In this document: in pieces, positions 1 to 64,000 of the stretch
How the letters are laid out: each line of letters opens with the position of its first letter
Position numbering within the stretch: the stretch's first letter is position 1
Notes under the pieces: model-generated
Database searches by the model: none
Told to the model about the DNA's origin: nothing
Seen by the model: only the letters and a program-made list of their open reading frames with translations
Position numbers and translations under genes: made by a program
NCBI RefSeq assembly: GCF_900101745.1
Contig: NZ_FNAD01000009.1
Coordinates: 62,001 to 126,000 of the forward strand
From: Glycomyces harbinensis
GTDB taxonomy: Bacteria; Actinomycetota; Actinomycetes; Mycobacteriales; Micromonosporaceae
Reading direction: 5' to 3'
DNA: 64,000 bases

Positions 1-2093
1 GCGATGTCGATGACCTCGACGTCCTCGCGGCCCGCGTCGGCCACGCCGTCGCGCAGCATCGTCGAGCAGAACGGGCAGCCCACGGCCACCGTGTTCGCCC
101 CCGTCGCCACCGCCTCGTCCGCGCGCTCCCGGTTGACGCGCTTGCCGATCGGCTCCTCGAGCCACATCCGGGCCCCGCCGGCGCCGCAGCAGAACGACTT
201 CTCGTTGTTGCGGGGCATCTCGGTGACCTCCGCGAACGAGCCGATCAGCTCCCTCGGCGGCGTGAAGATCCGGTTGTGCCGGCCCAGGTAGCACGGGTCG
301 TGGTAGGTCAGCTTGCCCTCGTGCTGCTCCACCGGCGTGATCTTCCCGGCGTTCACCAGGTCGTTCAGCAGCTCCGTGTGGTGCACGACCTCGTACGTGC
401 CGCCGAGCTCCTCGTACTCGTTGCCGATGGTGTTCAGGCAGTGCGGGCAGGTCGCGACGATCTTGACCGCGCCGACCCCGTTCAGCGTCTCGACGTTCTG
501 CTCGGCGAGCATCTGGTACATGAACTCGTGCCCGATGCGCCGCGCCGAGTCGCCCGTGCAGGTCTCGGCCTCACCGAGCACCGCGTACTTGACGCCGGCG
601 TCGTGCAGCAGCGTCGCCACCGCGCGCGAGGTCTTCTGCGCCTTGGGGTCGTACGCGCCGGCGCAGCCGACCCAGTACAGGTACTCCCAGTCGCCGCCGG
701 ACTCGGCGATCGGCATCTCGAAGTCGAGCGGCTCGGCCCACTTCAGGCGGTGGGCCGGGTTCTCGCCCCAGGGGTTCCCCTTGTTCTCGAGGTTGCGCAG
801 CATCGTCTGCGCCTCCTCGGGGAAGTCCGACTCCATCATCACCATGTTCCGGCGCAGGTCCAGGATGTGGTCGACGTGCTCGATGTCGACCGGGCACTGC
901 TCCACGCACGCACCGCAGGTCGTGCACGCCCACAGCACGTCGGGGTCGATCACCGAGCCGATGATGTTGATCTTCTCGTGCGGGTCGGCCTCGCCGCCGC
1001 GCTCCTTGGCGAGGGCCGCCGCCTTCAGGTACGGCGCCTGCTCGTAGAGGTGGTCGCGCAGGTCCGTCACGAGCTTCTTGGGCGACAAGGGCTTGCCGGT
1101 GTTCCAGGCGGGGCACTGCGACTGGCAGCGACCGCACTCGGTGCACGTGGAGAAGTCGAGCAGGCCCTTCCAGGAGAAGTCGGCGATGGTCGCGACGCCG
1201 AACGGCTGCGTCTCGGGGTCGGCGGTCTCGAAGTCGGCCGGCACGCCGTCGATGAGCATCGGCTTGGCCGCGCCCAGCGAGACGGCGCCGTCGGCGTGGC
1301 GCTTGAAGTAGAGGTTGAAGAACGCGGTGACCCGGTGCCAGCCGATGCCCATCGACGGGATCAGCGCGAGCATGAGGAAGAACGTCCACGACACGAGGAT
1401 GTCGAGGCCCGCGACCAGCGTGACGGCGGTGTGCAGGGCCTCGTCGGAGACGCCGCTCCACGCGTTCGCGATGAGGACCGAGACCGGCGAGGTCCACTCC
1501 TGGCCGATCTCCCCGAGTGCGACCTTGAACGACCGGATCGCCATGTGGGAGAGGACGATCGTGAAGATCGTCGCCTCGATGTAGAAGGCCATCCACTGCC
1601 GGGAGCCCTCGAACCTGGACGAGGAGCGCCGCTGGCCGGCGTCCGAGGCGGTGCCCTGCGGCGGGACCCGGTGCGCCCGGGGCTGCCTGAACATCCGGAT
1701 GCCGAAGAGCGTGAGGATGGCCACGCCGGTGAGCACGGTGAGGATCTCCGAGCCGAGCAGCCACAGCCCCCAGTGCCCGATGATCGGCAGGCCCCATTCG
1801 GGGTTGAGGACCTCGAAGTACGACTGGGCGAGGGCCGGGAACAGCAGGAAGAACCCGAAGAACACCGCCCAGTGCGCGAGTCCGACCCAGGTCCACTGCA
1901 GCATCCTGGTGTGCCCCAGGGATTCCCGGAGCATGGTCTTGACCCGGGCGCCCCGGTCGCCCTTGCGTGTCAGGTCGGGCGCGCCGAGCCGGACGAGTTC
2001 GAGCATCCCGAGCCCGGCGCGGACGAACAGCCCGATGGCGAGCGCGGTGTACGCGAACGCGATCGTGGCCGTGACGATTTGGACGACTCCCAT
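1..2093 (-). CDS. EtfD-like membrane iron-sulfur reductase, (Fe-S)-binding/CCG-domain protein (3' end outside window)
   Basis: Read directly on the minus strand from ATG at 2093 (GAGAGG SD 5 nt upstream); the frame stays open to the window edge, giving about 697 residues without a stop. Order: an N-terminal membrane part resembling the nitrate-reductase gamma/heterodisulfide-reductase E fold with several hydrophobic helices in the first ~280 residues; two ferredoxin-type 4Fe-4S motifs, CTECGRCQSQC at 317-327 and CTTCGACVEQC at 390-400; then a CCG (heterodisulfide reductase D) region with GCAGAYD, CPHC, DPCYLGRHN and a CCGAGG motif near 633. This architecture is that of mycobacterial Rv0338c/EtfD, known as the membrane oxidoreductase that passes electrons from electron-transfer flavoprotein to menaquinone during fatty-acid oxidation. 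The role here is inferred from that family. A glycolate-oxidase or HdrD-like function is the alternative. Confidence 0.85.
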   Translation of the reverse strand, partial: MGVVQIVTATIAFAYTALAIGLFVRAGLGMLELVRLGAPDLTRKGDRGARVKTMLRESLGHTRMLQWTWVGLAHWAVFFGFFLLFPALAQSYFEVLNPEWGLPIIGHWGLWLLGSEILTVLTGVAILTLFGIRMFRQPRAHRVPPQGTASDAGQRRSSSRFEGSRQWMAFYIEATIFTIVLSHMAIRSFKVALGEIGQEWTSPVSVLIANAWSGVSDEALHTAVTLVAGLDILVSWTFFLMLALIPSMGIGWHRVTAFFNLYFKRHADGAVSLGAAKPMLIDGVPADFETADPETQPFGVATIADFSWKGLLDFSTCTECGRCQSQCPAWNTGKPLSPKKLVTDLRDHLYEQAPYLKAAALAKERGGEADPHEKINIIGSVIDPDVLWACTTCGACVEQCPVDIEHVDHILDLRRNMVMMESDFPEEAQTMLRNLENKGNPWGENPAHRLKWAEPLDFEMPIAESGGDWEYLYWVGCAGAYDPKAQKTSRAVATLLHDAGVKYAVLGEAETCTGDSARRIGHEFMYQMLAEQNVETLNGVGAVKIVATCPHCLNTIGNEYEELGGTYEVVHHTELLNDLVNAGKITPVEQHEGKLTYHDPCYLGRHNRIFTPPRELIGSFAEVTEMPRNNEKSFCCGAGGARMWLEEPIGKRVNRERADEAVATGANTVAVGCPFCSTMLRDGVADAGREDVEVIDI

Positions 2094-2134
2094 GGCGACC
2101 TCTCGACGGAGCGGTGTTCCCGATCACGATACAT

Positions 2135-2157
2135 GTTACTGGCCGGTAGTCTACCGG
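2135..2157. promoter_or_regulatory. Palindromic operator upstream of the EtfD-like gene
   Basis: Two overlapping palindromes lie 42-64 bp upstream of the reductase start: TTACTGGCCGGTAGT and CCGGTAG-T-CTACCGG (2143-2157, perfect). The first resembles TetR-family operators found before fatty-acid oxidation genes in actinobacteria, which would suit an ETF oxidoreductase. Which regulator binds it is not visible here. Confidence 0.45.
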
Positions 2158-2375
2158 TCGACAGGGCCGTCGGGACGAGCGCGGCAGGGCCGGACGGGGC
2201 GGTGCCGCCGGTCCGTCCCCGGGACGCGCCGCCCACGCCGCCGGGGCGCCCCGCGGTCCGCCGCAATCCCCGCACCGCGCGTCTGCAACCGGTTCCACCG
2301 GCCAGGCGTGTACACACCGCTGGTCCCTTCCAGCACCCTCGAGAACCCCTCTGCCCTAATTGAACAAGGAGCTCA
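2158..2375. other. Intergenic leader of the first FG-GAP gene
   Basis: This divergent spacer holds a GC-rich hairpin near 2192-2218 and an AAGGAG ribosome site just before ATG 2376. No clear -35/-10 pair or coding sequence was recognised. Confidence 0.3.
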
Positions 2376-5300
2376 ATGTCCCTCGACTCCCCCCGGGTCC
2401 GGCGGGCCGGCACGCGCCTGGCCGCCGCGGCGGCCATCGGAGCCGTCGTCGCGGCCGCGTTCGCGGCCCCGTCCGCGGCAGCGGTCCCCGGCATCACCGG
2501 CGATCCCGTCGTCAACCTCACCCTCAGTCCCATCGTCACCGCGGGCGCGAGCGCCCCCGGCTCGATCACCGTCGACTACACCCCCGCCCCAGGCTCCGAG
2601 GACGCGACGCACGCCGTCGCCGCCGAACTCGTCATCGAGGGCAGCGCCGAGGTCGTGCAGTTGACCTCGGCCGACGCCGCCTGCGACGCCGCCACCGCCT
2701 ACCGGGTGCACTGCGCCGACGACGAGGCCGACGCGAGCACCGCGTTCGGCTTCGACCTGGGCGCGGTCGCCAGCGCCGAGGACGAGACCTTCGACTACAC
2801 GCTCACGGTCACCATCGACGGCACCGAGGTCGCGTCCCGGACCACCGCCTTCGAGGTGGTGTCCACGTACGACGTCCACAACCCGTACGTCCACGGGGGC
2901 GTCGCCGTCACGGACGTCACCGGCGGCGGCACCGCCGCGGTGAACCCCGTGTTCTACCAGGACCTCGACCTGACCCCCACCGCCGCGGCCGTGATCGTCT
3001 CGTTCACCGACGCACTGCCCAGGCTCGGCATCGACCCCTCGGGTCTGGCCACCGCGTTCGCCGACTACGACAACTGCATGAACGTCGCCGACTCCGCCGA
3101 CCCCGGCGTGGTGTGCGTCATCACCGACTTCGCGGACGCCAAGGGGCAGTTCCTGACCCTCACCGACTCGGTCGGCTACGCGATCGACGACGACGTGGTC
3201 GGCCCGCTGGCGGTGTGCAGCTGCCGCTACAGCGTCGAGACCGTCAATGCCGAGACGCTGGCGAGCGAGTACGACTTCCCGTTCGAGGACACCGGCAACG
3301 CCATCGGGCTCACCGCGGCGTCCGAAGGCTTCGACGGCGCCGAGGACTCCATCGGCTACTACTGGGGCCTGGTCGAGCTCACCACCGAGGAGAACCACTA
3401 CGACCTCACCGCCGAGGAGATCGAGCTGGACGGCGAGGTCGGCGACACGACCACCGTCACCACCACGTTCACCAACGACGGCCCGGCCGCGGCCGACGAC
3501 CTCCACCCCGCCGGCGACACGTACCTGGCCCGCGCGCAGCTGCCCGAGGGCACCGAGCTGGTGCGCGTCGACAGCGACGGCGAGGGGGTCTGGGAGTGCC
3601 ACGGCGCCGACGAACTCGACGCGGTCTACGACTCGATCGTGTACACCGGCCTGGAGTGGTTCGACTTCGCCTGCGCCATCGACGGTTTCGAGCCCGGTGA
3701 GTCCGCCGAGTTCACCTTCACGGTGAAGCTCACCGACACCACCGCCTACCAGGGCGCCGTCGAGATCGGTGCGGGCCGCGAGGGCGACGACTTCGAAGGC
3801 GACTTCTCCAGCGACTTCGCGCTCGTCTACAACAACGCCACCGAGGCGCGCTACGACTACGACCAGGACGGCTACGAGGACCTGCTGACCGTCCGCAGGA
3901 CGGACGGGGCGCTCGTGCTCTACAAGGGCACCAGTTCGGGGAAGTACGCGAACGCGAGCGCCGTCAGCACCGGCTGGGGCAAGTACGACATCGTCATGGG
4001 CGGCGACCTGACCGGCGACGACCTGCCGGACTTCGTCGCCCGCGACAACAAGACCGGGACGCTCTACACCTACCCGGGCGACGGCAAGGGCGGCTTCAAG
4101 AGCCGGATCACCGTCGGCACCGGCTGGGGCGCGATGGGGCAGATCTCCGTCGGCAACTTCGACGGCGACGGCCACCCCGACATCTTCGCGACCGCTTTCG
4201 CGGACGGCAACATGTACTACTACCCGGGCCTGGGCAACGGCAAGTTCGGCGCCCGCGAGGCGTGGAGCGAGTTCTGGGACGGCATGGACGTCCTCAGCTC
4301 GGTCGGCGACCTCGACGGCGACGGCTTCGACGAGTTCCTGAGCCGCTGGAACTTTGACGGCCGCTACTACGTCTACACGTCCACCGGCGAGGTCCACGAG
4401 CTCGACCAGTCGCTGTACGACTGGGTCTACACGCGCCGCTACGACCAGGTCGTCGGCGCGGGGGACCTGACCGGCGACGGCAAGGCCGACATCGTCTCCG
4501 CCGACCTCAAGACCGGGCAACTGGTGCGGCGCAGCTTCAACCCGGAGCAGCCGACCACCGTCACCGGCACGGTCATCGGCTCCGGCTGGAACACCCTCCG
4601 CCTCCCCGTGGTGCAGCTCGACCGCACGTACGACTACGACTACGACGGCTTCAGCGACCTCATCGCGCACCACAAGACGAACAAGGACGTCCTCCTGTAC
4701 TGGGGGACGGGCGCCGGGATCGGGTCGCGCTGGAACATGTGCGACGACTGCGGCGGCATCACCGCGGCGTCGGCGGGCGGCGACTACACCTCCGACGGGC
4801 GCACCGACTTCCTGTACCGCGCTTCGAACGGCGAGCTGTGGATCGCCCCGGGGCTCGACAACGGCGAGATCGGCTTCACCACCGGGATCCGGTCCGGCAC
4901 GGGCTGGAACGGGATGTCCTACATCACCGGCGGCCACGACTTCAACAGCGACGGCAAGGACGACCTGATCGCCCGCCAGTCGTCGACCGGGTACCTGTAC
5001 CTCTACAAGGGCCGTGGCAACGGCACGTTCGAGTCGCGGGTGAAGATCGGCACCGGCTGGAACGGGATGCGCGAGATCTCCTCGGTGGGCGACCTCAACC
5101 ACGACGGCTTCGCCGACGTGCTCGCCATCAGGTCCTCGAACAACTGCCTGTACCTGTACGCGGGCCGCGGCAACGGCACCGTGGCGGGCGGCGTCCAGGT
5201 CAGCTGCAACTGGGTCGGGTACGACCAGGTCACCGGCACCGGCGACTTCAACCGCGACGGGCACGCCGACTGGCTCGCCCGCCGCCAGTCCGACGGGGCC

Positions 5301-5390
5301 CTGTACCTGTACTACGGCAACGGGAGCGGCGGCTTCGGCAGCCGCAAGATCGTCGGCACCGGCTGGAACACCATGAGCTACCTCGCATAG
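2376..5390 (+). CDS. Secreted FG-GAP/VCBS repeat protein with N-terminal Ig-like region
   Basis: 1004 residues, ATG with AAGGAG 5 nt upstream. A Sec signal peptide covers about residues 1-36 (two Arg, Ala-rich core, SAAA cleavage region). Residues ~40-490 look like extracellular beta-sandwich domains, including a DUF11/CARDB-like stretch around 350-470 (TNDGPAAADDL). From ~492 to the end there are about nine or ten FG-GAP/VCBS units with Asp-rich calcium-type loops (DYDQDGY, GDLTGDD, NFDGDGH, DFNSDGK, DLNHDGF, DFNRDGH), each followed by a YLYxGxGxGxF strand and a recurring GTGWN motif. Such repeats fold as beta-propellers and commonly bind glycans or proteins. No catalytic domain is seen, so the function is unknown. 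The last ~200 residues closely resemble the two genes that follow, pointing to tandem duplication. Confidence 0.85.
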   Translation: MSLDSPRVRRAGTRLAAAAAIGAVVAAAFAAPSAAAVPGITGDPVVNLTLSPIVTAGASAPGSITVDYTPAPGSEDATHAVAAELVIEGSAEVVQLTSADAACDAATAYRVHCADDEADASTAFGFDLGAVASAEDETFDYTLTVTIDGTEVASRTTAFEVVSTYDVHNPYVHGGVAVTDVTGGGTAAVNPVFYQDLDLTPTAAAVIVSFTDALPRLGIDPSGLATAFADYDNCMNVADSADPGVVCVITDFADAKGQFLTLTDSVGYAIDDDVVGPLAVCSCRYSVETVNAETLASEYDFPFEDTGNAIGLTAASEGFDGAEDSIGYYWGLVELTTEENHYDLTAEEIELDGEVGDTTTVTTTFTNDGPAAADDLHPAGDTYLARAQLPEGTELVRVDSDGEGVWECHGADELDAVYDSIVYTGLEWFDFACAIDGFEPGESAEFTFTVKLTDTTAYQGAVEIGAGREGDDFEGDFSSDFALVYNNATEARYDYDQDGYEDLLTVRRTDGALVLYKGTSSGKYANASAVSTGWGKYDIVMGGDLTGDDLPDFVARDNKTGTLYTYPGDGKGGFKSRITVGTGWGAMGQISVGNFDGDGHPDIFATAFADGNMYYYPGLGNGKFGAREAWSEFWDGMDVLSSVGDLDGDGFDEFLSRWNFDGRYYVYTSTGEVHELDQSLYDWVYTRRYDQVVGAGDLTGDGKADIVSADLKTGQLVRRSFNPEQPTTVTGTVIGSGWNTLRLPVVQLDRTYDYDYDGFSDLIAHHKTNKDVLLYWGTGAGIGSRWNMCDDCGGITAASAGGDYTSDGRTDFLYRASNGELWIAPGLDNGEIGFTTGIRSGTGWNGMSYITGGHDFNSDGKDDLIARQSSTGYLYLYKGRGNGTFESRVKIGTGWNGMREISSVGDLNHDGFADVLAIRSSNNCLYLYAGRGNGTVAGGVQVSCNWVGYDQVTGTGDFNRDGHADWLARRQSDGALYLYYGNGSGGFGSRKIVGTGWNTMSYLA

Positions 5391-5431
5391 GACGCCTTGC
5401 CGAGCGCGACCCGTTCGGCGGCAACGAATCA

Positions 5432-5464
5432 GGGCCCGCCCGACGTCATTCGTCGGGCGGGCCC
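5432..5464 (+). terminator. Intrinsic-type terminator after first FG-GAP gene
   Basis: Perfect 14-bp GC-rich stem (GGGCCCGCCCGACG at 5432-5445 with its complement at 5451-5464) and a 5-nt TCATT loop, 42 bp after the stop. There is no T-tract, as is common in high-GC actinobacteria. Confidence 0.75.
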
Positions 5465-5521
5465 CCGCCGTTGTCGGCCTCGTCCGTCGTTCAGCGGACC
5501 CCGCACCGCGGCCGCTCCGCC

Positions 5522-5542
5522 TACAATGGGGAAACGATTGCA
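5522..5542. promoter_or_regulatory. -10-like box with adjoining cre-like LacI-family operator
   Basis: TACAAT at 5522-5527 resembles a -10 box. Immediately after it, 5529-5542 reads on the minus strand TGCAATCGTTTCCC, matching 13 of 14 positions of the cre consensus TGNAANCGNTTNCA. A repressor there would cover the start of transcription of the second FG-GAP gene. A near-identical site lies before the GH27 gene at 51021-51034. Confidence 0.45.
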
Positions 5543-5622
5543 ACGCGTCGGCTTCCGGCCACGTGCAGTCGACGCCTCCCTACGGCGATCCATGACCCCT
5601 CGACGACCCCCAGGACAACTGT

Positions 5623-7368
5623 ATGAACCGAGCTGCCTCCCCTGAGCCGCGTGCCGCTGCGCTCCGTCGAACGGCGTCGGCTTCGGCCGCCGCCTTCGGC
5701 TTGGCGCTGCTGGCCGCCACCGTCGCCCCCGCCGCCGGGGCCTCCCCCGTCCCAGGCGACACGACCGGTCGCGCCCAGACCGCGGACACCGCGTCCCTGA
5801 ACGATTTCGACGGCGACGGCTTCCAGGACCTGTTGGCGGTGCGCGAATCCGACGGGAACCTGCTGTTCTACGCGGGCAACGGCGACGCCACCTTCGACGC
5901 GGCGGTCTCCCTCGGATCGGGCTGGGGCGGAAGGGACATCGTCACGCCCGGCGACCTGACCGGCGACGGGAACCCGGACCTGCTGGCCCGCGACAACCGG
6001 ACCGGGACGCTCTACACCTATCCGGGCGACGGGGCCGGGGGCTTCAGCTCGCGCATCACCGCCGGCACCAGCTGGAACGGCATCAGCCTGATCGCCTCCG
6101 CAGGCGACTTCAACAACGACGGCCACCTGGACCTGTACGCCGTGCGGAAAGCCGACTGGAAGCTCTACCTGTACCAGGGCAAGGGCAACGGCGCCTTCGG
6201 CACCCGATACCTCGCCGACGACAACTACCGGGGCTGGGACGACGCCGACACGCTGATCACGGTGGGCGACCCCGACTCCTGGGGCAGGGACGAACTCCTC
6301 ATCCGGGAGACGTCGGGACGGTACGTCATGGTCTCCGGCGAAGGGGAGACGCAGAAGCAGAACGCCGACTCGGTGCTCGACGGCTCCCTCGGCCAGGGCA
6401 CCTCCACCCGGTACACCCAGGTCGCCCCGGTCGGCGACTTCGACGGCGACGGCATCCCGGACGTGGTCGGCATCGACTCGCGCACCGGTGAACTGGAGCT
6501 CCACACGGTCTCGTTCTCCGAGACCGAGGGCACCGCCCGCCCGCTGCGCACACCGGTGGTCATCGACGACGGCTGGGGCGACATGCGCCTGGCCTCCACA
6601 GACACCGACCGCACCTACGACTACGACGGCAACGGCGTCTCGGAGACCGTCTACCGCAACGCCGACGGGATCGTCTCGACGCTGGGCATCCAGCACGGCT
6701 CCTGGTGGCCCTCCGAGTCGTGGGGGACCGGGTTCAAGAACATGACGCTCCTCGAGACCGCCGGCGACCTCACCTCGGACGGCTTCTCCGACCTCCTCGC
6801 CCGCGACTCCTCCGGCAACCTGTACGCCTACCTCGGCGACGGGGCCAGCGCCGGAGCGACCCGGACCCGGGTCGGCACCGGCTGGAACACGATGAGCGCC
6901 ATCGTGTCCGGCCACGACTTCAACGGCGACGGACACGTCGACATCATCGCCCGCGAGAAGTCCACGGGCTACCTGTGGCTCTATCCGGGCCGCGGGACCG
7001 GAAAAGTCGGCCCGCGCGTGAAGATCGGCACCGGCTGGAATTCGATGCGCGACCTCATCGCGGTCGGCGACCTCGACAACGACGGCCACGCCGACCTCCT
7101 CGCGGTCCGCAGTTCCGAGAACTGCCTGTACCGCTACAGCGGGAGGGGGAACGGGACGCTCAAGGCGGGGGTCAAGATCGGCTGCGGGTTCTCGGGCATC
7201 CAGAGCTTCGCGTCGGTCGGCGACTTCAACCTCGACGGCCACGCGGACTGGATCGCCCGCCGCGGCTCGGACGGCCGCACGTACCTGCACCACGGCGACG
7301 GCAAGGGCGACTACCAGGCGACGTCCGTCCTCATCGACGACTGGACCTGGGTCAACCTGATCGCCTGA
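5623..7368 (+). CDS. Secreted FG-GAP/VCBS repeat protein (second copy)
   Basis: 581 residues. Signal peptide at about 1-45 (Arg-rich n-region, Ala-rich core, APAAGA cleavage region). The mature chain is almost wholly FG-GAP/VCBS repeats, starting NDFDGDGFQDLLAVR and continuing with GDLTGDG, DFNNDGH, DFDGDGI, DYDGNGV, DLTSDGF, DFNGDGH, DLDNDGH and DFNLDGH units. It lacks the Ig-like N-terminal region of its upstream paralogue and has no catalytic motif. The ATG at 5623 has only a weak ribosome site; the signal peptide fixes the start. A predicted cre-like operator overlaps its promoter, suggesting sugar-responsive control. Molecular role unknown; beta-propeller glycan or surface binding is an inference. 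Confidence 0.85.
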   Translation: MNRAASPEPRAAALRRTASASAAAFGLALLAATVAPAAGASPVPGDTTGRAQTADTASLNDFDGDGFQDLLAVRESDGNLLFYAGNGDATFDAAVSLGSGWGGRDIVTPGDLTGDGNPDLLARDNRTGTLYTYPGDGAGGFSSRITAGTSWNGISLIASAGDFNNDGHLDLYAVRKADWKLYLYQGKGNGAFGTRYLADDNYRGWDDADTLITVGDPDSWGRDELLIRETSGRYVMVSGEGETQKQNADSVLDGSLGQGTSTRYTQVAPVGDFDGDGIPDVVGIDSRTGELELHTVSFSETEGTARPLRTPVVIDDGWGDMRLASTDTDRTYDYDGNGVSETVYRNADGIVSTLGIQHGSWWPSESWGTGFKNMTLLETAGDLTSDGFSDLLARDSSGNLYAYLGDGASAGATRTRVGTGWNTMSAIVSGHDFNGDGHVDIIAREKSTGYLWLYPGRGTGKVGPRVKIGTGWNSMRDLIAVGDLDNDGHADLLAVRSSENCLYRYSGRGNGTLKAGVKIGCGFSGIQSFASVGDFNLDGHADWIARRGSDGRTYLHHGDGKGDYQATSVLIDDWTWVNLIA

Positions 7369-7437
7369 CCGGCCGGCTCCCCGGGACCGCGCCGCGGCCG
7401 ACCGCCGGCAACCCCCTTGACAACCACAGGACCGCAC

Positions 7438-9144
7438 ATGAACCAGAGCTCCCGCCCGAAGCGGCGCGTCGTCGAGCGGATCGCGGCCTCGGCCGCGATG
7501 CTCTTCGGCGCGGCCCTCCTCGCCTCGCAGGCCGCCGTCCCGGCGCACGCCGCCGTGTCCGCGGGCGACCACTACGACTACAACGGCGACGGCTTCCAGG
7601 ACCTCTACATGGTCCGCAAGTCCGACGGCCACCTGCTCTTCTCCGCGGGCAACGGCGCAGAGACCCTCCCCGCCCCGGTCTCCAGGGGAAGCGGCTGGGC
7701 CCACATGGACATCGCCATGGCCGGGGACCTCACCGAGGACGGCACCCCCGACCTCCTGGCGAGGGACGCCAGGACCGGCGACCTCTACTCCTACCCGGGC
7801 GACGGCAGCGGCGGCTTCGAAACCCGGATCCCGGTCGGCGGCGGCTGGAACACCATGGTCGCCTTCAGCGCCGCCGGCGACTTCGACGGCGACGGCCACC
7901 TCGACCTCTACGCGGTCCGCAAGTCCGACGGACAGCTCTACTTCCACCCCGGCCGAGGCGACGGGACGTTCGGCGCCCGGTCCTTGACCGAGGTCGACGA
8001 GGACCTCGGCACCGGGTGGGCCGTGTTCGACGGCATGACCACCGTCGACCACGGCTACGGACCGGTCCTGCTGCTCCACAGCTACTCCTCCGGCTACTAC
8101 CTGAGCCTGCACTCCGACGGCGAAGGCGGATTCGACCCGTACCCCTCCTACACCGCGGGCTCGCTGTACTCCTCCGACGACCCGACCCGGTTCAGCCAGG
8201 TGGTCGCGGCCGGGGACCGGAACGAGGACGGCAACCAGGACTTCATCGCGATCGGCCTCCAGTCCGGGGAGCTCCTGCTGCTGGAGGGCGACGGCTACGG
8301 CAACGGGCGATACAAGACCCGCCTTGCGAACAACGGGAACGCCTACCGCCTGCCCGCGTCCGCGTTCGACCACACGTACGACTACGACCAGGACTACACC
8401 GCCGACCTCTACACGGTCAGGACCGCCACCCCGACGGACCTGAGCCTCTACCCCGGGACCGGCACCGGATTCTTCGGCCCGCGCCGCGACGCGGGCTTCC
8501 TGATCGACGGCATGAACCTCGTCGAGTCGGCGGGCGACCTGAACGGGGACGAGATCCCCGACCTCCTCGTCCGCTACACCGACGGGATCCTGGACCTCCA
8601 CACCGGCAACAACGCCGGCGGCACCGGCTTCGGCCAGATCCTCAATGTCGGCCGCGGCTGGAACTCCATGAGCGCCATCGTGTCCGGGCACGACTTCAAC
8701 GGCGACGGGAAGACCGACATCGTCGCCCGCGAGAAGTCCACCGGCTACCTGTGGCTGTACCCGGGCAACGGGGAGGGCCGGGTCGGCACCCGCGTGAAGA
8801 TCGGCACCGGCTGGAACGCGATGCGCGAGATCACCTCGGTCGGCGACCTCGACCACGACGGGCACGCCGACGTCATCGCGATCCGCAGCTCCGACAACTG
8901 CATGTACTTCTACGGCGGCCGCGGGAACGGGACGGTGAAGCCCGGGGTCAAGAAGAGCTGCAACTGGGTCGGCTACGACCAGGCGGCCGCCGTCGGGGAC
9001 TTCAACGGCGACGGGCACGCCGACTGGATCGCCCGCCGCAAGTCCGACGGGGCCCTGTACCTGTACAAGGGCGACGGCGCCGGCGGCTACGGCACGCGCA
9101 CCCAGAACGGCACCGGCTGGAACTCGATCAAGTTCATCGCCTGA
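7438..9144 (+). CDS. Secreted FG-GAP/VCBS repeat protein (third copy)
   Basis: 568 residues from ATG 7438, preferred over an in-frame TTG at 7417 because AGGA sits 6-7 nt before the ATG. Signal peptide about 1-40 ending in AHAAVSA. The rest is FG-GAP/VCBS repeats (DYNGDGFQDLY, DLTEDGT, DFDGDGH, DRNEDGN, DYDQDYT, DLNGDEI, DFNGDGK, DLDHDGH, DFNGDGH). It is the closest relative of the preceding gene: both share the segment SAIVSGHDFNGDG and AREKSTGYLWLYPG. The 69-bp gap upstream has no strong terminator, so the two are probably cotranscribed. No enzymatic domain is visible. Confidence 0.85.
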   Translation: MNQSSRPKRRVVERIAASAAMLFGAALLASQAAVPAHAAVSAGDHYDYNGDGFQDLYMVRKSDGHLLFSAGNGAETLPAPVSRGSGWAHMDIAMAGDLTEDGTPDLLARDARTGDLYSYPGDGSGGFETRIPVGGGWNTMVAFSAAGDFDGDGHLDLYAVRKSDGQLYFHPGRGDGTFGARSLTEVDEDLGTGWAVFDGMTTVDHGYGPVLLLHSYSSGYYLSLHSDGEGGFDPYPSYTAGSLYSSDDPTRFSQVVAAGDRNEDGNQDFIAIGLQSGELLLLEGDGYGNGRYKTRLANNGNAYRLPASAFDHTYDYDQDYTADLYTVRTATPTDLSLYPGTGTGFFGPRRDAGFLIDGMNLVESAGDLNGDEIPDLLVRYTDGILDLHTGNNAGGTGFGQILNVGRGWNSMSAIVSGHDFNGDGKTDIVAREKSTGYLWLYPGNGEGRVGTRVKIGTGWNAMREITSVGDLDHDGHADVIAIRSSDNCMYFYGGRGNGTVKPGVKKSCNWVGYDQAAAVGDFNGDGHADWIARRKSDGALYLYKGDGAGGYGTRTQNGTGWNSIKFIA

Positions 9145-9152
9145 GCTGCAAC

Positions 9153-9192
9153 GAGGAAGGGCCCGGCTCCACTCGGAGCCGGGCCCTTCCTC
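9153..9192. terminator. Bidirectional terminator between FG-GAP gene 3 and cebR
   Basis: Perfect 18-bp stem (9153-9170 with 9175-9192) closing an ACTC loop, between two convergent genes and 8 bp from each stop. It can serve both strands. Confidence 0.8.
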
Positions 9193-9200
9193 ACTGCGTC

Positions 9201-10292
9201 TTAAGCGGACTGCCTGACGACGATCCTCGTGCCGAGGATCGTCACCAGCGGTCCCGCCTCCTCGCCGCGGATGCGGCCGCACAGGAGGCGGGCCATCTCG
9301 CGGCCCATCGTCTCGGTCGGCTGGTGCACCGTCGTCAGCGGCGGTTCGGCGACCTCCGCCAGCGGCGAGTCGTCGAAGCCGATCAGCGCCAGGTCCTCGG
9401 GGACCCTGATGCCCCGCTCGCGCGCCACGCGCAGCGTCGCGATCGCGAGCGGGTCGGAGTTGGCGAAGACCGCGTCCAGGTGCCCGGCGGTGTCGAACAG
9501 GTGGCGGGCGGCCTTGATGCCGCTCGCCTCGTCGAAGCCCTCCGCGACCGAGACCAGGCCGTCCTCGACCGGCAGCCGGTGGCCCCTGAGGCCGTCCCGG
9601 TAGCCGTTGAGGCGGTCGACGCCCACCGCCATGTCCTGCGGGCCCGCGATCAGCCCGATGCGCTGGTGGCCGCGCTCGGCCAGGTACTCCACGGCCTGCC
9701 TCGCGCCCGAGCGGTTGTCGCAGTCGACGTACGCGATCGGGCGGAAGCCCACGGGCGTGCCGCACAGGACGATCGGGATGCCGGCGTCCTCCAGCCGCTC
9801 GGGCAGCGGGTCGCCCGAGTGGCTGGAGACCATCATGACGCCGTCGACGTGCTGGCCCATCAGGTACGACTCCAGGTCGGCGCGGTTGCCGTCCCGGGGC
9901 GCGAAGGTCAGCATCAGCCGCATGTTCTCCTCGGCGAGCTGCTCGGTGATCCCGCGCAGCACCCCCGCGAAGAACGGTTCGCTCCAGAGCCACTCCTGGG
10001 ACTCGGTGACGACCAGCGCCACCGTGTCGGTCCGCTGGGTGACGAGGGTCCTGGCCGCCTGGTTGGGGACGTACCCCAGCTCCTTGATCGCGGCCAGGAC
10101 CGCGGCCCTGGTGTCCTCGGCGACTTTGGGGGAGCCGTTGATGACGCGCGAGACCGTGCCCCTGCCGACACCCGCGTGCCGGGCGACGGTGTCGAGCGTG
10201 GGCCGGCCGCCGCTGCGCCTGCGTCCGGAGCGCTCGCCCCTCCCGGCGGCCGCCGTCGGCTCGTCGGGCACCTCAGTTCGGGTATCGGTCAT
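9201..10292 (-). CDS. cebR: LacI-family repressor, CebR-type cellobiose regulator
   Basis: 363 residues. ATG at 10292 is preceded by GAGGTG. After a ~30-residue basic, disordered head comes the LacI helix-turn-helix and hinge (PTLDTVARHAGVGRGTVSRVING ... YVPNQAARTL, about residues 30-85) and then a periplasmic-binding-protein-like sensor domain. It is the last gene of a co-directional run with a GH1 beta-glucosidase and an ABC importer, the gene set that CebR controls in Streptomyces, where cellobiose is the inducer. Boxes resembling the CebR site TGGGAGCGCTCCCA lie in the GH48/cebE control region. The identity rests on this context; related sugar repressors have the same architecture. Confidence 0.75.
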   Translation of the reverse strand: MTDTRTEVPDEPTAAAGRGERSGRRRSGGRPTLDTVARHAGVGRGTVSRVINGSPKVAEDTRAAVLAAIKELGYVPNQAARTLVTQRTDTVALVVTESQEWLWSEPFFAGVLRGITEQLAEENMRLMLTFAPRDGNRADLESYLMGQHVDGVMMVSSHSGDPLPERLEDAGIPIVLCGTPVGFRPIAYVDCDNRSGARQAVEYLAERGHQRIGLIAGPQDMAVGVDRLNGYRDGLRGHRLPVEDGLVSVAEGFDEASGIKAARHLFDTAGHLDAVFANSDPLAIATLRVARERGIRVPEDLALIGFDDSPLAEVAEPPLTTVHQPTETMGREMARLLCGRIRGEEAGPLVTILGTRIVVRQSA

Positions 10293-10323
10293 CGTGCATC
10301 ACCTCGGGCATCGTCGCGTGGAA

Positions 10324-11745
10324 CTATTCTGCCTCACGATTCGAACGGGCGCGTCGCACCAGGTCGCCGTACCAGCGCCCGGAGTCCTTGACCGTGCGTT
10401 CTCCGGTCTCGAAGTCGACGTAGACCAGCCCGAACCGCTTGGTGTAGCCCCAGGCCCACTCGAAGTTGTCGGCCAGCGACCAGGCGAAGTAGCCCACGAG
10501 CGGGACTCCGGCCTCGACGGCGTCGGCGCAGGCGGCGAGGTGGCCCTGCACGTAGTCGAGCCGCTCGGGGTCGTGCACGCGCCCGTCCTCGAGCTTGTCG
10601 GGGAACGCGGCGCCGTTCTCGGTGACCGCGAGGGCCACGTCGGGGTAGCCGGCGTGGAGGCGGGTGAGCATCTCGGTGAGCCCGGCGGGTTCGATCTCCC
10701 AGCCCATGTCGGTGACCGGGAGCCCGGCGGGGACGAACCCGATGTGCTCGTTGGCCGGCCAGGCCGAGCCCGCGCCGGTGGGGGCCGCGGAGGCGGAGGT
10801 GGCGCCGCCGTTGCCGGTGACGGTGAAGCGGCTGTAGTAGTTCACCGACAGGACGTCGACGGGGGCGTGGATGGTCTCCAGGTCGCCGTCGAGGATGAAC
10901 GAGAAGTCGGTGATGGCCTTGAAGTCCTCGACGACGTCCTCGGGGTAGGCCCCGCGCAGGGCCGCCTCGGTGAACCAGCGGTTCTGGACGCCGTCGACCC
11001 GGCGCGCGGCGTCGAGGTCGACGGGGGCCTCGCTGGCGGCGTGGATCGGGTAGAAGTTCAGCCCGATGCTCACGGTCGCCTCGGGGTCGGCGGCCTTGAT
11101 GGCGCGCGAGGCGAGGCCGTGGGCGAGCATGAGGTGGTGGGCCGCGGCGATGGAGGCGGCGGGTTCGCGGCGTCCGGGGGCGTGCTCGCCCGAGGAGTAG
11201 CCGAGGAACGCCGCGCACCACGGCTCGTTGACGGTGATCCAGTGCTTGACGCGGTCGCCGAGGGCGCGGTGAGCGATCGACGCGAACTCGCCGAAGCGCG
11301 TCGCGGTGGCGCGCTCGGGCCAGCCGCCGGCGTCCTCCAGGGCCTGCGGGAGGTCCCAGTGGTAGAGGGTGATCCAGGGGGTGATGCCCTCGGCGAGGAG
11401 GGCGTCGACGAGGTCGGAGTAGTAGGCGAGGCCCTTGGCGTTGACACGGCCGTCCCCGTCGGGGCAGATCCGGGGCCACGACAGGGAGAACCGGTAGCTG
11501 TTGAGGCCCAAGGCCTTGATGGCGGCGACGTCCCCGGCGATGTTGCGGTAGGAGTCGATGGCGGTGTCGCCGTTCGAGCCGTCGACCACCCGGCCCGGTT
11601 CGTTCACGAACGCGTCCCAGATGGACAGGCCGCGCCCGTCGGCTTCGGTGGATCCCTCGACCTGGTAGGAGGACGTGGCCGCCCCCCAGGTGAAGCCGGT
11701 TGGGAACCGGGACGCGAGCGCGTCCCCTTCGAATTCGTTGCTCAT
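10324..11745 (-). CDS. bglC: GH1 beta-glucosidase (BglC-like), cytoplasmic
   Basis: 473 residues, starting MSNEFEGDALASRFPTGFTW; the GH1 signature FPxGFxWGxATSSYQ is at about 14-28. The acid/base Glu is E174 in TVNEPW and the nucleophile is E376 in VTENGAAF. No signal peptide, so it hydrolyses imported cellobiose or short cello-oligosaccharides to glucose inside the cell. Its ATG overlaps the stop of the preceding permease gene (TAATG), showing translational coupling with the importer, and cebR follows after 31 bp. Length is typical of bacterial GH1 enzymes. Confidence 0.93.
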   Translation of the reverse strand: MSNEFEGDALASRFPTGFTWGAATSSYQVEGSTEADGRGLSIWDAFVNEPGRVVDGSNGDTAIDSYRNIAGDVAAIKALGLNSYRFSLSWPRICPDGDGRVNAKGLAYYSDLVDALLAEGITPWITLYHWDLPQALEDAGGWPERATATRFGEFASIAHRALGDRVKHWITVNEPWCAAFLGYSSGEHAPGRREPAASIAAAHHLMLAHGLASRAIKAADPEATVSIGLNFYPIHAASEAPVDLDAARRVDGVQNRWFTEAALRGAYPEDVVEDFKAITDFSFILDGDLETIHAPVDVLSVNYYSRFTVTGNGGATSASAAPTGAGSAWPANEHIGFVPAGLPVTDMGWEIEPAGLTEMLTRLHAGYPDVALAVTENGAAFPDKLEDGRVHDPERLDYVQGHLAACADAVEAGVPLVGYFAWSLADNFEWAWGYTKRFGLVYVDFETGERTVKDSGRWYGDLVRRARSNREAE

Positions 11746-12671
11746 TACTTGGAGGAACCTTCCATGATGCCGCTCACGATCTGCCGTCCGAACACGACGA
11801 ACAGGATCGCGATGGGAATGATCGAGATCAACGTGCCGGTGAAGATCATCGACAGGTCCGCTGACCACGTCGCGGTTGACAGCTGCCGGATGGCGAGCTG
11901 GATGGTCGGGTTCTCGCCGCTGAGCACCATGAACGGCCACAGGAATTCGTTCCAGTTGAGCATGAAGGTGAGCAGCGCGAGGACCACCATCGCGGGGCGC
12001 AGGGCCGGGAGCACGATCCGCCACCAGATGCCGAGGGTGGAGGCGCCGTCGATGCGGGCGGCCTCGATGATCTCGTCGGGTACGGCCTGCTCCACGTACT
12101 GGCGCATCATGAAGATCCCGAACCCGTTGATCAGGAACGGCAGGATGACCGCCTGGAGCGTGTCGAGCCATTGGAGCTCGACCATGACGATGTACAGCGG
12201 GACGATGCCGAGCTGCTGGAGCGGCACCATCATCGAGAACAGGACCGTGCCCATGAGGAACTTGGATCCGCGGAACTTGAGCTTGGCGAACGCGAAGCCG
12301 CCGAGGGTGGAGATGAGCACGACCGAGAACGTGACGATGCCGGTGATGATCATCGAGTTGCGCAGGCCCAGCAGGAGGTTGGCCTCGGGGTCGGTGAGGG
12401 CCTGCTGGAGGTTCTCGAGGAGGTTGGGGCCCGGGAGGAGGGCCGGGGGGAAGCCGGCGGCGTTCGAGGTGGTGGTCGAGGCGATGACGATCATCCAGTA
12501 CAGCGGGAAGATCGAGAGGGCGGCGACGGCGAGGAGGCCGAGCCGGGTCAGCACGGTGGGCGCGTAGACGCCCTCGCCGGACTCGACCTCGCGGCGCTTC
12601 TTGCGGCGCGGCGGCTTCGCCTGGCCGGGGGCGTCGGCCTGGACGGGGCGGGGCGCGGTTGCGGTGCTCAT
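11745..12671 (-). CDS. cebG: Cellobiose ABC transporter permease, CebG-like
   Basis: 308 residues, MalG-type (carbohydrate uptake transporter family 1). A basic N-terminal cytoplasmic stretch precedes about six transmembrane segments. The EAA loop that docks the ATPase is at EAARIDGASTLGIWWRIVLP. The start ATG overlaps the TGA of the upstream permease (ATGA). It forms the membrane channel with the next permease; the ATPase is missing from the locus, as in Streptomyces where MsiK serves several sugar importers. Confidence 0.88.
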   Translation of the reverse strand: MSTATAPRPVQADAPGQAKPPRRKKRREVESGEGVYAPTVLTRLGLLAVAALSIFPLYWMIVIASTTTSNAAGFPPALLPGPNLLENLQQALTDPEANLLLGLRNSMIITGIVTFSVVLISTLGGFAFAKLKFRGSKFLMGTVLFSMMVPLQQLGIVPLYIVMVELQWLDTLQAVILPFLINGFGIFMMRQYVEQAVPDEIIEAARIDGASTLGIWWRIVLPALRPAMVVLALLTFMLNWNEFLWPFMVLSGENPTIQLAIRQLSTATWSADLSMIFTGTLISIIPIAILFVVFGRQIVSGIMEGSSK

Positions 12672-13603
12672 TTGTTCCCCTGGATGCGGTTGACGACGAG
12701 GAAGTTGATGGCCGCGACGATGCCGATCACGATGAACAGGAGCCATCCGGTGGCGGCCGAGACGCCGTAGTTGCCGTGCGTGCGAAGGATGTCGACCAGG
12801 ACCATCGCGGTGGTCTGGAACTGGCCGTCGGTGCCGCCGAGGAGCCGGCCGGAGTCGAACATCATCGGCTCGACGAACATGGTCATGCCGCCGACGGAGG
12901 AGACGAAGACGGTGAAGATGATGACCGGCTTGAGCTGGGGGACGGTGATCTGCCAGAACTGCTGGCGGGGCGTGGCGCCGTCGACCGTGGCGGCCTCGTA
13001 GAGGTTGCGCGGGATGGTCTGCATGGCGGCCAGGAAGATCAGGGCGTTGTAGCCCATCCAGCGCCAGTCGACCATGGACGAGATGGCGATCCAGGAACTC
13101 CACCGGGCGCCCTCCCAGTCGACCTTCTCCATGCCGATGAGGTCGAGGAAGCCGTTGACCATGCCGTACTCCTGGCCCCAGATGCGGGCGAAGATGACGC
13201 CGACGGCGACCACGGACGTCACGATGGGGGCGAGGATGAGCATGCGCCACAGCATCGGGCGCTTGAGCTTCTTGTTGAGGGCGTTGGCGACCATGAGCGC
13301 GCACACCAGCTGCGGGACGGTCGCGAGCAGGAACATGCCGAGGGTGTTGAAGACCGACCAGTTGAAGCGGTCGTACTCGAACAGGAGGAACTTGTAGTTC
13401 TCCAGTCCCACGTACTCCCGGTCGGCGCCGCCGAGCTTCCAGCTGTGCAGCGAGGCGTACAGCGTGTACCCCATCGGGAACAGGCCGAAGATCGTGAAGA
13501 GGATGAAGTACGGCGAGACGAGCGCGTACGGGGTGGCCTTGACGTCGGCGCGTGAGAGCCGGAGCCGCCATTTGGTGGCCTTGGCCGCGGTTTCGGTGGT
13601 CAT
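12668..13603 (-). CDS. cebF: Cellobiose ABC transporter permease, CebF-like
   Basis: 311 residues from ATG 13603, chosen because AAGGAAG precedes it and family members begin near here; the frame is open further upstream but lacks a better start. MalF-type permease with an N-terminal helix (PYFILFTIFGLFPMGYTLYAS) and an EAA loop (YEAATVDGATPRQQFWQITVP). It pairs with the following CebG-like subunit, whose gene it overlaps by 4 bp. A 307-bp gap with a strong hairpin separates it from the binding-protein gene. Confidence 0.88.
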   Translation of the reverse strand: MTTETAAKATKWRLRLSRADVKATPYALVSPYFILFTIFGLFPMGYTLYASLHSWKLGGADREYVGLENYKFLLFEYDRFNWSVFNTLGMFLLATVPQLVCALMVANALNKKLKRPMLWRMLILAPIVTSVVAVGVIFARIWGQEYGMVNGFLDLIGMEKVDWEGARWSSWIAISSMVDWRWMGYNALIFLAAMQTIPRNLYEAATVDGATPRQQFWQITVPQLKPVIIFTVFVSSVGGMTMFVEPMMFDSGRLLGGTDGQFQTTAMVLVDILRTHGNYGVSAATGWLLFIVIGIVAAINFLVVNRIQGNK

Positions 13604-13910
13604 TCGGGACTTCCTTGCTGTCCTGGTGAGCGCTTTCGTGCGGCTCATCGGGAGGGGCGCGGGTACGGCTTTCGAGGGAGCCGGCCCGCCGCGGGTTGGG
13701 GCGCGGCGGGCCGACACGGTGCCGCCGGGAGGGGGTGGAGACCGGTCCTGGGGCGGTGCGGCGTCCCGATGCCGGGCAACGGGGCGCCGCTCGGTCTCGG
13801 CCCGGCGGCACTGGGCTCAGCGGGGTCGGCCCGTGCGGGCCTTCCGGCGCTGGACCCGGGGGCCGGACCGGCGGCGGCAGGTGCCGCCGGTCCGGACCCG
13901 CGGGAGGAGC
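13604..13910 (-). other. cebE-cebF spacer with attenuator-like hairpin and possible CebR box
   Basis: The 307-bp gap inside the operon contains a perfect 13-bp stem at 13863-13895 (CCGGACCGGCGGC with its complement, 7-nt loop), 16 bp after the cebE stop. Just before the cebF ribosome site is GGTGAGCGCTTTCG (13625-13638), which keeps the AGCGCT core of the CebR operator. The open frames over the gap are not convincing genes. Confidence 0.6.
13863..13895 (-). terminator. Intra-operon hairpin after cebE
   Basis: Perfect 13-bp GC stem with 7-nt loop directly downstream of the binding-protein gene. In sugar ABC operons such structures stabilise or truncate the message so that binding protein outnumbers the permeases; that role is inferred here. 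Confidence 0.6.
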
Positions 13911-15251
13911 TTAGAGCCCGCTTCCTGCGAGTTGGATCGCTTCCTCGGCTGAGGACTGGATCTGGTCCCACACCTCGTCGGACTCGAAGGTGCCGTCGAC
14001 GACGCCGTTGAGGACCGTCTCGACCGCGCCCTTCACCGGCGGGTGGTAGTACGAGTAGGTCAGCGGCGGGAAGCTCTGGACCGAGGCGGCCAGGATCTGG
14101 CCGGTCGGGGCGTCGCTGAAGTACGCGTTGGTGGAGTCGGCGACCTTCGGGTCCGCCTGCGCCTCAGGGGAGGACGGGAAGTTGCCGACGGCCTCGAAGA
14201 CCTTGACCTGCTGCTCGGGGGCGCTCAGCCACGCGGCCAGTTCGGCGGCCTCCTCGGGGTGCTGGCTGGTGGCGGGGACCGCCAGCCACGAACCGCCCCA
14301 GTTGCCGGCGACGCCGGGAGCCGCGGCCATGTCCCACTTGCCGGCGTTGTCCGGGCCCGAGTTGGGCTCGATGACACCGGAGGGCATCCAGCCCGGGCAC
14401 GGCATGACGGCGAAGCCGCCCTCGGCCTGGGCGGCGATCCACTCTTCGCTCCAGGAGACGAAGTTGCCGATGGCGCCCATCTCGTTGAGCTCGAGCACGG
14501 TGGCGACCGACTCCTGAGCCGCGGGGGACTCGAGGGTCAGGTTGCCGTCGGCGTCGACGTACATCTCGCCGTCGTTCTGGCCGGCGAGCTGGCCCAGGAG
14601 CATGTTCTGCAGCTGGGTCGGGCCGTCGAGGAAGGCCACGCCGGTGTCGGCGTCGACGTACTGCTGGGCGAGGGCCTTGAAGCCGTCCCAGTCCGCCCAC
14701 GCGGCGGCGAGCTCGGTGCGGTCGGTGGGAAGCCCGGCCGCCTCGAAGAGGTCCTTGCGGTAGCACATGCCCATGCCGCCGACGTCGGTGCCGAAGCCGA
14801 CCTGCGTGCCGTCGGGGCTCTGTCCGAGCTCCCACTTCCAGTCGACGTAGTCGGCCGAGCGGTCGGCGTAGTCGGTGCCGAGGTCGTACCAGTGGTCGGG
14901 GTTGGAGAAGAGCTGGACGACGCCCTGCTCTTCGATGCCGACCACGTCGCCGGCGCCCGAGCCGGTCTCCAGCGAGGTCTCCAGCGTGGGCCGGAATTCG
15001 GCGTCCCAGTTGACGCCGTCGCCTTCGAGGACCACGTCGACGTCGTCGTGGAGGGCCTCGTACTCGGCCTCGAGCCCGGCTTCGGTGTACCCGAAGGTGC
15101 CGAAGAGGGAGACGGTGAGCTCGATCTTGCCGTCCTCGGTCAGGCCGGTCTCTTCGTCGCCGCCGCCCGAGCAGGCGGCGGTGAGCGCGAGCGCCCCCGC
15201 GGCGGCGGCCGCGAGGGCCGCCTTGCCGTGCTGTCGTTTGAGGAGATGCAT
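13911..15251 (-). CDS. cebE: Cellobiose-binding lipoprotein, CebE-like
   Basis: 446 residues, family 1 extracellular solute-binding protein. The start at 15251 gives a lipoprotein signal peptide with lipobox LTAAC (Cys27), so the mature protein is tethered to the outer face of the membrane. SD-like GGAAGGA lies about 10 nt upstream. The mature chain has the expected beginning IELTVSLFGTFGYTEAGLEAEYEALH and conserved SBP blocks (WDGFKALAQQYVD, SWLAVPATSQHPEEAAELAAWLS). It should capture cellobiose and cello-oligosaccharides released by the divergently encoded GH48 enzyme. Specificity is inferred from context. Confidence 0.88.
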   Translation of the reverse strand: MHLLKRQHGKAALAAAAAGALALTAACSGGGDEETGLTEDGKIELTVSLFGTFGYTEAGLEAEYEALHDDVDVVLEGDGVNWDAEFRPTLETSLETGSGAGDVVGIEEQGVVQLFSNPDHWYDLGTDYADRSADYVDWKWELGQSPDGTQVGFGTDVGGMGMCYRKDLFEAAGLPTDRTELAAAWADWDGFKALAQQYVDADTGVAFLDGPTQLQNMLLGQLAGQNDGEMYVDADGNLTLESPAAQESVATVLELNEMGAIGNFVSWSEEWIAAQAEGGFAVMPCPGWMPSGVIEPNSGPDNAGKWDMAAAPGVAGNWGGSWLAVPATSQHPEEAAELAAWLSAPEQQVKVFEAVGNFPSSPEAQADPKVADSTNAYFSDAPTGQILAASVQSFPPLTYSYYHPPVKGAVETVLNGVVDGTFESDEVWDQIQSSAEEAIQLAGSGL

Positions 15252-15402
15252 CTTTGCTGGTTCCTTCCAGGCGCCTCGGCGGCGCCGTGTGCTTACAGAG
15301 GGGTTGAGGGAATCGATGGTGTTGTCGTGCAGAGCGCCCGGGGTGCGGGCCGCCGAGAGTGCGCGGCGGCCCGCGGACTGAAACCGCCGAGGCGATCGCT
15401 CT

Positions 15403-15416
15403 TGGGAGCGATACCA
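15403..15416. promoter_or_regulatory. CebR-like operator, cebE-proximal
   Basis: TGGGAGCGATACCA matches 12 of 14 positions of the Streptomyces CebR site TGGGAGCGCTCCCA. It lies 152 bp upstream of the cebE start. Confidence 0.5.
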
Positions 15417-15654
15417 GGATCGTACGGGAGCGTGTTCCATGACGCAAGTCCGGATGTGAGGGTCGTTACTTGCTTGTAATCCTGCCGGGCGGCCGACAAG
15501 AATCGAAGGTCGCAGATCCATAACTGTGATTCGGGATCAACAAGACGTTGAGCTGGCAAAATATTTGCCGGCTGGGGGTACATCGGCAGGTCCACGAAGA
15601 AATTTAGAGATATCAATGTATTGACATATCGGGACGGACCTTGGGAACATGGCC

Positions 15655-15668
15655 TGGGAGCGCTTCCG
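15655..15668. promoter_or_regulatory. CebR-like operator, central
   Basis: TGGGAGCGCTTCCG matches 12 of 14 positions of the CebR consensus, including the full AGCGCT core. It lies 29 bp after the TTGACA hexamer facing the GH48 gene, where a bound repressor would block transcription. Confidence 0.6.
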
Positions 15669-15719
15669 CATTACGGTCCGTTTCGTTCCACTCGTGCGAT
15701 TCAACGACCACGAACCCGG

Positions 15720-15733
15720 CATGAGCGCTCCCA
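15720..15733. promoter_or_regulatory. CebR-like operator, GH48-proximal
   Basis: CATGAGCGCTCCCA matches 11 of 14 positions of the CebR consensus with a perfect GAGCGCTCCCA half. It is 65 bp from the preceding box and 107 bp from the GH48 start. Confidence 0.5.
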
Positions 15734-15750
15734 TGAAAACGGACATACCA

Positions 15751-15816
15751 CGCTAATCTACGGCTCGCTCGCATCGCCGTGACCGCTAATCTGCGGCCTG
15801 CGCGCATCGCCGTGAC
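15751..15816 (+). repeat. Tandem 33-bp repeat in the GH48 leader
   Basis: Two directly adjacent copies (15751-15783 and 15784-15816) agree at 29 of 33 positions. Each begins CGCTAATCT and ends GCATCGCCGTGAC. CTAATCT could act as a -10 element in each copy. The function is unknown. Confidence 0.75.
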
Positions 15817-15840
15817 CGACCACTCTCAGGAGTAGCCATA

Positions 15841-18453
15841 ATGGATCTCGACACTCCGGCCCCGCCGGCCAGGCGGCGCCGATGGCGCCGCGCCGCGGCG
15901 GTGACGCTGCCGGTCGCCCTCGTCGGCACCTTCGCAGCCGTGGCCGCACCCCAGGCGTTCGCCGCGCAGTACTGCGGCGGCCTCGAATACAAGGTCGTCT
16001 CCAGCTGGGGCTCAGGCTTCCAGGCCAACGTCATCCTCACCGCGGGCGACGCGGGCCTCAGCGGCTGGGACATCGAATGGGACTTCCCGGCCGGCACCAG
16101 CGTGACCAGCGCGTGGAACGTCGACTGGAGCCAGAGCGGCACCGGCTTCACCGGCTCTGACGTCGGCTGGAACGGCACGGTCGCCGCCGGACAGACCCGC
16201 GAGGTCTTCGGCTTCATCGGCTCGGGCCCGGCCACCGCGCCGACCGGCATCACTGTCAACGGCGAGTCCTGCGACGGCTCCGAGGAGCCGGTAGAACCCG
16301 AGCTCGAGGTCTCGCGCGCGAACGTCGTCGTCGACGCCGGCTCGACCGCCTCGATCGACGTCGGCTTCTCGGCCGCCACCACCGCCGCGGCCACGGTGAC
16401 CACCTCCCGCACCTCCGGCTCCACCGACCTCACGGTGGCCTCGGGCGGCTCGCTCGCCTTCGCGGCGGGCGCCACCGCCACCAAGCCGGTCACCTTCAGC
16501 GCCAGTGCGAACGCCGAACCGGGCGAGTCGGCCGTCTTCACGGTCTCCGCTCCCGGCTACGACCCGCTGCCGGTGACGGTCACGGTCGCCGACCTCGGCG
16601 AGGTCACGCAGAACGAGGAGCGCTTCCTCACGCTGTACGACCAGCTCGCCGGCGCCGACTCGCCGTACCTGCACGAGACGGGCGTCCCCTACCACTCGGT
16701 GGAGGAGCTCATCGTCGAGGCGCCCGACTACGGCCACGAGACCACCTCGGAGGCGCTGAGCTACCTGATGTGGCTCGAGGCCGCCTACGGCCAGGTCACC
16801 GGTGACTGGTCGGGTTACAACAACGCCTGGGACGTGACCGAGCAGTACGCGATCCCGGACCTCAACCCGACCAACTACGACCCGAACTCCCCGGCCTCCT
16901 ACGCTCCCGAAGCGGACAGCGTGGACGCCTACCCGACGCAGATCGACTTCGACGCCCCGGTGGGCACCGACCCGCTCGGCGCGGAGCTGCGCTCCACCTA
17001 CGGGAACAACCAGATCTACGGCATGCACTGGATCCTGGACGTGGACAACGCCTACGGCTTCGGCGAGTGCGGCGACGGGACCACCGAGCCCGCGTACATG
17101 AACACGTTCCAGCGCGGCTCGCAGGAGTCGACGTGGGAGACGGTCGCGCACCCGTCGTGCGAGACCTTCGACTTCGGCGGCCCGAACGGCTTCCTCGACC
17201 TGTTCGTGGGCGACGAGGCGTACTCCCAGCAGGAGCGCTACACCAACGCCCCCGACGCCGACGCGCGCGCCGTCCAGGTCGCGTGGATGGCCCAGCAGTG
17301 GGCCGAGGAGCAGGGTCAGGCCTCGGAGATCTCCGGGTCTCTGGAGAACGCCTCCAAGATGGGCGACTACCTGCGGTACGCCATGGCGGACAAGTACTTC
17401 AAGCAGATCGACGGCGACTGCATCGGCATCGAGAACTGCGCCGACGGCACCGGGAAGAACTCGTTCCACTACCTGATGAGCTGGTACTACTCATGGGGCG
17501 CGGGCGCGAACGGCGACTGGTCGTTCCGCATCGGCGGTTCCGGTGTCCACCAGGGCTACCAGAACCCCATGGCCGCTTACGCCCTCTCCGAGGGCGGGCT
17601 GACCCCCGACTCGCCGACCGCTGCGGCGGACTGGGCCGCGAGCCTGGACGCACAGCTGGAGTTCCTGGAGTGGCTCCAGGTTCCGGCCGGTTCGCCGGGC
17701 GCGGGCGCCATCGCCGGCGGCGCGACGAACAACTGGGGCGGCAACTACGGCACCCCGACCACCTCGGCCGAGCACGAGGGCCTGTACTACGACGAGCAGC
17801 CCGTGTGGCACGACCCGCCGTCGAACCGCTGGTTCGGCTTCCAGGTCTGGGGCATGGACCGCACCGCGCAGTACTGCATGGAGACCGGTGAGGCCCGCGC
17901 CTGCGAGCTGCTGGACAACTGGGTGGCGTGGGCGCTGTCGGAGAGCGAGATCAGCGCGACCGACTACAGCCTGCCGGGCGACCTGGAGTGGAACGGCGAG
18001 CCGGGGGCGGGCCTGTCCGCCACGGTGAGCACCATGTCCAAGGACCCGGGTGTGGCCGGCGCGTTCGCGAAGATCCTGTCCTACCACGCGGCCGCCACCG
18101 GCGACACCGCGTCGCAGACGGCCGCTTCGAACCTGCTGGACGGCCTGTGGGCGGTCAACGACGGCATCGGCGTGACGCAGACCGAGGGCCGGGCGGACTA
18201 CTGCCGCTTCGGCGACGAGGTCTACATCCCCGAGGGCTGGACCGGCACCATGCCGAACGGCGACGTCCTGGAGAACGGGGTCACGTTCATCGAGACCCGC
18301 TCCTTCATGACGGAGTTCGAGGGCTGGGACCAGGTCCAGGCGTACATCGACGGCGGCTGCACGGGCGCGCCGCCGGAGTTCGACTACCACCGCTACTGGC
18401 ACCAGGTCGAGGTCGCCACGGCGTTCCAGACCTACGCCGCGCTGTTCGAGTAG
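15841..18453 (+). CDS. Secreted GH48 exocellulase with N-terminal CBM2
   Basis: 870 residues; AGGAG lies 9 nt before ATG 15841. Signal peptide 1-41 (Arg-rich start, cleavage after AFA). A family 2 carbohydrate-binding module spans about 43-148 (starts AQYCGGLEYKV, has GWDIEWDFPAG and VGWNGTVAAGQ, closing Cys near 146). An Ig-like linker follows at ~155-245, then a full-length GH48 catalytic domain from ~250 to the end. E300 in GHETTSEA is the expected proton donor. GH48 enzymes are processive reducing-end cellobiohydrolases and a key part of bacterial cellulose systems. The product cellobiose matches the CebEFG/GH1 operon next door, and the shared control region suggests joint induction. Confidence 0.95.
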   Translation: MDLDTPAPPARRRRWRRAAAVTLPVALVGTFAAVAAPQAFAAQYCGGLEYKVVSSWGSGFQANVILTAGDAGLSGWDIEWDFPAGTSVTSAWNVDWSQSGTGFTGSDVGWNGTVAAGQTREVFGFIGSGPATAPTGITVNGESCDGSEEPVEPELEVSRANVVVDAGSTASIDVGFSAATTAAATVTTSRTSGSTDLTVASGGSLAFAAGATATKPVTFSASANAEPGESAVFTVSAPGYDPLPVTVTVADLGEVTQNEERFLTLYDQLAGADSPYLHETGVPYHSVEELIVEAPDYGHETTSEALSYLMWLEAAYGQVTGDWSGYNNAWDVTEQYAIPDLNPTNYDPNSPASYAPEADSVDAYPTQIDFDAPVGTDPLGAELRSTYGNNQIYGMHWILDVDNAYGFGECGDGTTEPAYMNTFQRGSQESTWETVAHPSCETFDFGGPNGFLDLFVGDEAYSQQERYTNAPDADARAVQVAWMAQQWAEEQGQASEISGSLENASKMGDYLRYAMADKYFKQIDGDCIGIENCADGTGKNSFHYLMSWYYSWGAGANGDWSFRIGGSGVHQGYQNPMAAYALSEGGLTPDSPTAAADWAASLDAQLEFLEWLQVPAGSPGAGAIAGGATNNWGGNYGTPTTSAEHEGLYYDEQPVWHDPPSNRWFGFQVWGMDRTAQYCMETGEARACELLDNWVAWALSESEISATDYSLPGDLEWNGEPGAGLSATVSTMSKDPGVAGAFAKILSYHAAATGDTASQTAASNLLDGLWAVNDGIGVTQTEGRADYCRFGDEVYIPEGWTGTMPNGDVLENGVTFIETRSFMTEFEGWDQVQAYIDGGCTGAPPEFDYHRYWHQVEVATAFQTYAALFE

Positions 18454-18484
18454 GGCAGTGGAGCGACTGGAGTAGACCGAGGGC

Positions 18485-18567
18485 GCGGCGCCCGTGACCA
18501 GCGGGCGCCGCACCCGATATGACGCGATGAACGGCGCGACCGGTTGCAGCTGCTGCAACCGGTCGCG
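18485..18567 (+). terminator. Double terminator after GH48 gene
   Basis: A 10-bp stem (18485-18494/18502-18511) is followed by a perfect 14-bp stem (18535-18548/18554-18567, GCTGC loop) and then TTTCTC, a good intrinsic terminator for the plus strand. Confidence 0.8.
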
Positions 18568-18591
18568 TTTCTCATTGCGCCCCTCACGGTT

Positions 18592-18663
18592 CGCTGAGCA
18601 CACAGGTCGGCTCCGCCGGGCCTTCGAGACGGATCCCACCGGGACCGACCTCTATGCTCAGCG
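18592..18663. other. Long-range stem structure between GH48 and DUF1349 genes
   Basis: CGCTGAGCA (18592-18600) pairs with 18655-18663, and AGGTCGG (18604-18610) pairs with 18645-18651, forming an extended hairpin. It lies downstream of the minus-strand DUF1349 gene and could end its transcript. Confidence 0.45.
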
Positions 18664-18724
18664 CTCTCCGGCCCCCCTCGGCCGGCGCGCTGGATGTAGT
18701 TGTGGGCCTTGCGTTGCGCCCTGC

Positions 18725-19261
18725 TCAGTCGACGTCGATGTCGAGGTCCTGCGCGGCGTCCCAGAAGCTCTCGGAGACGGGCCGGGTGCTGGCGATGCCT
18801 GCGAGCGCGGGCACGCCGCCGGGCAGGTACGTGGAGGCGATGGTGGTGTAGTCCGAGCCGTCCTCGGCGTGGGCCACGCTGATGGTGCCGCCGCTGCGGA
18901 TGAGCCGCAGCCAGATCTCGTCGGACTCGGTGTCCACCGGGGACAGCGACCAGTCGGTGTGGTCGCGGGTGGTCACGGTCGTGACGAGGTGCTGGCCCCC
19001 GAGGTACTCGGCGCCCGTGCGGATCCAGTTGTAGTCGTCGACGCGGATGGTCAGCGAGGCTTCGGAGTGCTGGTGGCGGTGCTCGGGGCGGAAGCGCATC
19101 GCGATCTCGCCGTCCCCGTCGAGCCTGAGGCCGTAAATGTAGACGTGGTCGCGCTGGTGCTCGGTCCCCGCGCTTCGACTGAAGGTGGTCTTCGTTTCGA
19201 AGTAGGGAGTGATCAATCCACCGTCAACCGTCCATTGTACTTCTTCTGAAGGAGACTGCAT
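18725..19261 (-). CDS. DUF1349 (concanavalin-A-like) protein
   Basis: 178 residues, cytoplasmic (no signal peptide). The pattern DGGLITPYFETKTTF, the ITVRxDDxNWIRTGAEYL-type centre (here LTIRVDDYNWIRTGAEYL) and the DGSDYTTIASTYLP end are characteristic of DUF1349, a beta-jelly-roll family with relatives that bind or modify carbohydrates. No enzymatic activity is established for the family. It is convergent with the GH48 gene and has its own AT-richer promoter region. Functional link to cellulose use is only positional. Confidence 0.75.
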   Translation of the reverse strand: MQSPSEEVQWTVDGGLITPYFETKTTFSRSAGTEHQRDHVYIYGLRLDGDGEIAMRFRPEHRHQHSEASLTIRVDDYNWIRTGAEYLGGQHLVTTVTTRDHTDWSLSPVDTESDEIWLRLIRSGGTISVAHAEDGSDYTTIASTYLPGGVPALAGIASTRPVSESFWDAAQDLDIDVD

Positions 19262-19715
19262 CTTTCAATGATGCCACACGCGAAATGGTCGTATTTTGAC
19301 AAAACGGTCATGGTAACCCAAAGTTAATCCAGACTTCGGGTTTGTCACCTGCCTGAAACCGCAGCTCAATGCGGATCTGATGCACTCGGTGCGGTATCCG
19401 TTACGCTTCCCGGAGAACGCACGGCCAGGCCCTCCGGAGCCCGGAGCGCCTGCGGCCCAGTGCTTCCGCCGCGCGGCGCGCAGGGGCCGATGCCGACCAC
19501 GTTACCCCGCCCGCGCCGACCGCGCCCTCCGCGAGGCCAATGCGCCGCGCGCTGCATGTGATCCTCATTGTTTCGCGAGTTCGCTTCTGCTTTTCGCGGG
19601 ACCGGGCGGACTAGAGTGCCGGAGACTCGGACCCGTGTCCTCTCCGGCCGCTCGACCGTTAAACCCGGATAGAGGAGTACGCAGGCACGGAAGCGAAGGC
19701 GAATGAGGAGATAGC
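19262..19715. other. Intergenic region between DUF1349 gene and small Cys-motif gene
   Basis: 454 bp. The first ~120 bp are AT-richer and must hold the DUF1349 promoter: TTGTCA on the minus strand at 19296-19301, and an imperfect inverted repeat around AAACGGTCATGG. The rest is ordinary GC-rich sequence with a GAGGAG ribosome site before GTG 19716. Small open frames here have no recognisable features. Confidence 0.4.
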
Positions 19716-20141
19716 GTGAGCATGCAGCATTCAGCGAGGCCGGCGTCGCATGACACCGATGCGCCCGAAGGGGGCCGGGGCCTGCCGCGCCAGGATCGCA
19801 CCGCGCCGCCTCGCCGCTCGCGGCACACCGCCGACGCCGCCGACCAGGCCTCGATGGTGGTGCCGATACCGGCCCGCTCGCGCCGGAACCGGCGCGAGGA
19901 GCCCTCGAAGCTCTTCTCCCTGGAGCAGCCGCCGCCGCTGGAGGCGCCCGCGGGGATCACCGAGATCACCGGCTGGTCCCTGGCCTCGGCGATGTGGCGC
20001 GACCACCTGCCCGAGCAGCTGCTGGGCATCGACTGCGCCTCCTGTCGCCAGGCCTGGCCGTGCGACACCTGGAAGATCGCCGACGACCTGCTCACCGAGT
20101 GCTGCGAGGCCGCCGGAGGCGCCCCGGCCGCGGCCCGCTAG
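19716..20141 (+). CDS. Small actinobacterial protein with C-x2-C-x5-C motif
   Basis: 141 residues. GTG 19716 is preceded by GAGGAG; an in-frame ATG two codons later is an alternative. The first ~70 residues are Arg/Pro-rich and probably disordered. The C-terminal part carries CASCRQAWPC, a pattern common in small actinobacterial proteins and compatible with metal binding. Product not recognised. It lies directly upstream of the dnaK control region but has its own ribosome site and is separated by HAIR operators, so it is not clearly part of the heat-shock operon. Confidence 0.6.
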   Translation: MSMQHSARPASHDTDAPEGGRGLPRQDRTAPPRRSRHTADAADQASMVVPIPARSRRNRREEPSKLFSLEQPPPLEAPAGITEITGWSLASAMWRDHLPEQLLGIDCASCRQAWPCDTWKIADDLLTECCEAAGGAPAAAR

Positions 20142-20147
20142 TCAGGA

Positions 20148-20168
20148 CTTGAGTCGACCCGACTCAAC
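20148..20168. promoter_or_regulatory. HAIR operator (HspR site) 1
   Basis: CTTGAGT-N7-ACTCAAC matches the HspR-associated inverted repeat CTTGAGT-N7-ACTCAAG at all but the last base. It starts 6 bp after the upstream stop codon. Confidence 0.85.
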
Positions 20169-20202
20169 TTTAGTGTATTTCGTCACAATCATCGCGATCG
20201 CC

Positions 20203-20250
20203 TTGACACTCGATATCCGCAGGCAGAACATTGAGTCTATCCGGCTCAAC
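20203..20250 (+). promoter_or_regulatory. dnaK promoter overlapped by second HAIR operator
   Basis: TTGACA (20203-20208), 17-bp spacer, GAACAT (20226-20231). The -10 box runs into a second HAIR element, ATTGAGT-N7-GCTCAAC (20230-20250). HspR bound here would block RNA polymerase directly; it is released on heat shock. Confidence 0.8.
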
Positions 20251-20338
20251 TTGGTTCGGGGTTCCCGCCCGGCCGTGTGCGGCGGCGCTTCGGTCCCGAA
20301 GCGCGGAGACACCTGTTCTGCTACTCAAGGAGATCAAT

Positions 20339-22177
20339 ATGGCACGTGCGGTCGGTATCGACCTCGGCACGACGAACTCCGTGGTCAGCGTCCTCGAAGG
20401 CGGGGAAGCCACGGTCATCACCAACGCCGAGGGGGCAAGGACCACCCCGTCCATCGTCGCGTTCGCCAAGAACGGCGAAGTGCTGGTCGGCGAAGTCGCC
20501 AAGCGCCAGGCGGTCACCAACCCCGACCGCACCATCCGCTCGGTCAAGCGCCACATGGGCACCGACTGGACCGTCGACATCGACGGCAAGTCGTACACCG
20601 CGCAGGAGATCAGCGCGCGCATCCTCATGAAGCTCAAGCGCGACGCCGAGGCGTACCTGGGCGAGAACGTGACCGACGCGGTCGTCACGGTCCCGGCGTA
20701 CTTCTCCGACGCGCAGCGCACCGCCACGAAGGAGGCGGGCGAGATCGCCGGGCTGAACGTCCTGCGCATCATCAACGAGCCGACCTCCGCGGCCCTGTCC
20801 TACGGCCTGGACAAGGGCGAGGAGGAGCAGACCATCCTCGTCTTCGACCTCGGCGGCGGCACCTTCGACGTGTCCCTGCTGGAGATCGCCGACGGCGTCA
20901 TCCAGGTCAAGGCCACCTCCGGCGACAACCACCTCGGCGGCGACGACTGGGACGACCGGGTCATCCAGCACCTGGTCAAGACCTTCAACGGCCAGTACGG
21001 CGTGGACCTGTCCAAGGACAAGATGGCCATGCAGCGCCTCAAGGAGGCCGCCGAGAAGGCCAAGATCGAGCTCTCCAGCGCCACGCAGACCTCGATCAAC
21101 CTGCCGTACATCACCGCCGGCCCCGACGGCCCGCTGCACCTGGACGTCTCGCTCTCGCGCGCCGAGTTCGAGCAGATGACCTCCGACCTCCTCGACCGCT
21201 GCAAGAAGCCGTTCGAGCAGGCCGTCAAGGACGCCGGGATCAACGTCTCCGAGGTCGACCACGTCATCCTCGTGGGCGGCTCGACCCGCATGCCGGCCGT
21301 GTCCGAACTGGTCAAGCGCCTCATCGGCCGCGACGCGCACAAGGGCGTCAACCCGGACGAGGTCGTCGCCGTCGGCGCGACCCTCCAGGCCGGCGTCCTC
21401 AAGGGCGAGGTCAAGGACGTGCTGCTCCTCGACGTCACGCCCCTGAGCCTGGGCATCGAGACCAAGGGCGGGATCTTCACCAAGCTCATCGAGCGCAACA
21501 CCACGATCCCGACCAAGCGCTCGGAGGTCTTCACGACCGCCGACGACAACCAGCCGTCGGTGCTCATCCAGGTCTTCCAGGGCGAGCGCGAGATCGCGGC
21601 CTACAACAAGAAGCTCGGCACCTTCGAGCTCACCGGCCTGCCGCCGGCGCCGCGCGGCGTCCCGCAGATCGAGGTCACCTTCGACATCGACGCGAACGGC
21701 ATCGTGAACGTCTCCGCGAAGGACTCGGCCACGGGCAAGGCCCAGTCGATGACCATCAGCGGCGGCTCCAGCCTCGGCAAGGACGACATCCAGCGGATGA
21801 TGTCCGAGGCCGAGGAGCACGCCGAGGAGGACCGCCAGCGCAAGGACGAGGCCGAGGCCCGCAACATGGGCGAGTCGCTGGTCTACCAGACCGAGAAGCT
21901 GCTGGCCGAGTCCGGCGACAAGGTCCCCGAGGAACTCAAGGGCCGCATCAACGACGCCACCGGCAACCTCAAGGGCGCCTTGGGCGGCAGCGACATCGAG
22001 GCGATCAAGACCGCCACCGAGGAGCTGTCGAAGGTCAGCCAGGAGGCCGGCCAGGCCATGTACGCGGCGGCGCAGACCGAGCAGGGCTCGCAGCCGCAGG
22101 GCGACGCGGGTGCGGCTCCGGGCGCCGACGACGTCGTCGACGCCGAGATCGTCGACGACGACAAGGACCAGAAGTGA
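20339..22177 (+). CDS. dnaK: Chaperone DnaK (Hsp70)
   Basis: 612 residues. ATG 20339 is preceded by AAGGAG. ATPase signatures GIDLGTTNS (about 6-14), [15 protein letters not shown] and [13 protein letters not shown] are intact, followed by the substrate-binding domain ([14 protein letters not shown]) and a C-terminal lid ending in an acidic [10 protein letters not shown] tail. It refolds and protects client proteins with GrpE and DnaJ encoded next to it. The stop overlaps the grpE start by 3 bases (GTGA). Confidence 0.98.
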
Positions 22178-22959
22178 CGGACGAGGGCAACAAGGACGCC
22201 GAAGACCCGCAGCCGCCCGAGCCCGAGCAGGGCGACGACGAACTGACGGTCGACGACATCCTCGCGGCCGCCTCGGACGACGGACAGGCCGCGGACGACG
22301 CGGTGGCCGTCCTCCAGGCGACCTTGGAGGAGCGCACCAGGGACCTGCAGCGGATCACCGCCGAGTTCCAGAACTACCGCAAGCGGGTCGAGCGCGACAA
22401 GGCCCGCTCCGGTGAGCTGGCGACCGCGGCGGTGCTCCAGGGCCTGCTGCCGGTGCTCGACGACCTGGACCGGGCGCGCAGCCACGGGGACCTCAACGGC
22501 CCCTTCGGCTCCGTGGCCGAACAGCTCGTCAACGCACTGCACAAGCACGGGCTGGAGCCCTTCGGCGAGAAGGGCGACCCGTTCGACCCGCAGCTGCACG
22601 AGGCCGTGGCGCACATGCAGATGCCCGACGTGGACGGCCCGACCTGCATCGACGTGATGCGGGCGGGCTACCGCCTGGGCGACAAGCTGCTGCGCCCGGC
22701 CCTGGTGGCCGTGGCCGAGCCGCTCGACGAGCCGGCCGAGCCCGCCGCACCGGAACCCGGCGCCGACGAGCCCGAGACCGCCGAGGCGGCCGAGGCCTCC
22801 GAGCCCGAGGCCGACGCGGTCGACGTCGCCGAGGACACCGACGCCGATGCGGCCGAGGCCCCCGCGGCCGCAGCGGAGCCGGAGTCCGAGGTAGCGTCCG
22901 AGGACGAGTCCGACGGCAAGGGCAAGAAGCGTAAACACAAGGGCGGCAAGGACTCCTAG
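22174..22959 (+). CDS. grpE: Nucleotide exchange factor GrpE
   Basis: 261 residues from GTG 22174 overlapping the dnaK stop. The GrpE coiled coil and head are recognisable ([67 protein letters not shown]). It is longer than the usual ~200 residues because of a C-terminal tail of about 80 residues, almost only Ala, Glu, Asp and Pro, ending in a Lys-rich [12 protein letters not shown]. The tail is probably disordered. It releases ADP from DnaK. Confidence 0.95.
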
Positions 22960-23009
22960 TCCGCTAGGTTCTCCCCGCCCTGCAACGAGCACAGTGAAGG
23001 AGGCGTCCC

Positions 23010-24137
23010 GTGGCATCGCAGGAATGGCTTGAGAAGGACTTCTACGCCCTACTCGGCGTGCCGCAGGACGCCTCCAAAAAAGACATCGAGAAGGCGTACC
23101 GCAAGCTCGCGCGCGAACTCCACCCCGACCACAACCCGGACCCGGACGCCGAGGAGCGCTTCAAGGGCGTCTCCGAGGCCTACTCGGTCCTCCACGACGA
23201 CAAGGCCCGCGGCGAGTACGACCAGATCCAGCTGATGAAGTCCGGGCGCGGCGGGTTTGGAATGCACAGTGGCGGGGCCCACGCGGCGCCCGGCGGCGTC
23301 AACCTCGAAGACCTCTTCGGCTCCGGCGCCTCCGGCGGCTTCTCCGACCTGTTCGGCGACCTGTTCTCCCGCGGCGGCCAGCGCCGCGGCGCCGCCCAGC
23401 GCGGCAACGACCTGCGCACCCACATCACCCTCGACTTCGCCGACGCCGTCAAGGGCACCACCACCGAGATCCGGATGCGCGCGCCCGGCGAGTGCGAGAC
23501 CTGCCACGGCTCCGGCGCCAAGCCCGGCTCCGCCCCGACCACCTGCCCCCGCTGCAACGGCAGGGGGCTGGTCACCGAGAACCAGGGCGCGTTCAGCTTC
23601 GCCCAGCCGTGCCCCGAATGCGAGGGCACCGGCACCGTCGTCGCCGACCCGTGCCCCGACTGCGGCGGCACCGGCGCCACCACCCGCGACCGCGTCGTCA
23701 CAGTCCGGGTCCCGGCCGGGATCGGCGACGGCCAGACCATCCGCCTCGCCGGGCGCGGCTCCCCCGGCGACCGCGGCGGACCGTCCGGCGACCTGCTCGT
23801 CCGCATCGCCGTCCGCGCGCACCCGCTGTTCGCGCGCGACGGCGACAACGTCACGCTGCGCCTGCCCGTCTCCTTCCCCGAGGCCGCCATGGGCGCCAAG
23901 GTGAAGGTCCCGACCCTCGACGGGCCCGTCACCCTCAAGATCCCCGCCGGCACGCCCACCGGACGCGTCCTGCGCGTCAAGGGCCGCGGCGTGCCCGACA
24001 AGGGCGACCTGCTCGTCACCGTCGACATCGAGGTCCCCTCCTCGCTGTCGGCCGACGCCGCCGACGCCCTCGAACGCTACGCGGCCGCCGCCCCGGCGGC
24101 CGACCGCTCGAAGCTGGAACAGCTGACGGGCCAATGA
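23010..24137 (+). CDS. dnaJ: Co-chaperone DnaJ
   Basis: 375 residues; GTG 23010 has AAGGAGG upstream. J domain at 1-70 with the HPD tripeptide (ELHPDHNPD), a Gly/Phe-rich stretch (~80-130), then four zinc-binding CxxCxGxG repeats (CETCHGSG, CPRCNGRG, CPECEGTG, CPDCGGTG) and the C-terminal substrate domain. Full set for a type I DnaJ, which stimulates DnaK ATPase. Located between grpE and hspR as in Streptomyces and mycobacteria. Confidence 0.97.
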   Translation: MASQEWLEKDFYALLGVPQDASKKDIEKAYRKLARELHPDHNPDPDAEERFKGVSEAYSVLHDDKARGEYDQIQLMKSGRGGFGMHSGGAHAAPGGVNLEDLFGSGASGGFSDLFGDLFSRGGQRRGAAQRGNDLRTHITLDFADAVKGTTTEIRMRAPGECETCHGSGAKPGSAPTTCPRCNGRGLVTENQGAFSFAQPCPECEGTGTVVADPCPDCGGTGATTRDRVVTVRVPAGIGDGQTIRLAGRGSPGDRGGPSGDLLVRIAVRAHPLFARDGDNVTLRLPVSFPEAAMGAKVKVPTLDGPVTLKIPAGTPTGRVLRVKGRGVPDKGDLLVTVDIEVPSSLSADAADALERYAAAAPAADRSKLEQLTGQ

Positions 24138-24252
24138 TGTTGCACTGTTCGACCGCACCGCGCGCGACCGCGCGCGGCACGACGCCGCGGACGGGGACAC
24201 CGCCCGCGACCACCGGGCCCACGGGCGCCCGGTAAGGCACCAGGGAGGAACC

Positions 24253-24756
24253 GTGACCGCCTCGGACCGCACCGGCGGCCCCGCCAGCGGGCGCAGCCCC
24301 GACATGGGCGGGCCCGGGCGGGTGCGCATCGAGATCGCCTTCCGCCAGCGCGTCCCCGGCGGCGAGGACATCGACTTCGACGCGAAGATCCTCGCGATCT
24401 CCGCGGCCGCCGAGATGGCCGGGATGCACCCGCAGACCCTGCGCCAGTACGACCGGCTCGGCCTCGTCGAGCCCGCCCGCACCCCCGGCGGCGGCCGGCG
24501 CTACTCCGCGCGCGACGTCCTGCGGCTGCGGGAGATCCAGCGGCTCAGCCAGGACGAGGGCGTCAACCTCGCCGGCATCAAGCGCATCATGGACCTCGAA
24601 CGCGAGGTCCACGCCGTGCGCGCCGAGGCCGCCGCCCGCATCGAGGGCCTCGCCGAAGAGCTCCGTCGGGCGAGAGCGCAGCTCGCCGAACTGCGCGCCG
24701 TCGCCGGCCCCTTCGGCCGCTCGACCGACATCGTCCTGTGGCGGGGCGACCAATGA
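24253..24756 (+). CDS. hspR: Heat-shock repressor HspR (MerR family)
   Basis: 167 residues from GTG 24253 with GGAGGAA upstream. MerR-type winged helix at about 45-115: ISAAAEMAGMHPQTLRQYDRLGLVEPARTPGGGRRYSARDV. A coiled coil follows (MDLEREVHAVRAEAAARIEGL). A ~40-residue N-terminal extension is longer than in most HspR proteins. It autoregulates the dnaK operon through the HAIR sites upstream, using DnaK as corepressor in the known system. Confidence 0.95.
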   Translation: MTASDRTGGPASGRSPDMGGPGRVRIEIAFRQRVPGGEDIDFDAKILAISAAAEMAGMHPQTLRQYDRLGLVEPARTPGGGRRYSARDVLRLREIQRLSQDEGVNLAGIKRIMDLEREVHAVRAEAAARIEGLAEELRRARAQLAELRAVAGPFGRSTDIVLWRGDQ

Positions 24757-24887
24757 CGACCGGTATGCGGTCGCACCGGTTTCGTTAGGATCGGGCCCAT
24801 GCGAAGACGACGACGCCGGCATCGAAGTCCCCGGCCCGGCAGCGGGCCCGGGCTCCGCGGGTCGGAGCCGACTAGGGGGCGTGAGCG

Positions 24888-26270
24888 TTGCTCATAGCCA
24901 TCGGACTGGCCATCATCCTGGCAGTCACCGCCGCCACGGGCTTCTTCGTGGCGCTCGAATTCGCCTACACCGCCGTCGACCGGTCCAAGCTCGAAGACCT
25001 CGCCGCCGGCACCGACGCCAAGCGGGCCTCCCGGGCCCGCCGCGCGCTCCAGATCTGCTCCCAGCTGTCCTTCGCCCTCTCCGGCGCGCAGCTGGGCATC
25101 ACCGTCACCGCCCTGTTCGTCGGCTTCTTCGCCGAGCCCTACCTGGGCCGGGGCCTGGCCGACCTCCTCGACGTCTCGGGCGTCCCCGCGGCCCTGTCGG
25201 TCACCATCGGCGTGACCATCGCGTTCCTGTTCGCCAACGTCGTCCAGATGATCCTCGGCGAGCTCGGCCCCAAGAACCTCGCGATCGCCCGCACCGAGGC
25301 GCTCGCCCTCGGCCTGGCCGCCCCCACCCGCTTCTACCTCACCGTGTGCGGACCGATCATCCGGTTCTTCGACGCGGCCTCCACCCGGCTCCTCAGGCTC
25401 CTGGGCATCCAGGCCGTCGAGGAGCTCGAGCACAACGCGACCGCCGAGGACCTGCACCGCATCATCGACGTCTCCCGCGACGAGGGCGCGCTCGAGAAGG
25501 AGCTGTCCCTGCTGCTCGACCGCGGCCTGGACTTCTCCGACACGACCGCCGACCGGGCCATGACCCCGCGCGTCAACGTCCACACCCTCGCGGCCGAGGC
25601 CACCGTGGCCGACGCGGTCGAGGCCCTCGCCGGGGGCCATTCGCGCTTCCCGGTCGTCGGCGACGATGTGGACGACCTGCGCGGCGTGGTCGGCCTCGGC
25701 CAGATCATCGCCGTCCCGCGCTCGATGCGCGAATCCGTGCGCCTCTCCGAGATCGCCGACCCGGCCATGCTCGTGCCCGGGTCCCTGCCGCTGCCGCAGC
25801 TGCTGGAGCAGATGCGCGGGCGCCACCGCCAGCTCGCCTGCGTGGTCGACGAGTTCGGCGGCTTCGCCGGGATCGTGACCCTCGAGGACCTCGCCGAGGA
25901 GCTGGTCGGGGAGATCCGCGACGAGCAGGACCGGTTCGAGGCCGTCCCGGTCTCCCTCTCGGGCGGCGCCTGGCTCATCCCCGGGCGCTGGCGCGTCGAC
26001 GAGGTCGCCGACGCCACGGGCGTGCAGCTGCCCGAAGGGGAGCATTACGAGACGCTCGCGGGCCTGGTCATGGCCGAGCTGGGCCGCGTGGCCCACCCCG
26101 GCGACACCGTCGAGGTGAACACTGTGGCGGCCAACGGCGGCTACGACGAAGACGGCGACGGCGAGGCCGATCCGGCCCCGCGCAGCGTGAAGCTGGTGGT
26201 CGTCTCGTGCGCGCGCCATGTGCCCCTGATGGTCGAGTTCCACCCGCAGTCCGAGGAGGCGCGCGCGTGA
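24888..26270 (+). CDS. CNNM/DUF21 membrane protein with CBS pair and CorC_HlyC domain (first)
   Basis: 460 residues. The start is TTG 24888 (AGGGGGC about 8 nt upstream), since the first residues form the first membrane helix. Order: CNNM transmembrane domain with 3-4 helices (1-~170), two CBS motifs (~205-330; DRAMTPRVNVHTL and CVVDEFGGFAGIVTLEDLAEELVGEI), CorC_HlyC domain to the end. Family members are linked to Mg2+/Co2+ export and were misnamed hemolysins. Its stop overlaps the start of a second paralogue, so the two likely work as a heteromer or pair. Confidence 0.88.
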   Translation: MLIAIGLAIILAVTAATGFFVALEFAYTAVDRSKLEDLAAGTDAKRASRARRALQICSQLSFALSGAQLGITVTALFVGFFAEPYLGRGLADLLDVSGVPAALSVTIGVTIAFLFANVVQMILGELGPKNLAIARTEALALGLAAPTRFYLTVCGPIIRFFDAASTRLLRLLGIQAVEELEHNATAEDLHRIIDVSRDEGALEKELSLLLDRGLDFSDTTADRAMTPRVNVHTLAAEATVADAVEALAGGHSRFPVVGDDVDDLRGVVGLGQIIAVPRSMRESVRLSEIADPAMLVPGSLPLPQLLEQMRGRHRQLACVVDEFGGFAGIVTLEDLAEELVGEIRDEQDRFEAVPVSLSGGAWLIPGRWRVDEVADATGVQLPEGEHYETLAGLVMAELGRVAHPGDTVEVNTVAANGGYDEDGDGEADPAPRSVKLVVVSCARHVPLMVEFHPQSEEARA

Positions 26271-27298
26271 GCACCGGTCCCGCACTGCTGATCTCGCTGA
26301 TCCTCCTGGCCGCCAACGCGTTCTTCGTGGCCGCCGAGTTCGCGCTCGTCGCCTCGCGCCAGCACCGGCTCGAACGGGACGGCTCCGCCGCCGCCCGGGC
26401 CGCCCTGCGCGGCACCAGGAACCTCTCGCTCATGCTCGCGGGCGCGCAGCTGGGCATCACCGCGTGCACGGTCGGCCTCGGCGCCCTGGCCGAGCCGGCC
26501 CTGGCGCACGCCATCGAAGTGCCGCTGGAGCACCTCGGGCTCGAAGCGGCGGCGCATCCGATCGCGTTCGCCATCGCGCTCTTGATCGTGGTGTTCCTCC
26601 ACATGGTCGTGGGCGAGATGATGCCCAAGTCCTGGGCGATCACCCGCCCCGAGTCCTCGGCGATGGCGCTGATCTGGCCGTTCACCGCGTACGTGTGGGT
26701 GACCAAGCCGATCCTGCTGGGGCTCAACCACGGTGCGAACGCGATCCTGAAGCTGCTCAAGGTCGAGCCGGCCGACGAGAAGGCCCAGGCCCACTCGCCC
26801 GAGGAGCTGCGCTACCTGCTGCGGTCCTCGGCCGAGGCCGGGGTGCTGGGCGAGCCGGAGCACCAGATGCTCACGCACGCCATCGAAGTGCAGCGCCGCG
26901 GCGTCGGCGAGGTCGCGATCCCGTGGGACGAGGTCGTGACGATCCCGTTCGGCGCCGACGCGGTGGAGGCCGAGGAGCGCAGCCGCGCCACCGGCCGCTC
27001 GCGCCTGGTCGTGGTGGACGGGGAGGAGCGCCCGGTCGGGCTGGTCCACGTGCGCGAGGCCGTCCAGGCCGCGCCGGACGTCCCGGTCACCGACCTGGCC
27101 GCGGCCCCGCTGCTGGTCACGGCCGACACCACCGTGGCCGCCGCCGTCGCGCTCATGCGGCGCCAGCGGGCCCAGCTCGCGCTGGTCACCGGCGCCGACC
27201 GCGAGGTCACCGGCCTGGTCGCCATGGAGGACCTGCTGGAGGAGATCATGGGCGACTTCGAGGACGAGACCGACAGGCCCTTAGCGACGACCACATGA
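26267..27298 (+). CDS. CNNM/DUF21 membrane protein with CBS domains (second)
   Basis: 343 residues; GTG 26267 overlaps the preceding TGA. CNNM membrane domain (LLAANAFFVAAEFALVASRQHRLE, then GEMMPKSWAITRPE) with four helices, followed by CBS motifs (EVAIPWDEVVTIPF, LALVTGADREVTGLVAMEDLLEEIMGDFEDE). It lacks the C-terminal CorC_HlyC domain that its upstream partner has, a usual arrangement for the second member of these actinobacterial pairs. Transport of divalent cations is inferred from the family. Confidence 0.87.
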   Translation: MSTGPALLISLILLAANAFFVAAEFALVASRQHRLERDGSAAARAALRGTRNLSLMLAGAQLGITACTVGLGALAEPALAHAIEVPLEHLGLEAAAHPIAFAIALLIVVFLHMVVGEMMPKSWAITRPESSAMALIWPFTAYVWVTKPILLGLNHGANAILKLLKVEPADEKAQAHSPEELRYLLRSSAEAGVLGEPEHQMLTHAIEVQRRGVGEVAIPWDEVVTIPFGADAVEAEERSRATGRSRLVVVDGEERPVGLVHVREAVQAAPDVPVTDLAAAPLLVTADTTVAAAVALMRRQRAQLALVTGADREVTGLVAMEDLLEEIMGDFEDETDRPLATTT

Positions 27299-27301
27299 GA
27301 G

Positions 27302-27329
27302 GGGGCCTCGGCTTCGCCGGGGCCCTTTT
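27302..27329 (+). terminator. Intrinsic terminator after CNNM pair
   Basis: Stem of 9-10 bp (27302-27311 with 27317-27326, one G-U) with CTTCG loop, followed by TTTT. Confidence 0.8.
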
Positions 27330-27446
27330 CCCGTGCCCTCTGGACGAATCGCGACGACACGCGGACCGTGGCGTGTTCGTCGCCGGTTTCGGGGTCTTCA
27401 GGCGTGATCATGATTCATCAACCGTTTCCTGTGACTCTGGAAGACC

Positions 27447-28787
27447 ATGTCGAAATTCTTCGAGGAAACCGGGCCCGAATTCGCCGTCGCCATGCGCGGC
27501 TACGACCGCAATCAGGTCGAAGAGTTCACCACCCGGCTGTATCAGAACATCAAGACCCACGAGCAGCACCGCGATGAGGCCGCGCGTGCATTGGACGCCA
27601 CCGAGCAGCAGTTGCGCCGCGCCGAGGAGCGCATCGGCGCCCTGGAGCGGCGCGTCTCCGACCGCGCCACGCAGATCGCCGAGGCCGAGCAGCCGACCCT
27701 GGCCGGGCTCGGCGCCCGCGTCGAGAAGATCCTCCGCGCCGCCGAGCAGGACGCCGGGGTCCAGAAGGCCGACGCGAAGCGCCAGGCCGCGGCCATGCTG
27801 GGCGAGGCCCGCGCCGAGGCCGAGGCGATGATGCGCTCGGCCCACACCGAGGCCGCCGACATCACCGCCACCACCGACCAGGACGTCACCGAGATCCGCG
27901 CCCGCGCGGTCAACGAGACCACCGAGCTGCGCGAGAACGCGCGGCGCAACCACGACCTCGCCGTCGCCGACGTGCACCGCGAGGTCCAGACCGCCCAGGG
28001 GCAGGCGCGGGCCGGGGCCGAGAAGGCCCGCTCGCAGGCCGACCGCGAGATCGCCGTCCTGCGGGCCACCGCCGAACGCGAGGTCACCGAGCTCAAGGCC
28101 ATGGCCTCGCGCGAGGCCGACGAGCAGCGCAACGCCGCGCAGCGCCTCCTCGCCGAGGCCGCCGAGCACCGCAAGCGCCGCACCCAGGAGCTGGCGCTCA
28201 CCGAGGCCGACCGGCGCGAGCGGGCCCAGAAGGAGGAGGCCGACCGCCACCAGCAGGCCATCGCGACCGCGCAGCGGATCGTCTCCGAGGCCGAGGACCG
28301 CCTGGCCCTCGCCGAGGAGCGCGCCCGCAGCGCCGAGAACCGGGCCCTGGAGCGCCGCGAAGAGGCCGAACAGCACGCCAAGGACGCGCTGAACCGGGCC
28401 GCCGAGCAGGTCAAGGCGGTCACGGCCGAGTCGGTGAAGGAGGCCGACCGCCTGCGGCGCAGCGCCCAGGAGCGCGCCGCCGAGCGCATCCAGCCGCTCG
28501 CCGAGGAGGTCGAGGCGCTCTCGCGGCAGCGCGACAGCGCCGGTTCGAACCTCACCGACCTGCGCCGCCAGCTGGGCCTGGTCTCGGGCGAGGAGGAGTC
28601 GACGGTCGCGCAGAGCCCGCCGCGCTCCTACGACTCGCCCCTGACCGGCAGCGGCTTCGACTCGCCGTCTATGGGGAGCGGCCAGTCGAGCGGGGTGTTC
28701 GAGTCCGAATCCGCGCCGATCCCGATCAACCGCCAGCGGGACGGCTCCGACATCGACCGGACCCAGCAGCTCCCGGTGGTCCGATAA
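27447..28787 (+). CDS. DivIVA-like coiled-coil protein (Scy/FilP-type cytoskeletal element)
   Basis: 446 residues. A short DivIVA-like head (EFAVAMRGYDRNQVEEFTTRLYQNIKTHEQH, residues 12-42) leads into an almost uninterrupted Ala/Glu/Arg-rich coiled coil of ~330 residues, ending in a Ser/Pro/Gly-rich tail. Such proteins organise polar growth and the cytoskeleton in filamentous actinobacteria (DivIVA, Scy, FilP). Homologues are often mislabelled cellulose-binding protein; no carbohydrate-binding module is present. Single-gene unit with terminators on both sides. Confidence 0.8.
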   Translation: MSKFFEETGPEFAVAMRGYDRNQVEEFTTRLYQNIKTHEQHRDEAARALDATEQQLRRAEERIGALERRVSDRATQIAEAEQPTLAGLGARVEKILRAAEQDAGVQKADAKRQAAAMLGEARAEAEAMMRSAHTEAADITATTDQDVTEIRARAVNETTELRENARRNHDLAVADVHREVQTAQGQARAGAEKARSQADREIAVLRATAEREVTELKAMASREADEQRNAAQRLLAEAAEHRKRRTQELALTEADRRERAQKEEADRHQQAIATAQRIVSEAEDRLALAEERARSAENRALERREEAEQHAKDALNRAAEQVKAVTAESVKEADRLRRSAQERAAERIQPLAEEVEALSRQRDSAGSNLTDLRRQLGLVSGEEESTVAQSPPRSYDSPLTGSGFDSPSMGSGQSSGVFESESAPIPINRQRDGSDIDRTQQLPVVR

Positions 28788-28802
28788 CCGAAGGCAGTGC
28801 CG

Positions 28803-28874
28803 CGCGCCGCGGTCGGACCCAGTGGGTAACGGAATCCATCGAATCCGTTCGCCGCACTGGCCGACCGCGGCGCG
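28803..28874 (+). terminator. Long nested terminator hairpin after coiled-coil gene
   Basis: 14-bp perfect outer stem (28803-28816/28861-28874) plus an inner 6-bp stem (28819-28824/28855-28860) and an AACGGAATC/GAATCCGTT core with one mismatch. It is followed by the unusually AT-rich stretch TATATTATAAATAAAC. Confidence 0.75.
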
Positions 28875-28877
28875 GCC

Positions 28878-29037
28878 CTATATTATAAATAAACTGAACT
28901 AATTCGCTGAGGGCGGATCGTCGCCCTCCGCACACCCCGGAGCGGTCCGCGCCAGCGGACCGCGAGGCCGACCAAGGCAAGCGGTTCACCGCCTCGGGCC
29001 GACCCTCCGCAACACCGACCACAGGAGCCCCCGCACT
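28878..29037 (+). promoter_or_regulatory. AT-rich promoter region and structured leader of GH20 gene
   Basis: 28878-28905 is almost free of G and C, unlike anything near it, and is the likely promoter. The leader then has perfect hairpins GAGGGCG (28909-28915/28922-28928) and GCGGTCCGC (28942-28950/28955-28963) before an AGGAG site about 10 nt from the ATG. Confidence 0.5.
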
Positions 29038-30663
29038 ATGCAGCGCCGCATCTCGCTGATTCCGCAGCCGCAGCAGCTCACCGCCGCCGACGGCGACCTC
29101 GACCTGGCCTCCCTCGGCGCCATCGCGTCGGACCCCGAGCTGCGCTCCCTGGCCTGGCTCCTGTCCGACCTCCTCGACCGCGGCACGGGCCTGCGCCTGC
29201 CCGTCGTCGACCACGCCGAGGGCCCGGTCCTGCGCCTGCGCCTCGACACCCCCGCCCCGGAGCGTCCCGCCGACCTCACCACCGCCGCCGAGGCCTACCG
29301 CCTCGACGTCACCGCCGACGGCGTCGACCTCGTCGCCGCCCACCCCGCAGGGATCAGCCGCGGCATCGCCACCCTCCGCCAGCTCCTGCCCCCCGACGCC
29401 CTCCGCGACGCCCCCGCCGCCGATCCGATCGTGCCCCTCGTGGCGATCCGCGACGAGCCGCGCCTGCGCTGGAGGGGCGTCATGCTCGACGTGGTCCGCC
29501 ACTTCCAGCCCAAGGACTTCGTGCTCAAGATGATCGACCGGGCCTGGATGCACCGGCTCAACGTCGTCCACCTGCACTTGACCGACGACCAGGGCTGGCG
29601 CTTCGACGTGCCCTCGCGCCCCGGGCTCGCCGAGACCGCGTCCTGGCGCGCGGAGACGAAGGTCGGCCACGCCCGCGACGAGTCCGCCGGCTACGAGCCC
29701 ACCCCGCACGGCGGGTTCTTCTCCGTCCCGGACCTGCGCGAGATCGCCTCGTACGCGCGCGTGCGCCACATCATGATCGTCCCCGAGGTCAACCTGCCGG
29801 GCCACGCCCGCGCGGTGCTCGCCGCCTACCCCGAACTCGGTGCGGGCCAGAACGAACCCGTCTGCCCGACCTTCGGCGTGTTCGAGGAGGTCCTGGAGCC
29901 CACGCAGGCCTCGCTGGACTTCGCGCTGGAGGCCTACACGGCCATCGGCGAGGTCTTCGAGGGCCCGTTCGTCCACATCGGCGGCGACGAGGTCCCGATG
30001 ACCCAGTGGGAGTCCTCGCCGATCGCCCGCGAGCTCATGGAGCGCGAGGGCATCGCGGACGTGCGCGGCGTCCAGGCCTGGTTCACGAAGGCCTTCTGCG
30101 ACCACCTGACCGGGATGGGCAAGCGCGTCATCGGCTGGGACGAGATCCTCGACGGCGGCGCCCCCCAGGAGGCCGTGGTCCACGTGTGGCGCAACGAGGC
30201 CTACGTCAAGAAGGCCATCGCCGCCGGCCACCAGGTCGTCGCCTCGCCCGAACCGTACTGCTACTACGACCACTACGAGAGCGACGGCCCCGACGAGCCG
30301 CTGCGCATCCACGGGCACACCCCGGTCGAAAAGGTCGCCGGCTGGGACCCGGTCCCGCCCGGGACCGACGAGTCCAAGGTCCTGGGCATCCAGTGCCAGC
30401 TGTGGGCGGAGTACATGCCCAGCCCCAAGGACGTCGAGTACGCGGCCTTCCCGCGCCTGTCGGTCCTCGCCGAGGTCGGCTGGACGAACCTCGAAGTGCG
30501 CGAGGCGAACCCGGTCCTGGACCGCCTCGGCGACCACCTGGAACGCCTGCACGCCATGGGCATCGGCTACCGCCCCCTCGAGGGCCCCAAGCCGTGGCAG
30601 CGCGGCGGCACCGGCCGGCGCAAGCGCTTCGACCGCGAGTTCGTCGAGCACCCCGCCGAGTAG
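29038..30663 (+). CDS. GH20 beta-N-acetylhexosaminidase, cytoplasmic
   Basis: 541 residues, no signal peptide. A GH20b accessory domain occupies about 1-145 and the TIM-barrel catalytic domain follows (RGVMLDVVRHFQ, LNVVHLHLTDDQGWRF, EVNLPGHARA). The catalytic Asp-Glu pair is in HIGGDEVP at about 318-325; substrate-site Trp residues are in VIGWDEIL and QLWAEYM. It removes terminal GlcNAc or GalNAc, probably from imported chitobiose or peptidoglycan fragments. It stands alone between two terminators. It resembles cytoplasmic hexosaminidases of Streptomyces chitin and N-glycan pathways. Confidence 0.92.
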   Translation: MQRRISLIPQPQQLTAADGDLDLASLGAIASDPELRSLAWLLSDLLDRGTGLRLPVVDHAEGPVLRLRLDTPAPERPADLTTAAEAYRLDVTADGVDLVAAHPAGISRGIATLRQLLPPDALRDAPAADPIVPLVAIRDEPRLRWRGVMLDVVRHFQPKDFVLKMIDRAWMHRLNVVHLHLTDDQGWRFDVPSRPGLAETASWRAETKVGHARDESAGYEPTPHGGFFSVPDLREIASYARVRHIMIVPEVNLPGHARAVLAAYPELGAGQNEPVCPTFGVFEEVLEPTQASLDFALEAYTAIGEVFEGPFVHIGGDEVPMTQWESSPIARELMEREGIADVRGVQAWFTKAFCDHLTGMGKRVIGWDEILDGGAPQEAVVHVWRNEAYVKKAIAAGHQVVASPEPYCYYDHYESDGPDEPLRIHGHTPVEKVAGWDPVPPGTDESKVLGIQCQLWAEYMPSPKDVEYAAFPRLSVLAEVGWTNLEVREANPVLDRLGDHLERLHAMGIGYRPLEGPKPWQRGGTGRRKRFDREFVEHPAE

Positions 30664-30727
30664 GCGGCCCCGCGAACCGGAGCCGCAGGCGCTGCGCCGC
30701 AGCGGCTTCGAACGCGGACAGACGAAG

Positions 30728-30763
30728 AACCCTCGCGGGCGGCTACGGCCGCCCGCGAGGGTT
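30728..30763 (+). terminator. Intrinsic terminator after GH20 gene
   Basis: Perfect 16-bp stem (30728-30743/30748-30763) capped by a C(UACG)G tetraloop, an extra-stable type, then TCTTTA. Confidence 0.9.
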
Positions 30764-30890
30764 TCTTTACGATGGAGGCCCCGGCGGCGGAGCTGGCTTA
30801 TTGCGGGTCAGCAGCAGGGTCAGCAATATGGGAGCGCCCGCCCCGTCGCCGGGGAGTCAGTGGACCGGGCCCCGAGGGGCCCGGTCGCGA

Positions 30891-31838
30891 CTACGGACGC
30901 CCGTAGCCGTCGATCGATCCGCTGTAGTCCATGTCGACGATCTTCACGACCGTGCTCGAGTTCGGGGCGTGGATGATCTCCCCGCCGCCGATGTAGATCC
31001 CGACGTGGGACAGGTTGTTGTAGAAGACGAGGTCGCCCTCCTGGAGCTCGTCGCGCGAGATGCGCGCCGTCTCGTCCCACTGCATCGCCGCGTTGTGCGA
31101 GAGCGAGACGCCCACCGCGCCCCACGCGCCCTGGGTCAGGCCCGAGCAGTCCCATGAGTCCGGTCCGGCGTCGCCGTAGCCGTAGGGGTCGCCGAGCTGG
31201 GCGTACGCGAACTCCACCACGCCGGAGGACCCAGAGTAGTTGCTGTCGCTGTAGTCGGGCGGGTTCTCCTCGGCGTACGCGTCGTCGTACTCCTCTTCGA
31301 GGGCGGCGATCTCGGCCTCGATCTCCTCCTGCTGCTTCTCGATGTCCTCGAGGATCTCGTCGGCGCTCGCCTGGAGCGCCTCGAGCTCGGACTTGCGGGT
31401 CTGGAGCTCTTCGACCTGCGCGAGGTTGGCCGCCAGGGCCTCGTTCTCGGCCGAGGTCAGGTTCTCGAGGTACATGAGGCGGTCGGCGAAGTCGGCGGGG
31501 TCGCCGGACAGGACCGAGTTGACCATCGCGAAGTCGCCGCCGGTGTAGGCGCTCGCCGCGAACTCGCCGAGCGCTTCGGTGGCCTCGAGCGAGGCGGCCT
31601 CCAAGAGGGGCAGCTCCGCCTCGATGTCGGCGATGAGCTGGTTGGCGTCGTCGAGTTCTTCGCGCTTGGCGTTGAAGTCCTCGATGACCTTCTCGAGGTC
31701 TTCGTTGCGCTCGTCGATCTCCGCCTGGATCTCGTCGCTCGTCTGCGCGGACGCCTGCGAGGCGCTGAGCAGCGCCGCGGTGGCCGGTAGCAGTGCGACG
31801 GCTGCGATGGCAGCCGCGATTCGCCGGGTACGCACCAA
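30891..31838 (-). CDS. Secreted NlpC/P60 peptidoglycan hydrolase with coiled-coil domain (RipA-like)
   Basis: 315 residues from TTG 31838 or 314 from GTG 31835; GGAAGGAG suits both. Signal peptide about 1-32 (ASAQ). An Ala/Glu-rich coiled coil of ~160 residues (two helices, 33-195) precedes the NlpC/P60 domain (~205-315) with catalytic C231 in DCSG, His in NLSHVGIYIG and the third polar residue His in IIHAPNS. Enzymes of this type cut the D-iGlu-mDAP bond in peptidoglycan stems and act in cell separation; the coiled coil usually controls activity. Expression appears to be under a c-di-AMP riboswitch. Confidence 0.92.
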   Translation of the reverse strand: MVRTRRIAAAIAAVALLPATAALLSASQASAQTSDEIQAEIDERNEDLEKVIEDFNAKREELDDANQLIADIEAELPLLEAASLEATEALGEFAASAYTGGDFAMVNSVLSGDPADFADRLMYLENLTSAENEALAANLAQVEELQTRKSELEALQASADEILEDIEKQQEEIEAEIAALEEEYDDAYAEENPPDYSDSNYSGSSGVVEFAYAQLGDPYGYGDAGPDSWDCSGLTQGAWGAVGVSLSHNAAMQWDETARISRDELQEGDLVFYNNLSHVGIYIGGGEIIHAPNSSTVVKIVDMDYSGSIDGYGRP

Positions 31839-31859
31839 GGATGCGCTCCTTCCTCTGGC

Positions 31860-32050
31860 CGCCTACCGGGTTAGCTGTCGGGTTCGGGCGGAAGGAAGGG
31901 TCGCCCTACGCGCCCGAGGACGCGATTCACCCCGTCGGCCCTCGTGGCGCCGACTGCTGGTTCCCCGGTTCGGAAGGGCGGGGTGCCCGGCCGACTCGGC
32001 GGTGCCGCGCGGCGGATGCGGGGTGCACCCGAGTTTCCGACGCGACGGGT
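31860..32050 (-). ncRNA. ydaO-yuaA (c-di-AMP) riboswitch
   Basis: The minus-strand leader of the NlpC/P60 gene holds the conserved blocks of this class in order: CGCCGAGTCGG, CCGGGGAACC, GGGGTGAATC, TAGGGCGACCC, CCGAACCCGACAGCTAACC and GTAGGCG, ending 22 nt before the start codon. In actinobacteria this riboswitch turns off resuscitation factors and NlpC/P60 hydrolases when c-di-AMP is high. Confidence 0.93.
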
Positions 32051-32052
32051 TC

Positions 32053-32082
32053 ACGTTAGAGGTGCCTTCTGCGCCTTGACAA
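32053..32082 (-). promoter_or_regulatory. Promoter of riboswitch-NlpC/P60 unit
   Basis: On the minus strand TTGTCA (32077-32082), 18-bp spacer, TAACGT (32053-32058). The predicted start of transcription falls just before the first riboswitch helix. Confidence 0.7.
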
Positions 32083-32159
32083 GGGCGGGGGGAGAATTTC
32101 TCGCACAATGGCACGGAATACTACGGGCCGCTGCTCAGGGCTAACGAGCAGTTGCCGGG

Positions 32160-32176
32160 ATACCCCTGCGGGGTAT
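32160..32176. promoter_or_regulatory. CsoR operator
   Basis: ATACCCC-TGC-GGGGTAT is a perfect palindrome of the known CsoR type, 25 bp before the csoR start. Copper-free CsoR would repress csoR-copZ here. Confidence 0.88.
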
Positions 32177-32201
32177 ACACTGACGACCGGAGGGAAGCGA
32201 C

Positions 32202-32549
32202 ATGGCGAGCGATCAGACCGACTGCGGGACGGCACACGGGCCCGGCGACGGCGGCGAGAACCAGCAGTACTGGTACCACGGCGACAAGGCCGCCCTCACC
32301 CGCCGCCTCAAGCGCATCGAGGGGCAGGTCCGCGGCATCCAGCGGATGGTCGAGGACGACGAGTACTGCATCGACATCCTCACCCAGATCTCGGCGTCCA
32401 CCAAGGGCCTCCAGGCCGTGGCGCTCAACCTCCTCGAGGGCCACCTGGCCCACTGCGTCGCCGAGGCCCAGACCTCCGGCGACGAGGCCGCCGCCAAAGC
32501 CAAGGTCAAAGAGGCCTCGGACGCGGTGGCCCGCCTGCTCAGAACCTGA
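32202..32549 (+). CDS. csoR: Copper-sensing repressor CsoR
   Basis: 115 residues. All-alpha DUF156 fold (LTRRLKRIEGQVRGIQRMVEDDEYCIDILTQISA). The copper ligands are C56, H81 and C85, with the same 25- and 4-residue spacing as C36/H61/C65 of the M. tuberculosis protein. It releases its operator on binding Cu(I). The next gene is a copper chaperone, 15 bp downstream. Confidence 0.95.
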   Translation: MASDQTDCGTAHGPGDGGENQQYWYHGDKAALTRRLKRIEGQVRGIQRMVEDDEYCIDILTQISASTKGLQAVALNLLEGHLAHCVAEAQTSGDEAAAKAKVKEASDAVARLLRT

Positions 32550-32564
32550 CCGTAAGGAGTCGAC

Positions 32565-32774
32565 ATGGAAACCGTGTACGTCGTCAAAGGCATGACCTGC
32601 GGGCACTGCGCCGGCAGCGTCACCTCCGAACTCACCGCCCTCCCCGGCGTCGAGGGCGTCGACGTGGCCCTGGAGACCGGCAACGTCACCGTCAAGAGCG
32701 CGGCCGCCCTCGAACTCGACCAGGTCCGCGCCGCCGTCGACGAGGCCGGCTACGAACTGGTCGGCGTCGCGTAG
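32565..32774 (+). CDS. copZ: Copper chaperone CopZ (HMA domain)
   Basis: 69 residues, a single heavy-metal-associated ferredoxin-like domain with the metal motif MTCGHC (C12, C15). It shuttles Cu(I) to a P-type ATPase. The usual copA neighbour is absent here. The gene is followed by the remains of a terminator that a tnpB element has split. Confidence 0.93.
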   Translation: METVYVVKGMTCGHCAGSVTSELTALPGVEGVDVALETGNVTVKSAAALELDQVRAAVDEAGYELVGVA

Positions 32775-32781
32775 ACCCGCG

Positions 32782-32801
32782 GACCCTGGACACCCGTTCA
32801 C
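32782..32801 (+). terminator. Left half of copZ terminator, split by tnpB element
   Basis: GACCCTGGACACCCG (32782-32796) plus loop TTCAC. The complementary arm CGGGTGTTCAGGGTC lies at 34244-34258, on the other side of the element. Rejoined they form a 15-bp stem (one G-U) with a 5-nt loop. Confidence 0.8.
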
Positions 32802-32804
32802 CTG

Positions 32805-32891
32805 AGTGCCCGGGTTCCTCGCCAGCTTTAAGGCTGGGGAACAACCCGGGCACTTGCCTGCCCCGGTTCCGCGGAGCGGAACCGGGGCAGG
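32805..32891 (+). repeat. Left-end hairpins of the tnpB element
   Basis: First hairpin: 12-bp outer stem AGTGCCCGGGTT (32805-32816/32843-32854) with an inner CCAGC/GCTGG stem. Second: perfect 16-bp stem (32857-32872/32876-32891) with a 3-nt loop; its 3' arm contains the G-rich sequence just upstream of ATG 32896. Confidence 0.8.
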
Positions 32892-32895
32892 GGAA

Positions 32896-34074
32896 ATGTC
32901 GGACCCGTTGTCTATGGTGTTGGTCGTGCAGCTTCGTTACACCTACCGGGTCTACCCGACCGCGCCGCAACGCTCCGCGCTGGCGCGGACGTTTGGGTGC
33001 GTCCGGACGGTGTTCAACGACGCTGTCGCCGCGCGCCGGAAGGCGCACTCCGCGGGACTGCCGTTCCCATCCACGGCGGTGCTCGACAAGCAGCTGATAA
33101 CGGCGGCGAAACGCACTCCAGAGCGGGCCTGGCTGGCTGAGGTGTCGACGGTGCCGTTGCAACAAGCATTGCGGGACTGCCATGTGGCATACCGGAACTT
33201 CTTCGACTCGCTCAGGGGGAAGCGAGGCGGGGCACGGATCGGACCACCGCGTTTCAAACGCCGTTCGAATCGGCAGACCGCCCGATACACACGCAACGGA
33301 TTCGCCCTCAAACCGAACGGCCGGTTGTATGTGGCGAAGGTCGGTGAGCTCAAGGTCGTCTGGTCGCGTCAGTTGGTGGCCGAACCCAGCTCAGTGACGA
33401 TCGTTCGGACAACGACGGGAAAATACTTTGCTTCCTTTGTCGTCGGTGTCGATGACGGAGCCGAAAAGCTGGAGCCGTGCGCCGACCCAGAGGCCGAGAC
33501 CGGGATCGACCTTGGCCTGAAGAGCTTTGCCGTGCTGCGCGGCGGAAAGGTGATCGCGAACCCGCGATTCTTCGCTCGGATGGAACGTCAGCTGCGGAAG
33601 GCGCAGCGGGACCTGTCTCGCAAGCAGCAAGGCTCGGTGAATCGCGAGCAGGCCCGTATCAAGGTTGCGAAGATCCACGAGCGGGTCCGGAATACGCGCG
33701 AGGACTGGCTGAACAAACAGGTCAAGACACTGGTGAGCGAGAACCAAGCTCTCTATGTTGAAGACCTGAATGTGCAGGGCCTCTCACGCGGTCGGGCTGC
33801 GAAGTCAGTACGCGACGCCGCATGGGGCAGATTTTTGGGGAAACTCGAATCGAAAGCGGCCAGGACCGGACGCACCTTCGTCAAAGTCGACCGGTGCTTC
33901 CCCTCGACGCGGTTGTGCTCCATGTGCGGTGCGCTGACCGGCCCACAAGGGCCAGCGGACTTGAGAGTGCGGACCTGGGTCTGTGGGTGCGGGGCGGTCC
34001 ATGACCGGGATGCCAACGCGGAGGTCAACATCCGTCGCGAAGGACAGCGTCTCGTGGCTGTCGCCGTGAAATGA
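32896..34074 (+). CDS. tnpB: RNA-guided nuclease TnpB (IS605 OrfB family)
   Basis: 392 residues from ATG 32896 (386 from ATG 32914; typical homologues begin near VQLRYTYRVYPT). The N-terminal helix-turn-helix/wedge region is followed by a split RuvC domain with all catalytic acids: D205 in GIDLGLKSF, E289 in YVEDLNVQG and the Asp of HDRDANAEVNI (370-372). The zinc ribbon is complete (CSMC ... CGC). TnpB uses an omega RNA from the element's right end to cut DNA next to a TAM, which favours retention of the element. Codon use and GC are slightly lower than the neighbours, consistent with transfer. Intact and probably functional. Confidence 0.93.
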   Translation: MSDPLSMVLVVQLRYTYRVYPTAPQRSALARTFGCVRTVFNDAVAARRKAHSAGLPFPSTAVLDKQLITAAKRTPERAWLAEVSTVPLQQALRDCHVAYRNFFDSLRGKRGGARIGPPRFKRRSNRQTARYTRNGFALKPNGRLYVAKVGELKVVWSRQLVAEPSSVTIVRTTTGKYFASFVVGVDDGAEKLEPCADPEAETGIDLGLKSFAVLRGGKVIANPRFFARMERQLRKAQRDLSRKQQGSVNREQARIKVAKIHERVRNTREDWLNKQVKTLVSENQALYVEDLNVQGLSRGRAAKSVRDAAWGRFLGKLESKAARTGRTFVKVDRCFPSTRLCSMCGALTGPQGPADLRVRTWVCGCGAVHDRDANAEVNIRREGQRLVAVAVK

Positions 34075-34258
34075 GCAAGACCCGTCGCCCGGGGGCACTG
34101 GGAGACGCAAAATGCCTGTGGAGGGTTGGTAAGACCAGGAACACCTGGCGCGGCCTGTTGAAGCAGGAACCCGACCGTAGCCGGACCGCAACAGCGGCCC
34201 GCAAGCCGGGAACCTCCGCCGTTCACGGTGGAGAGGATGTCAACGGGTGTTCAGGGTC
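34000..34258 (+). ncRNA. Predicted omega RNA (reRNA) of TnpB with guide from right flank
   Basis: By analogy to ISDra2, the omega RNA overlaps the 3' end of tnpB, runs through the ~170-bp noncoding right end and ends beyond it. The scaffold would end at TCAA (34243) and the guide would begin CGGGTGTTCAGGGTC at 34244. The 5' limit is approximate. Confidence 0.6.
34244..34258 (+). terminator. Right half of copZ terminator
   Basis: CGGGTGTTCAGGGTC pairs with 32782-32796 at 14 of 15 positions plus one G-U. Now 1.45 kb from its partner. Confidence 0.75.
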
Positions 34259-34301
34259 TCGTCGTTGCGGGCCGCTGCGCCGATTGACGTAAAGTCGACG
34301 C

Positions 34302-34481
34302 ATGGCAGTCTCCGACGACGACCGTTCCGTCGAGCTCGACGAGGACTTCTCGGTGCTCCCGGACCAGACCTCCGACGACACCGACCAGGGCTGGGGCGAA
34401 GCGATCCCGCAGCGCCCCGCGCGCTCCAAGCTCACGGCCCGGGACCTCGACCTCCTGGCCGAGCGCCCCCCGCACTGGTAG
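34302..34481 (+). CDS. Small acidic actinobacterial protein ending in RPPHW
   Basis: 59 residues. Acidic N-terminal half (DDDRSVELDEDFSVLPDQTSDD), then QGWGEAIPQRP and a C-terminal DLDLLAERPPHW. Short proteins with a final (E)RPPHW are widespread in actinobacteria and have no assigned function. No transmembrane helix or catalytic motif. The ribosome site is weak. A 28-bp terminator hairpin follows. Confidence 0.65.
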   Translation: MAVSDDDRSVELDEDFSVLPDQTSDDTDQGWGEAIPQRPARSKLTARDLDLLAERPPHW

Positions 34482-34555
34482 CCCCCTTCCCGCACACTCC
34501 GCCGCCCCCGCAAGGGAAGCGGCCCGAAGCCGTGCCCGGCGACGCCGCCGCGACC

Positions 34556-34616
34556 GCGTTGCAGGGGCCCGGATCGGGGAGAGGGAGGCTCTCCCCGATC
34601 CGGGCCCCTGCAACGC
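34556..34616. terminator. Very strong bidirectional terminator
   Basis: A 28-bp perfect stem (34556-34583/34589-34616) with GGAGG loop, between the small plus-strand gene and the convergent mal operon. Confidence 0.9.
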
Positions 34617-34661
34617 CTGTCCCGCGGACAGGCCCTCTGCGTCGAGCAGCGGGCTTTCGGC

Positions 34662-35558
34662 CTAGCCCTTCACGGCGCCGCCGGTCAGGCCCGAGACGAT
34701 GTAGCGCTGGAGGCTCAGGAACACCGCGACCGTCAGGATCGACGTCAGCAGCGTCCCCGCCGCGAAGATCCCGAAGTAGCTCGCCGGCGAGTTCTCCGCC
34801 GTCAGCGTCTTCAGCCCCACCGCGAGCGTCATCTCCGGCCGGTCGGTCAGGAACAGCGACGCCAGGATGAAGTCGTTCATCGTCCCCACGAACGCCAGGA
34901 TCCCCGAGATCGCGATGATCGGCGCCGCGAGCGGCAGGATCATCCCGAAGAAGATCTGCGCGTGCGTCGCCCCGTCGATCGTCGCCGCCTCGTCCAGCTC
35001 CTTGGGGATCGTGTCGAAGAAGCCCTTCATCAGCCACGTCGAGACCCCGAGGGCCCCGCCCATGTACACGAGCATGAGCCCGAGCTTCGTGTTCAGCCCC
35101 GCCACCGGGTAGAACTCGCCGATCGACCCGAAGATCAGGTACAGCGCCACGACCGCCAGGAACGCCGGGAACATCTGGATCAGCAGCAGGAACAGCAGCA
35201 TCGGCCGCCGGCCCCTGAAGCGGAACCGGCTGAACGCGTACGCCGCGAGCGACGAGATGAAGATCGAGATGAACGCCGCCGGGACCGCGATGACGAGCGA
35301 GTTGAGGAACCACCGCCCGAACGGCACGTTCGGGTCGGAGAACAGCTTCTCGAAGTTGCCGAGGCTGAACCCGGTCGGCAGCAGGCTCGTCGAGGACAGC
35401 GTCCCGTTCGGATTGAACGCCGCCGAGATCACGTACACGATCGGGACGAGCCCGAACACCAGCACCGCGATCGCGACCAGGTGCCGCCAGCCGGTGTCCC
35501 CGAACCACTTCGCGGCCCCGGGCCTGCTCTTGCGCTTCACAGGCGCCGAAACCGTCAT
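34662..35558 (-). CDS. malG: Maltose/maltodextrin ABC permease, MalG-like
   Basis: 298 residues, six-helix permease with the EAA loop LDEAATIDGATHAQIFFGMILP and the MalG-type start (WRHLVAIAVLVFGLVPIVYVISAAFNPNG). Its ATG overlaps the malF stop (ATGA). It forms the channel with MalF. The C-terminal QRYIVSGLTGGAVKG is characteristic of MalG proteins, which insert their C-terminus into the transporter interface. No ATPase gene adjoins. Confidence 0.9.
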   Translation of the reverse strand: MTVSAPVKRKSRPGAAKWFGDTGWRHLVAIAVLVFGLVPIVYVISAAFNPNGTLSSTSLLPTGFSLGNFEKLFSDPNVPFGRWFLNSLVIAVPAAFISIFISSLAAYAFSRFRFRGRRPMLLFLLLIQMFPAFLAVVALYLIFGSIGEFYPVAGLNTKLGLMLVYMGGALGVSTWLMKGFFDTIPKELDEAATIDGATHAQIFFGMILPLAAPIIAISGILAFVGTMNDFILASLFLTDRPEMTLAVGLKTLTAENSPASYFGIFAAGTLLTSILTVAVFLSLQRYIVSGLTGGAVKG

Positions 35559-37096
35559 GAGTACACGTCCTCCTGGTTGCGGGTGAAGCGGAACATGAAC
35601 GCCGAGATCGTGGCGACGATCAGGAAGATGAACACGCTGATGGCGCTGGCGAAGCCGTAGTCGGCGCTCGAGGACCCGAAGGCCTGGCGGAACGCGTAGG
35701 TGATCAGCAGGTCGGTGCCGCCGACGGCGTCGCCGGCCCCGAACGGGTGCCCGCCCGAGAGCAGCTCGATCGCGTTGAAGTTGTTGAAGTTGAACGCGAA
35801 AGAGGAGATGAGCAGCGGGGTCAGCGCGATCAGGAGCAGCGGCAGCGTGATCTTGCGGAACGCCGTCACGCCCGTGGCCCCGTCGATCTTGGCCGCCTCC
35901 AGCGAGTCCGAGGGCAGCGCCTGGAGCGCGCCGAGCGAGATGAGGAACATGTACGGCCAGCCGAGCCAGGTGTTGGCGATGAGGACCATCGCCCGCGCCG
36001 ACCAGGTGCCGCCGTACCAGTTCACGTTGAGGTTGAACAGCTCGTTGATGAGGCCGAAGTCGCGGTTGAACATCTGCGCCCACACCAGCAGCATCGCGAA
36101 GGACGGCATGGCGTACGGCAGGATCATGAGCGTCCGGTAGACCTTGGTGCCGCGCATGGAGGGCTTGTTGAGCGCCATGGCGGTGCCCAGCCCGATCGCG
36201 AAGGTGAACAGGACCGATCCGGCCGCGAACATGACGTTCCAGGCGAAGATCCCGAGGAAGGGGCCGCGGATGTCGGGGTCGGTCAGGACGTCGAGGTAGT
36301 TGTCGGCGCCGATGGTGACGCGCCAGCCGACGAGCGCGGCCTCCCCGTCCTCGGTGAGGAAGGAGCCGGTCTCGTTGTCGGCGTACCAGACCGTGCCGGT
36401 CCCCGAGTCGGTGATGCAGTCGCAGGCCTCGTCGTAGGAGCGGGTCGAGGCCCCTTCGAACGCGGACAGGCCCTGCACCTTGATGCCGGTCTCGGGCCCG
36501 GTCGGGACCGCGAGCTCGGCCAGCTCGGCCTGGCGCTCGTTGAGCTCGGCGAGGTCCCACACGGTGTAGTCGGGGGCGGCGGTGATGCGGCCGGTGGGGT
36601 CGACGGTGGCGTCGTCGAGCTCGGTCAGGCCCTCTTCCGTTCCGGCCCAGGTGGAGCCGTCGGCGGTGTCCGTGAGCAGGAGGGTGAGCTCGCCGGCGGC
36701 GGACTCGCCGACCGCGAGCAGGTACGTCGCGCCGCCGGGGGTCTGCTGCACGCCCGCGGCGATGATCGCCTCGGTGGCCTGCTCCTTGTCGACCCGGTGC
36801 CCGTCACCGTAGTTGGAGAAGGAGGTGCCGACGGTCAGCACGACCGGGAGGATCTGGAAGGCGAGGAGCAGCAGGGTGCCGGGGATGAGGTATTTGAGCT
36901 GGATCGCCCGGCGCTGGAGGTACACGTAGAAGATGACGGCGACTACGAGCGCCTCCAGCGCCAGGCCCCACCAGGCCTCGGCCGCGATGAGCGGCACGGC
37001 CGCCCAGACGGCCAGCGCGGCGACCACCGCGAGCACGCCGATCTTGATGAGCAGGCCCGCGGCGGTCGCGGAGCCTTTGGGCCGTTGGTCGAGCAC
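35555..37096 (-). CDS. malF: Maltose/maltodextrin ABC permease, MalF-like
   Basis: 513 residues from GTG 37096. Eight or so transmembrane helices: an N-terminal set (GVLAVVAALAVWAAVPLIAA, ALVVAVIFYVYL, IPGTLLLLAFQILPVVLTV), a large extracytoplasmic insert (~110-290) equivalent to the MalF P2 loop, then the conserved core with EAA loop LEAAKIDGATGVTAFRKITLP. The insert carries a DACDC-type pair of cysteines that could form a disulfide. It contacts the substrate-binding protein. Upstream lies a 166-bp palindromic element. Confidence 0.9.
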   Translation of the reverse strand: MLDQRPKGSATAAGLLIKIGVLAVVAALAVWAAVPLIAAEAWWGLALEALVVAVIFYVYLQRRAIQLKYLIPGTLLLLAFQILPVVLTVGTSFSNYGDGHRVDKEQATEAIIAAGVQQTPGGATYLLAVGESAAGELTLLLTDTADGSTWAGTEEGLTELDDATVDPTGRITAAPDYTVWDLAELNERQAELAELAVPTGPETGIKVQGLSAFEGASTRSYDEACDCITDSGTGTVWYADNETGSFLTEDGEAALVGWRVTIGADNYLDVLTDPDIRGPFLGIFAWNVMFAAGSVLFTFAIGLGTAMALNKPSMRGTKVYRTLMILPYAMPSFAMLLVWAQMFNRDFGLINELFNLNVNWYGGTWSARAMVLIANTWLGWPYMFLISLGALQALPSDSLEAAKIDGATGVTAFRKITLPLLLIALTPLLISSFAFNFNNFNAIELLSGGHPFGAGDAVGGTDLLITYAFRQAFGSSSADYGFASAISVFIFLIVATISAFMFRFTRNQEDVYS

Positions 37097-37163
37097 AGTG
37101 CGATCCTTCGCTCGTCGAGGGCTTGCCGGAGGTCGTGGGGGACGGTCGTGCGGACCGGCCCCT

Positions 37164-37329
37164 TAGGGCCTGTCCTGTGAATCAGAACGGTCGGGCTCCG
37201 GCCCATTTGCCCGCTCGCTGCGTTGTCAGGGCCTTCGAATACAACACCGGTATTCGAAGGCCCTTCCGCCTTGCGAGCGAACAAATGGACTCGGATCCCG
37301 CCTCGCCCTGATTCACAGGACAGGCCCTA
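37164..37329. mobile_element. MITE-like palindromic element in malE-malF gap
   Basis: Perfect 22-bp terminal inverted repeats beginning TAGGGCCTGTCCTGTG (37164-37185 and 37308-37329), a perfect 15-bp inner stem AGGGCCTTCGAATAC (37228-37242/37250-37264), and imperfect pairing between (CATTTG..CGCTCGC, 13 of 15). No coding capacity. TA at both ends would fit a TA target duplication. The right end overlaps the malE stop codon. A second copy of one end lies at 49594-49622. Confidence 0.7.
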
Positions 37330-38565
37330 GGAGCCGGCGACGGCGTCGCGGATGGTCTGCGCGGCGGTCGTGGCGGCTTCCTCACCGGTGGAGACGCCGT
37401 CGATGGCGTCGGCCTCGGCGCGGCCGAAGGGCTCCCAGACGGCGTTCATCGCGGGGATGTTCGGCATCGGGACGGCGTTCTCGCCGGCGGCGGCGAAGCC
37501 GAGGACGTCGGCGTTGCCCTCGGAGTAGGCCTCGGCGGCGGCGGTGAGCGCCGGGAGGCGCCCGCCCGCTTCGGCGAGCTTGAGCTGGAGGTCCTCGGTG
37601 AGGACGTAGTTGGTGACGAACTCCTGGGCGAAGACGGCGTTGGCCGCGGTGGCGGAGACGTAGAAGCCCTGGACGCCCAGGAACGGCGAGGCCGGGCCCT
37701 GGCCTTCGAAGCCGGGGATGGCGGTGACCTCGTAGTTGAGGCCGGCGCCCTGGACGTCGGTGAGGGCCCACGGGCCGGAGATCATGAACGCGGTCTTGCC
37801 GTCGACGAAGAACGGGATGACGTTCGAGGCGTCGTAGGTGGTCTTGAGGATGCCGTCGGCGCCGAGTTCGGCGAACTTGTCGAACGCGGCGATGCCCTCG
37901 GGGGAGTCGACGCCGACGTCGGTCGGGTCGAGGTTGCCGGAGCCGTCGTCCTTGAACAGGTAGGCCCCGAAGGAGGAGAACAGCGCGTAGGCGCTGTAGG
38001 CGTTGCCGTCGACGCCGACCTCCATGGTGAGGACCTCCTGGGTGCCCGCGGCCTGGCCGGCGGTGATGAGCTCCTCGAAGGTGGCGGGGGCGGCCGGGGC
38101 GAGGTCGGTGTTGCGGATGAGCGCGAGGTTCTCGAGCGCGTAGGGGACGCCGTAGACGTTGCCCTCGACGGTGAAGGCCTTGACGGAGGCTTCGCTGAGG
38201 GCGGTCTGCTGGTCGGCGCTGAGGGTGACGGGGGCGATGACGCCGTCGGCGGCGAACTGGCCGGACCAGTCGTGCGCGCCGACGATGATGTCGGGGCCCT
38301 GGCCCTGCTCGGCGGCGGTGAGGAAGTCCTCGCGGAGGGTCTCCACGTGCTCTTCGACGGTGACCTTCACGCCGACGCTCGCCTCGAAGTCCTTGACGAA
38401 CTCCTTGAGGACGGGAGTGCGGGTCTCGTCGGCCCAGATGACCAGCTCGCCCGAGAACGAGTCGGTCTCCTCGCCGGACGAGTCGCCGTCGTCCGAACCG
38501 CAGGCGGCGGCCGCGCCGAGAGCGGCGGCCGAGACGGCGGTGATACCCAGGGTCCTTCTACGCAT
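37327..38565 (-). CDS. malE: Maltose/maltodextrin-binding lipoprotein, MalE-like
   Basis: 412 residues. The start at 38565 gives a lipoprotein signal with lipobox GAAAAC (Cys22) and GAGGAG about 11 nt upstream. Mature features of MalE proteins: GELVIWADETRTPVLKEFVKDFEASVGVKV, GPDIIVGAHDWSGQFA, GVPYALENLALIRN, DGKTAFMISGPWAL. It captures maltose and maltodextrins. The TAG stop is formed where the MITE-like element begins, so the last residues (AGS) may reflect that insertion. Confidence 0.9.
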   Translation of the reverse strand: MRRRTLGITAVSAAALGAAAACGSDDGDSSGEETDSFSGELVIWADETRTPVLKEFVKDFEASVGVKVTVEEHVETLREDFLTAAEQGQGPDIIVGAHDWSGQFAADGVIAPVTLSADQQTALSEASVKAFTVEGNVYGVPYALENLALIRNTDLAPAAPATFEELITAGQAAGTQEVLTMEVGVDGNAYSAYALFSSFGAYLFKDDGSGNLDPTDVGVDSPEGIAAFDKFAELGADGILKTTYDASNVIPFFVDGKTAFMISGPWALTDVQGAGLNYEVTAIPGFEGQGPASPFLGVQGFYVSATAANAVFAQEFVTNYVLTEDLQLKLAEAGGRLPALTAAAEAYSEGNADVLGFAAAGENAVPMPNIPAMNAVWEPFGRAEADAIDGVSTGEEAATTAAQTIRDAVAGS

Positions 38566-38718
38566 GTGTCTTTCACTCCTCGTTGAGGGGCCCCGGGGCG
38601 GGGGCCGCTGGTGCGGGACTCGCGTCCCGACTCCATCACACATTAGCAAGATGTTTCAGAATGAGGAAAGCCTTGCAACCAAACTGTTGCTAAGTTTCAG
38701 ATAGGCTAGTCTGTCATC
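38566..38718. promoter_or_regulatory. Divergent malE / malR control region
   Basis: 153 bp, notably AT-richer near malR. It contains GCAAC-N6-GTTGC (38675-38690) and the near-repeated segments AGCAAGATGTTTCAG and TTGCTAAGTTTCAG. These are plausible MalR half-sites; MalR binds CTTGCA-type sites in Streptomyces. TGCTAATGT on the minus strand could be an extended -10 for malE. Confidence 0.5.
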
Positions 38719-39717
38719 ATGCGGCTTCGACTCTCTGACATCGCCCGGCAGGCCGGGGTCAGTGAGGCAACGGTGTCCCGGGTGCTCAACGACAAGCCCG
38801 GCGTCGGTCAGCAGACCCGACAGTCCGTCCTCACTGCTCTCGACGTGCTCGGTTATGAACGCCCCCAGGCTCTCCGCAAGCACGCTATCGGCCTCATCGG
38901 CCTCGTCGTGCCCGAACTCGAGAACCCCATCTTCCCGCTGTACGCGCAGACGATCTCCAACGTCCTGGCCGGTTCGGGGTACACCCCGGTGCTGTGCACG
39001 CAGACGCCCGGCGGGGTTTCGGAGGACGAGTTCGTCGAGATGCTCCGGGAGCGGGCCGTCGCCGGCATCATCTTCGTTTCGGGCTTGCACGCGGACACCA
39101 CCGCCAGCACCGAACGCTACCAAGAGCTGAAGGACAAGCGCCTGCCCGTGTCCTTCGTCACCGGCCACCCGGAGGGCGTCGAAGCCGCCTCGTTCTCCTG
39201 CGACGACACCGTGGCCGCCCGCATCGCCGTCGAGCACCTCGCCGGACTCGGCCACGAGAAGATCGGCCTGGTCTCGGGCCCGGACCGCTACTGGCCGGTG
39301 CGCCGCAAGATCTCCGGCTACCGCGCCGCCATGCAGGGGGTCGGCCCCGAGCTCATCGAGCTCACCCTCTTCGGGGAGCAGGGCGGGTACGCGGCCGCGT
39401 CCCGGCTCATCGACCGCGGCGCGACCAGCGTCGTCTGCGGCTCGGACATGATGGCCCTGGGCGCGATCCGCGCCGCCGAGGAACGGGGACTCAACGTCCC
39501 GCAAGACTTTTCCGTCGTCGGCTACGACGACTCCCCCCTCATCGCGCACACCAACCCCCCGCTCACGACCGTGCGGCAGCCGGTGCGCGACATCGCCACC
39601 GCCGCCGCCCGGGCGCTGCTCGACGAGATCGCCGGGCAGCCCACGCCGTCGTCGGAATACCTGTTCCGGCCCGAACTCGTCGTACGCGGTTCCACCGGTG
39701 CGGCGCCCCGAGACTGA
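38719..39717 (+). CDS. malR: LacI-family repressor, MalR-type
   Basis: 332 residues. HTH and hinge at 1-60 (MRLRLSDIARQAGVSEATVSRVLNDKPGV ... RPQALRKHA), then a sugar-sensing domain ending in the standard LTTVRQPVRDIATAAARALLDEI. It is divergent from malEFG and followed 14 bp later by a GH13 alpha-glucosidase, matching the MalR position in Streptomyces mal loci. The ATG has no clear ribosome site and may be read from a short or leaderless transcript. Confidence 0.85.
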   Translation: MRLRLSDIARQAGVSEATVSRVLNDKPGVGQQTRQSVLTALDVLGYERPQALRKHAIGLIGLVVPELENPIFPLYAQTISNVLAGSGYTPVLCTQTPGGVSEDEFVEMLRERAVAGIIFVSGLHADTTASTERYQELKDKRLPVSFVTGHPEGVEAASFSCDDTVAARIAVEHLAGLGHEKIGLVSGPDRYWPVRRKISGYRAAMQGVGPELIELTLFGEQGGYAAASRLIDRGATSVVCGSDMMALGAIRAAEERGLNVPQDFSVVGYDDSPLIAHTNPPLTTVRQPVRDIATAAARALLDEIAGQPTPSSEYLFRPELVVRGSTGAAPRD

Positions 39718-39731
39718 AAGGGAACTCTTCG

Positions 39732-41288
39732 ATGAGTGAACACTGGTGGCGCGACGCGGTCATCTACCAGGTGTACCCGCGCTCCTTCGCCGACGCGAAC
39801 GGGGACGGCATGGGGGACCTCGAGGGCATCCGGTCCCGCATCCCCTACCTCGCGAAGCTCGGCGTCGACGCCATCTGGCTGTCGCCGTTCTACGCCTCGC
39901 CCCAGAAGGACGCGGGCTACGACGTCTCCGACTACCGCGCCATCGACCCGCGCTTCGGCGGCCTCGAGGATTTCGATCGGATGCTCGAAACCGCCCACGA
40001 GGCGGGCATCCGCCTCATCGTCGACCTGGTTCCCAACCACACCTCCTCGGAGCACGTCTGGTTCCAGGCGGCCCTCGCCGCGGCCCCCGGCTCGCCGGAG
40101 CGAGAGCGCTACCACTTCCGCGACGTGGACCCGGCCGACCCGCAGACGCCGCCGAACAACTGGCAGTCGATCTTCGGCGGCCCCGCCTGGACGCGGACCC
40201 CCGACGGCGCCCAGTGGTACCTGCACCTGTTCGACTCGTCGCAGCCGGACCTGAACTGGGACAACGCCGAAGTCCACGAGGAGTTCGAGTCGGTCCTGCG
40301 CTTCTGGCTCGACCGGGGCGTCGACGGCTTCCGCATCGACGTCGCCCACGGCATGGTCAAGGCCCCGGGCCTGCCGGACACCGGCGGCGACGGCACCATC
40401 GAGATGATCGGCACCACGCAGGCCCCGTTCTTCGACCAGGACGGCGTCCACGACATCTACCGCACCTGGCGCCCCATCATCGAGGAGTACGAGGGCGACC
40501 GGATCTTCGTGGCCGAGGCCTGGACCGACTCGGCCGAGCGCCGCTCGCTGTACCTGCGGCCCGACGAGCTCCACCAGGCGTTCAACTTCGACCTGGTCCT
40601 GGCCCCGTTCGGCGCGGTCGACTTCCGCAAGGCCATCGACTCCGAGATCGCCAACAACGCCGGCGTGGGCGCGCCCTGCACCTGGGTGCTCTCCAACCAC
40701 GACGTGCAGCGCCACGTGACCCGCTACGGCGGCGGCGAGACGGGCCTGGCCCGGGCCAGGGCCGCGACGCAGCTGCTCTTGTCGCTGCCGGGCGTCGTCT
40801 ACGTCTACCAGGGCGAGGAACTCGGCCTGAACGAAGTCCTCGACCTGCCCGCGGAGGTCCGCGAGGACCCGTCGTTCCACCGCACCAACGGGGAGCAGAT
40901 CGGCCGCGACGGCTGCCGCGTCCCGCTGCCGTGGACGAGGGAGGGCGTCTCGCTCGGCTTCGGCCCGGCGGGCGAACCGTGGCTCCCCCAGCCCGCGGAC
41001 TGGACGGACCTGTCGGTGGAGGCCGAGGACGGCGTCGAGGGCTCCACCCTCGAGTTCTACCGCAAGGCCATCGCGATCCGCAAGGGCCACAAGGCGACCG
41101 GCCTGACCTGGCTGGCCGACCCGGGCGACGACGCCTTCGCGTTCGACAACGGCGCGCTGGTGGCGGTGGTGAACTTCAGCGACGAACCGGTCCCGGTCGA
41201 GGCCTACGGCGAGGAAGTCCTCCTCACCAGCACCCCGCTGGTGGACGGCGAACTCCCGGGCGGCGCAGCCGTCTGGTTCAAGAAGTAA
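39732..41288 (+). CDS. GH13 alpha-glucosidase (oligo-1,6-/maltose-hydrolysing type), cytoplasmic
   Basis: 518 residues. Begins WWRDAVIYQVYPRSFADANGDGMGDL, the GH13 subfamily 23/30-type start. The catalytic residues are D203 (GFRIDVAH, nucleophile), E262 (VAEAW, acid/base) and D324 (SNHDVQRH). DLVPNHTS is conserved region I. No signal peptide, so it hydrolyses imported maltose or isomaltose-type sugars. Cotranscribed with malR. Confidence 0.93.
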   Translation: MSEHWWRDAVIYQVYPRSFADANGDGMGDLEGIRSRIPYLAKLGVDAIWLSPFYASPQKDAGYDVSDYRAIDPRFGGLEDFDRMLETAHEAGIRLIVDLVPNHTSSEHVWFQAALAAAPGSPERERYHFRDVDPADPQTPPNNWQSIFGGPAWTRTPDGAQWYLHLFDSSQPDLNWDNAEVHEEFESVLRFWLDRGVDGFRIDVAHGMVKAPGLPDTGGDGTIEMIGTTQAPFFDQDGVHDIYRTWRPIIEEYEGDRIFVAEAWTDSAERRSLYLRPDELHQAFNFDLVLAPFGAVDFRKAIDSEIANNAGVGAPCTWVLSNHDVQRHVTRYGGGETGLARARAATQLLLSLPGVVYVYQGEELGLNEVLDLPAEVREDPSFHRTNGEQIGRDGCRVPLPWTREGVSLGFGPAGEPWLPQPADWTDLSVEAEDGVEGSTLEFYRKAIAIRKGHKATGLTWLADPGDDAFAFDNGALVAVVNFSDEPVPVEAYGEEVLLTSTPLVDGELPGGAAVWFKK

Positions 41289-41301
41289 CCCAAGCGCAAA
41301 G

Positions 41302-41331
41302 GCGGGCCCGAAGCGGCAGCTTCGGGCCCGC
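41302..41331 (+). terminator. Terminator after GH13 gene
   Basis: Perfect 13-bp stem (41302-41314/41319-41331) with GGCA tetraloop, 14 bp after the stop. Confidence 0.8.
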
Positions 41332-41466
41332 TCGCGATCTCCGCACTGATCGACACGGCGCGCCGAAACATGGAATCCGACGACAGGCCGCCCAGCGTCG
41401 ACTCGCGGCGACCGTCGAAGCGCACGAGGTGCCGGAAGGCCTTGTCGCCAAGCTGCGGGAAGCGAC
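41332..41466. other. Convergent spacer, no feature seen
   Basis: Between the GH13 and aldolase terminators; no gene or repeat was recognised. Confidence 0.4.
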
Positions 41467-41499
41467 GAAGGGCCCGGCCGCACAGCGGCCGGGCCCTTC
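41467..41499 (-). terminator. Terminator after fba
   Basis: Perfect 15-bp stem (41467-41481/41485-41499), 3-nt loop, 20 bp after the aldolase stop. Confidence 0.8.
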
Positions 41500-41519
41500 A
41501 TTCGCCTTGCGGCGCTTGC

Positions 41520-42542
<1,023 letters not shown>

Positions 42543-42727
42543 GCTGCCTGCTCCTTAGACAAGTCGTTGATTGCTCCCCGACCGGGGGCGGGACTCAGAC
42601 GCCGCTGTCTGACGGCCTCGAACTGTTGCGCCGGGGTGAAGTATCGCCGACGACCATGTGAAGGCCCTCCTCAGGCTACCTGTTGGTTCATGGGCTGGGA
42701 GGGGTCGGGCGGTCTACGGTGGGCTTT

Positions 42728-42928
42728 ATGAACTATCACCAGGAATGGGCGGAAGACGACTTGTCCGAGTTCGATCTGGCGAACTCCGCCGATCCGCCGG
42801 ACGAGCGCGACCCCGAGGAGAACGTGTCCGAGGAGGACGGCTCCGTACCCGACGAGGTGGACCCGGCGGACGCGGCCGAGCAGCGCCGTGCCGTCCCGGT
42901 CGACGACGAGGACTCCCGGCAGGGCTGA
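42728..42928 (+). CDS. Small acidic hypothetical protein
   Basis: 66 residues, beginning MNYHQEWAEDDLSEFDLANS and then a run of Asp/Glu/Pro (DPPDERDPEENVSEEDGS). Predicted disordered and very acidic. GGTGGG is a possible ribosome site. A 20-bp terminator follows, which supports real transcription. Not recognised. Confidence 0.55.
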   Translation: MNYHQEWAEDDLSEFDLANSADPPDERDPEENVSEEDGSVPDEVDPADAAEQRRAVPVDDEDSRQG

Positions 42929-42948
42929 ACGGGTCGGGCTGGGAACGG

Positions 42949-42992
42949 TGCAGGGCCCGGCCCCGCGGTCTCCCGCGGGGCCGGGCCCTGCA
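42949..42992. terminator. Bidirectional terminator
   Basis: Perfect 20-bp stem (42949-42968/42973-42992) with TCTC loop, between convergent genes. Confidence 0.85.
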
Positions 42993-43040
42993 ATGTCAGA
43001 GGCGCCGGGCCGCGCCCAACTACTGTGTGCCTCAGGCGAT

Positions 43041-45113
43041 CTAGGCCGCACCCAGCTTGTCGAGCACCCAGGCCAGGTTGAAGGCCTCTTCCTCCCAGGC
43101 GTCGTAGCGGCCGGAGCGGCCGCCGTGCCCGGCCTCCATCTCGGTCTTGAGCAGCACGTCGGACTCCGGGCTCTCGTGGCGCAGCTTCGCGATCCACTTG
43201 GCGGGCTCGTGGAAGCCCACGCGGATGTCGTTGAGGCTGGTCACGGCGAGGATCGACGGGTACCGCACGTCGGTGACGTTCTCGTAGGGCGAGTACGACT
43301 TCATGTACTCGTAGACCTCCGCGGACTCCAGCGGATTGCCCCACTCCTCCCATTCGCCGACGGTGAGCGGCATGGTCGGGTCGAGGATCGTGTTGAGCGC
43401 GTCCACGAACGGGACGTCGGCGAGGATGCCGGCGAAGCGCTCGGGAGCGATGTTGGCGATCGCGCCCATGAGGAGGCCGCCGGCCGAGCCGCCGCGGGCG
43501 ACGATCCGGTCGGGCGCGGCCCAGCCGGCCTTGACGAGGTGGTTGGCGCTGTCCACGAAGTCGGTGAAGGTGTGCTTCTTGTGCAGGAGCTTGCCCTGCT
43601 CGTACCACTGCCGACCCATCTCGCCGCCGCCCCTGACGTGGGCGATCGCGAAGACCACGCCGCGGTCGAGGAGGCTGAGGCGGGCGATCGAGAAGTACGG
43701 GTCGATCGAGTGCTCGTAGGAGCCGTAGCCGTACAGCAGGCACGGCGCGGTCCCGTCGGGCTCGACGCCGGCCTTGGCGACGATCGAGATCGGGACCTGG
43801 GTGCCGTCGGCGGCGGTGGCCCACTCGCGGTACTGGACGTAGTCGGCCGGGTCGAAGTCGCCGAGCACGGCGGTGCGCTTGCGCAGGTGCAGTTCGGCGG
43901 TGTCGATGTCGTAGTCGTAGACCGACGGCGGGGTCACGAGCGATCCGTACCCGATGCGCAGCTGGCGCGACTCGTAGTCGGGGTTCTGGCCCAGGCCGAC
44001 GTCGTAGAGCGGCTCGTCGAAGGCGATCTCGGTGAGGCGGCCCTCCGGGTCGAGCAGGGCGACCTGGGGCAGCCCGGCGCGGCGCAGGGAGACGACGGCG
44101 TGGTCGGCGAAGGCCTCGACCGACTCGAGCCGGACGGTCTCGTCGTGCGGGATGACCTCGTGGAACCGGGTAGTGTCCTCGACGGGGGTCCAGCCGAGGG
44201 TGAAGTTCTCGGCGTTCTTGTTGTGCAGCACCCAGAAGCGGTCGCCCTGGTGGTCGATGACGACCTCGACGCCCTGCTCGCGGCCGTTCCCGAAGAGGGT
44301 GAAGTCGCCCGTGGGCGCGTCGGCGTCGAGGTAGCGGTACTCGGTGGTGGTCGAGGACCCGGAGTAGACCACGAGGTAGCCCTTGGAGCGGGTGAGGCCG
44401 ATGCCGGTGCGGAAGCGCTCGTCGTCCTCCTGGTAGACCAGCGCGTCCTCGGTCTCGCCGAGCACGTGGCGCCACACCTGGTGGGGGCGCCAGGCGCCGT
44501 CGACCTTGGAGTAGAAGAAGACCGAGCCGTCGGCCGACCACGCGCCGCCGTAGAAGACGCCGGCGATCTCGTCGGCGAAGACCTCGCCGGTGCGCAGGTC
44601 CTTGAACCGCAGGGTGAACCGCTCGTCGCCGGAGTAGTTGACGCCGAAGGCGAGCAGGTTCCCGTCGGGCGAGACGTCGTAGATGCCCAGGGAGAAGAAG
44701 TCGTGCCCTTCGGCGAGGGCGTTGCCGTCGACGAGGACCTCCTCGCCGGGCACTTCGACGCCGGCCTCGATCTCGGGCGGCGTGTCCCCGGCGGCCTTGA
44801 GGCGGCACTGGATCGGGTACTGCTTGCCCTCTTCGGTGCGCCCGTAGTACCACCAGCCGCCGTCCCTGACCGGGACGGACAGGTCGGTCTCCTGGGTGCG
44901 GTCCTTGATCTCGCCGAAGATCGCCTTGCGCAGGCCCGCCAGGTGGGCGGTGCGCGATTCGGTGAAGGCGTTCTCGGCGTTGAGGTAGTCGCGGGTCTGA
45001 GGGTCCGCGGGGTCCTTGAGCCAGGCGTAGGGGTCGTTCACCGTGTCGCCGTGCTGGGAGCGCGGGTGGTCGCGGCGAGGAGCCGCGGGTTTCGCGGGTT
45101 GCGTTTCCGACAT
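43041..45113 (-). CDS. ptrB: Oligopeptidase B (S9A prolyl-oligopeptidase family)
   Basis: 690 residues, cytoplasmic. N-terminal seven-bladed propeller (~70-410), flanked by the start DPYAWLKDP, and an alpha/beta-hydrolase domain from ~420. The nucleophile Ser is in ARGGSAGGLLMGA, the Asp lies in the region after LAVTSLNDIRVGFHEP, and the His is in EMEAGHGGRSGR. The YGYGSYEHSIDPYFS and HVRGGGEMGRQWYEQGK blocks are typical. It cleaves small peptides after Arg or Lys. Confidence 0.92.
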   Translation of the reverse strand: MSETQPAKPAAPRRDHPRSQHGDTVNDPYAWLKDPADPQTRDYLNAENAFTESRTAHLAGLRKAIFGEIKDRTQETDLSVPVRDGGWWYYGRTEEGKQYPIQCRLKAAGDTPPEIEAGVEVPGEEVLVDGNALAEGHDFFSLGIYDVSPDGNLLAFGVNYSGDERFTLRFKDLRTGEVFADEIAGVFYGGAWSADGSVFFYSKVDGAWRPHQVWRHVLGETEDALVYQEDDERFRTGIGLTRSKGYLVVYSGSSTTTEYRYLDADAPTGDFTLFGNGREQGVEVVIDHQGDRFWVLHNKNAENFTLGWTPVEDTTRFHEVIPHDETVRLESVEAFADHAVVSLRRAGLPQVALLDPEGRLTEIAFDEPLYDVGLGQNPDYESRQLRIGYGSLVTPPSVYDYDIDTAELHLRKRTAVLGDFDPADYVQYREWATAADGTQVPISIVAKAGVEPDGTAPCLLYGYGSYEHSIDPYFSIARLSLLDRGVVFAIAHVRGGGEMGRQWYEQGKLLHKKHTFTDFVDSANHLVKAGWAAPDRIVARGGSAGGLLMGAIANIAPERFAGILADVPFVDALNTILDPTMPLTVGEWEEWGNPLESAEVYEYMKSYSPYENVTDVRYPSILAVTSLNDIRVGFHEPAKWIAKLRHESPESDVLLKTEMEAGHGGRSGRYDAWEEEAFNLAWVLDKLGAA

Positions 45114-45180
45114 GCCTCAACTGTAAGGGCCGCGCGCGGGACGCGCCGGTCACAGCGCGCCCGCCTCCATCCGACCGTAA

Positions 45181-45214
45181 GTTACTCATTAGTAATATCC
45201 GATCGGTCAGTAAC
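45181..45214. promoter_or_regulatory. Palindromic operator between ptrB and ABC-like gene
   Basis: TTACT-CATT-AGTAA (45182-45195) inside a wider GTTACT ... AGTAAC pair (45181-45186/45209-45214), the only AT-rich stretch in this divergent gap. It looks like a TetR-type operator. The cognate regulator is not identified. Confidence 0.45.
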
Positions 45215-45263
45215 CCGCGAAAACGCCCGAACCGGGGCGCATCGGCCTGTGAGGATGGTCCCC

Positions 45264-46382
45264 ATGAGCGACAGGAGCGACGACGGCGGTCCAGTGCCCG
45301 AAGTGTCCGGAGGCGACGGCGCCGAGGCGGCCCCGCCGAAGCGCGCCGAGAACGGCGTCCCGGATCACGATGCCCTGGGCCACAACGCCGCACCGACCCC
45401 CGCCTCGGAGCTCCCTGGCGCGGCGACGCCCGCCTCGGACGCCCTCGCCCCGGAATCGCCGACGCCGGAAGTCCCCGCCCTGGAGGCCCCCGCCTGGGTC
45501 GAGACCCCCGGCGATGCGGCCGTCGATCCCGTCGATCCCGTCGACCCCGCGGAGCCGACCGGCGCCGGGGACGCGAGCACCCGGATCCTCCCGGCCGCCG
45601 ACGGCGCCGCCGCGGCCCCCGTCCCGGTCCCCCTCAGCGAAGCCGAGCACACCGCCCTCCTCGAACACGCCAACGGCACCCCGTTCCTCCAGGCCCGCGG
45701 CCTCTCCTCCCGCGGCCGCCAGGGCCCGATCTTCACCGGCGTCACCCTCACCGCCGGCCTCGGCCAGGTCGTCGCCATCTGCGGCGACGGCGGCGACGGC
45801 CGCTCCTCGCTCCTCCTCGCCCTCACCGGCCGCTTCGCCTTCCAGAGCGGCGAACTCGAAGTCGACGGCCAGACCAGGCCCGGCCAGATCCGCCGCCGCT
45901 TCACCATCGCCCAGGCCGGGCCCCCGATCCGCTTCGACCCGTACCACACCGTCGCCTCCTGCATCAAGGAGACGATCGCCGTCTCCAAGGGCGCCGCCAC
46001 CCGCGCCAACATCAACGCCTGGCTCGACCGCCTCGCCGTCGGCGTCGACACCGGCGACACCTTCGGCTTCCTGCCGCGCATCGACCAGATCCGCTTCGCC
46101 GTCGCCTGCGCCGCCGCCTGCCGCACCCCCGCCATCGCCGTCGACGACGCCGACAGCGGCCTCGACACCTGCGGCGCCGAACGCGTCTTCGAAGCCCTGC
46201 GCACCGTCGCCGACGCCGGGCAGCTCGTCCTGGCCGCCTGCACCCGATCCGACCCGCCCGCCGACGCCGTCGTCGACCTGCGCGGCCAGCACGCGTCCGC
46301 GGCCCCCGCACACCGCCGCGGCGACCACGCCCCGCCCCGCCGGCACCGCCACGAGGCCGATCGAAACGGAGGCCACCAGTGA
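45264..46382 (+). CDS. ABC-ATPase-like protein with degenerate nucleotide motifs
   Basis: 372 residues; GAGGA lies ~9 nt before ATG 45264. The first ~135 residues are Pro/Ala/Asp/Glu-rich and probably disordered. An ABC ATPase fold follows (FLQARGLSSRGRQGPIFTGVTLTAGLGQVVAICG), but the Walker A reads GDGGDGRSS (Arg instead of Lys, residues ~174-182), LSGGQ is replaced around FLPRIDQ, and Walker B reads AIAVDDADSGLD (Asp instead of Glu). The C-terminus is His/Arg-rich (HRRGDHAPPRRHRHEADRN). It overlaps the next gene by one base and should partner it, but may bind ATP poorly or not at all. Confidence 0.75.
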   Translation: MSDRSDDGGPVPEVSGGDGAEAAPPKRAENGVPDHDALGHNAAPTPASELPGAATPASDALAPESPTPEVPALEAPAWVETPGDAAVDPVDPVDPAEPTGAGDASTRILPAADGAAAAPVPVPLSEAEHTALLEHANGTPFLQARGLSSRGRQGPIFTGVTLTAGLGQVVAICGDGGDGRSSLLLALTGRFAFQSGELEVDGQTRPGQIRRRFTIAQAGPPIRFDPYHTVASCIKETIAVSKGAATRANINAWLDRLAVGVDTGDTFGFLPRIDQIRFAVACAAACRTPAIAVDDADSGLDTCGAERVFEALRTVADAGQLVLAACTRSDPPADAVVDLRGQHASAAPAHRRGDHAPPRRHRHEADRNGGHQ

Positions 46383-48256
46383 TGAGCCCGTTCATGCTGA
46401 GCCCCTTCAGGCTTGCCGCCGCCGAACTGCGGCGCTTCCGCGGCCACCCGATCCGCACCGCCGCGCTCGTCGCCATCGTCCTCATCCCGCTCGTCTACGG
46501 CGGGCTCTACCTCTGGTTCGCCTGGGACCCCTACGGCGAACTCGACCGGATGCCCGTCGCCGTCGTCAACGAGGACACCGGCGCGAGCGTCGAGACCGAC
46601 GGCGAGACCACCGCCATCAACGGCGGCGACCAACTCGTCGACCAGCTCGAGGAAGACCCCATCTTCGACTGGCGGTTCGTCTCCGCCGACACCGCCCGCC
46701 AAGGCCTCGAAGACGGCGACTACTACATGGTCATCACCGTCCCCGAAGACTTCTCGACCCGCCTCGCCAGCCTCTCGGGCACCGACCCCGAACAGGCCAC
46801 CGTCGAATTCGACCTCAACGACGCCAACGGCTACGTCGCCGGCGTCATGGCCTCCACCGTCGAAGCCGAACTGCGCAACCAGATCAACACCGCCGTCTAC
46901 GTCACCTTCGCCACCACCATCTTCGGCGACCTCACCGAACTCCACACCGGCCTCACCGACGCCTCCTCCGGCGCGAGCGACCTCGCCGACGGCATCGGCA
47001 CCGCCCAGACCGGCGCGGACGACCTCCAATCCGGACTCGGGGACCTCACCGCCGGCGCGCAGCAGGTCGCCGACGGCGCGAACCAGGTCAGCGACGGCGT
47101 CGACCAGGCCGTCGACGTCGCCCAGCCCGTGGTCCAGACCCTCGCCGACAACTGGACCCGGATCCAGACCGGCGCCTCCTCGGCCGCCGACCTCGCCGAC
47201 CGGGCCGACACCGACCTCGACACCGTCTACGGCACCCTCTGCACCGGCGACCCCGACGCCGACGCGGACGCCTGCGCGCGGCTCCAGACCTACATCGACG
47301 ACGCCGACCAGGTCAACAGCGACATCCAGTCGGCCGACGACACCATCCAGAGCACCTCCACCGACACGCTCGACCAGGCCTCCAGCGACCTCACCGACCT
47401 CCAGACCGGCGCCGCCGACGTCGCCACCGGCGCCTCCCAGGTGGCCGACGCCGCCGCCACCGCCCAGACCGGCGCGGGCGACCTCGCGAGCGGCCTCACC
47501 GAACTCCACGACGGCGCCGAGACCCTCGCCTCCTCGCTCGCCTCCGCCGCCGAATCCGTGCCCAGCACCAACCCGGCCGAGGACGCCGACAACGCCGAGG
47601 CCTACGGCAGCCCCGTCGCCGTCGCCGAGGACAACCTCAACCCCGCCGAGACCTACGGGCGCGGCCTCGCCCCGTTCTTCATCGCGATCGCCCTGTGGGT
47701 CTTCGGACTCATGGCCTACCTCGTACTGCGTACGGTCAACAGCCGGGCGCTGGCCGGGCCCCTGCGCTCGGTCCCGATCGCGATCGGCGGCTGGCTCCCC
47801 GGCGCGTTCCTCGGCGTGATCTCCGCGCTCGTCCTCTACTTCGCGGTCGAACTCGGCCTCGGCCTCCACCCGAAGGACTCGCTCGACACCGTCGGCCTCT
47901 CGATCCTCGTCATCCTCACGTTCTCGGCGATGGCCCACCTGTTCAAGCTCGCGTTCGGCACCGCGGGCAGCCTCCTGCTGGTCGTCCTCCTCATGCTCCA
48001 GCTCACCAGCGCCGGAGGGCTCTACCCGGTGGAGACGACGCCGCGGTTCTTCCAGGCGCTCCACCCGCTCCTGCCGATGACCTATGTGGTCGACGCCCTG
48101 CGCGTGACGATCAGCGGCGGCGAGACCGCGCACGTGGTGCGGGCCCTGGTGGTCCTGGGCGCGTACCTGATCGGCGCGCTCGCGCTGTCCTCGTTGATCG
48201 TCGCCGTGCGCCGCAGGTGGCGGCCGGACAGCCTGAACGAACCGCTCCAGGTCTGA
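46382..48256 (+). CDS. YhgE/Pip-domain membrane protein (ABC-2-like)
   Basis: 624 residues from ATG 46382 (GTG 46379 also possible). One N-terminal helix (IRTAALVAIVLIPLVYGGLYLWFAW), a ~390-residue extracellular part with the YhgE core (MPVAVVNEDTGA, GDYYMVITVPEDFS) and a long series of ~11-residue hydrophilic repeats of the type GADDLxxGLxxLxxGAxxVADGA, then five C-terminal helices. Family members include the lactococcal phage infection protein Pip and type VII secretion-like membrane proteins; here it is coupled to an ABC-ATPase-like protein. Export of a small molecule or wall component is possible but not shown. Confidence 0.85.
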   Translation: MSPFMLSPFRLAAAELRRFRGHPIRTAALVAIVLIPLVYGGLYLWFAWDPYGELDRMPVAVVNEDTGASVETDGETTAINGGDQLVDQLEEDPIFDWRFVSADTARQGLEDGDYYMVITVPEDFSTRLASLSGTDPEQATVEFDLNDANGYVAGVMASTVEAELRNQINTAVYVTFATTIFGDLTELHTGLTDASSGASDLADGIGTAQTGADDLQSGLGDLTAGAQQVADGANQVSDGVDQAVDVAQPVVQTLADNWTRIQTGASSAADLADRADTDLDTVYGTLCTGDPDADADACARLQTYIDDADQVNSDIQSADDTIQSTSTDTLDQASSDLTDLQTGAADVATGASQVADAAATAQTGAGDLASGLTELHDGAETLASSLASAAESVPSTNPAEDADNAEAYGSPVAVAEDNLNPAETYGRGLAPFFIAIALWVFGLMAYLVLRTVNSRALAGPLRSVPIAIGGWLPGAFLGVISALVLYFAVELGLGLHPKDSLDTVGLSILVILTFSAMAHLFKLAFGTAGSLLLVVLLMLQLTSAGGLYPVETTPRFFQALHPLLPMTYVVDALRVTISGGETAHVVRALVVLGAYLIGALALSSLIVAVRRRWRPDSLNEPLQV

Positions 48257-48331
48257 GGGGCCCGACGCGCCGCCGGTTCCGGACACCGCCCGAGCCGCAC
48301 CGGTTCCGGGGGCTGGGACGCGCCCGCCCGG

Positions 48332-49081
48332 TCAGCCGGGGATGATCGCGGCCAGGCCGTCGAGCGTGCGCTCCAGCCCGAACGCGAAGGCGTGCTCGGC
48401 GTCGTAGGCCGCGTCGTGGGCCTCCCCGGCCGCCTGCCCGACCCGGACGGCGACCGGAAAGCGCTCGGTGTCGAGGACCTTCGCGAGCAAGGGCCCGTTG
48501 GCCTGCCACCACTCGTGGTCGGTCATGGCGGTGGCCTCGCGCTCGGCCTCGGACTGGGCCGCGTCCTGGGCGGCGGTGCGCACGAACGCGAGCAGGTAGG
48601 CGAGCGCGTCGTCCATCGCGACGTCGCCGAGCCCCAGGCCCTCGAGCGCCCGCAGCTCGTGCTCGTACTTGGCGCACTGGCCCGGCCCGAGCGGCGGTCG
48701 GCCGGGCGAGGCGGCGGCGGCCCAGGGGTGCGCCCGGTAGAGCGCGTAGTTGTCGCGGGCGACGGCGGCCAGGCCCTCCCGCCAGGGCCGGCCCTCGACC
48801 GGCGTCATCGTCATCGCCGTGAACAGCGAATCGATCATGAGCGCGACGAGTTCGGTCTTCCCCGGCACGTAGGTGTAGAGCGTCATGGTCGCCTTCCCGA
48901 GCGACTGCGCGAGCCGGCGCATGGTGACGGCGTCGAGCCCTTCTGCGTCGGCGAGGCCGATCGCGGCGGCGACCACCTCGTCCACGGTCAGGCCCTTGCG
49001 GGGCCCGCGGCCGGTCTCCGGCGCGGCCCTCCAGAGCAGTTCGAGCAGATTCGGCTTGGGCGTCTCAGTGGCGGCACTCAC
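48332..49081 (-). CDS. TetR/AcrR-family regulator
   Basis: 249 residues. N-terminal HTH at ~28-75 (LTVDEVVAAAIGLADAEGLDAVTMRRLAQSLGKATMTLYTYVPGKTELVALMID) and a TetR_C-type ligand domain. It is divergent from a VOC protein gene, with two palindromes in the 81-bp gap, so it most likely represses that gene and itself. It is convergent with the YhgE gene, so control of that operon is less likely. Confidence 0.88.
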   Translation of the reverse strand: MSAATETPKPNLLELLWRAAPETGRGPRKGLTVDEVVAAAIGLADAEGLDAVTMRRLAQSLGKATMTLYTYVPGKTELVALMIDSLFTAMTMTPVEGRPWREGLAAVARDNYALYRAHPWAAAASPGRPPLGPGQCAKYEHELRALEGLGLGDVAMDDALAYLLAFVRTAAQDAAQSEAEREATAMTDHEWWQANGPLLAKVLDTERFPVAVRVGQAAGEAHDAAYDAEHAFAFGLERTLDGLAAIIPG

Positions 49082-49104
49082 GGGGAAATCCTAACCGGTG
49101 AACT

Positions 49105-49146
49105 TGTACGCCGTACATCGTACGTTGTACAATATACAACGTACGA
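49105..49146. promoter_or_regulatory. Two palindromic operators for TetR/VOC pair
   Basis: TGTACG-C-CGTACA (49105-49117) followed directly by TCGTACGTTGTA-CAATA-TACAACGTACGA (49118-49146), both perfect. The second ends 16 bp before the VOC start codon. Confidence 0.75.
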
Positions 49147-49162
49147 AGAAAAGGAGCCGCAC

Positions 49163-49576
49163 ATGCACATCACCGCTTCCGCCGTTTCCCTCAACGTCGC
49201 CGACCCGACCGCCTCGGCCGAGTTCCTCAAGCGCCACTACGGCTTCAGCGAGGACATGGCCGCCGACGGCTTCGTCTCCGTCTCGCGCCCCGACGCCGGC
49301 TTCAGCGTCGTCTTCCTGAGAACGGGCCTGTCGAGCTTCAAGCCCGAGAGCGCCAAGGGCCACGCCGACGGCCTCCTGCTCGCCTTCGTGGTGGACGACA
49401 TCGACGCCCAGTACGAGCGCGTCCGGGCCGAAGGCGTCGCGATCACCACGCCGATCGAGACCGAACCGTGGGGCGAGCGCTACTTCCAGACCGCCGACCC
49501 GAACGGCGTGATCATCCAACTGGTCCAGTGGATGACGGCACCCGAGGAGGCCGCCGCGCAGGCGGCCCAGTCCTGA
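49163..49576 (+). CDS. VOC-superfamily (glyoxalase/bleomycin-resistance-like) protein
   Basis: 137 residues; AAGGAG 7 nt before the ATG. Two beta-alpha-beta-beta-beta modules: ITASAVSLNVADPTASAEFLKRHYGF and GLLLAFVVDDIDAQYERVRAEGVAITTPIETEPWGERYFQTADPNGVIIQLVQW. The end DPNGVIIQLVQW carries a Gln where metal-binding members often have Glu. It could bind or modify a toxic small molecule sensed by the neighbouring TetR regulator. The substrate is unknown. Confidence 0.85.
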   Translation: MHITASAVSLNVADPTASAEFLKRHYGFSEDMAADGFVSVSRPDAGFSVVFLRTGLSSFKPESAKGHADGLLLAFVVDDIDAQYERVRAEGVAITTPIETEPWGERYFQTADPNGVIIQLVQWMTAPEEAAAQAAQS

Positions 49577-49593
49577 ACGACCGGGGCGTGCGC

Positions 49594-49626
49594 CTAGGGC
49601 CCGTCCTGTGAATCGGAACGGGCCCT
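49594..49626. repeat. Second copy of MITE-like terminal sequence, forming a hairpin
   Basis: 49594-49622 matches the left end of the 37164 element at 25 of 29 positions (TAGGGCC.GTCCTGTGAATC.GAACGG). Here AGGGCCCGT (49596-49604) pairs with ACGGGCCCT (49618-49626), giving a 9-bp stem after the VOC gene that might act as a terminator. Confidence 0.6.
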
Positions 49627-49704
49627 GGCGAGGTGAGCGCGCGGGCGCACCGGCCGGTGCGCCCGCGCCGGAAGAACGCGACTCGAAAGCCGGCCGGGCT
49701 CGAA

Positions 49705-50952
49705 CTACGACAGGCGGAACAAGGCCGCGCCGTGCGGCTGGAGCTTCACGCGCAGCTGATCGTCCGGCACGATGTCCGAGCGGTTCCAGCAGTCCCGCAA
49801 GCCGTCCGGCCGGGTCAGGCCGAGCGTCGCCCACGGCAGCCGGAGCTCGGCGATCTCGGGGCCGCGGTTGAACACCGCCGCGAAGGCGCCGTCCTCGGAG
49901 GCCCAGGCGACCTGTTTGCCCTCCCGCCAGACCTCGCGCGCCCCGGCGTCGTGGCGCTGGGCCGCGAGGACTTCGGGGTTGGTGAGCAGTTCGATCGTTT
50001 CACCGCTGGAGGTCGGCAGGTCGGCGCCGACCATGAGGGGCGAGCGGGCGATGCACCACAGGGTCAGCATCGTCCGCTGCTCGTCGGGGGTCAGCAGGCT
50101 CTCGCGCGGCTCGCCGACCTCGGCGCGCAGGCCCATGCGGCCCAAGGGGAGCATGTCCGCGTCCGGCCAGTGGCCGGGGCCGCCGTAGGGCGCCCATTCG
50201 CGCAGGAGGTCGAACTGGGCGTCGATGTCGCGCCAGCGGTCCCACAGGTCCGCCGAGATCCGCCACAGGTGCGAGTGCGCCTGGAGGTGCTCGGCGTGGT
50301 CGGTCGAGAGGTGCACGCCCGGGGAGAGGCTGAGCACGATGTCGCGGCCCGACCGCTGGACGGCGTGGGCGAAGGCCTCGACCTCGTCCTCCCAGTAGGG
50401 CGCGATCATGTCGTCGGCCTTGACGTAGTCGACGCCCCAGTCGGCGAACTGGCGCACCAGCGAGTCGTAGTAGGCCTGCCCGCCGGGGTGGGAGTGGTCG
50501 ATCCCCCAGTTGTCGTCGATCCACCCGGCGAGGCGCTCGCGGTCGGGGATCTGGGCCGCCGAGTACTCGCTGCCCTTGATCGGGGTGTCGGCCGCGACGG
50601 CCTGGCGCGGCACGCCCCGGAGGATGTGGAGGCCGAACTTGAGGCCGAGCGAGTGCACGTAGTCGGCGAGCGGTTTGAACCCGGCGCCGCCGGCGGCCGA
50701 GGGGAAGCGGTTCGGGGCCGGCTGGGGGATCCCGTACTCGTCGAGCACCAGCTTGGCCCTCGAGTTGTAACCGCCCGAGCGGGCCGCGGGGTCGTACCAC
50801 TGGATGTCCACGACGACGTACTCCCAGCCGTGTTCGGCCATGTGCTCGGCGATGAACTCGGCGTTGGCGCGGGTCTCGGCCTCGGTCACCGAGGTCCCGA
50901 ACACATCCCATGAATTCCAGCCCATAGGTGGCGTGGCGGCGAGTCGGGTCAC
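49705..50952 (-). CDS. GH27 alpha-galactosidase, cytoplasmic
   Basis: 415 residues from GTG 50952 with GAGGAGG 5 nt upstream. GH27 hallmark start LAATPPMGWNSWDVFGTSVTE. The barrel has VVVDIQWYD, GLKFGLHI, the nucleophile Asp in VDYVKADDM and the acid/base Asp in WRISADLWDRW. A C-terminal beta-sandwich closes the protein. No signal peptide, so it acts on imported alpha-galactosides. A cre-like operator lies 69 bp upstream. Confidence 0.92.
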   Translation of the reverse strand: MTRLAATPPMGWNSWDVFGTSVTEAETRANAEFIAEHMAEHGWEYVVVDIQWYDPAARSGGYNSRAKLVLDEYGIPQPAPNRFPSAAGGAGFKPLADYVHSLGLKFGLHILRGVPRQAVAADTPIKGSEYSAAQIPDRERLAGWIDDNWGIDHSHPGGQAYYDSLVRQFADWGVDYVKADDMIAPYWEDEVEAFAHAVQRSGRDIVLSLSPGVHLSTDHAEHLQAHSHLWRISADLWDRWRDIDAQFDLLREWAPYGGPGHWPDADMLPLGRMGLRAEVGEPRESLLTPDEQRTMLTLWCIARSPLMVGADLPTSSGETIELLTNPEVLAAQRHDAGAREVWREGKQVAWASEDGAFAAVFNRGPEIAELRLPWATLGLTRPDGLRDCWNRSDIVPDDQLRVKLQPHGAALFRLS

Positions 50953-51191
50953 AGAAACCTCCTCGGGGGTTGAGTCCCATGTACGCTACCCGCGCCCGCC
51001 GACGCCCACTACCGCCCCTTCGAAAGCGATTGCAGCCCTTGGCCTTACCCGCCGCGGCCTCGAAGAACGCCCCGCCGGGGCCGGGCGGGCCCGGGAGGGG
51101 GCGGACGCCTGGTCCCCGCCGACACCGCATGGAGTCCGCGGCCGGTGGTGCTGTACAGTGTTCACGGCGATGCGCTCAGGCAGCGCATCCT
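50953..51191. promoter_or_regulatory. GH27 promoter region and tRNA-Phe promoter
   Basis: Contains the cre-like box at 51021-51034 for the minus-strand GH27 gene. For the plus strand, TACAGT (51154-51159) is a likely -10 for the tRNA, followed by a perfect GATGCGCT/AGCGCATC hairpin (51169-51189) just before it. Confidence 0.45.
51021..51034 (-). promoter_or_regulatory. cre-like LacI-family operator of GH27 gene
   Basis: On the minus strand TGCAATCGCTTTCG, 13 of 14 matches to TGNAANCGNTTNCA. The first eight bases equal those of the box at 5529-5542. Confidence 0.5.
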
Positions 51192-51265
51192 GGCCAGGTA
51201 GCTCAGTTGGTACGAGCGTCCGCCTGAAAAGTGGAAGGTCGCCGGTTCGACCCCGGCCCTGGCCA
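51192..51265 (+). tRNA. tRNA-Phe (GAA)
   Basis: Complete cloverleaf: acceptor GGCCAGG/CCTGGCC, D arm GCTC/GAGC, anticodon loop CTGAAAA with GAA, T arm GCCGG-TTCGACC-CCGGC, discriminator A. The CCA end is not encoded. Confidence 0.97.
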
Positions 51266-51286
51266 CCGCGATGTACAGGGAGAACA

Positions 51287-51329
51287 CCCCGCCTACCAGT
51301 AGTGATACTGGTAGGCGGGGTTTCTTCTC
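51287..51329 (+). terminator. tRNA-Phe terminator
   Basis: Perfect 15-bp stem (51287-51301/51306-51320), GTGA tetraloop, then TTTCTTCTC. Confidence 0.92.
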
Positions 51330-51447
51330 GTCCGGCAGGATACGGCCGATCTGTGGCCCCACAGTGGCCCCGACTCCATGCGTCGCGCCGGTCGCGGTCG
51401 AGTTCGGAGGCGAGCTTCAGCCGTTGAGCCCCGCCGCCGGTGGTCGG

Positions 51448-51972
51448 TCAGTTGTCGCGGATGTTCCGGTACCGCCGCGGGATGTAGTTCTGCTCCCGCA
51501 GTGAGGAGGGGGACACCTGGATGTGCCGCATGTCGCTCGCGGGCGTCGCCAGATCGTAGATCCAGATCTTCCCGTTGTCGCCTCGCATGTGGTACAGCAT
51601 GCAGTGGTTGTCGGCGGAGTTGACGACGTCGCCGGGCTTGAGCTGGCTCCACTCGATCCTGTTCGCGATGTCGGGGATGCTCCTGGTGCTGTGGCCCGGG
51701 GTGGAGGTGTGCCAGCACATCGAGACGAAGCCCGAGCAGTCCTGCCGGTACGTGTGGTCGCCGTCGATGTCGGTGGCCCGGCTGTTGCCGTTGTACTGGA
51801 TGTTGCGGGTGAACCAGTTGCGGGCGCGGTCCATCACTTCGTCGCGGACGATGGTGCCCCGGTACGCCGCGTTCGCCGGGCTGCCTACGGCGAGCACGGG
51901 GATCGCGGCGGCGGGAGCCACGGCGGCGACCTGGAGCAGGCGGCGCCGCGAGAGCAGCGGTCGTTCGGTCAT
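51448..51972 (-). CDS. Tat-exported NlpC/P60-like (CHAP-type) hydrolase
   Basis: 174 residues from ATG 51972 with GAGGAG upstream. The leader has a twin-arginine motif (SRRRLLQVAAVAP) and cleaves near SPANA. The mature protein has the papain-like core: catalytic C79 in QDCSGFVSMCWH and a His in NHCMLYHMR, with LKPGDVV between. Such small proteins may cleave wall peptides or amide bonds; the substrate is unknown. The Tat route, rare for NlpC/P60 enzymes, implies folding before export. Confidence 0.75.
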   Translation of the reverse strand: MTERPLLSRRRLLQVAAVAPAAAIPVLAVGSPANAAYRGTIVRDEVMDRARNWFTRNIQYNGNSRATDIDGDHTYRQDCSGFVSMCWHTSTPGHSTRSIPDIANRIEWSQLKPGDVVNSADNHCMLYHMRGDNGKIWIYDLATPASDMRHIQVSPSSLREQNYIPRRYRNIRDN

Positions 51973-52186
51973 GCGGTTCTCCTCTGAGGGATGGCCGGAC
52001 GGGGGGTCCGGTCGGCGTGACCTCCATACTTCGTGGAACCGGCGCCCCGGTCGAGGCGGAACGGGGGCAGGATGGCGGCGGGACGGCGGCGTGCGCTCGC
52101 GGCACACGGTCGACGAACCGCGCCCGGTGTTGTGCGGGGTATCACCCGTTTTCGGCCTTGAGCGTGCCGCAGCGGCATGGTCTTCC

Positions 52187-52810
52187 ATGGAGGGCATGGA
52201 GCCTGACTCTCCGACCGACCGGCTGCGGCCGCTGCGCCGCCGCGAGGTCTTCCACCGGTACCTCTACTGGATCGACCTGCCCGGGCCGGGCGGCGATCCG
52301 GTCAGGTACACCGTCGAGGCCGACGGGAACGAGGACTGGGTCGCACTGCTGTACGCCGACGGCAGGCGCGTCGCGAAGGCGGACCTCCCGGCGCGGCTGC
52401 CGGTCCCCGGCGGGGTCGTCGAGGTCGATCTGGGGCTGTACGGGGTCACCCGCGTCCACTTCGTGCCCGACGACGGCGCCGAGAGGCGGCTCGCGCCGGT
52501 GCGCGGGACCCTCGAAGACCTCAGGGGCCGCTTCGCGCGGCGCCACCCGGGCGCGAGCAGGGCGATCGGCTGGGCCGCGGTCGCGGCCCTGGCGGTGAAC
52601 CTGGTCCTGGCGGCGCCGCAGGCGGTCGAGTTCGTCTCGGAGATCCCGCGGGTCGCCGAGCGGTTCGGGACGTTCGACTCGCCCGTGGACCTGCCGGCCT
52701 GGCTGAACATCGGCCTGGTGTTCGCCGGCGCGGCCGCCTCGGTCGAGCGGGTGCTGACCTTCCGCCGCAACCGCGTCCTCGACATTGAGACGATCTGGAC
52801 GGACATTTGA
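52187..52810 (+). CDS. Membrane protein of unknown function (two helices)
   Basis: 207 residues from ATG 52187 (or 204 from 52196; neither has a clear ribosome site). The cytoplasmic N-terminal half forms short beta-rich blocks (REVFHRYLYWIDLP, VRYTVEADGNEDWVALLYADGRRVAKADLPARLPVPGG). Two helices follow: AIGWAAVAALAVNLVLAAPQAV and LPAWLNIGLVFAGAAASVERVL. No family recognised. Confidence 0.65.
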   Translation: MEGMEPDSPTDRLRPLRRREVFHRYLYWIDLPGPGGDPVRYTVEADGNEDWVALLYADGRRVAKADLPARLPVPGGVVEVDLGLYGVTRVHFVPDDGAERRLAPVRGTLEDLRGRFARRHPGASRAIGWAAVAALAVNLVLAAPQAVEFVSEIPRVAERFGTFDSPVDLPAWLNIGLVFAGAAASVERVLTFRRNRVLDIETIWTDI

Positions 52811-53016
52811 CGCGGCCGAGGCCGGCGAGGCGGCTGCCGCTGCTCCTTCGGGTATCCCCGTCCGGCAAGAAGATCGCCGGGCTCAACCCATCAGGGAGCC
52901 GTCGAGGCACGGGTGCCGACGGCGAAGACGGCTGCCGCGCCTCGGGACCGACTCCGGACCGCCGCTCAGCATCCGCGGCCCCGCACCACGGCGCGACCCC
53001 GAATCGCCTTCGCCGC

Positions 53017-53817
53017 TCAGCCTCGGCTCGGTCCCACGACCTCGATCTCGGGTCCTTCGACACCGCTGAAGACCGGGGTCCGCAGGACCGTCGAGGACGC
53101 CGCACCGTCAGGGGTCGCCGGAATCGCATCGGGCGAGGCATCGTGGATGACCGGGAGCCTCGTCCACCGGAGCACCGTGCGGAGCTGGCCCGCCGCGTGC
53201 TGGATCGCGGGATCGGAGGCGAACCGCATGGCGGCTTCGAGCGCCAGGGTCTCGTGCGAGAGCCGCATGTGCCGGGCGCGCAGATCGGCGAGTTCGACGG
53301 CGGCTTCGCGTTGACCGGATTCGGAGAGCAGCACCAGAACCGGACGGAAGCTGCCGACCTTCTCACGCGCCTCGGCGCTGCCCGGCCTCGATCCGGGCAC
53401 CTTGTCCAACCGCACTTCCGAACGGGCCCGGGTGAGGTCGAAGACCTTGGGGGCGCGGCGTCCCGGCTTCACCACGGTCAGCTCTGTGCCGTTGAGGTAC
53501 AGCAGATCGCCCGCGTTCGATCGAAGCGCGTATCCGATGCCGAGCGGGCCGATCAGGAACGCGAGGCCGAACATGACACCCGTGGCCTCGTAAGACAATC
53601 CGGTCCCGCCGCTGCGGCGGGCGGAGGAGCTGTGATAGCTCGTCCACTCGAATCCGCCGTCGGCGGTCGCCAGCACCACGGAGCCCACGATCAGCACGAT
53701 CCCGAGACAGGCGCCCATGATCCGGATCCTGCGCACCAAAGCGGCAGTGCGCTCGGGGTCGAGGAAGACACCGACACGCGACACCATGCGCTGACCACTG
53801 ATTCGACTACCAGACAT
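53017..53817 (-). CDS. Membrane protein of unknown function
   Basis: 266 residues from ATG 53817; starts at 53835 and 53787 are also open. Two helices at about residues 30-55 (GACLGIVLIVGSVVLATADG) and 80-100 (GVMFGLAFLIGPLGIGYAL). The C-terminal ~150 residues are soluble (LLYLNGTELTVVKPGRRAPKVFDLTRA, a PH-like strand pattern, then a helical region). It is convergent with another two-helix protein. No family recognised. Confidence 0.6.
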   Translation of the reverse strand: MSGSRISGQRMVSRVGVFLDPERTAALVRRIRIMGACLGIVLIVGSVVLATADGGFEWTSYHSSSARRSGGTGLSYEATGVMFGLAFLIGPLGIGYALRSNAGDLLYLNGTELTVVKPGRRAPKVFDLTRARSEVRLDKVPGSRPGSAEAREKVGSFRPVLVLLSESGQREAAVELADLRARHMRLSHETLALEAAMRFASDPAIQHAAGQLRTVLRWTRLPVIHDASPDAIPATPDGAASSTVLRTPVFSGVEGPEIEVVGPSRG

Positions 53818-53953
53818 TATAAGACCTGATCCCATCGGCCGGGTTCGACAGTCTGGCGATACTAATCGACGGCCGCCAGCGCCTTTGGGCGGGATTTCCC
53901 CCCGATACAGCTACTCGCGGCCCGCCTGCCCGATCCGGCGTGCGGGCGAGCCG

Positions 53954-54379
53954 TCAGGCGCTCTCGTCCCGTTCGAGGCCCACCGCGCGGCGCAGTTCCT
54001 TGCGGCGCTCGTCCAGGTCGTGCGAACCCGAGTCCTTCGCCACGTGCTCCATGAGGTCGGCCAGGCCGCTGGCGACCGCGTTGAGCTTGTGCTGCGTCGC
54101 CGCGTCGTTGCGCGACTGGGTGTTCTGGAGCAGGGCCACCAGCAGGAACGTGATGATCGTGGTGGTGGTGTTGATGATCAGCTGCCAGGTGTCGAGCGGG
54201 AGGAAGAGGACCGACGGCGCCCACACCAGCACCAGCACGATGCAGAACAGGAAGAACGGCGCCCTGGCCGCAAGCTGGGAGGCCCTGGTGGCGAAGTGGT
54301 CGAAGGGACTGACCTTGTGGGAGACGTCCAGCGGCATGGTCGCCGACGCGCTCTCCGACTCATGCGCTCGTGATTCCAT
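53954..54379 (-). CDS. Low-affinity iron permease-family membrane protein
   Basis: 141 residues from ATG 54379. Central helices APFFLFCIVLVLVWAPSVLFL and WQLIINTTTTIITFLLVALLQNTQSRND; the phrase QLIINTTTTIITFLLVxLLQNTQ is the signature of PF04120 (iron permease/DUF family). The C-terminus is a charged helix (DLDERRKELRRAVGLE). A transport role is by family name only. It lies just downstream of a stress-type sigma factor. Confidence 0.8.
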   Translation of the reverse strand: MESRAHESESASATMPLDVSHKVSPFDHFATRASQLAARAPFFLFCIVLVLVWAPSVLFLPLDTWQLIINTTTTIITFLLVALLQNTQSRNDAATQHKLNAVASGLADLMEHVAKDSGSHDLDERRKELRRAVGLERDESA

Positions 54380-54472
54380 ACAGGAGAGATTCCCGCCGCG
54401 GCGCGGGGATAAACCTCCCCGGGGTCCCCCGCGGCGGCGCATGAATCGGAGAACCGCGTAGACGCCGGCGCG

Positions 54473-55285
54473 TCAGCGCGGTGCGGTCAGAAGGTGTTCG
54501 CGCAGGTCGTCGAGGGTGCCCTTGAGGAGGCGGGAGACGTGCATCTGGGAGATGCCGACCTCTTCGCCGATCTGCGCCTGGGTCTTCTCGCCGTAGAACC
54601 GCAGGGCCAGGATCCGCTGCTCGCGTGCGGGCAGGTCCTGGAGGAGCGGCACCAGCGCCTCGTGGTCGACCACGAGTTCGAGGGCGAGGTCGTCCTCGCC
54701 GATCGTATCGGAGAGGGCGCCTGTTCCGGAGTCCTGGAACGCCGGCTCGTCGAGCGAGACGGACCGGAACGCCTGCCTGGCCTCCATGCCCTTCTCGATC
54801 TCGGCCTCGGTGACGTCGAGGCGGCGGGCGAGGTCGGCGTTGGTGACCGGGCGCCCGAGCTCCTGGGTCAGGTCGGCCCCGGCCTGGTTGATCGCCAGGC
54901 GCAGCTCCTGGAGCCGGCGCGGGACGCGCATGGGCCAGGTCGTGTCGCGGAAGTGGCGCCGCACCTCGCCCATCATGGTGGGGACGGCGAAGGAGAGGAA
55001 GTCGCTGCCGCGGGCCGGGTCGAACCGGTCGACGGCGTGGATGAGGCCGACCGAGGCGACCTGGAGCAGGTCCTCCTTGGCGATCCCCTTGCCCGAATAG
55101 CGCTGTGCGATGTGGCGTGCCAGCGGAAGGTATCCGGTGATGAGCTGGTCGCGCAGGCCCGCGCGCTTGGGATCGTCGTCGGTGAGGGTCGTCAGGCGGT
55201 GGAACAGCGGTGTGAGGGCGCCGTATTCGTCGCGGACGCGTTTGCCGTCGTTCTCGGTGTGTGCCTTGCCGTGCTGTGCAGCCAT
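54473..55285 (-). CDS. SigB/SigF-family RNA polymerase sigma factor
   Basis: 270 residues. Region 2 (LITGYLPLARHIAQRYSGKGIAKEDLLQVASVGLIHAVDRFDPARGSDF, then MMGEVRRHFRDTTWPMRVPRRLQELR), region 3 and region 4 (LPAREQRILALRFYGEKTQAQIGEEVGISQMHVSRLLKGTLDDLREHL) are complete. The IGEEVGISQMHVSRLL helix is typical of the stress/development SigB-F-G subfamily of actinobacteria. No anti-sigma factor gene is adjacent, unusual for this group. The ribosome site is weak. Confidence 0.93.
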   Translation of the reverse strand: MAAQHGKAHTENDGKRVRDEYGALTPLFHRLTTLTDDDPKRAGLRDQLITGYLPLARHIAQRYSGKGIAKEDLLQVASVGLIHAVDRFDPARGSDFLSFAVPTMMGEVRRHFRDTTWPMRVPRRLQELRLAINQAGADLTQELGRPVTNADLARRLDVTEAEIEKGMEARQAFRSVSLDEPAFQDSGTGALSDTIGEDDLALELVVDHEALVPLLQDLPAREQRILALRFYGEKTQAQIGEEVGISQMHVSRLLKGTLDDLREHLLTAPR

Positions 55286-55665
55286 GCGGCTACCGCCTAT
55301 CAGCGGTCTCGTTGGGCGAGCCGGCCCATTGGCCGGCTTCGGATCGAGTTCGCAGACGACAGCGCCTCTGCGGGGGTCCGGAAACGACCGGTCCCCGCAG
55401 GCTCCCTCGTGTCTCCAACGAGACTCCAGCGTATAACGGAATCTTCACACTGTCGTCAGACTGGCTTGCGGCGACTTTTCTAAACATGCGGCATATGCCA
55501 ACTTTGCCGGATTGATTCGGCTGTTACCTGGTGCTTTGCGGCGGTATCCAGCGGTTGCACGGGCATCCGAGACTCGATGAATCGGGACCGCGCCGTCATG
55601 ACGAAATTGTGACGGGCGGTCTTAGCGTCGCGAATCGTTGATTCGTCGAGATCGGGAGCCGTCGC
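55286..55665. promoter_or_regulatory. Divergent sigma factor / kinase control region
   Basis: 380 bp. Contains GTT (55523) and GGTAT (55543-55547) with about 17 bp between, reminiscent of SigB-type promoters, and a perfect palindrome CGAATC-GTT-GATTCG (55631-55645) 20 bp before the kinase start. No coding sequence is supported. Confidence 0.4.
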
Positions 55666-57675
55666 ATGAAACCACTCCGGGATGGAGAGCCCAGGGAGAT
55701 CGGGCCCTACCGCCTCCTCGCCGAACTCGGCGAGGGCGGCATGGGGCGGGTCCTGCTCGCCACCGCCTCGGACGGGAAGCTCGCGGCCCTCAAGGTCATG
55801 CGCCCCCACCTCCTGCACGACGACCGGTTCCGCTTCCGGTTCCGCCGCGAGGTCATCACCTCCCGCGAGGTCGCCGCCAGCCGCTGGACGGCCACGGTCG
55901 TCGCCTCCGACGAGCACGCCCCCGAGCCCTGGCTGGCCTCCGAGTTCTTCCATGGCCCCACCCTCGCCGAGGCCATCGCCGCCTCCGGGCCGCTCGACGA
56001 GCCCGCCGCCCGCCGCCTCATGCACGGCCTCGCCTCGGCGCTGGCCGAGATCCACTCCCACGGCGTCGTCCACCGCGACCTCAAACCGTCCAATGTGATC
56101 CTCACCGAGGACGGCGTGCGGCTCATCGACTTCGGGATCGCCCGCGTCCCCGGCGGCAGCGGCGACACCACGATCACCGAGACGGGCGCGCTCATCGGCG
56201 CCCCCGCCCACATGTCGCCCGAGCAGATCACCAAGCGCCCCGTCGGTCCGCCCACCGACCTGTTCTCCCTGGGCACCACGGTGATCAACGCCGCGACCGG
56301 CGCCAACCCGTTCGAGGCCGAAGCCCTGTTCGACATCATGAACAAGGTCGTCTCCGGCACCACCGAACTCGACGCCCTCCCCGAGGGCCTGCGCTCCCTC
56401 GTGGCGCCGTGCATGACCAAGGACCCCGGCGAGCGCATCACCGCCGCCGAACTCCTCACCCGCATCGGCGAACCCCTCGCCGGGCCGTGGCCGCCCGGCG
56501 TCACCGCCCTGGACGAGATGCAGCGCGTCGAAGTCGCCTCCATGGCCCGGCGCCACGGCTGGGAGACCCGCGTGCAGCCCGACCGCACCGTGCTCATGTA
56601 CGGCCCCGGCATCGTCCACGCCGCCGAGGCCCCCGGCGGACCCGCGTACCAGTACGCGAGCGGCCCTGCCGCCCCGGCGTTCCAGTACCCGGGCGGCCCC
56701 TCGGCGCCCAACGGCCCCGGCTCGCCGCACCCGAACCCCGGCGGCCCCGCCTTCCAGTACCCGGCGGGCATGCCCGGTCCGGTCCCGCTGCGGCCCAAGC
56801 AGGACCGCACGGTCCTCTACGGCATCGTCGCGGTGATCGCCGTGGTCGCCCTGGCCTCGCTGCTCTTCCTCATCGACCGGCCGGAGGACGACGACCCCGC
56901 CACCATCGCCGACGGATCGACCACTTCGGACTCCGACGGCACCGACCCGGGCGCCGGCGGGGAGGACGACACCGAACCGGTCGAGGCCACGACCGACCCG
57001 GTCGCCGACGCCGCCGTCGGCGACTGCTTCTACGACTACGGCGACGCGGACGAGGCCGACCTCGAGGCCGCCACCTGCGGCGACGGGACCTTCACGGTCG
57101 TCGACATCTACTACGACACCACCGACCTCTCGATGTGCGACGGCACCGACGACCTCACCACCAGCGTCTCGGACTCCGCCAGCCGGACCGTGCTGTGCCT
57201 GAGCTACCAGCACTCCTACGGCGACGCGTACCACGCCGAAGTCGGCGAATGCGTGTTCGGACCCGACGACGACGTGTCCCCCTGGTACCAGATCGAATGC
57301 CAGACGGGCGCGTTCGAAGTCCTGGAGCGGCTCACCGGCCAGTCCGACATGGACGCGTGCACCGACTCGACCTACTACAACCACGGCTTCGAGTTCACCA
57401 CCGACCAGTCCTATCTGGACGTGGTGCTGTGCCTCCAGTTCATCTACCCCGACGACGCCGGGTACGCCGAGCTCGACGACTGCATGTACATGGACGGCGA
57501 CCCCGCCGCAGGCGCCTACTACTGGTTCAGCGACTGCGACTCCGCCAACGTCTACGTCACCGGCCGCACCGACGAGTACGAGGCCGGCGGCTTCTGCGGC
57601 GACGACGGCTGGACGACCTGGTCCAGCCCCGACTTCGCCGTCCACACCTACACCGTCTGCTGGCGGTACCTATAG
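55666..57675 (+). CDS. Membrane Ser/Thr protein kinase with Cys-rich extracellular repeats
   Basis: 669 residues. Hanks-type kinase domain at ~12-275: glycine loop GEGGMGRV, HRDLKPSN with catalytic D138, DFG with D155, APAHMSPEQ. A juxtamembrane segment contains four copies of a PGGPAFQYP-like motif (~320-375). One helix (TVLYGIVAVIAVVALASLLFLI, ~382-404) is followed by an acidic linker and an extracellular domain of three ~70-residue repeats, each with four Cys (starting GDCFYDYGD, GECVFGPDD and DDCMYMDGD). No PASTA domain, so it senses something other than muropeptides. The repeats resemble LppU/SCO3897-type modules. The signal and substrate are unknown. Confidence 0.9.
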   Translation: MKPLRDGEPREIGPYRLLAELGEGGMGRVLLATASDGKLAALKVMRPHLLHDDRFRFRFRREVITSREVAASRWTATVVASDEHAPEPWLASEFFHGPTLAEAIAASGPLDEPAARRLMHGLASALAEIHSHGVVHRDLKPSNVILTEDGVRLIDFGIARVPGGSGDTTITETGALIGAPAHMSPEQITKRPVGPPTDLFSLGTTVINAATGANPFEAEALFDIMNKVVSGTTELDALPEGLRSLVAPCMTKDPGERITAAELLTRIGEPLAGPWPPGVTALDEMQRVEVASMARRHGWETRVQPDRTVLMYGPGIVHAAEAPGGPAYQYASGPAAPAFQYPGGPSAPNGPGSPHPNPGGPAFQYPAGMPGPVPLRPKQDRTVLYGIVAVIAVVALASLLFLIDRPEDDDPATIADGSTTSDSDGTDPGAGGEDDTEPVEATTDPVADAAVGDCFYDYGDADEADLEAATCGDGTFTVVDIYYDTTDLSMCDGTDDLTTSVSDSASRTVLCLSYQHSYGDAYHAEVGECVFGPDDDVSPWYQIECQTGAFEVLERLTGQSDMDACTDSTYYNHGFEFTTDQSYLDVVLCLQFIYPDDAGYAELDDCMYMDGDPAAGAYYWFSDCDSANVYVTGRTDEYEAGGFCGDDGWTTWSSPDFAVHTYTVCWRYL

Positions 57676-57691
57676 GGCCGCAACCGAAATC

Positions 57692-57745
57692 GCGACCGCA
57701 CCGCTGAACGGCGGCATCACCCGACCGCGCCGCTGAACGGCGGCA
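57692..57745 (+). repeat. 24-bp direct repeat after kinase gene
   Basis: Two copies (57692-57715 and 57722-57745) differing at one base, each containing CCGCTGAACGG, which can form a small hairpin. They may act together as terminator for the convergent kinase and sulfotransferase genes. Confidence 0.65.
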
Positions 57746-57769
57746 CCGACCTGAGCCGGACCGGCGCCG

Positions 57770-58966
57770 TCAGCCGCGCAGGTCCGCGACCTCCTGCCCG
57801 TAGTCCCCGAAGGCCTCCTCGACCTCCTCGGTCCCCAGCCCGTACCGGGAGAGGTCGCGGCGCGGACCCACGCCCCCGTCCGGAACGCCGGCGATCGCGT
57901 CCAGGCCCATCCGGTCCGCGAACGTCCACGGCACGCCCAGGCGCTCGAACAGCTTGGGCGCGTAGCGGTGCGGATCGGCGACGATCCGGTGCGAACTGAC
58001 GTCCGCGACCGCGTCGGCCGGAAGCGCCCGCCGCAGCTTGCGGCCCCGGTCGATCGACTCCGCGAGCACCCCCAGCCACAGCCGCCCGACCGCCACCGGG
58101 TCCACCCGCCTGCAGTGCACCCCCGCGAGCGCCTCCACCAGGGCGCAGAACGACCCCACGGCCGCGACCGGATCGCGGTGCGTCCACACGAACACCGCCC
58201 CCGGGAACACCTGCCGGATCACGTCGAGATGCGCCACGTGCCCGGGGAACTTCAGGATCCAGCGCCGCCGCTCCCGCCCGTACTGGAGCACCTGCAGCAC
58301 CTGCCTGAGGTACTCGTAGTCGGCGGTGACGTCCGCCTGCTCCAGCCAGGCCCGGTAGTCGGGCATGACCGCGCAGCTGAGCGGGAAGTAGGTGCGCCAC
58401 ATGACCGCGATCGACTCCTCGGGCCGGTCGGCCCGCAGCGGATGCATGGCGTCGTAGGCGGGGGCGAGCGCGGTCAATCGCGCGACCTGCCGCTCGACGG
58501 CCCGCCTGCTGCGGTCGGCGCTGGCGGCGTCGCGTCCGAGGCCCGTGCGCTGCAGCTCCCACAGGAGCGGGCCGCGGTGCGGTTCGGAGGCGGACAGGAT
58601 GCGGTGGACGAGGCTGGAGGCGGTGCGCGGCAGGCCGACGACGAAGACGGGCCGCTCGATCGGCTCGTCCGCGACCAGGGGGTTCTGGGAGTGGATCCAT
58701 TTGACGCGCAACCGGTTCGCCAGGCGCTCCTCGGCGCTGCGCAGCTGCACGGTCCACCCCAGGGGCGTCAGCTCCGGTACGCGGGCGAAGCACTGGAGGG
58801 TGAAGCCGAGGTCCTCGACGAAGGCGGCGTCGTCCGCGTCGGGCTCGGTGTCGGCCGCGGCGGCGACCACCGCGGCCCTCTCCCGCCACAGGGCCAGTGC
58901 CCGCCCGGGGTCGCGGCGGTCCTTCGCGGCCCGGCCCAGTGCGGCATTGAGCACCATACGTCGCAT
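57770..58966 (-). CDS. Sulfotransferase-family protein
   Basis: 398 residues. The 5'-phosphosulfate-binding loop is FVVGLPRTASSLVHRIL (~109-125), and the 3'-phosphate-binding segment is near AVFVWTHRDPVAAVGSFCAL. This is the PF13469 type, with relatives that sulfate lipids, sugars or polyketides using PAPS. Arg replaces Lys in the PxxRT/S loop, as in most bacterial members. The acceptor is unknown, and no biosynthetic neighbours point to it. Confidence 0.85.
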   Translation of the reverse strand: MRRMVLNAALGRAAKDRRDPGRALALWRERAAVVAAAADTEPDADDAAFVEDLGFTLQCFARVPELTPLGWTVQLRSAEERLANRLRVKWIHSQNPLVADEPIERPVFVVGLPRTASSLVHRILSASEPHRGPLLWELQRTGLGRDAASADRSRRAVERQVARLTALAPAYDAMHPLRADRPEESIAVMWRTYFPLSCAVMPDYRAWLEQADVTADYEYLRQVLQVLQYGRERRRWILKFPGHVAHLDVIRQVFPGAVFVWTHRDPVAAVGSFCALVEALAGVHCRRVDPVAVGRLWLGVLAESIDRGRKLRRALPADAVADVSSHRIVADPHRYAPKLFERLGVPWTFADRMGLDAIAGVPDGGVGPRRDLSRYGLGTEEVEEAFGDYGQEVADLRG

Positions 58967-58988
58967 GAAGACGTCCTCACGGCATGAA

Positions 58989-59033
58989 GTCCTTAAAGGA
59001 CGGTCTTGTCACTGCTGAGAGGCACAATATATC
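58989..59033 (+). promoter_or_regulatory. Promoter with upstream palindrome for candidate small RNA
   Basis: GTCCTT-A-AAGGAC (58989-59001) is a perfect palindrome. It is followed by TTGTCA (59006-59011), a 16-bp spacer and TATATC (59028-59033) on the plus strand. The next plus-strand gene is more than 1.6 kb away. Confidence 0.5.
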
Positions 59034-59039
59034 CGACAG

Positions 59040-59270
59040 GGACGGTTGCTGTACAGACCAGTCCGCACCATCCCGAAACGGACTGGTACGGCACTCGAAT
59101 CCCCAATGGACTGATGGTGGTTCCAGTAGTGACTGTTTCCGTTGGGAGCGTTCGCAATCAGTGTGCACCCGCCCGCCCATAGCGCGCGCAAGTGGTTTGA
59201 TACGCTCATGCCAAGCTTGTCTTCGAGGGGTATTGGCCCTGGCCGGCGTCACCGCCGGTCAGGGCCTTTC
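59040..59270 (+). ncRNA. Candidate small RNA (about 230 nt)
   Basis: Bounded by the promoter above and an intrinsic terminator with T-tract at 59235-59270. It contains hairpin ACCAGTCCG/CGGACTGGT (59057-59065/59079-59087) and no convincing ORF. It is AT-richer than flanking genes. No known RNA family was recognised. Confidence 0.45.
59235..59270 (+). terminator. Intrinsic terminator ending the candidate small RNA
   Basis: 14-bp stem with one G-U (59235-59248/59253-59266), 4-nt loop, then TTTC on the plus strand only. Confidence 0.75.
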
Positions 59271-59289
59271 TCGTGTCCGCCGCGCGCCG

Positions 59290-60156
59290 TCAGGCGAGCC
59301 GGTCGAGCAGTCCCAGCACGGCCTCGGCGATCGGGCCCGGCGCGTCCTCGGGGGCGTGGTGGCCGACCTCCTCGCCGATGTCCGCCACCTGCAATGCCGG
59401 GATGTGGTCCTCGGCCCACCGGACCATCGCGGGCGACCCGAGCCCGTAGGGGCTCGCGGTGAGGAGCACCTTCGGGACCTGCGGGGTCGTCCGCATCCAG
59501 TCGACGTACGCGTCGAAGCGCTCGGCCACGGCGGCCGGCTCGAACGGGCCGCCCTCCTCGGCGAGCGGGATCTGCCGGGGCCAGGCCAGGAGCGGCCTGC
59601 GCGAGGCCGGGTCCGGGTAGGGCTTGCGGTAGACGGCCAGGTCCTCGTCGGAGATGCCGCCGTTGGTGGCGCGCACCGCGTTCTCGATGAACCAGTTCTC
59701 CTCTAGGGCCATCCGCTCGCCCGCGCCGGGGGTCCGCAGGGTCCGGAAGAACTCGACCGCTCCGGCGGGGTACTCGGCCCACGTCATCGGCCGCAGGAAC
59801 GTCTCCATGACGACCACGCCCTTCGTGCGGCCCGGATGCCTTGCAGCCCAGTCGAGGGCGAGCGAGCCGCCCCAGTCGTAGCCGACCAGGACCGGGTCCT
59901 CGACGCCGAGCGCGTCGAGCAGCGCCTCCAGGTAGGCGGCGTGGTCGGCGAAGGCGAACTCGATGTCGGGCTTGCCGGAGTCGCCCATGCCGATGAGGTC
60001 GGGCGCGATCACGCGCGAGGCGCCGGTGAGGCGGGGGACGACGTTCCTCCAGATGTGGGAGGAGGTCGGGTTGCCGTGCAGCAGTACGACGGTGGACGCT
60101 CCCGCGCCTTCGTCGCGGTAGGACATGTGGGAGTCGAGGAGGTCGATGGTGTTCAT
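59290..60156 (-). CDS. Haloalkane dehalogenase (alpha/beta hydrolase)
   Basis: 288 residues from ATG 60156 (AAAGG about 8 nt upstream; ATG 60162 is too close to it). Halide-dehalogenase signatures are all present: oxyanion/halide Asn in LHGNPTSSHIW, nucleophile D94 and halide-binding Trp in YDWGGSLALDW, Glu in METFLRPMTW, His in VGHHAPED. The set matches the DhaA/LinB subfamily, which hydrolyses carbon-halogen bonds. Cotranscribed with a SnoaL-like gene 11 bp upstream and apparently controlled by the divergent MarR protein. The physiological substrate is unknown. Confidence 0.88.
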   Translation of the reverse strand: MNTIDLLDSHMSYRDEGAGASTVVLLHGNPTSSHIWRNVVPRLTGASRVIAPDLIGMGDSGKPDIEFAFADHAAYLEALLDALGVEDPVLVGYDWGGSLALDWAARHPGRTKGVVVMETFLRPMTWAEYPAGAVEFFRTLRTPGAGERMALEENWFIENAVRATNGGISDEDLAVYRKPYPDPASRRPLLAWPRQIPLAEEGGPFEPAAVAERFDAYVDWMRTTPQVPKVLLTASPYGLGSPAMVRWAEDHIPALQVADIGEEVGHHAPEDAPGPIAEAVLGLLDRLA

Positions 60157-60167
60157 GCGCATGCCTT

Positions 60168-60602
60168 TCAGAGGGCTCGGGCGATGGATTCGGTGAGGGC
60201 GAACGGGACGACCTCGAGGCTGTCGAAGCGCCACCCGGCCGGGGTGCGCCGCGCCGTGTAGCGGTGGACTCCGGCGGCCACGGCCTCCTCTTCGCCGCTG
60301 ATGGCGAAGATCGCGATGTCGTTGGCCCGCACCGACGCGGTGTCGCCGTCGAGGTCGATGACGAGGTTGGCCTTGGTGTGCAGCGTGGCCTCGTAGGCGC
60401 TCTGGCTGCCGGTGACCAGGCCGACCAGGGCCTCGATCCCGCGGGCCTCGCCGCGCGGGGACGTGACGGCGACGTCCCCGGTGAAGATCAGCGCGGTCTC
60501 GTCCCAGCGGGCCTGGTCGACCCACAGGGTGTGGCGGGCGACGAGGTCTTCGAGCTCGGCGCGGTCGGCGAGGCGGCGGACGAGGGCTTCGGTGGTGGTC
60601 AT
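60168..60602 (-). CDS. SnoaL-like/NTF2-fold protein
   Basis: 144 residues. SnoaL_4-type start ALVRRLADRAELEDLVARHTLWVDQARWDETALIFTGDV and beta strands (ATLHTKANLVIDLDGDTASV, GVHRYTARRTPAGWRFDSLEVVPF). NTF2-fold proteins of this type act as small hydrolases, isomerases or ligand-binding proteins. It is the first gene of the dehalogenase operon; its start overlaps a series of MarR operators. Confidence 0.83.
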   Translation of the reverse strand: MTTTEALVRRLADRAELEDLVARHTLWVDQARWDETALIFTGDVAVTSPRGEARGIEALVGLVTGSQSAYEATLHTKANLVIDLDGDTASVRANDIAIFAISGEEEAVAAGVHRYTARRTPAGWRFDSLEVVPFALTESIARAL

Positions 60603-60618
60603 GAAAGGCTCCCTTGCT

Positions 60619-60676
60619 CGTTAGATTCACTAACGTTAGTTGCACTAATGAAACTACATCGTTAGTGTCACTAACG
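60619..60676. promoter_or_regulatory. Three MarR-type operators
   Basis: 17-bp palindromes CGTTAG-N5-CTAACG (60619-60635), CGTTAG-N5-CTAATG (60634-60650) and the perfect CGTTAGTGTCACTAACG (60660-60676) between divergent genes. The first two overlap by 2 bp. Confidence 0.85.
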
Positions 60677-60697
60677 CAAATGGGGTAGGCTCTCCCC

Positions 60698-61171
60698 ATG
60701 GAATCCCACCCGGAGCTGCGGTTCGACAACGGCGGGCAGACGCCCGAACGGCTCAAGCGCCAGATCTCGCGCCTCATGGGCATGACCGGCGCGCAGATGC
60801 GCCGGATCGCGAACGAGGCCTTCGAAGCGGTCGGCGCCCGCAAGGACCACTTCGTGGTGCTCGCCGCCCTCGCCGAGTTCGGCCCCGCCAGCCAGGCGCA
60901 GCTGTCGGACCGCACCCGCGTCTACCGCTCCGACCTCGTCGCGGTCCTCAACGAACTCGCCGACGGCCGCTGGATCGAGCGCGCCCCGGACCCGGACGAC
61001 AAGCGCCGCAACGTCATCACGATGACCGACTCGGGCGCCCGCCGACTGGACGAGTTCGACCGCATCCTCGCCGGCGTCAACGACCGCATCATGGCGCCGC
61101 TGAGCCCCGACGAGCGCGAGCAGCTGTTCGCCCTGCTCGGCCGCATCAACGCCCACCTCGCGGCGGGCTAG
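60698..61171 (+). CDS. MarR-family regulator
   Basis: 157 residues. Winged-helix core AALAEFGPASQAQLSDRTRVYRSDLVAVLNELADGRWIERAPDPDDKRRNVITMTDSGARRL with the wing Asp-Lys-Arg-Arg. It should bind the three palindromes upstream and repress both itself and the SnoaL-dehalogenase operon until a ligand binds. The ligand may be a haloorganic or aromatic compound (inference). Confidence 0.9.
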   Translation: MESHPELRFDNGGQTPERLKRQISRLMGMTGAQMRRIANEAFEAVGARKDHFVVLAALAEFGPASQAQLSDRTRVYRSDLVAVLNELADGRWIERAPDPDDKRRNVITMTDSGARRLDEFDRILAGVNDRIMAPLSPDEREQLFALLGRINAHLAAG

Positions 61172-61175
61172 GCGG

Positions 61176-62567
61176 TCAGCGCAGGCGCCGCAGCACCTGC
61201 TCCTTCAGCGCCGTGAACGGCGGGTAGACCACCCGCAGCGTGTCCGGCGCGAGCGGCTTGTCCAGCACCGACTTCACATGGCTGAACGCCTCGATCGACG
61301 CCTTCCCGTGGTAGGAGCCGAGGCCGGAGTTCCCGACCCCGCCGAACGGCAGTCCGGGCACGTCGATGTGGGCCATCGGCACGTTGAAGCCCACCGCCCC
61401 CGACGAGGTCCGCGTCAGCAGCCGGCGCCGCGACCCCTCGGAGTTCGTGAACGCGTACAGCGCGAGGGGCTTCTCCCTCGCGTTGACGAACGCGATCGCC
61501 TCGTCCAGCGACGCGACCGCCAGGATCGGCAGGACCGGCCCGAAGACCTCCTCGCCCATCACCGCGTCGTGCGCCGAGACGTCGGCGATCACCGTCGGCG
61601 CGATGTAGCGCTCCTCGCGGTTGTACCCGCCCCCGCAGACCAGCCGGCCCTCGTCGAGGAACCGCGCGAGCCGGTCGAACGAGGAGGCGTCGATGATCCG
61701 CCCGAAGTCCGGGCTCTCCGCCGGCGCGTGCCCGTACATCTCCCGGATCGCCTCGGCCAGGTGCCGCTCCAGCTCCGGGCCCGTGTCGCCGACCGCGAGC
61801 ACGTAGTCGGGGGCGATGCACGTCTGCCCGGCGTTCATGAACTTGCCCCACGCGATGCGCCGCGCCGCCGTCGCCAGGTCCGCGCCCGGCTCCACGATCG
61901 CCGGGCTCTTCCCGCCCAGCTCCAGCGTGGTCGGCGTCAGGTGCGCGGCCGCCGCCTTCGCGACGATCCGCCCCACCCGCGGCGACCCCGTGAAGAAGAT
62001 GTGGTCGACCCGCTCGGCCAGGAGCGCCGCCGTCTCGTCCGGCCCGCCCTGCACGACCGCCACCGCCTCCGGGTCCAGGTACTCCCCGATGAGGCGGCCC
62101 AGCACCGCACTGGTCGCGCCCGCGGCCTCGCTCGGCTTCACGACCACCGCGTTCCCGCAGGCCAGCGCCCCCGCCAGCGGCGCGAGCAGCAGCTGCACCG
62201 GATAGTTGAACGGCCCGATCACCGTGACCACCCCGAGGGGCTCGCGCAGCGTGTACGCCTTCGCCGGCTGGAGGTGCGGCGGCGTGTAGACCCGCCTGGG
62301 CCGCATCCACGACCGCAGGTGCTTGCGCAGCGCCCGCACCTCGGCGGCGACGAAGTCGATCTCGGCCAGGAACGACTCCGGCGCGGCCTTGCCCAGGTCC
62401 GCGCGCAGTGCGTCGGCCAGCTCCTCGCCGGCCTCCCTGAGCATCCGGTCGAGGCCCTTGAGCTGCTCGAGGCGCCACGGCAGCGGCTTGGTCCGGCCCG
62501 TGTCGAATTGGGCCCGCAGGCGGGCGACGGTCTCGGAGACGGGAGGGGAGTCGTTCACGCTTGCCAT
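61176..62567 (-). CDS. NAD(P)-dependent aldehyde dehydrogenase (class 3-like)
   Basis: 463 residues, the shorter class 3 length. Cofactor region GVVTVIGPFNYPVQLLLAPLAGALACGNAVVVKPSE and FFTGSPRVGR, general base Glu in TLELGGKSPAIV, catalytic Cys in NAGQTCIAPDY, and EEVFGPVLPI and GFNVPMAHIDVPGLPFGGVGNSGLG near the end. It oxidises medium-chain or aromatic aldehydes to acids. It converges on the MarR gene with a 4-bp gap. Confidence 0.94.
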   Translation of the reverse strand: MASVNDSPPVSETVARLRAQFDTGRTKPLPWRLEQLKGLDRMLREAGEELADALRADLGKAAPESFLAEIDFVAAEVRALRKHLRSWMRPRRVYTPPHLQPAKAYTLREPLGVVTVIGPFNYPVQLLLAPLAGALACGNAVVVKPSEAAGATSAVLGRLIGEYLDPEAVAVVQGGPDETAALLAERVDHIFFTGSPRVGRIVAKAAAAHLTPTTLELGGKSPAIVEPGADLATAARRIAWGKFMNAGQTCIAPDYVLAVGDTGPELERHLAEAIREMYGHAPAESPDFGRIIDASSFDRLARFLDEGRLVCGGGYNREERYIAPTVIADVSAHDAVMGEEVFGPVLPILAVASLDEAIAFVNAREKPLALYAFTNSEGSRRRLLTRTSSGAVGFNVPMAHIDVPGLPFGGVGNSGLGSYHGKASIEAFSHVKSVLDKPLAPDTLRVVYPPFTALKEQVLRRLR

Positions 62568-62708
62568 GCAATGACTCTAGCGAGTTCGGGCCCCGCCCGG
62601 CGGCATAGCCGACCGCGAATCCGAACAAGACATAAGGGACAGTACAGGTGTGTCATGGCACATGGCGCGGGTGTGGTCCCGGAGACAATGCGACCACCCC
62701 GTGACACG

Positions 62709-63815
62709 ATGTCGAACATGAAAGTCGCGAAACGATCCCCGCTGTTGTCCTGGACCGTCATCGCACCGATCGTGGGGATCCTCGTCCTCGCCGTGACCTG
62801 GGGTCGCGACTCGGGCCCGGCGCTCGTGACGATCGCCGCCGCAGCCCTCGTCGCGACCGTCCTCGCCGCCGTCCACCACGCCGAAGTCGTCGCCCACCGC
62901 GTCGGCGAACCCTACGGCTCCCTCGTCCTCGCCGTGGCCGTCACCGTCATCGAAGTCGCCCTGATCCTCACCGTGATGGCCTCCGGCGGCCACGATGCCG
63001 AGACCCTCGCCCGCGACACCGTGTTCGCCGCCGTCATGATCACCACCAACGGCATCATCGGCATCGCCCTCCTCGTGGGCGCCCTCAAGTTCGGCTTCAC
63101 CCACTTCAACCCCGAAGGCTCGGGCGCGGCCCTCGCCACCGTCGCCACCCTCGCCACCCTCGGCCTGGTCCTGCCCACCTTCACCACGAGCACGGCGGGC
63201 CCGGAGTTCTCGACCTCGCAGCTGGTGTTCGCGGCGCTGGCGTCGATCGTGCTGTACGGCCTGTTCGTGTTCACGCAGACCGGCCGCCACCGCGACTTCT
63301 TCCTGCCGGTGACCTCCACCGGAGTGGTGAAGGAGGAGGAGCACGCGGACCCGCCGAGCGGCAGGACCGCGCTGCTGAGCGTCGCGATGCTCATGGTCGC
63401 CCTGGTGGGCGTGGTGGGCCTGGCGAAGGTCGAGTCCCCGGCGATCAAGGCGGGCGTGGACGCGGCGGGCTTCCCCGCCTCGTCCGTGGGCGTGGCGATC
63501 GCGCTGCTGGTGCTGCTGCCCGAGTCGATCGCGGCGGTCCGGGCGGCTTCGCGCGGGCGGGTGCAGACGAGCATCAACCTGGGCTACGGCTCGGCGATGG
63601 CCTCGATCGGCCTGACGATCCCGGCGATCGCGATCGCGTCGTTCTTCATGGACGGGCCGCTGCTGCTGGGTCTGGGCCCGACCCAGATCGTGCTGCTGGG
63701 CCTCACCATCGTGGTGAGCGTCCTGACGGTGGTCCCGGGCCGGGCGACGCGCCTCCAGGGCGGCGTCCACCTGGCGCTGCTGGCGGCCTACCTGTTCCTG
63801 GCGATCAACCCGTAG
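62709..63815 (+). CDS. Ca2+/H+ antiporter, ChaA-like (CaCA superfamily)
   Basis: 368 residues from ATG 62709 (62718 also possible). Eleven or so helices with the two alpha repeats of the superfamily: GEPYGSLVLAVAVTVIEVALILTVM and VLLPESIAAVRAASRGRVQTSINLGYGSAMASIGLTIPAIA, each with the conserved Glu. An acidic cytoplasmic loop (KEEEHADPPSGR) lies between the halves. Exports Ca2+ (or Na+) in exchange for protons. Confidence 0.9.
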   Translation: MSNMKVAKRSPLLSWTVIAPIVGILVLAVTWGRDSGPALVTIAAAALVATVLAAVHHAEVVAHRVGEPYGSLVLAVAVTVIEVALILTVMASGGHDAETLARDTVFAAVMITTNGIIGIALLVGALKFGFTHFNPEGSGAALATVATLATLGLVLPTFTTSTAGPEFSTSQLVFAALASIVLYGLFVFTQTGRHRDFFLPVTSTGVVKEEEHADPPSGRTALLSVAMLMVALVGVVGLAKVESPAIKAGVDAAGFPASSVGVAIALLVLLPESIAAVRAASRGRVQTSINLGYGSAMASIGLTIPAIAIASFFMDGPLLLGLGPTQIVLLGLTIVVSVLTVVPGRATRLQGGVHLALLAAYLFLAINP

Positions 63816-63818
63816 GGC

Positions 63819-64000
63819 TCAGGCGCCCCAGACGTCCCAGCTGAGGCGGGCCAGGAGCGCGAGCACGACGACGACCAGGACGACGCGCACGAACCGGGTG
63901 CCCCGGGCCATGGCGGTGCGGGCGCCGAACCACGCGCCCGCCATGCAGCACAGGCCCAGCGTCAGGCCCAGGAGCCACCAGATGTTGCCCTGGATGCCGA
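63819..64000 (-). CDS. TauE/SafE (TSUP)-family membrane protein, C-terminal fragment
   Basis: Read on the minus strand to a TGA at 63819-63821: about 60 residues ending GARTAMARGTRFVRVVLVV and LLARLSWDVWGA. The preceding GLTLGLCCMAGAWFGARTA is the conserved last repeat of sulfite/organosulfonate exporters of the TSUP family. The N-terminal part is outside the window. Three bp separate its stop from the chaA stop. Confidence 0.7.
   Translation of the reverse strand, partial: GIQGNIWWLLGLTLGLCCMAGAWFGARTAMARGTRFVRVVLVVVVLALLARLSWDVWGA

Follow-up and report, generated by a model that had tools for sequence, protein, structure and literature searches.

A tnpB-only element of 1442 nt with IS605-type ends is inserted on the plus strand at 32802-34243 of the window, that is the whole 64,000-nt stretch of DNA that was analyzed, and it sits in the loop of a hairpin located 3′ of copZ. 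The hairpin re-forms when the element is removed, and it was found uninterrupted, free of the element and at the same position in 14 of 20 csoR-copZ loci of same-genus genomes (the genus being inferred to be Glycomyces), which bears out the central claim of the first-pass annotation of this DNA. The host genome is 6.17 Mb in size, and the order of genes around the insertion is csoR/ricR, copZ, the tnpB element, and then a 59-aa open reading frame. The first gene (32202-32549, plus strand) encodes a csoR/ricR-type copper-sensing repressor, recognized by PF02583, with NF052430 RicR remaining under its cut-off, and copZ (32565-32774, plus strand) encodes a copper chaperone with the HMA domain PF00403, with NF033795 CopZ also under cut-off. 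The 59-aa open reading frame downstream (34302-34481, plus strand) gave zero matches in a Pfam scan, and same-genus genomes have this open reading frame past the empty hairpin, too. Upstream of csoR, at 32161-32178, lies the sequence TACCCCTGCGGGGTATAC, which we take to resemble a CsoR operator. A c-di-AMP riboswitch (RF00379, 61.7 bits) was also detected on the minus strand of the window at 31844-32011, upstream of the open reading frame 30891-31838.

When 32802-34243 was deleted in silico, the 5′ arm GACCCTGGACACCCG (32782-32796, plus strand), the pentanucleotide TTCAC (32797-32801, plus strand) and the 3′ arm CGGGTGTTCAGGGTC (34244-34258) were joined into a 35-mer, which forms a 15-bp stem with TTCAC as its 5-nt loop. 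Folded as DNA, the joined 35-mer had a free energy of -15.9 kcal/mol (z -6.0), which was equalled by 0 of 200 shuffles, and the joined hairpin folded as RNA, 5 bases longer, reached -30.2 kcal/mol (z -6.6). Within 400 kb of the same genome, a hairpin score of at least 36 was reached at none of 519 TTCAC sites and at 78 of 39,800 arbitrary sites, with 39 of the latter scoring at least 40, which is the score of the window hairpin. The locus was also used as a query against 61 genomes, several of which, from the same genus, aligned to both flanks gap-free; among the first 13 aligned loci an uninterrupted hairpin was present in 11 (loop TTCAC in 10, TTCGC in one). In the set widened by seven genomes, 20 csoR-copZ loci were read onward from the copZ stop codon, and this look at relatives, which had been proposed in the first-pass annotation, revealed an uninterrupted hairpin with the loop TTCAC in 13 loci and with TTCGC in one. 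All but one of these 14 hairpin loci have a predicted loop of exactly 5 nt, the exception being L022, in which the fold closes to 4 nt. Four other loci (L026, L027, L285 and L286) have a different sequence at the hairpin position, with L027 and L285 carrying other hairpins there, followed by GTTTTC, while L287 and L289 were uninformative among the 20 loci, and L288 was left out. Across 11 loci of the genus, the 5′ arm shows both conservation and covariation. The alignment of 12 sequences had 95.6% of cells paired, versus at most 55.0% with slid partners; double-sided changes were seen at 3 pairs, a number reached by 15 of 500 shuffles, and the covariation score was reached by 0 of 500 shuffles. 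Because the hairpin is intact in sister loci and covaries, the comparison identifies it as a conserved structure at the terminator position, though one without a T-run.

The limits of the element could be set in a way that does not rely on the hairpin. Base 32802 and base 34244 are both C, so that the window sequence alone cannot separate an element at 32802-34243 from one at 32803-34244. The end was placed at 34243 because other copies stop there even though the query continued. Both full paralogs in the same genome stop at this base, with queries extending past the end, as do 15 among the matches listed from the 61 genomes, the others stopping within a few bases of it or earlier. The right end is present in 16 of 22 genomes of the genus. 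De-duplication left 70 copies, 57 of them with TnpB and one, L029, belonging to a different genus within the family. The aligned copies end in TCAA or CCAA, beyond which the flanks diverge, and the full TCAA end is missing in five listed copies (L068, L070, L106, L111 and L115). When 150 genomes of the family were searched with a structure model of the right end, 77 had matches, and 79 of 80 further copies end in TCAA or CCAA (L183 ends in TCGA), a proportion that arises partly by construction, since the model includes the end. A right-end query stopping at 34243 cannot yield matches beyond that base, and the independent evidence is provided by the overrunning queries and the alignment of copies. 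As judged from these, the limits are fixed independently of the hairpin. The exact limits given in the first-pass annotation, 32802-34243, are thus upheld by the right end common to other copies together with the empty sites at the 14 loci with a whole hairpin. The intact hairpin in sister species makes the ends certain and the natural guide predictable.

On the opposite side of the element, a left-end model built from 10 seeds was found in 30 of the 70 copies, and at E <= 0.001 it had no match in the other 40, some of which are cut or degraded. Two target classes precede the left end, one being TCAC or TCAT, and the other mostly CTAC or CTAT. The empty sites of the CTA class read CTAT or CTAC followed by TTGAAGCC, and they set the boundary of this class, with the GCTAC boundary given directly by near-identical copies in another genus. 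Many such copies at GCTAC were observed in three genomes of genus g56 (G145, G153 and G159), which suggests recent transposition there; in G145 and G159 they are ~1.78 kb long and, as this exceeds the length of the window element, they may carry tnpA. Among the 50 junctions analyzed below, 27 were chosen from 80 copies by the CTA[CT] pattern, so that a tally of targets over those 27 is circular. The second TCAC copy, L013, has relatives whose sequence continues uninterrupted across the junction, and TCAC itself is present in several of these. The base preceding TCAC or TCAT in 12 copies was T in 4, G in 4, A in 3, and C in 1. These comparisons support TCAC/TCAT as the likely core of the target and of the predicted TAM. 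The TAM originally proposed, TTCAC, agrees with this core and is over-specified in its fifth base, which varies across the 12 copies.

The element begins with two predicted hairpins that have equivalents in other copies, namely left-end hairpin 1 (32804-32855) and left-end hairpin 2 with a 16-bp stem (32857-32891), which are followed by tnpB (32926-34074) and by the right end (34112-34243), in which folding predicted a terminal hairpin with an 8-bp stem (34214-34233), all on the plus strand. The only recognized gene in the element is tnpB, which encodes a full-length protein of 382 aa with zinc-ribbon cysteines and with OrfB_IS605 and Cas12f1-like TNB domains (PF01385, PF07282 and PF12323, all above cut-off). 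The NF040570 guided_TnpB model was above cut-off, and the stricter NF038281 IS200_TnpB model was below it, with 306 of 425 bits. Residues D195, E279 and D362, which we take to be the catalytic residues of RuvC, are kept in the alignment to 9yyg, and the closest TnpB among named records is from Glycomyces. For ISDra2 TnpB, PMC8612924 describes D191 as a RuvC catalytic residue. The dN/dS values of tnpB versus five relatives ranged from 0.12 to 0.19, with dS near or above 1; the open reading frame of L037 was taken as 426 aa in this comparison, and 382 codons were aligned. In the right-end RNA of 48 aligned copies, 25 pairs were predicted, 19 of them with compensatory change, and the right end is predicted to be a covarying omega-RNA scaffold. 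Copies without tnpB were also observed. One of them, L075 (G005:C34), is a MITE-like form of 161 nt with its end at locus base 1579, which has the left-end hairpins and the omega-RNA right end, and L004 in the host genome (G000:C27:694-848) is a solitary right end or omega-RNA scaffold with neither tnpB nor a left-end match.

The IS1341 group of the IS200/IS605 family consists of elements that carry tnpB only, with no tnpA in the element, and the same composition is found here. The window element resembles this group in its TnpB with RuvC and zinc ribbon, in the subterminal hairpins at both ends, in the insertion 3′ of a short target with no duplication, as seen from the empty sites, and in a structured right end followed by a variable flank, while it differs in having landed in a hairpin loop. 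Hence, it is an ordinary tnpB-only, IS1341-like element with IS605-type ends, which is not classed as IS605 in the strict sense because the Y1 transposase gene is absent from it. Its protein belongs to the same family as ISDra2 TnpB from Deinococcus radiodurans, as the solved TnpB chains 8bf8, 8ex9 and 8exa, presumably those of ISDra2, match it. The targets of the two elements differ, with TCAC/TCAT in the window and TTGAT in ISDra2. Hairpins of IS1341 are mentioned in PMC9956272. Stem-loops or inverted repeats are targeted by IS1272 of S. aureus, according to PMC5678879, but this element has a DDE transposase and replaces the stem-loop, whereas the window hairpin was split with both arms retained. 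Bacterial-C group II introns are associated with terminators, according to PMC8919778; these introns insert just after the terminator, in contrast to the DNA element within the loop observed here.

The predicted guide of 16-20 nt (34244-34263, plus strand) adjoins the shared right end, and its part from 34244 to 34258 doubles as the 3′ arm of the old hairpin; the flank 3′ of TCAA reads CGGGTGTTCAGGGTCTCGTC. The TnpB guide of ISDra2 derives from the right flank, and its insertion target serves as the TAM, as shown in PMC8612924. The guide position directly after 34243, which the first-pass annotation had proposed, is supported by the shared right end and by this placement. The predicted guide matches the copZ terminator in its empty state, in sister species as well. 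Its flank has 1 to 4 mismatches per 20 bases to the empty site in 11 relatives, and among the 14 hairpin loci, 8 (L014, L017, L018, L020, L022, L282, L283 and L284) have TTCAC and the first 13 guide bases unaltered. By analogy to ISDra2, the window TnpB would use this guide and the TAM for cleavage. It is a highly speculative idea, to which we give little credence, that its position in a conserved terminator loop provides the element with a guide that is usable across many species and can also pair with the 3′ end of copZ mRNA, that TnpB could thereby home the element from one species to another at their copZ terminators, and that copper-induced read-through from copZ could mask the guide via pairing with the left arm.

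The insertion was also considered for its effect on copZ termination. A GC-rich hairpin soon after the stop codon, as in intrinsic terminators, was present before the insertion, and the sequence following it, TCGTCGTTG, has no T-run of the kind found in L-shaped terminators. The old hairpin can therefore be at most of the I-shaped type, in the sense given in PMC8919778, and it is called a terminator because of its position, its stem and its conservation. The two left-end hairpins begin 2 nt inside the element and have together a predicted energy of -76.8 kcal/mol, compared to -30.2 kcal/mol for the old hairpin. A scan for T-tailed terminators, which covered the occupied site and thus the left-end hairpins rather than the old hairpin, found none at the left-end hairpins. 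These two hairpins are a possible replacement terminator; transcription from copZ would meet them almost at once, so that termination is expected to be largely kept. A role of IS200/IS605 end hairpins as terminators is a speculation found in PMC7290912. Hence, the initial claim that copZ lost its terminator is correct in that the old hairpin was split, while the loss itself is doubtful in view of the two strong hairpins that came with the element.

The explanation that as a whole is very probable begins with a tnpB-only element having inserted directly 3′ of TCAC in the copZ hairpin loop, with no target duplication. This insertion was most likely catalyzed in trans, with a sister element providing the Y1 transposase and with single-stranded DNA as the substrate. 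A search for Y1 tnpA (PF01797) across the host genome gave no match at E <= 0.001, which makes present mobility doubtful. A Y1 match was obtained in 7 of 22 genomes of the genus, and in G009:C67 and G003:C32 a right end of this type is located ~1.2-1.3 kb away from a Y1 gene. With the full-length TnpB and the omega-RNA scaffold, the 3′ arm of the split hairpin would now serve as the guide. Guided in this way, TnpB would cleave a copZ terminator that lacks the element, be it after element loss, on a sister chromosome, or in a related species, and recombination after the cut would restore the element.

As to why the element is found at this site, insertion was probably random with respect to hairpins, and the copy was kept since an intergenic site does little harm. 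This is consistent with the observation that 48 of the 50 copies for which both ends were set lie outside strong hairpin loops (score of at least 30), and also with the fact that the element supplies its own hairpins. What speaks against it is that none of the 519 TTCAC sites mentioned above resembles the window site, so that chance alone makes this site a rare hit. Landing in a loop is thus real for the window copy but unusual among its relatives.

It is rather doubtful that the element is a remnant, with TnpB and the omega RNA no longer in use at the window site. The missing Y1 match in the genome and the empty site of the 14 loci with an intact hairpin are compatible with such a state, but the full-length open reading frame, both ends, and the RuvC residues have been retained. 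The dN/dS values well below 1 among relatives also argue against decay, although they support the family rather than the window copy.

The first-pass annotation had further suggested that terminator loops are favored by this family because a loop exposes the single-stranded target DNA. The junctions were tested in a set of 24 copies and then of 50; L015 from the smaller set was dropped from the larger one as it has no TCAY or CTAY motif at the left end, and L080 was kept despite its ill-defined left end. Strong loops hold 2 of the 50 copies, the window copy and L104, a number equalled by 0 of 400 permuted sets, and a score of at least 20 was reached in 6 of 50 (permutation p 0.02), with a mean score of 12.8 versus 11.9 (p 0.05), all with the window copy included. 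However, the window copy was selected for its hairpin, so that a fair count leaves it out and gives 1 of 49, with P about 0.09 at the background of ~0.2% of sites with comparable hairpins, and the mean without it is 12.2 versus 11.9. A search for arms that was independent of the ends used 60 of the 70 copies, the flanks of the remainder being too short, and ranked the window copy (p 0.009) and L104 (p 0.023) top, with the arms of both ending at the left end and the highest control score, 43, exceeding both. Among 80 further copies the best was L195 (p 0.029), the left end of which was not located. L104 (G021:C128) splits a perfect 13-bp stem with an 11-nt loop just after a gene whose product resembles a carbonic anhydrase. 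As a second proven loop insertion it was not confirmed, the hairpin not being seen in L231, the sole relative matching both flanks. A literature search in a limited open-access set found no precedent for IS605 elements in terminator loops, and the bias given for IS608 and ISDra2 in PMC5371812 is for the lagging-strand template. Hence, the junctions, the end-independent search, the permutations and the background fail to support loop preference as a rule, any such preference would be weak, and loops being the preferred site of the family is improbable.

These data provide a tested caution that one striking insertion into a hairpin loop does not prove a preference of the family for loops. On the other side, because the ends and the empty site are known from sister species, the TAM core and the guide of this TnpB follow as predictions, and a cleavage assay may be designed without guessing either of them.
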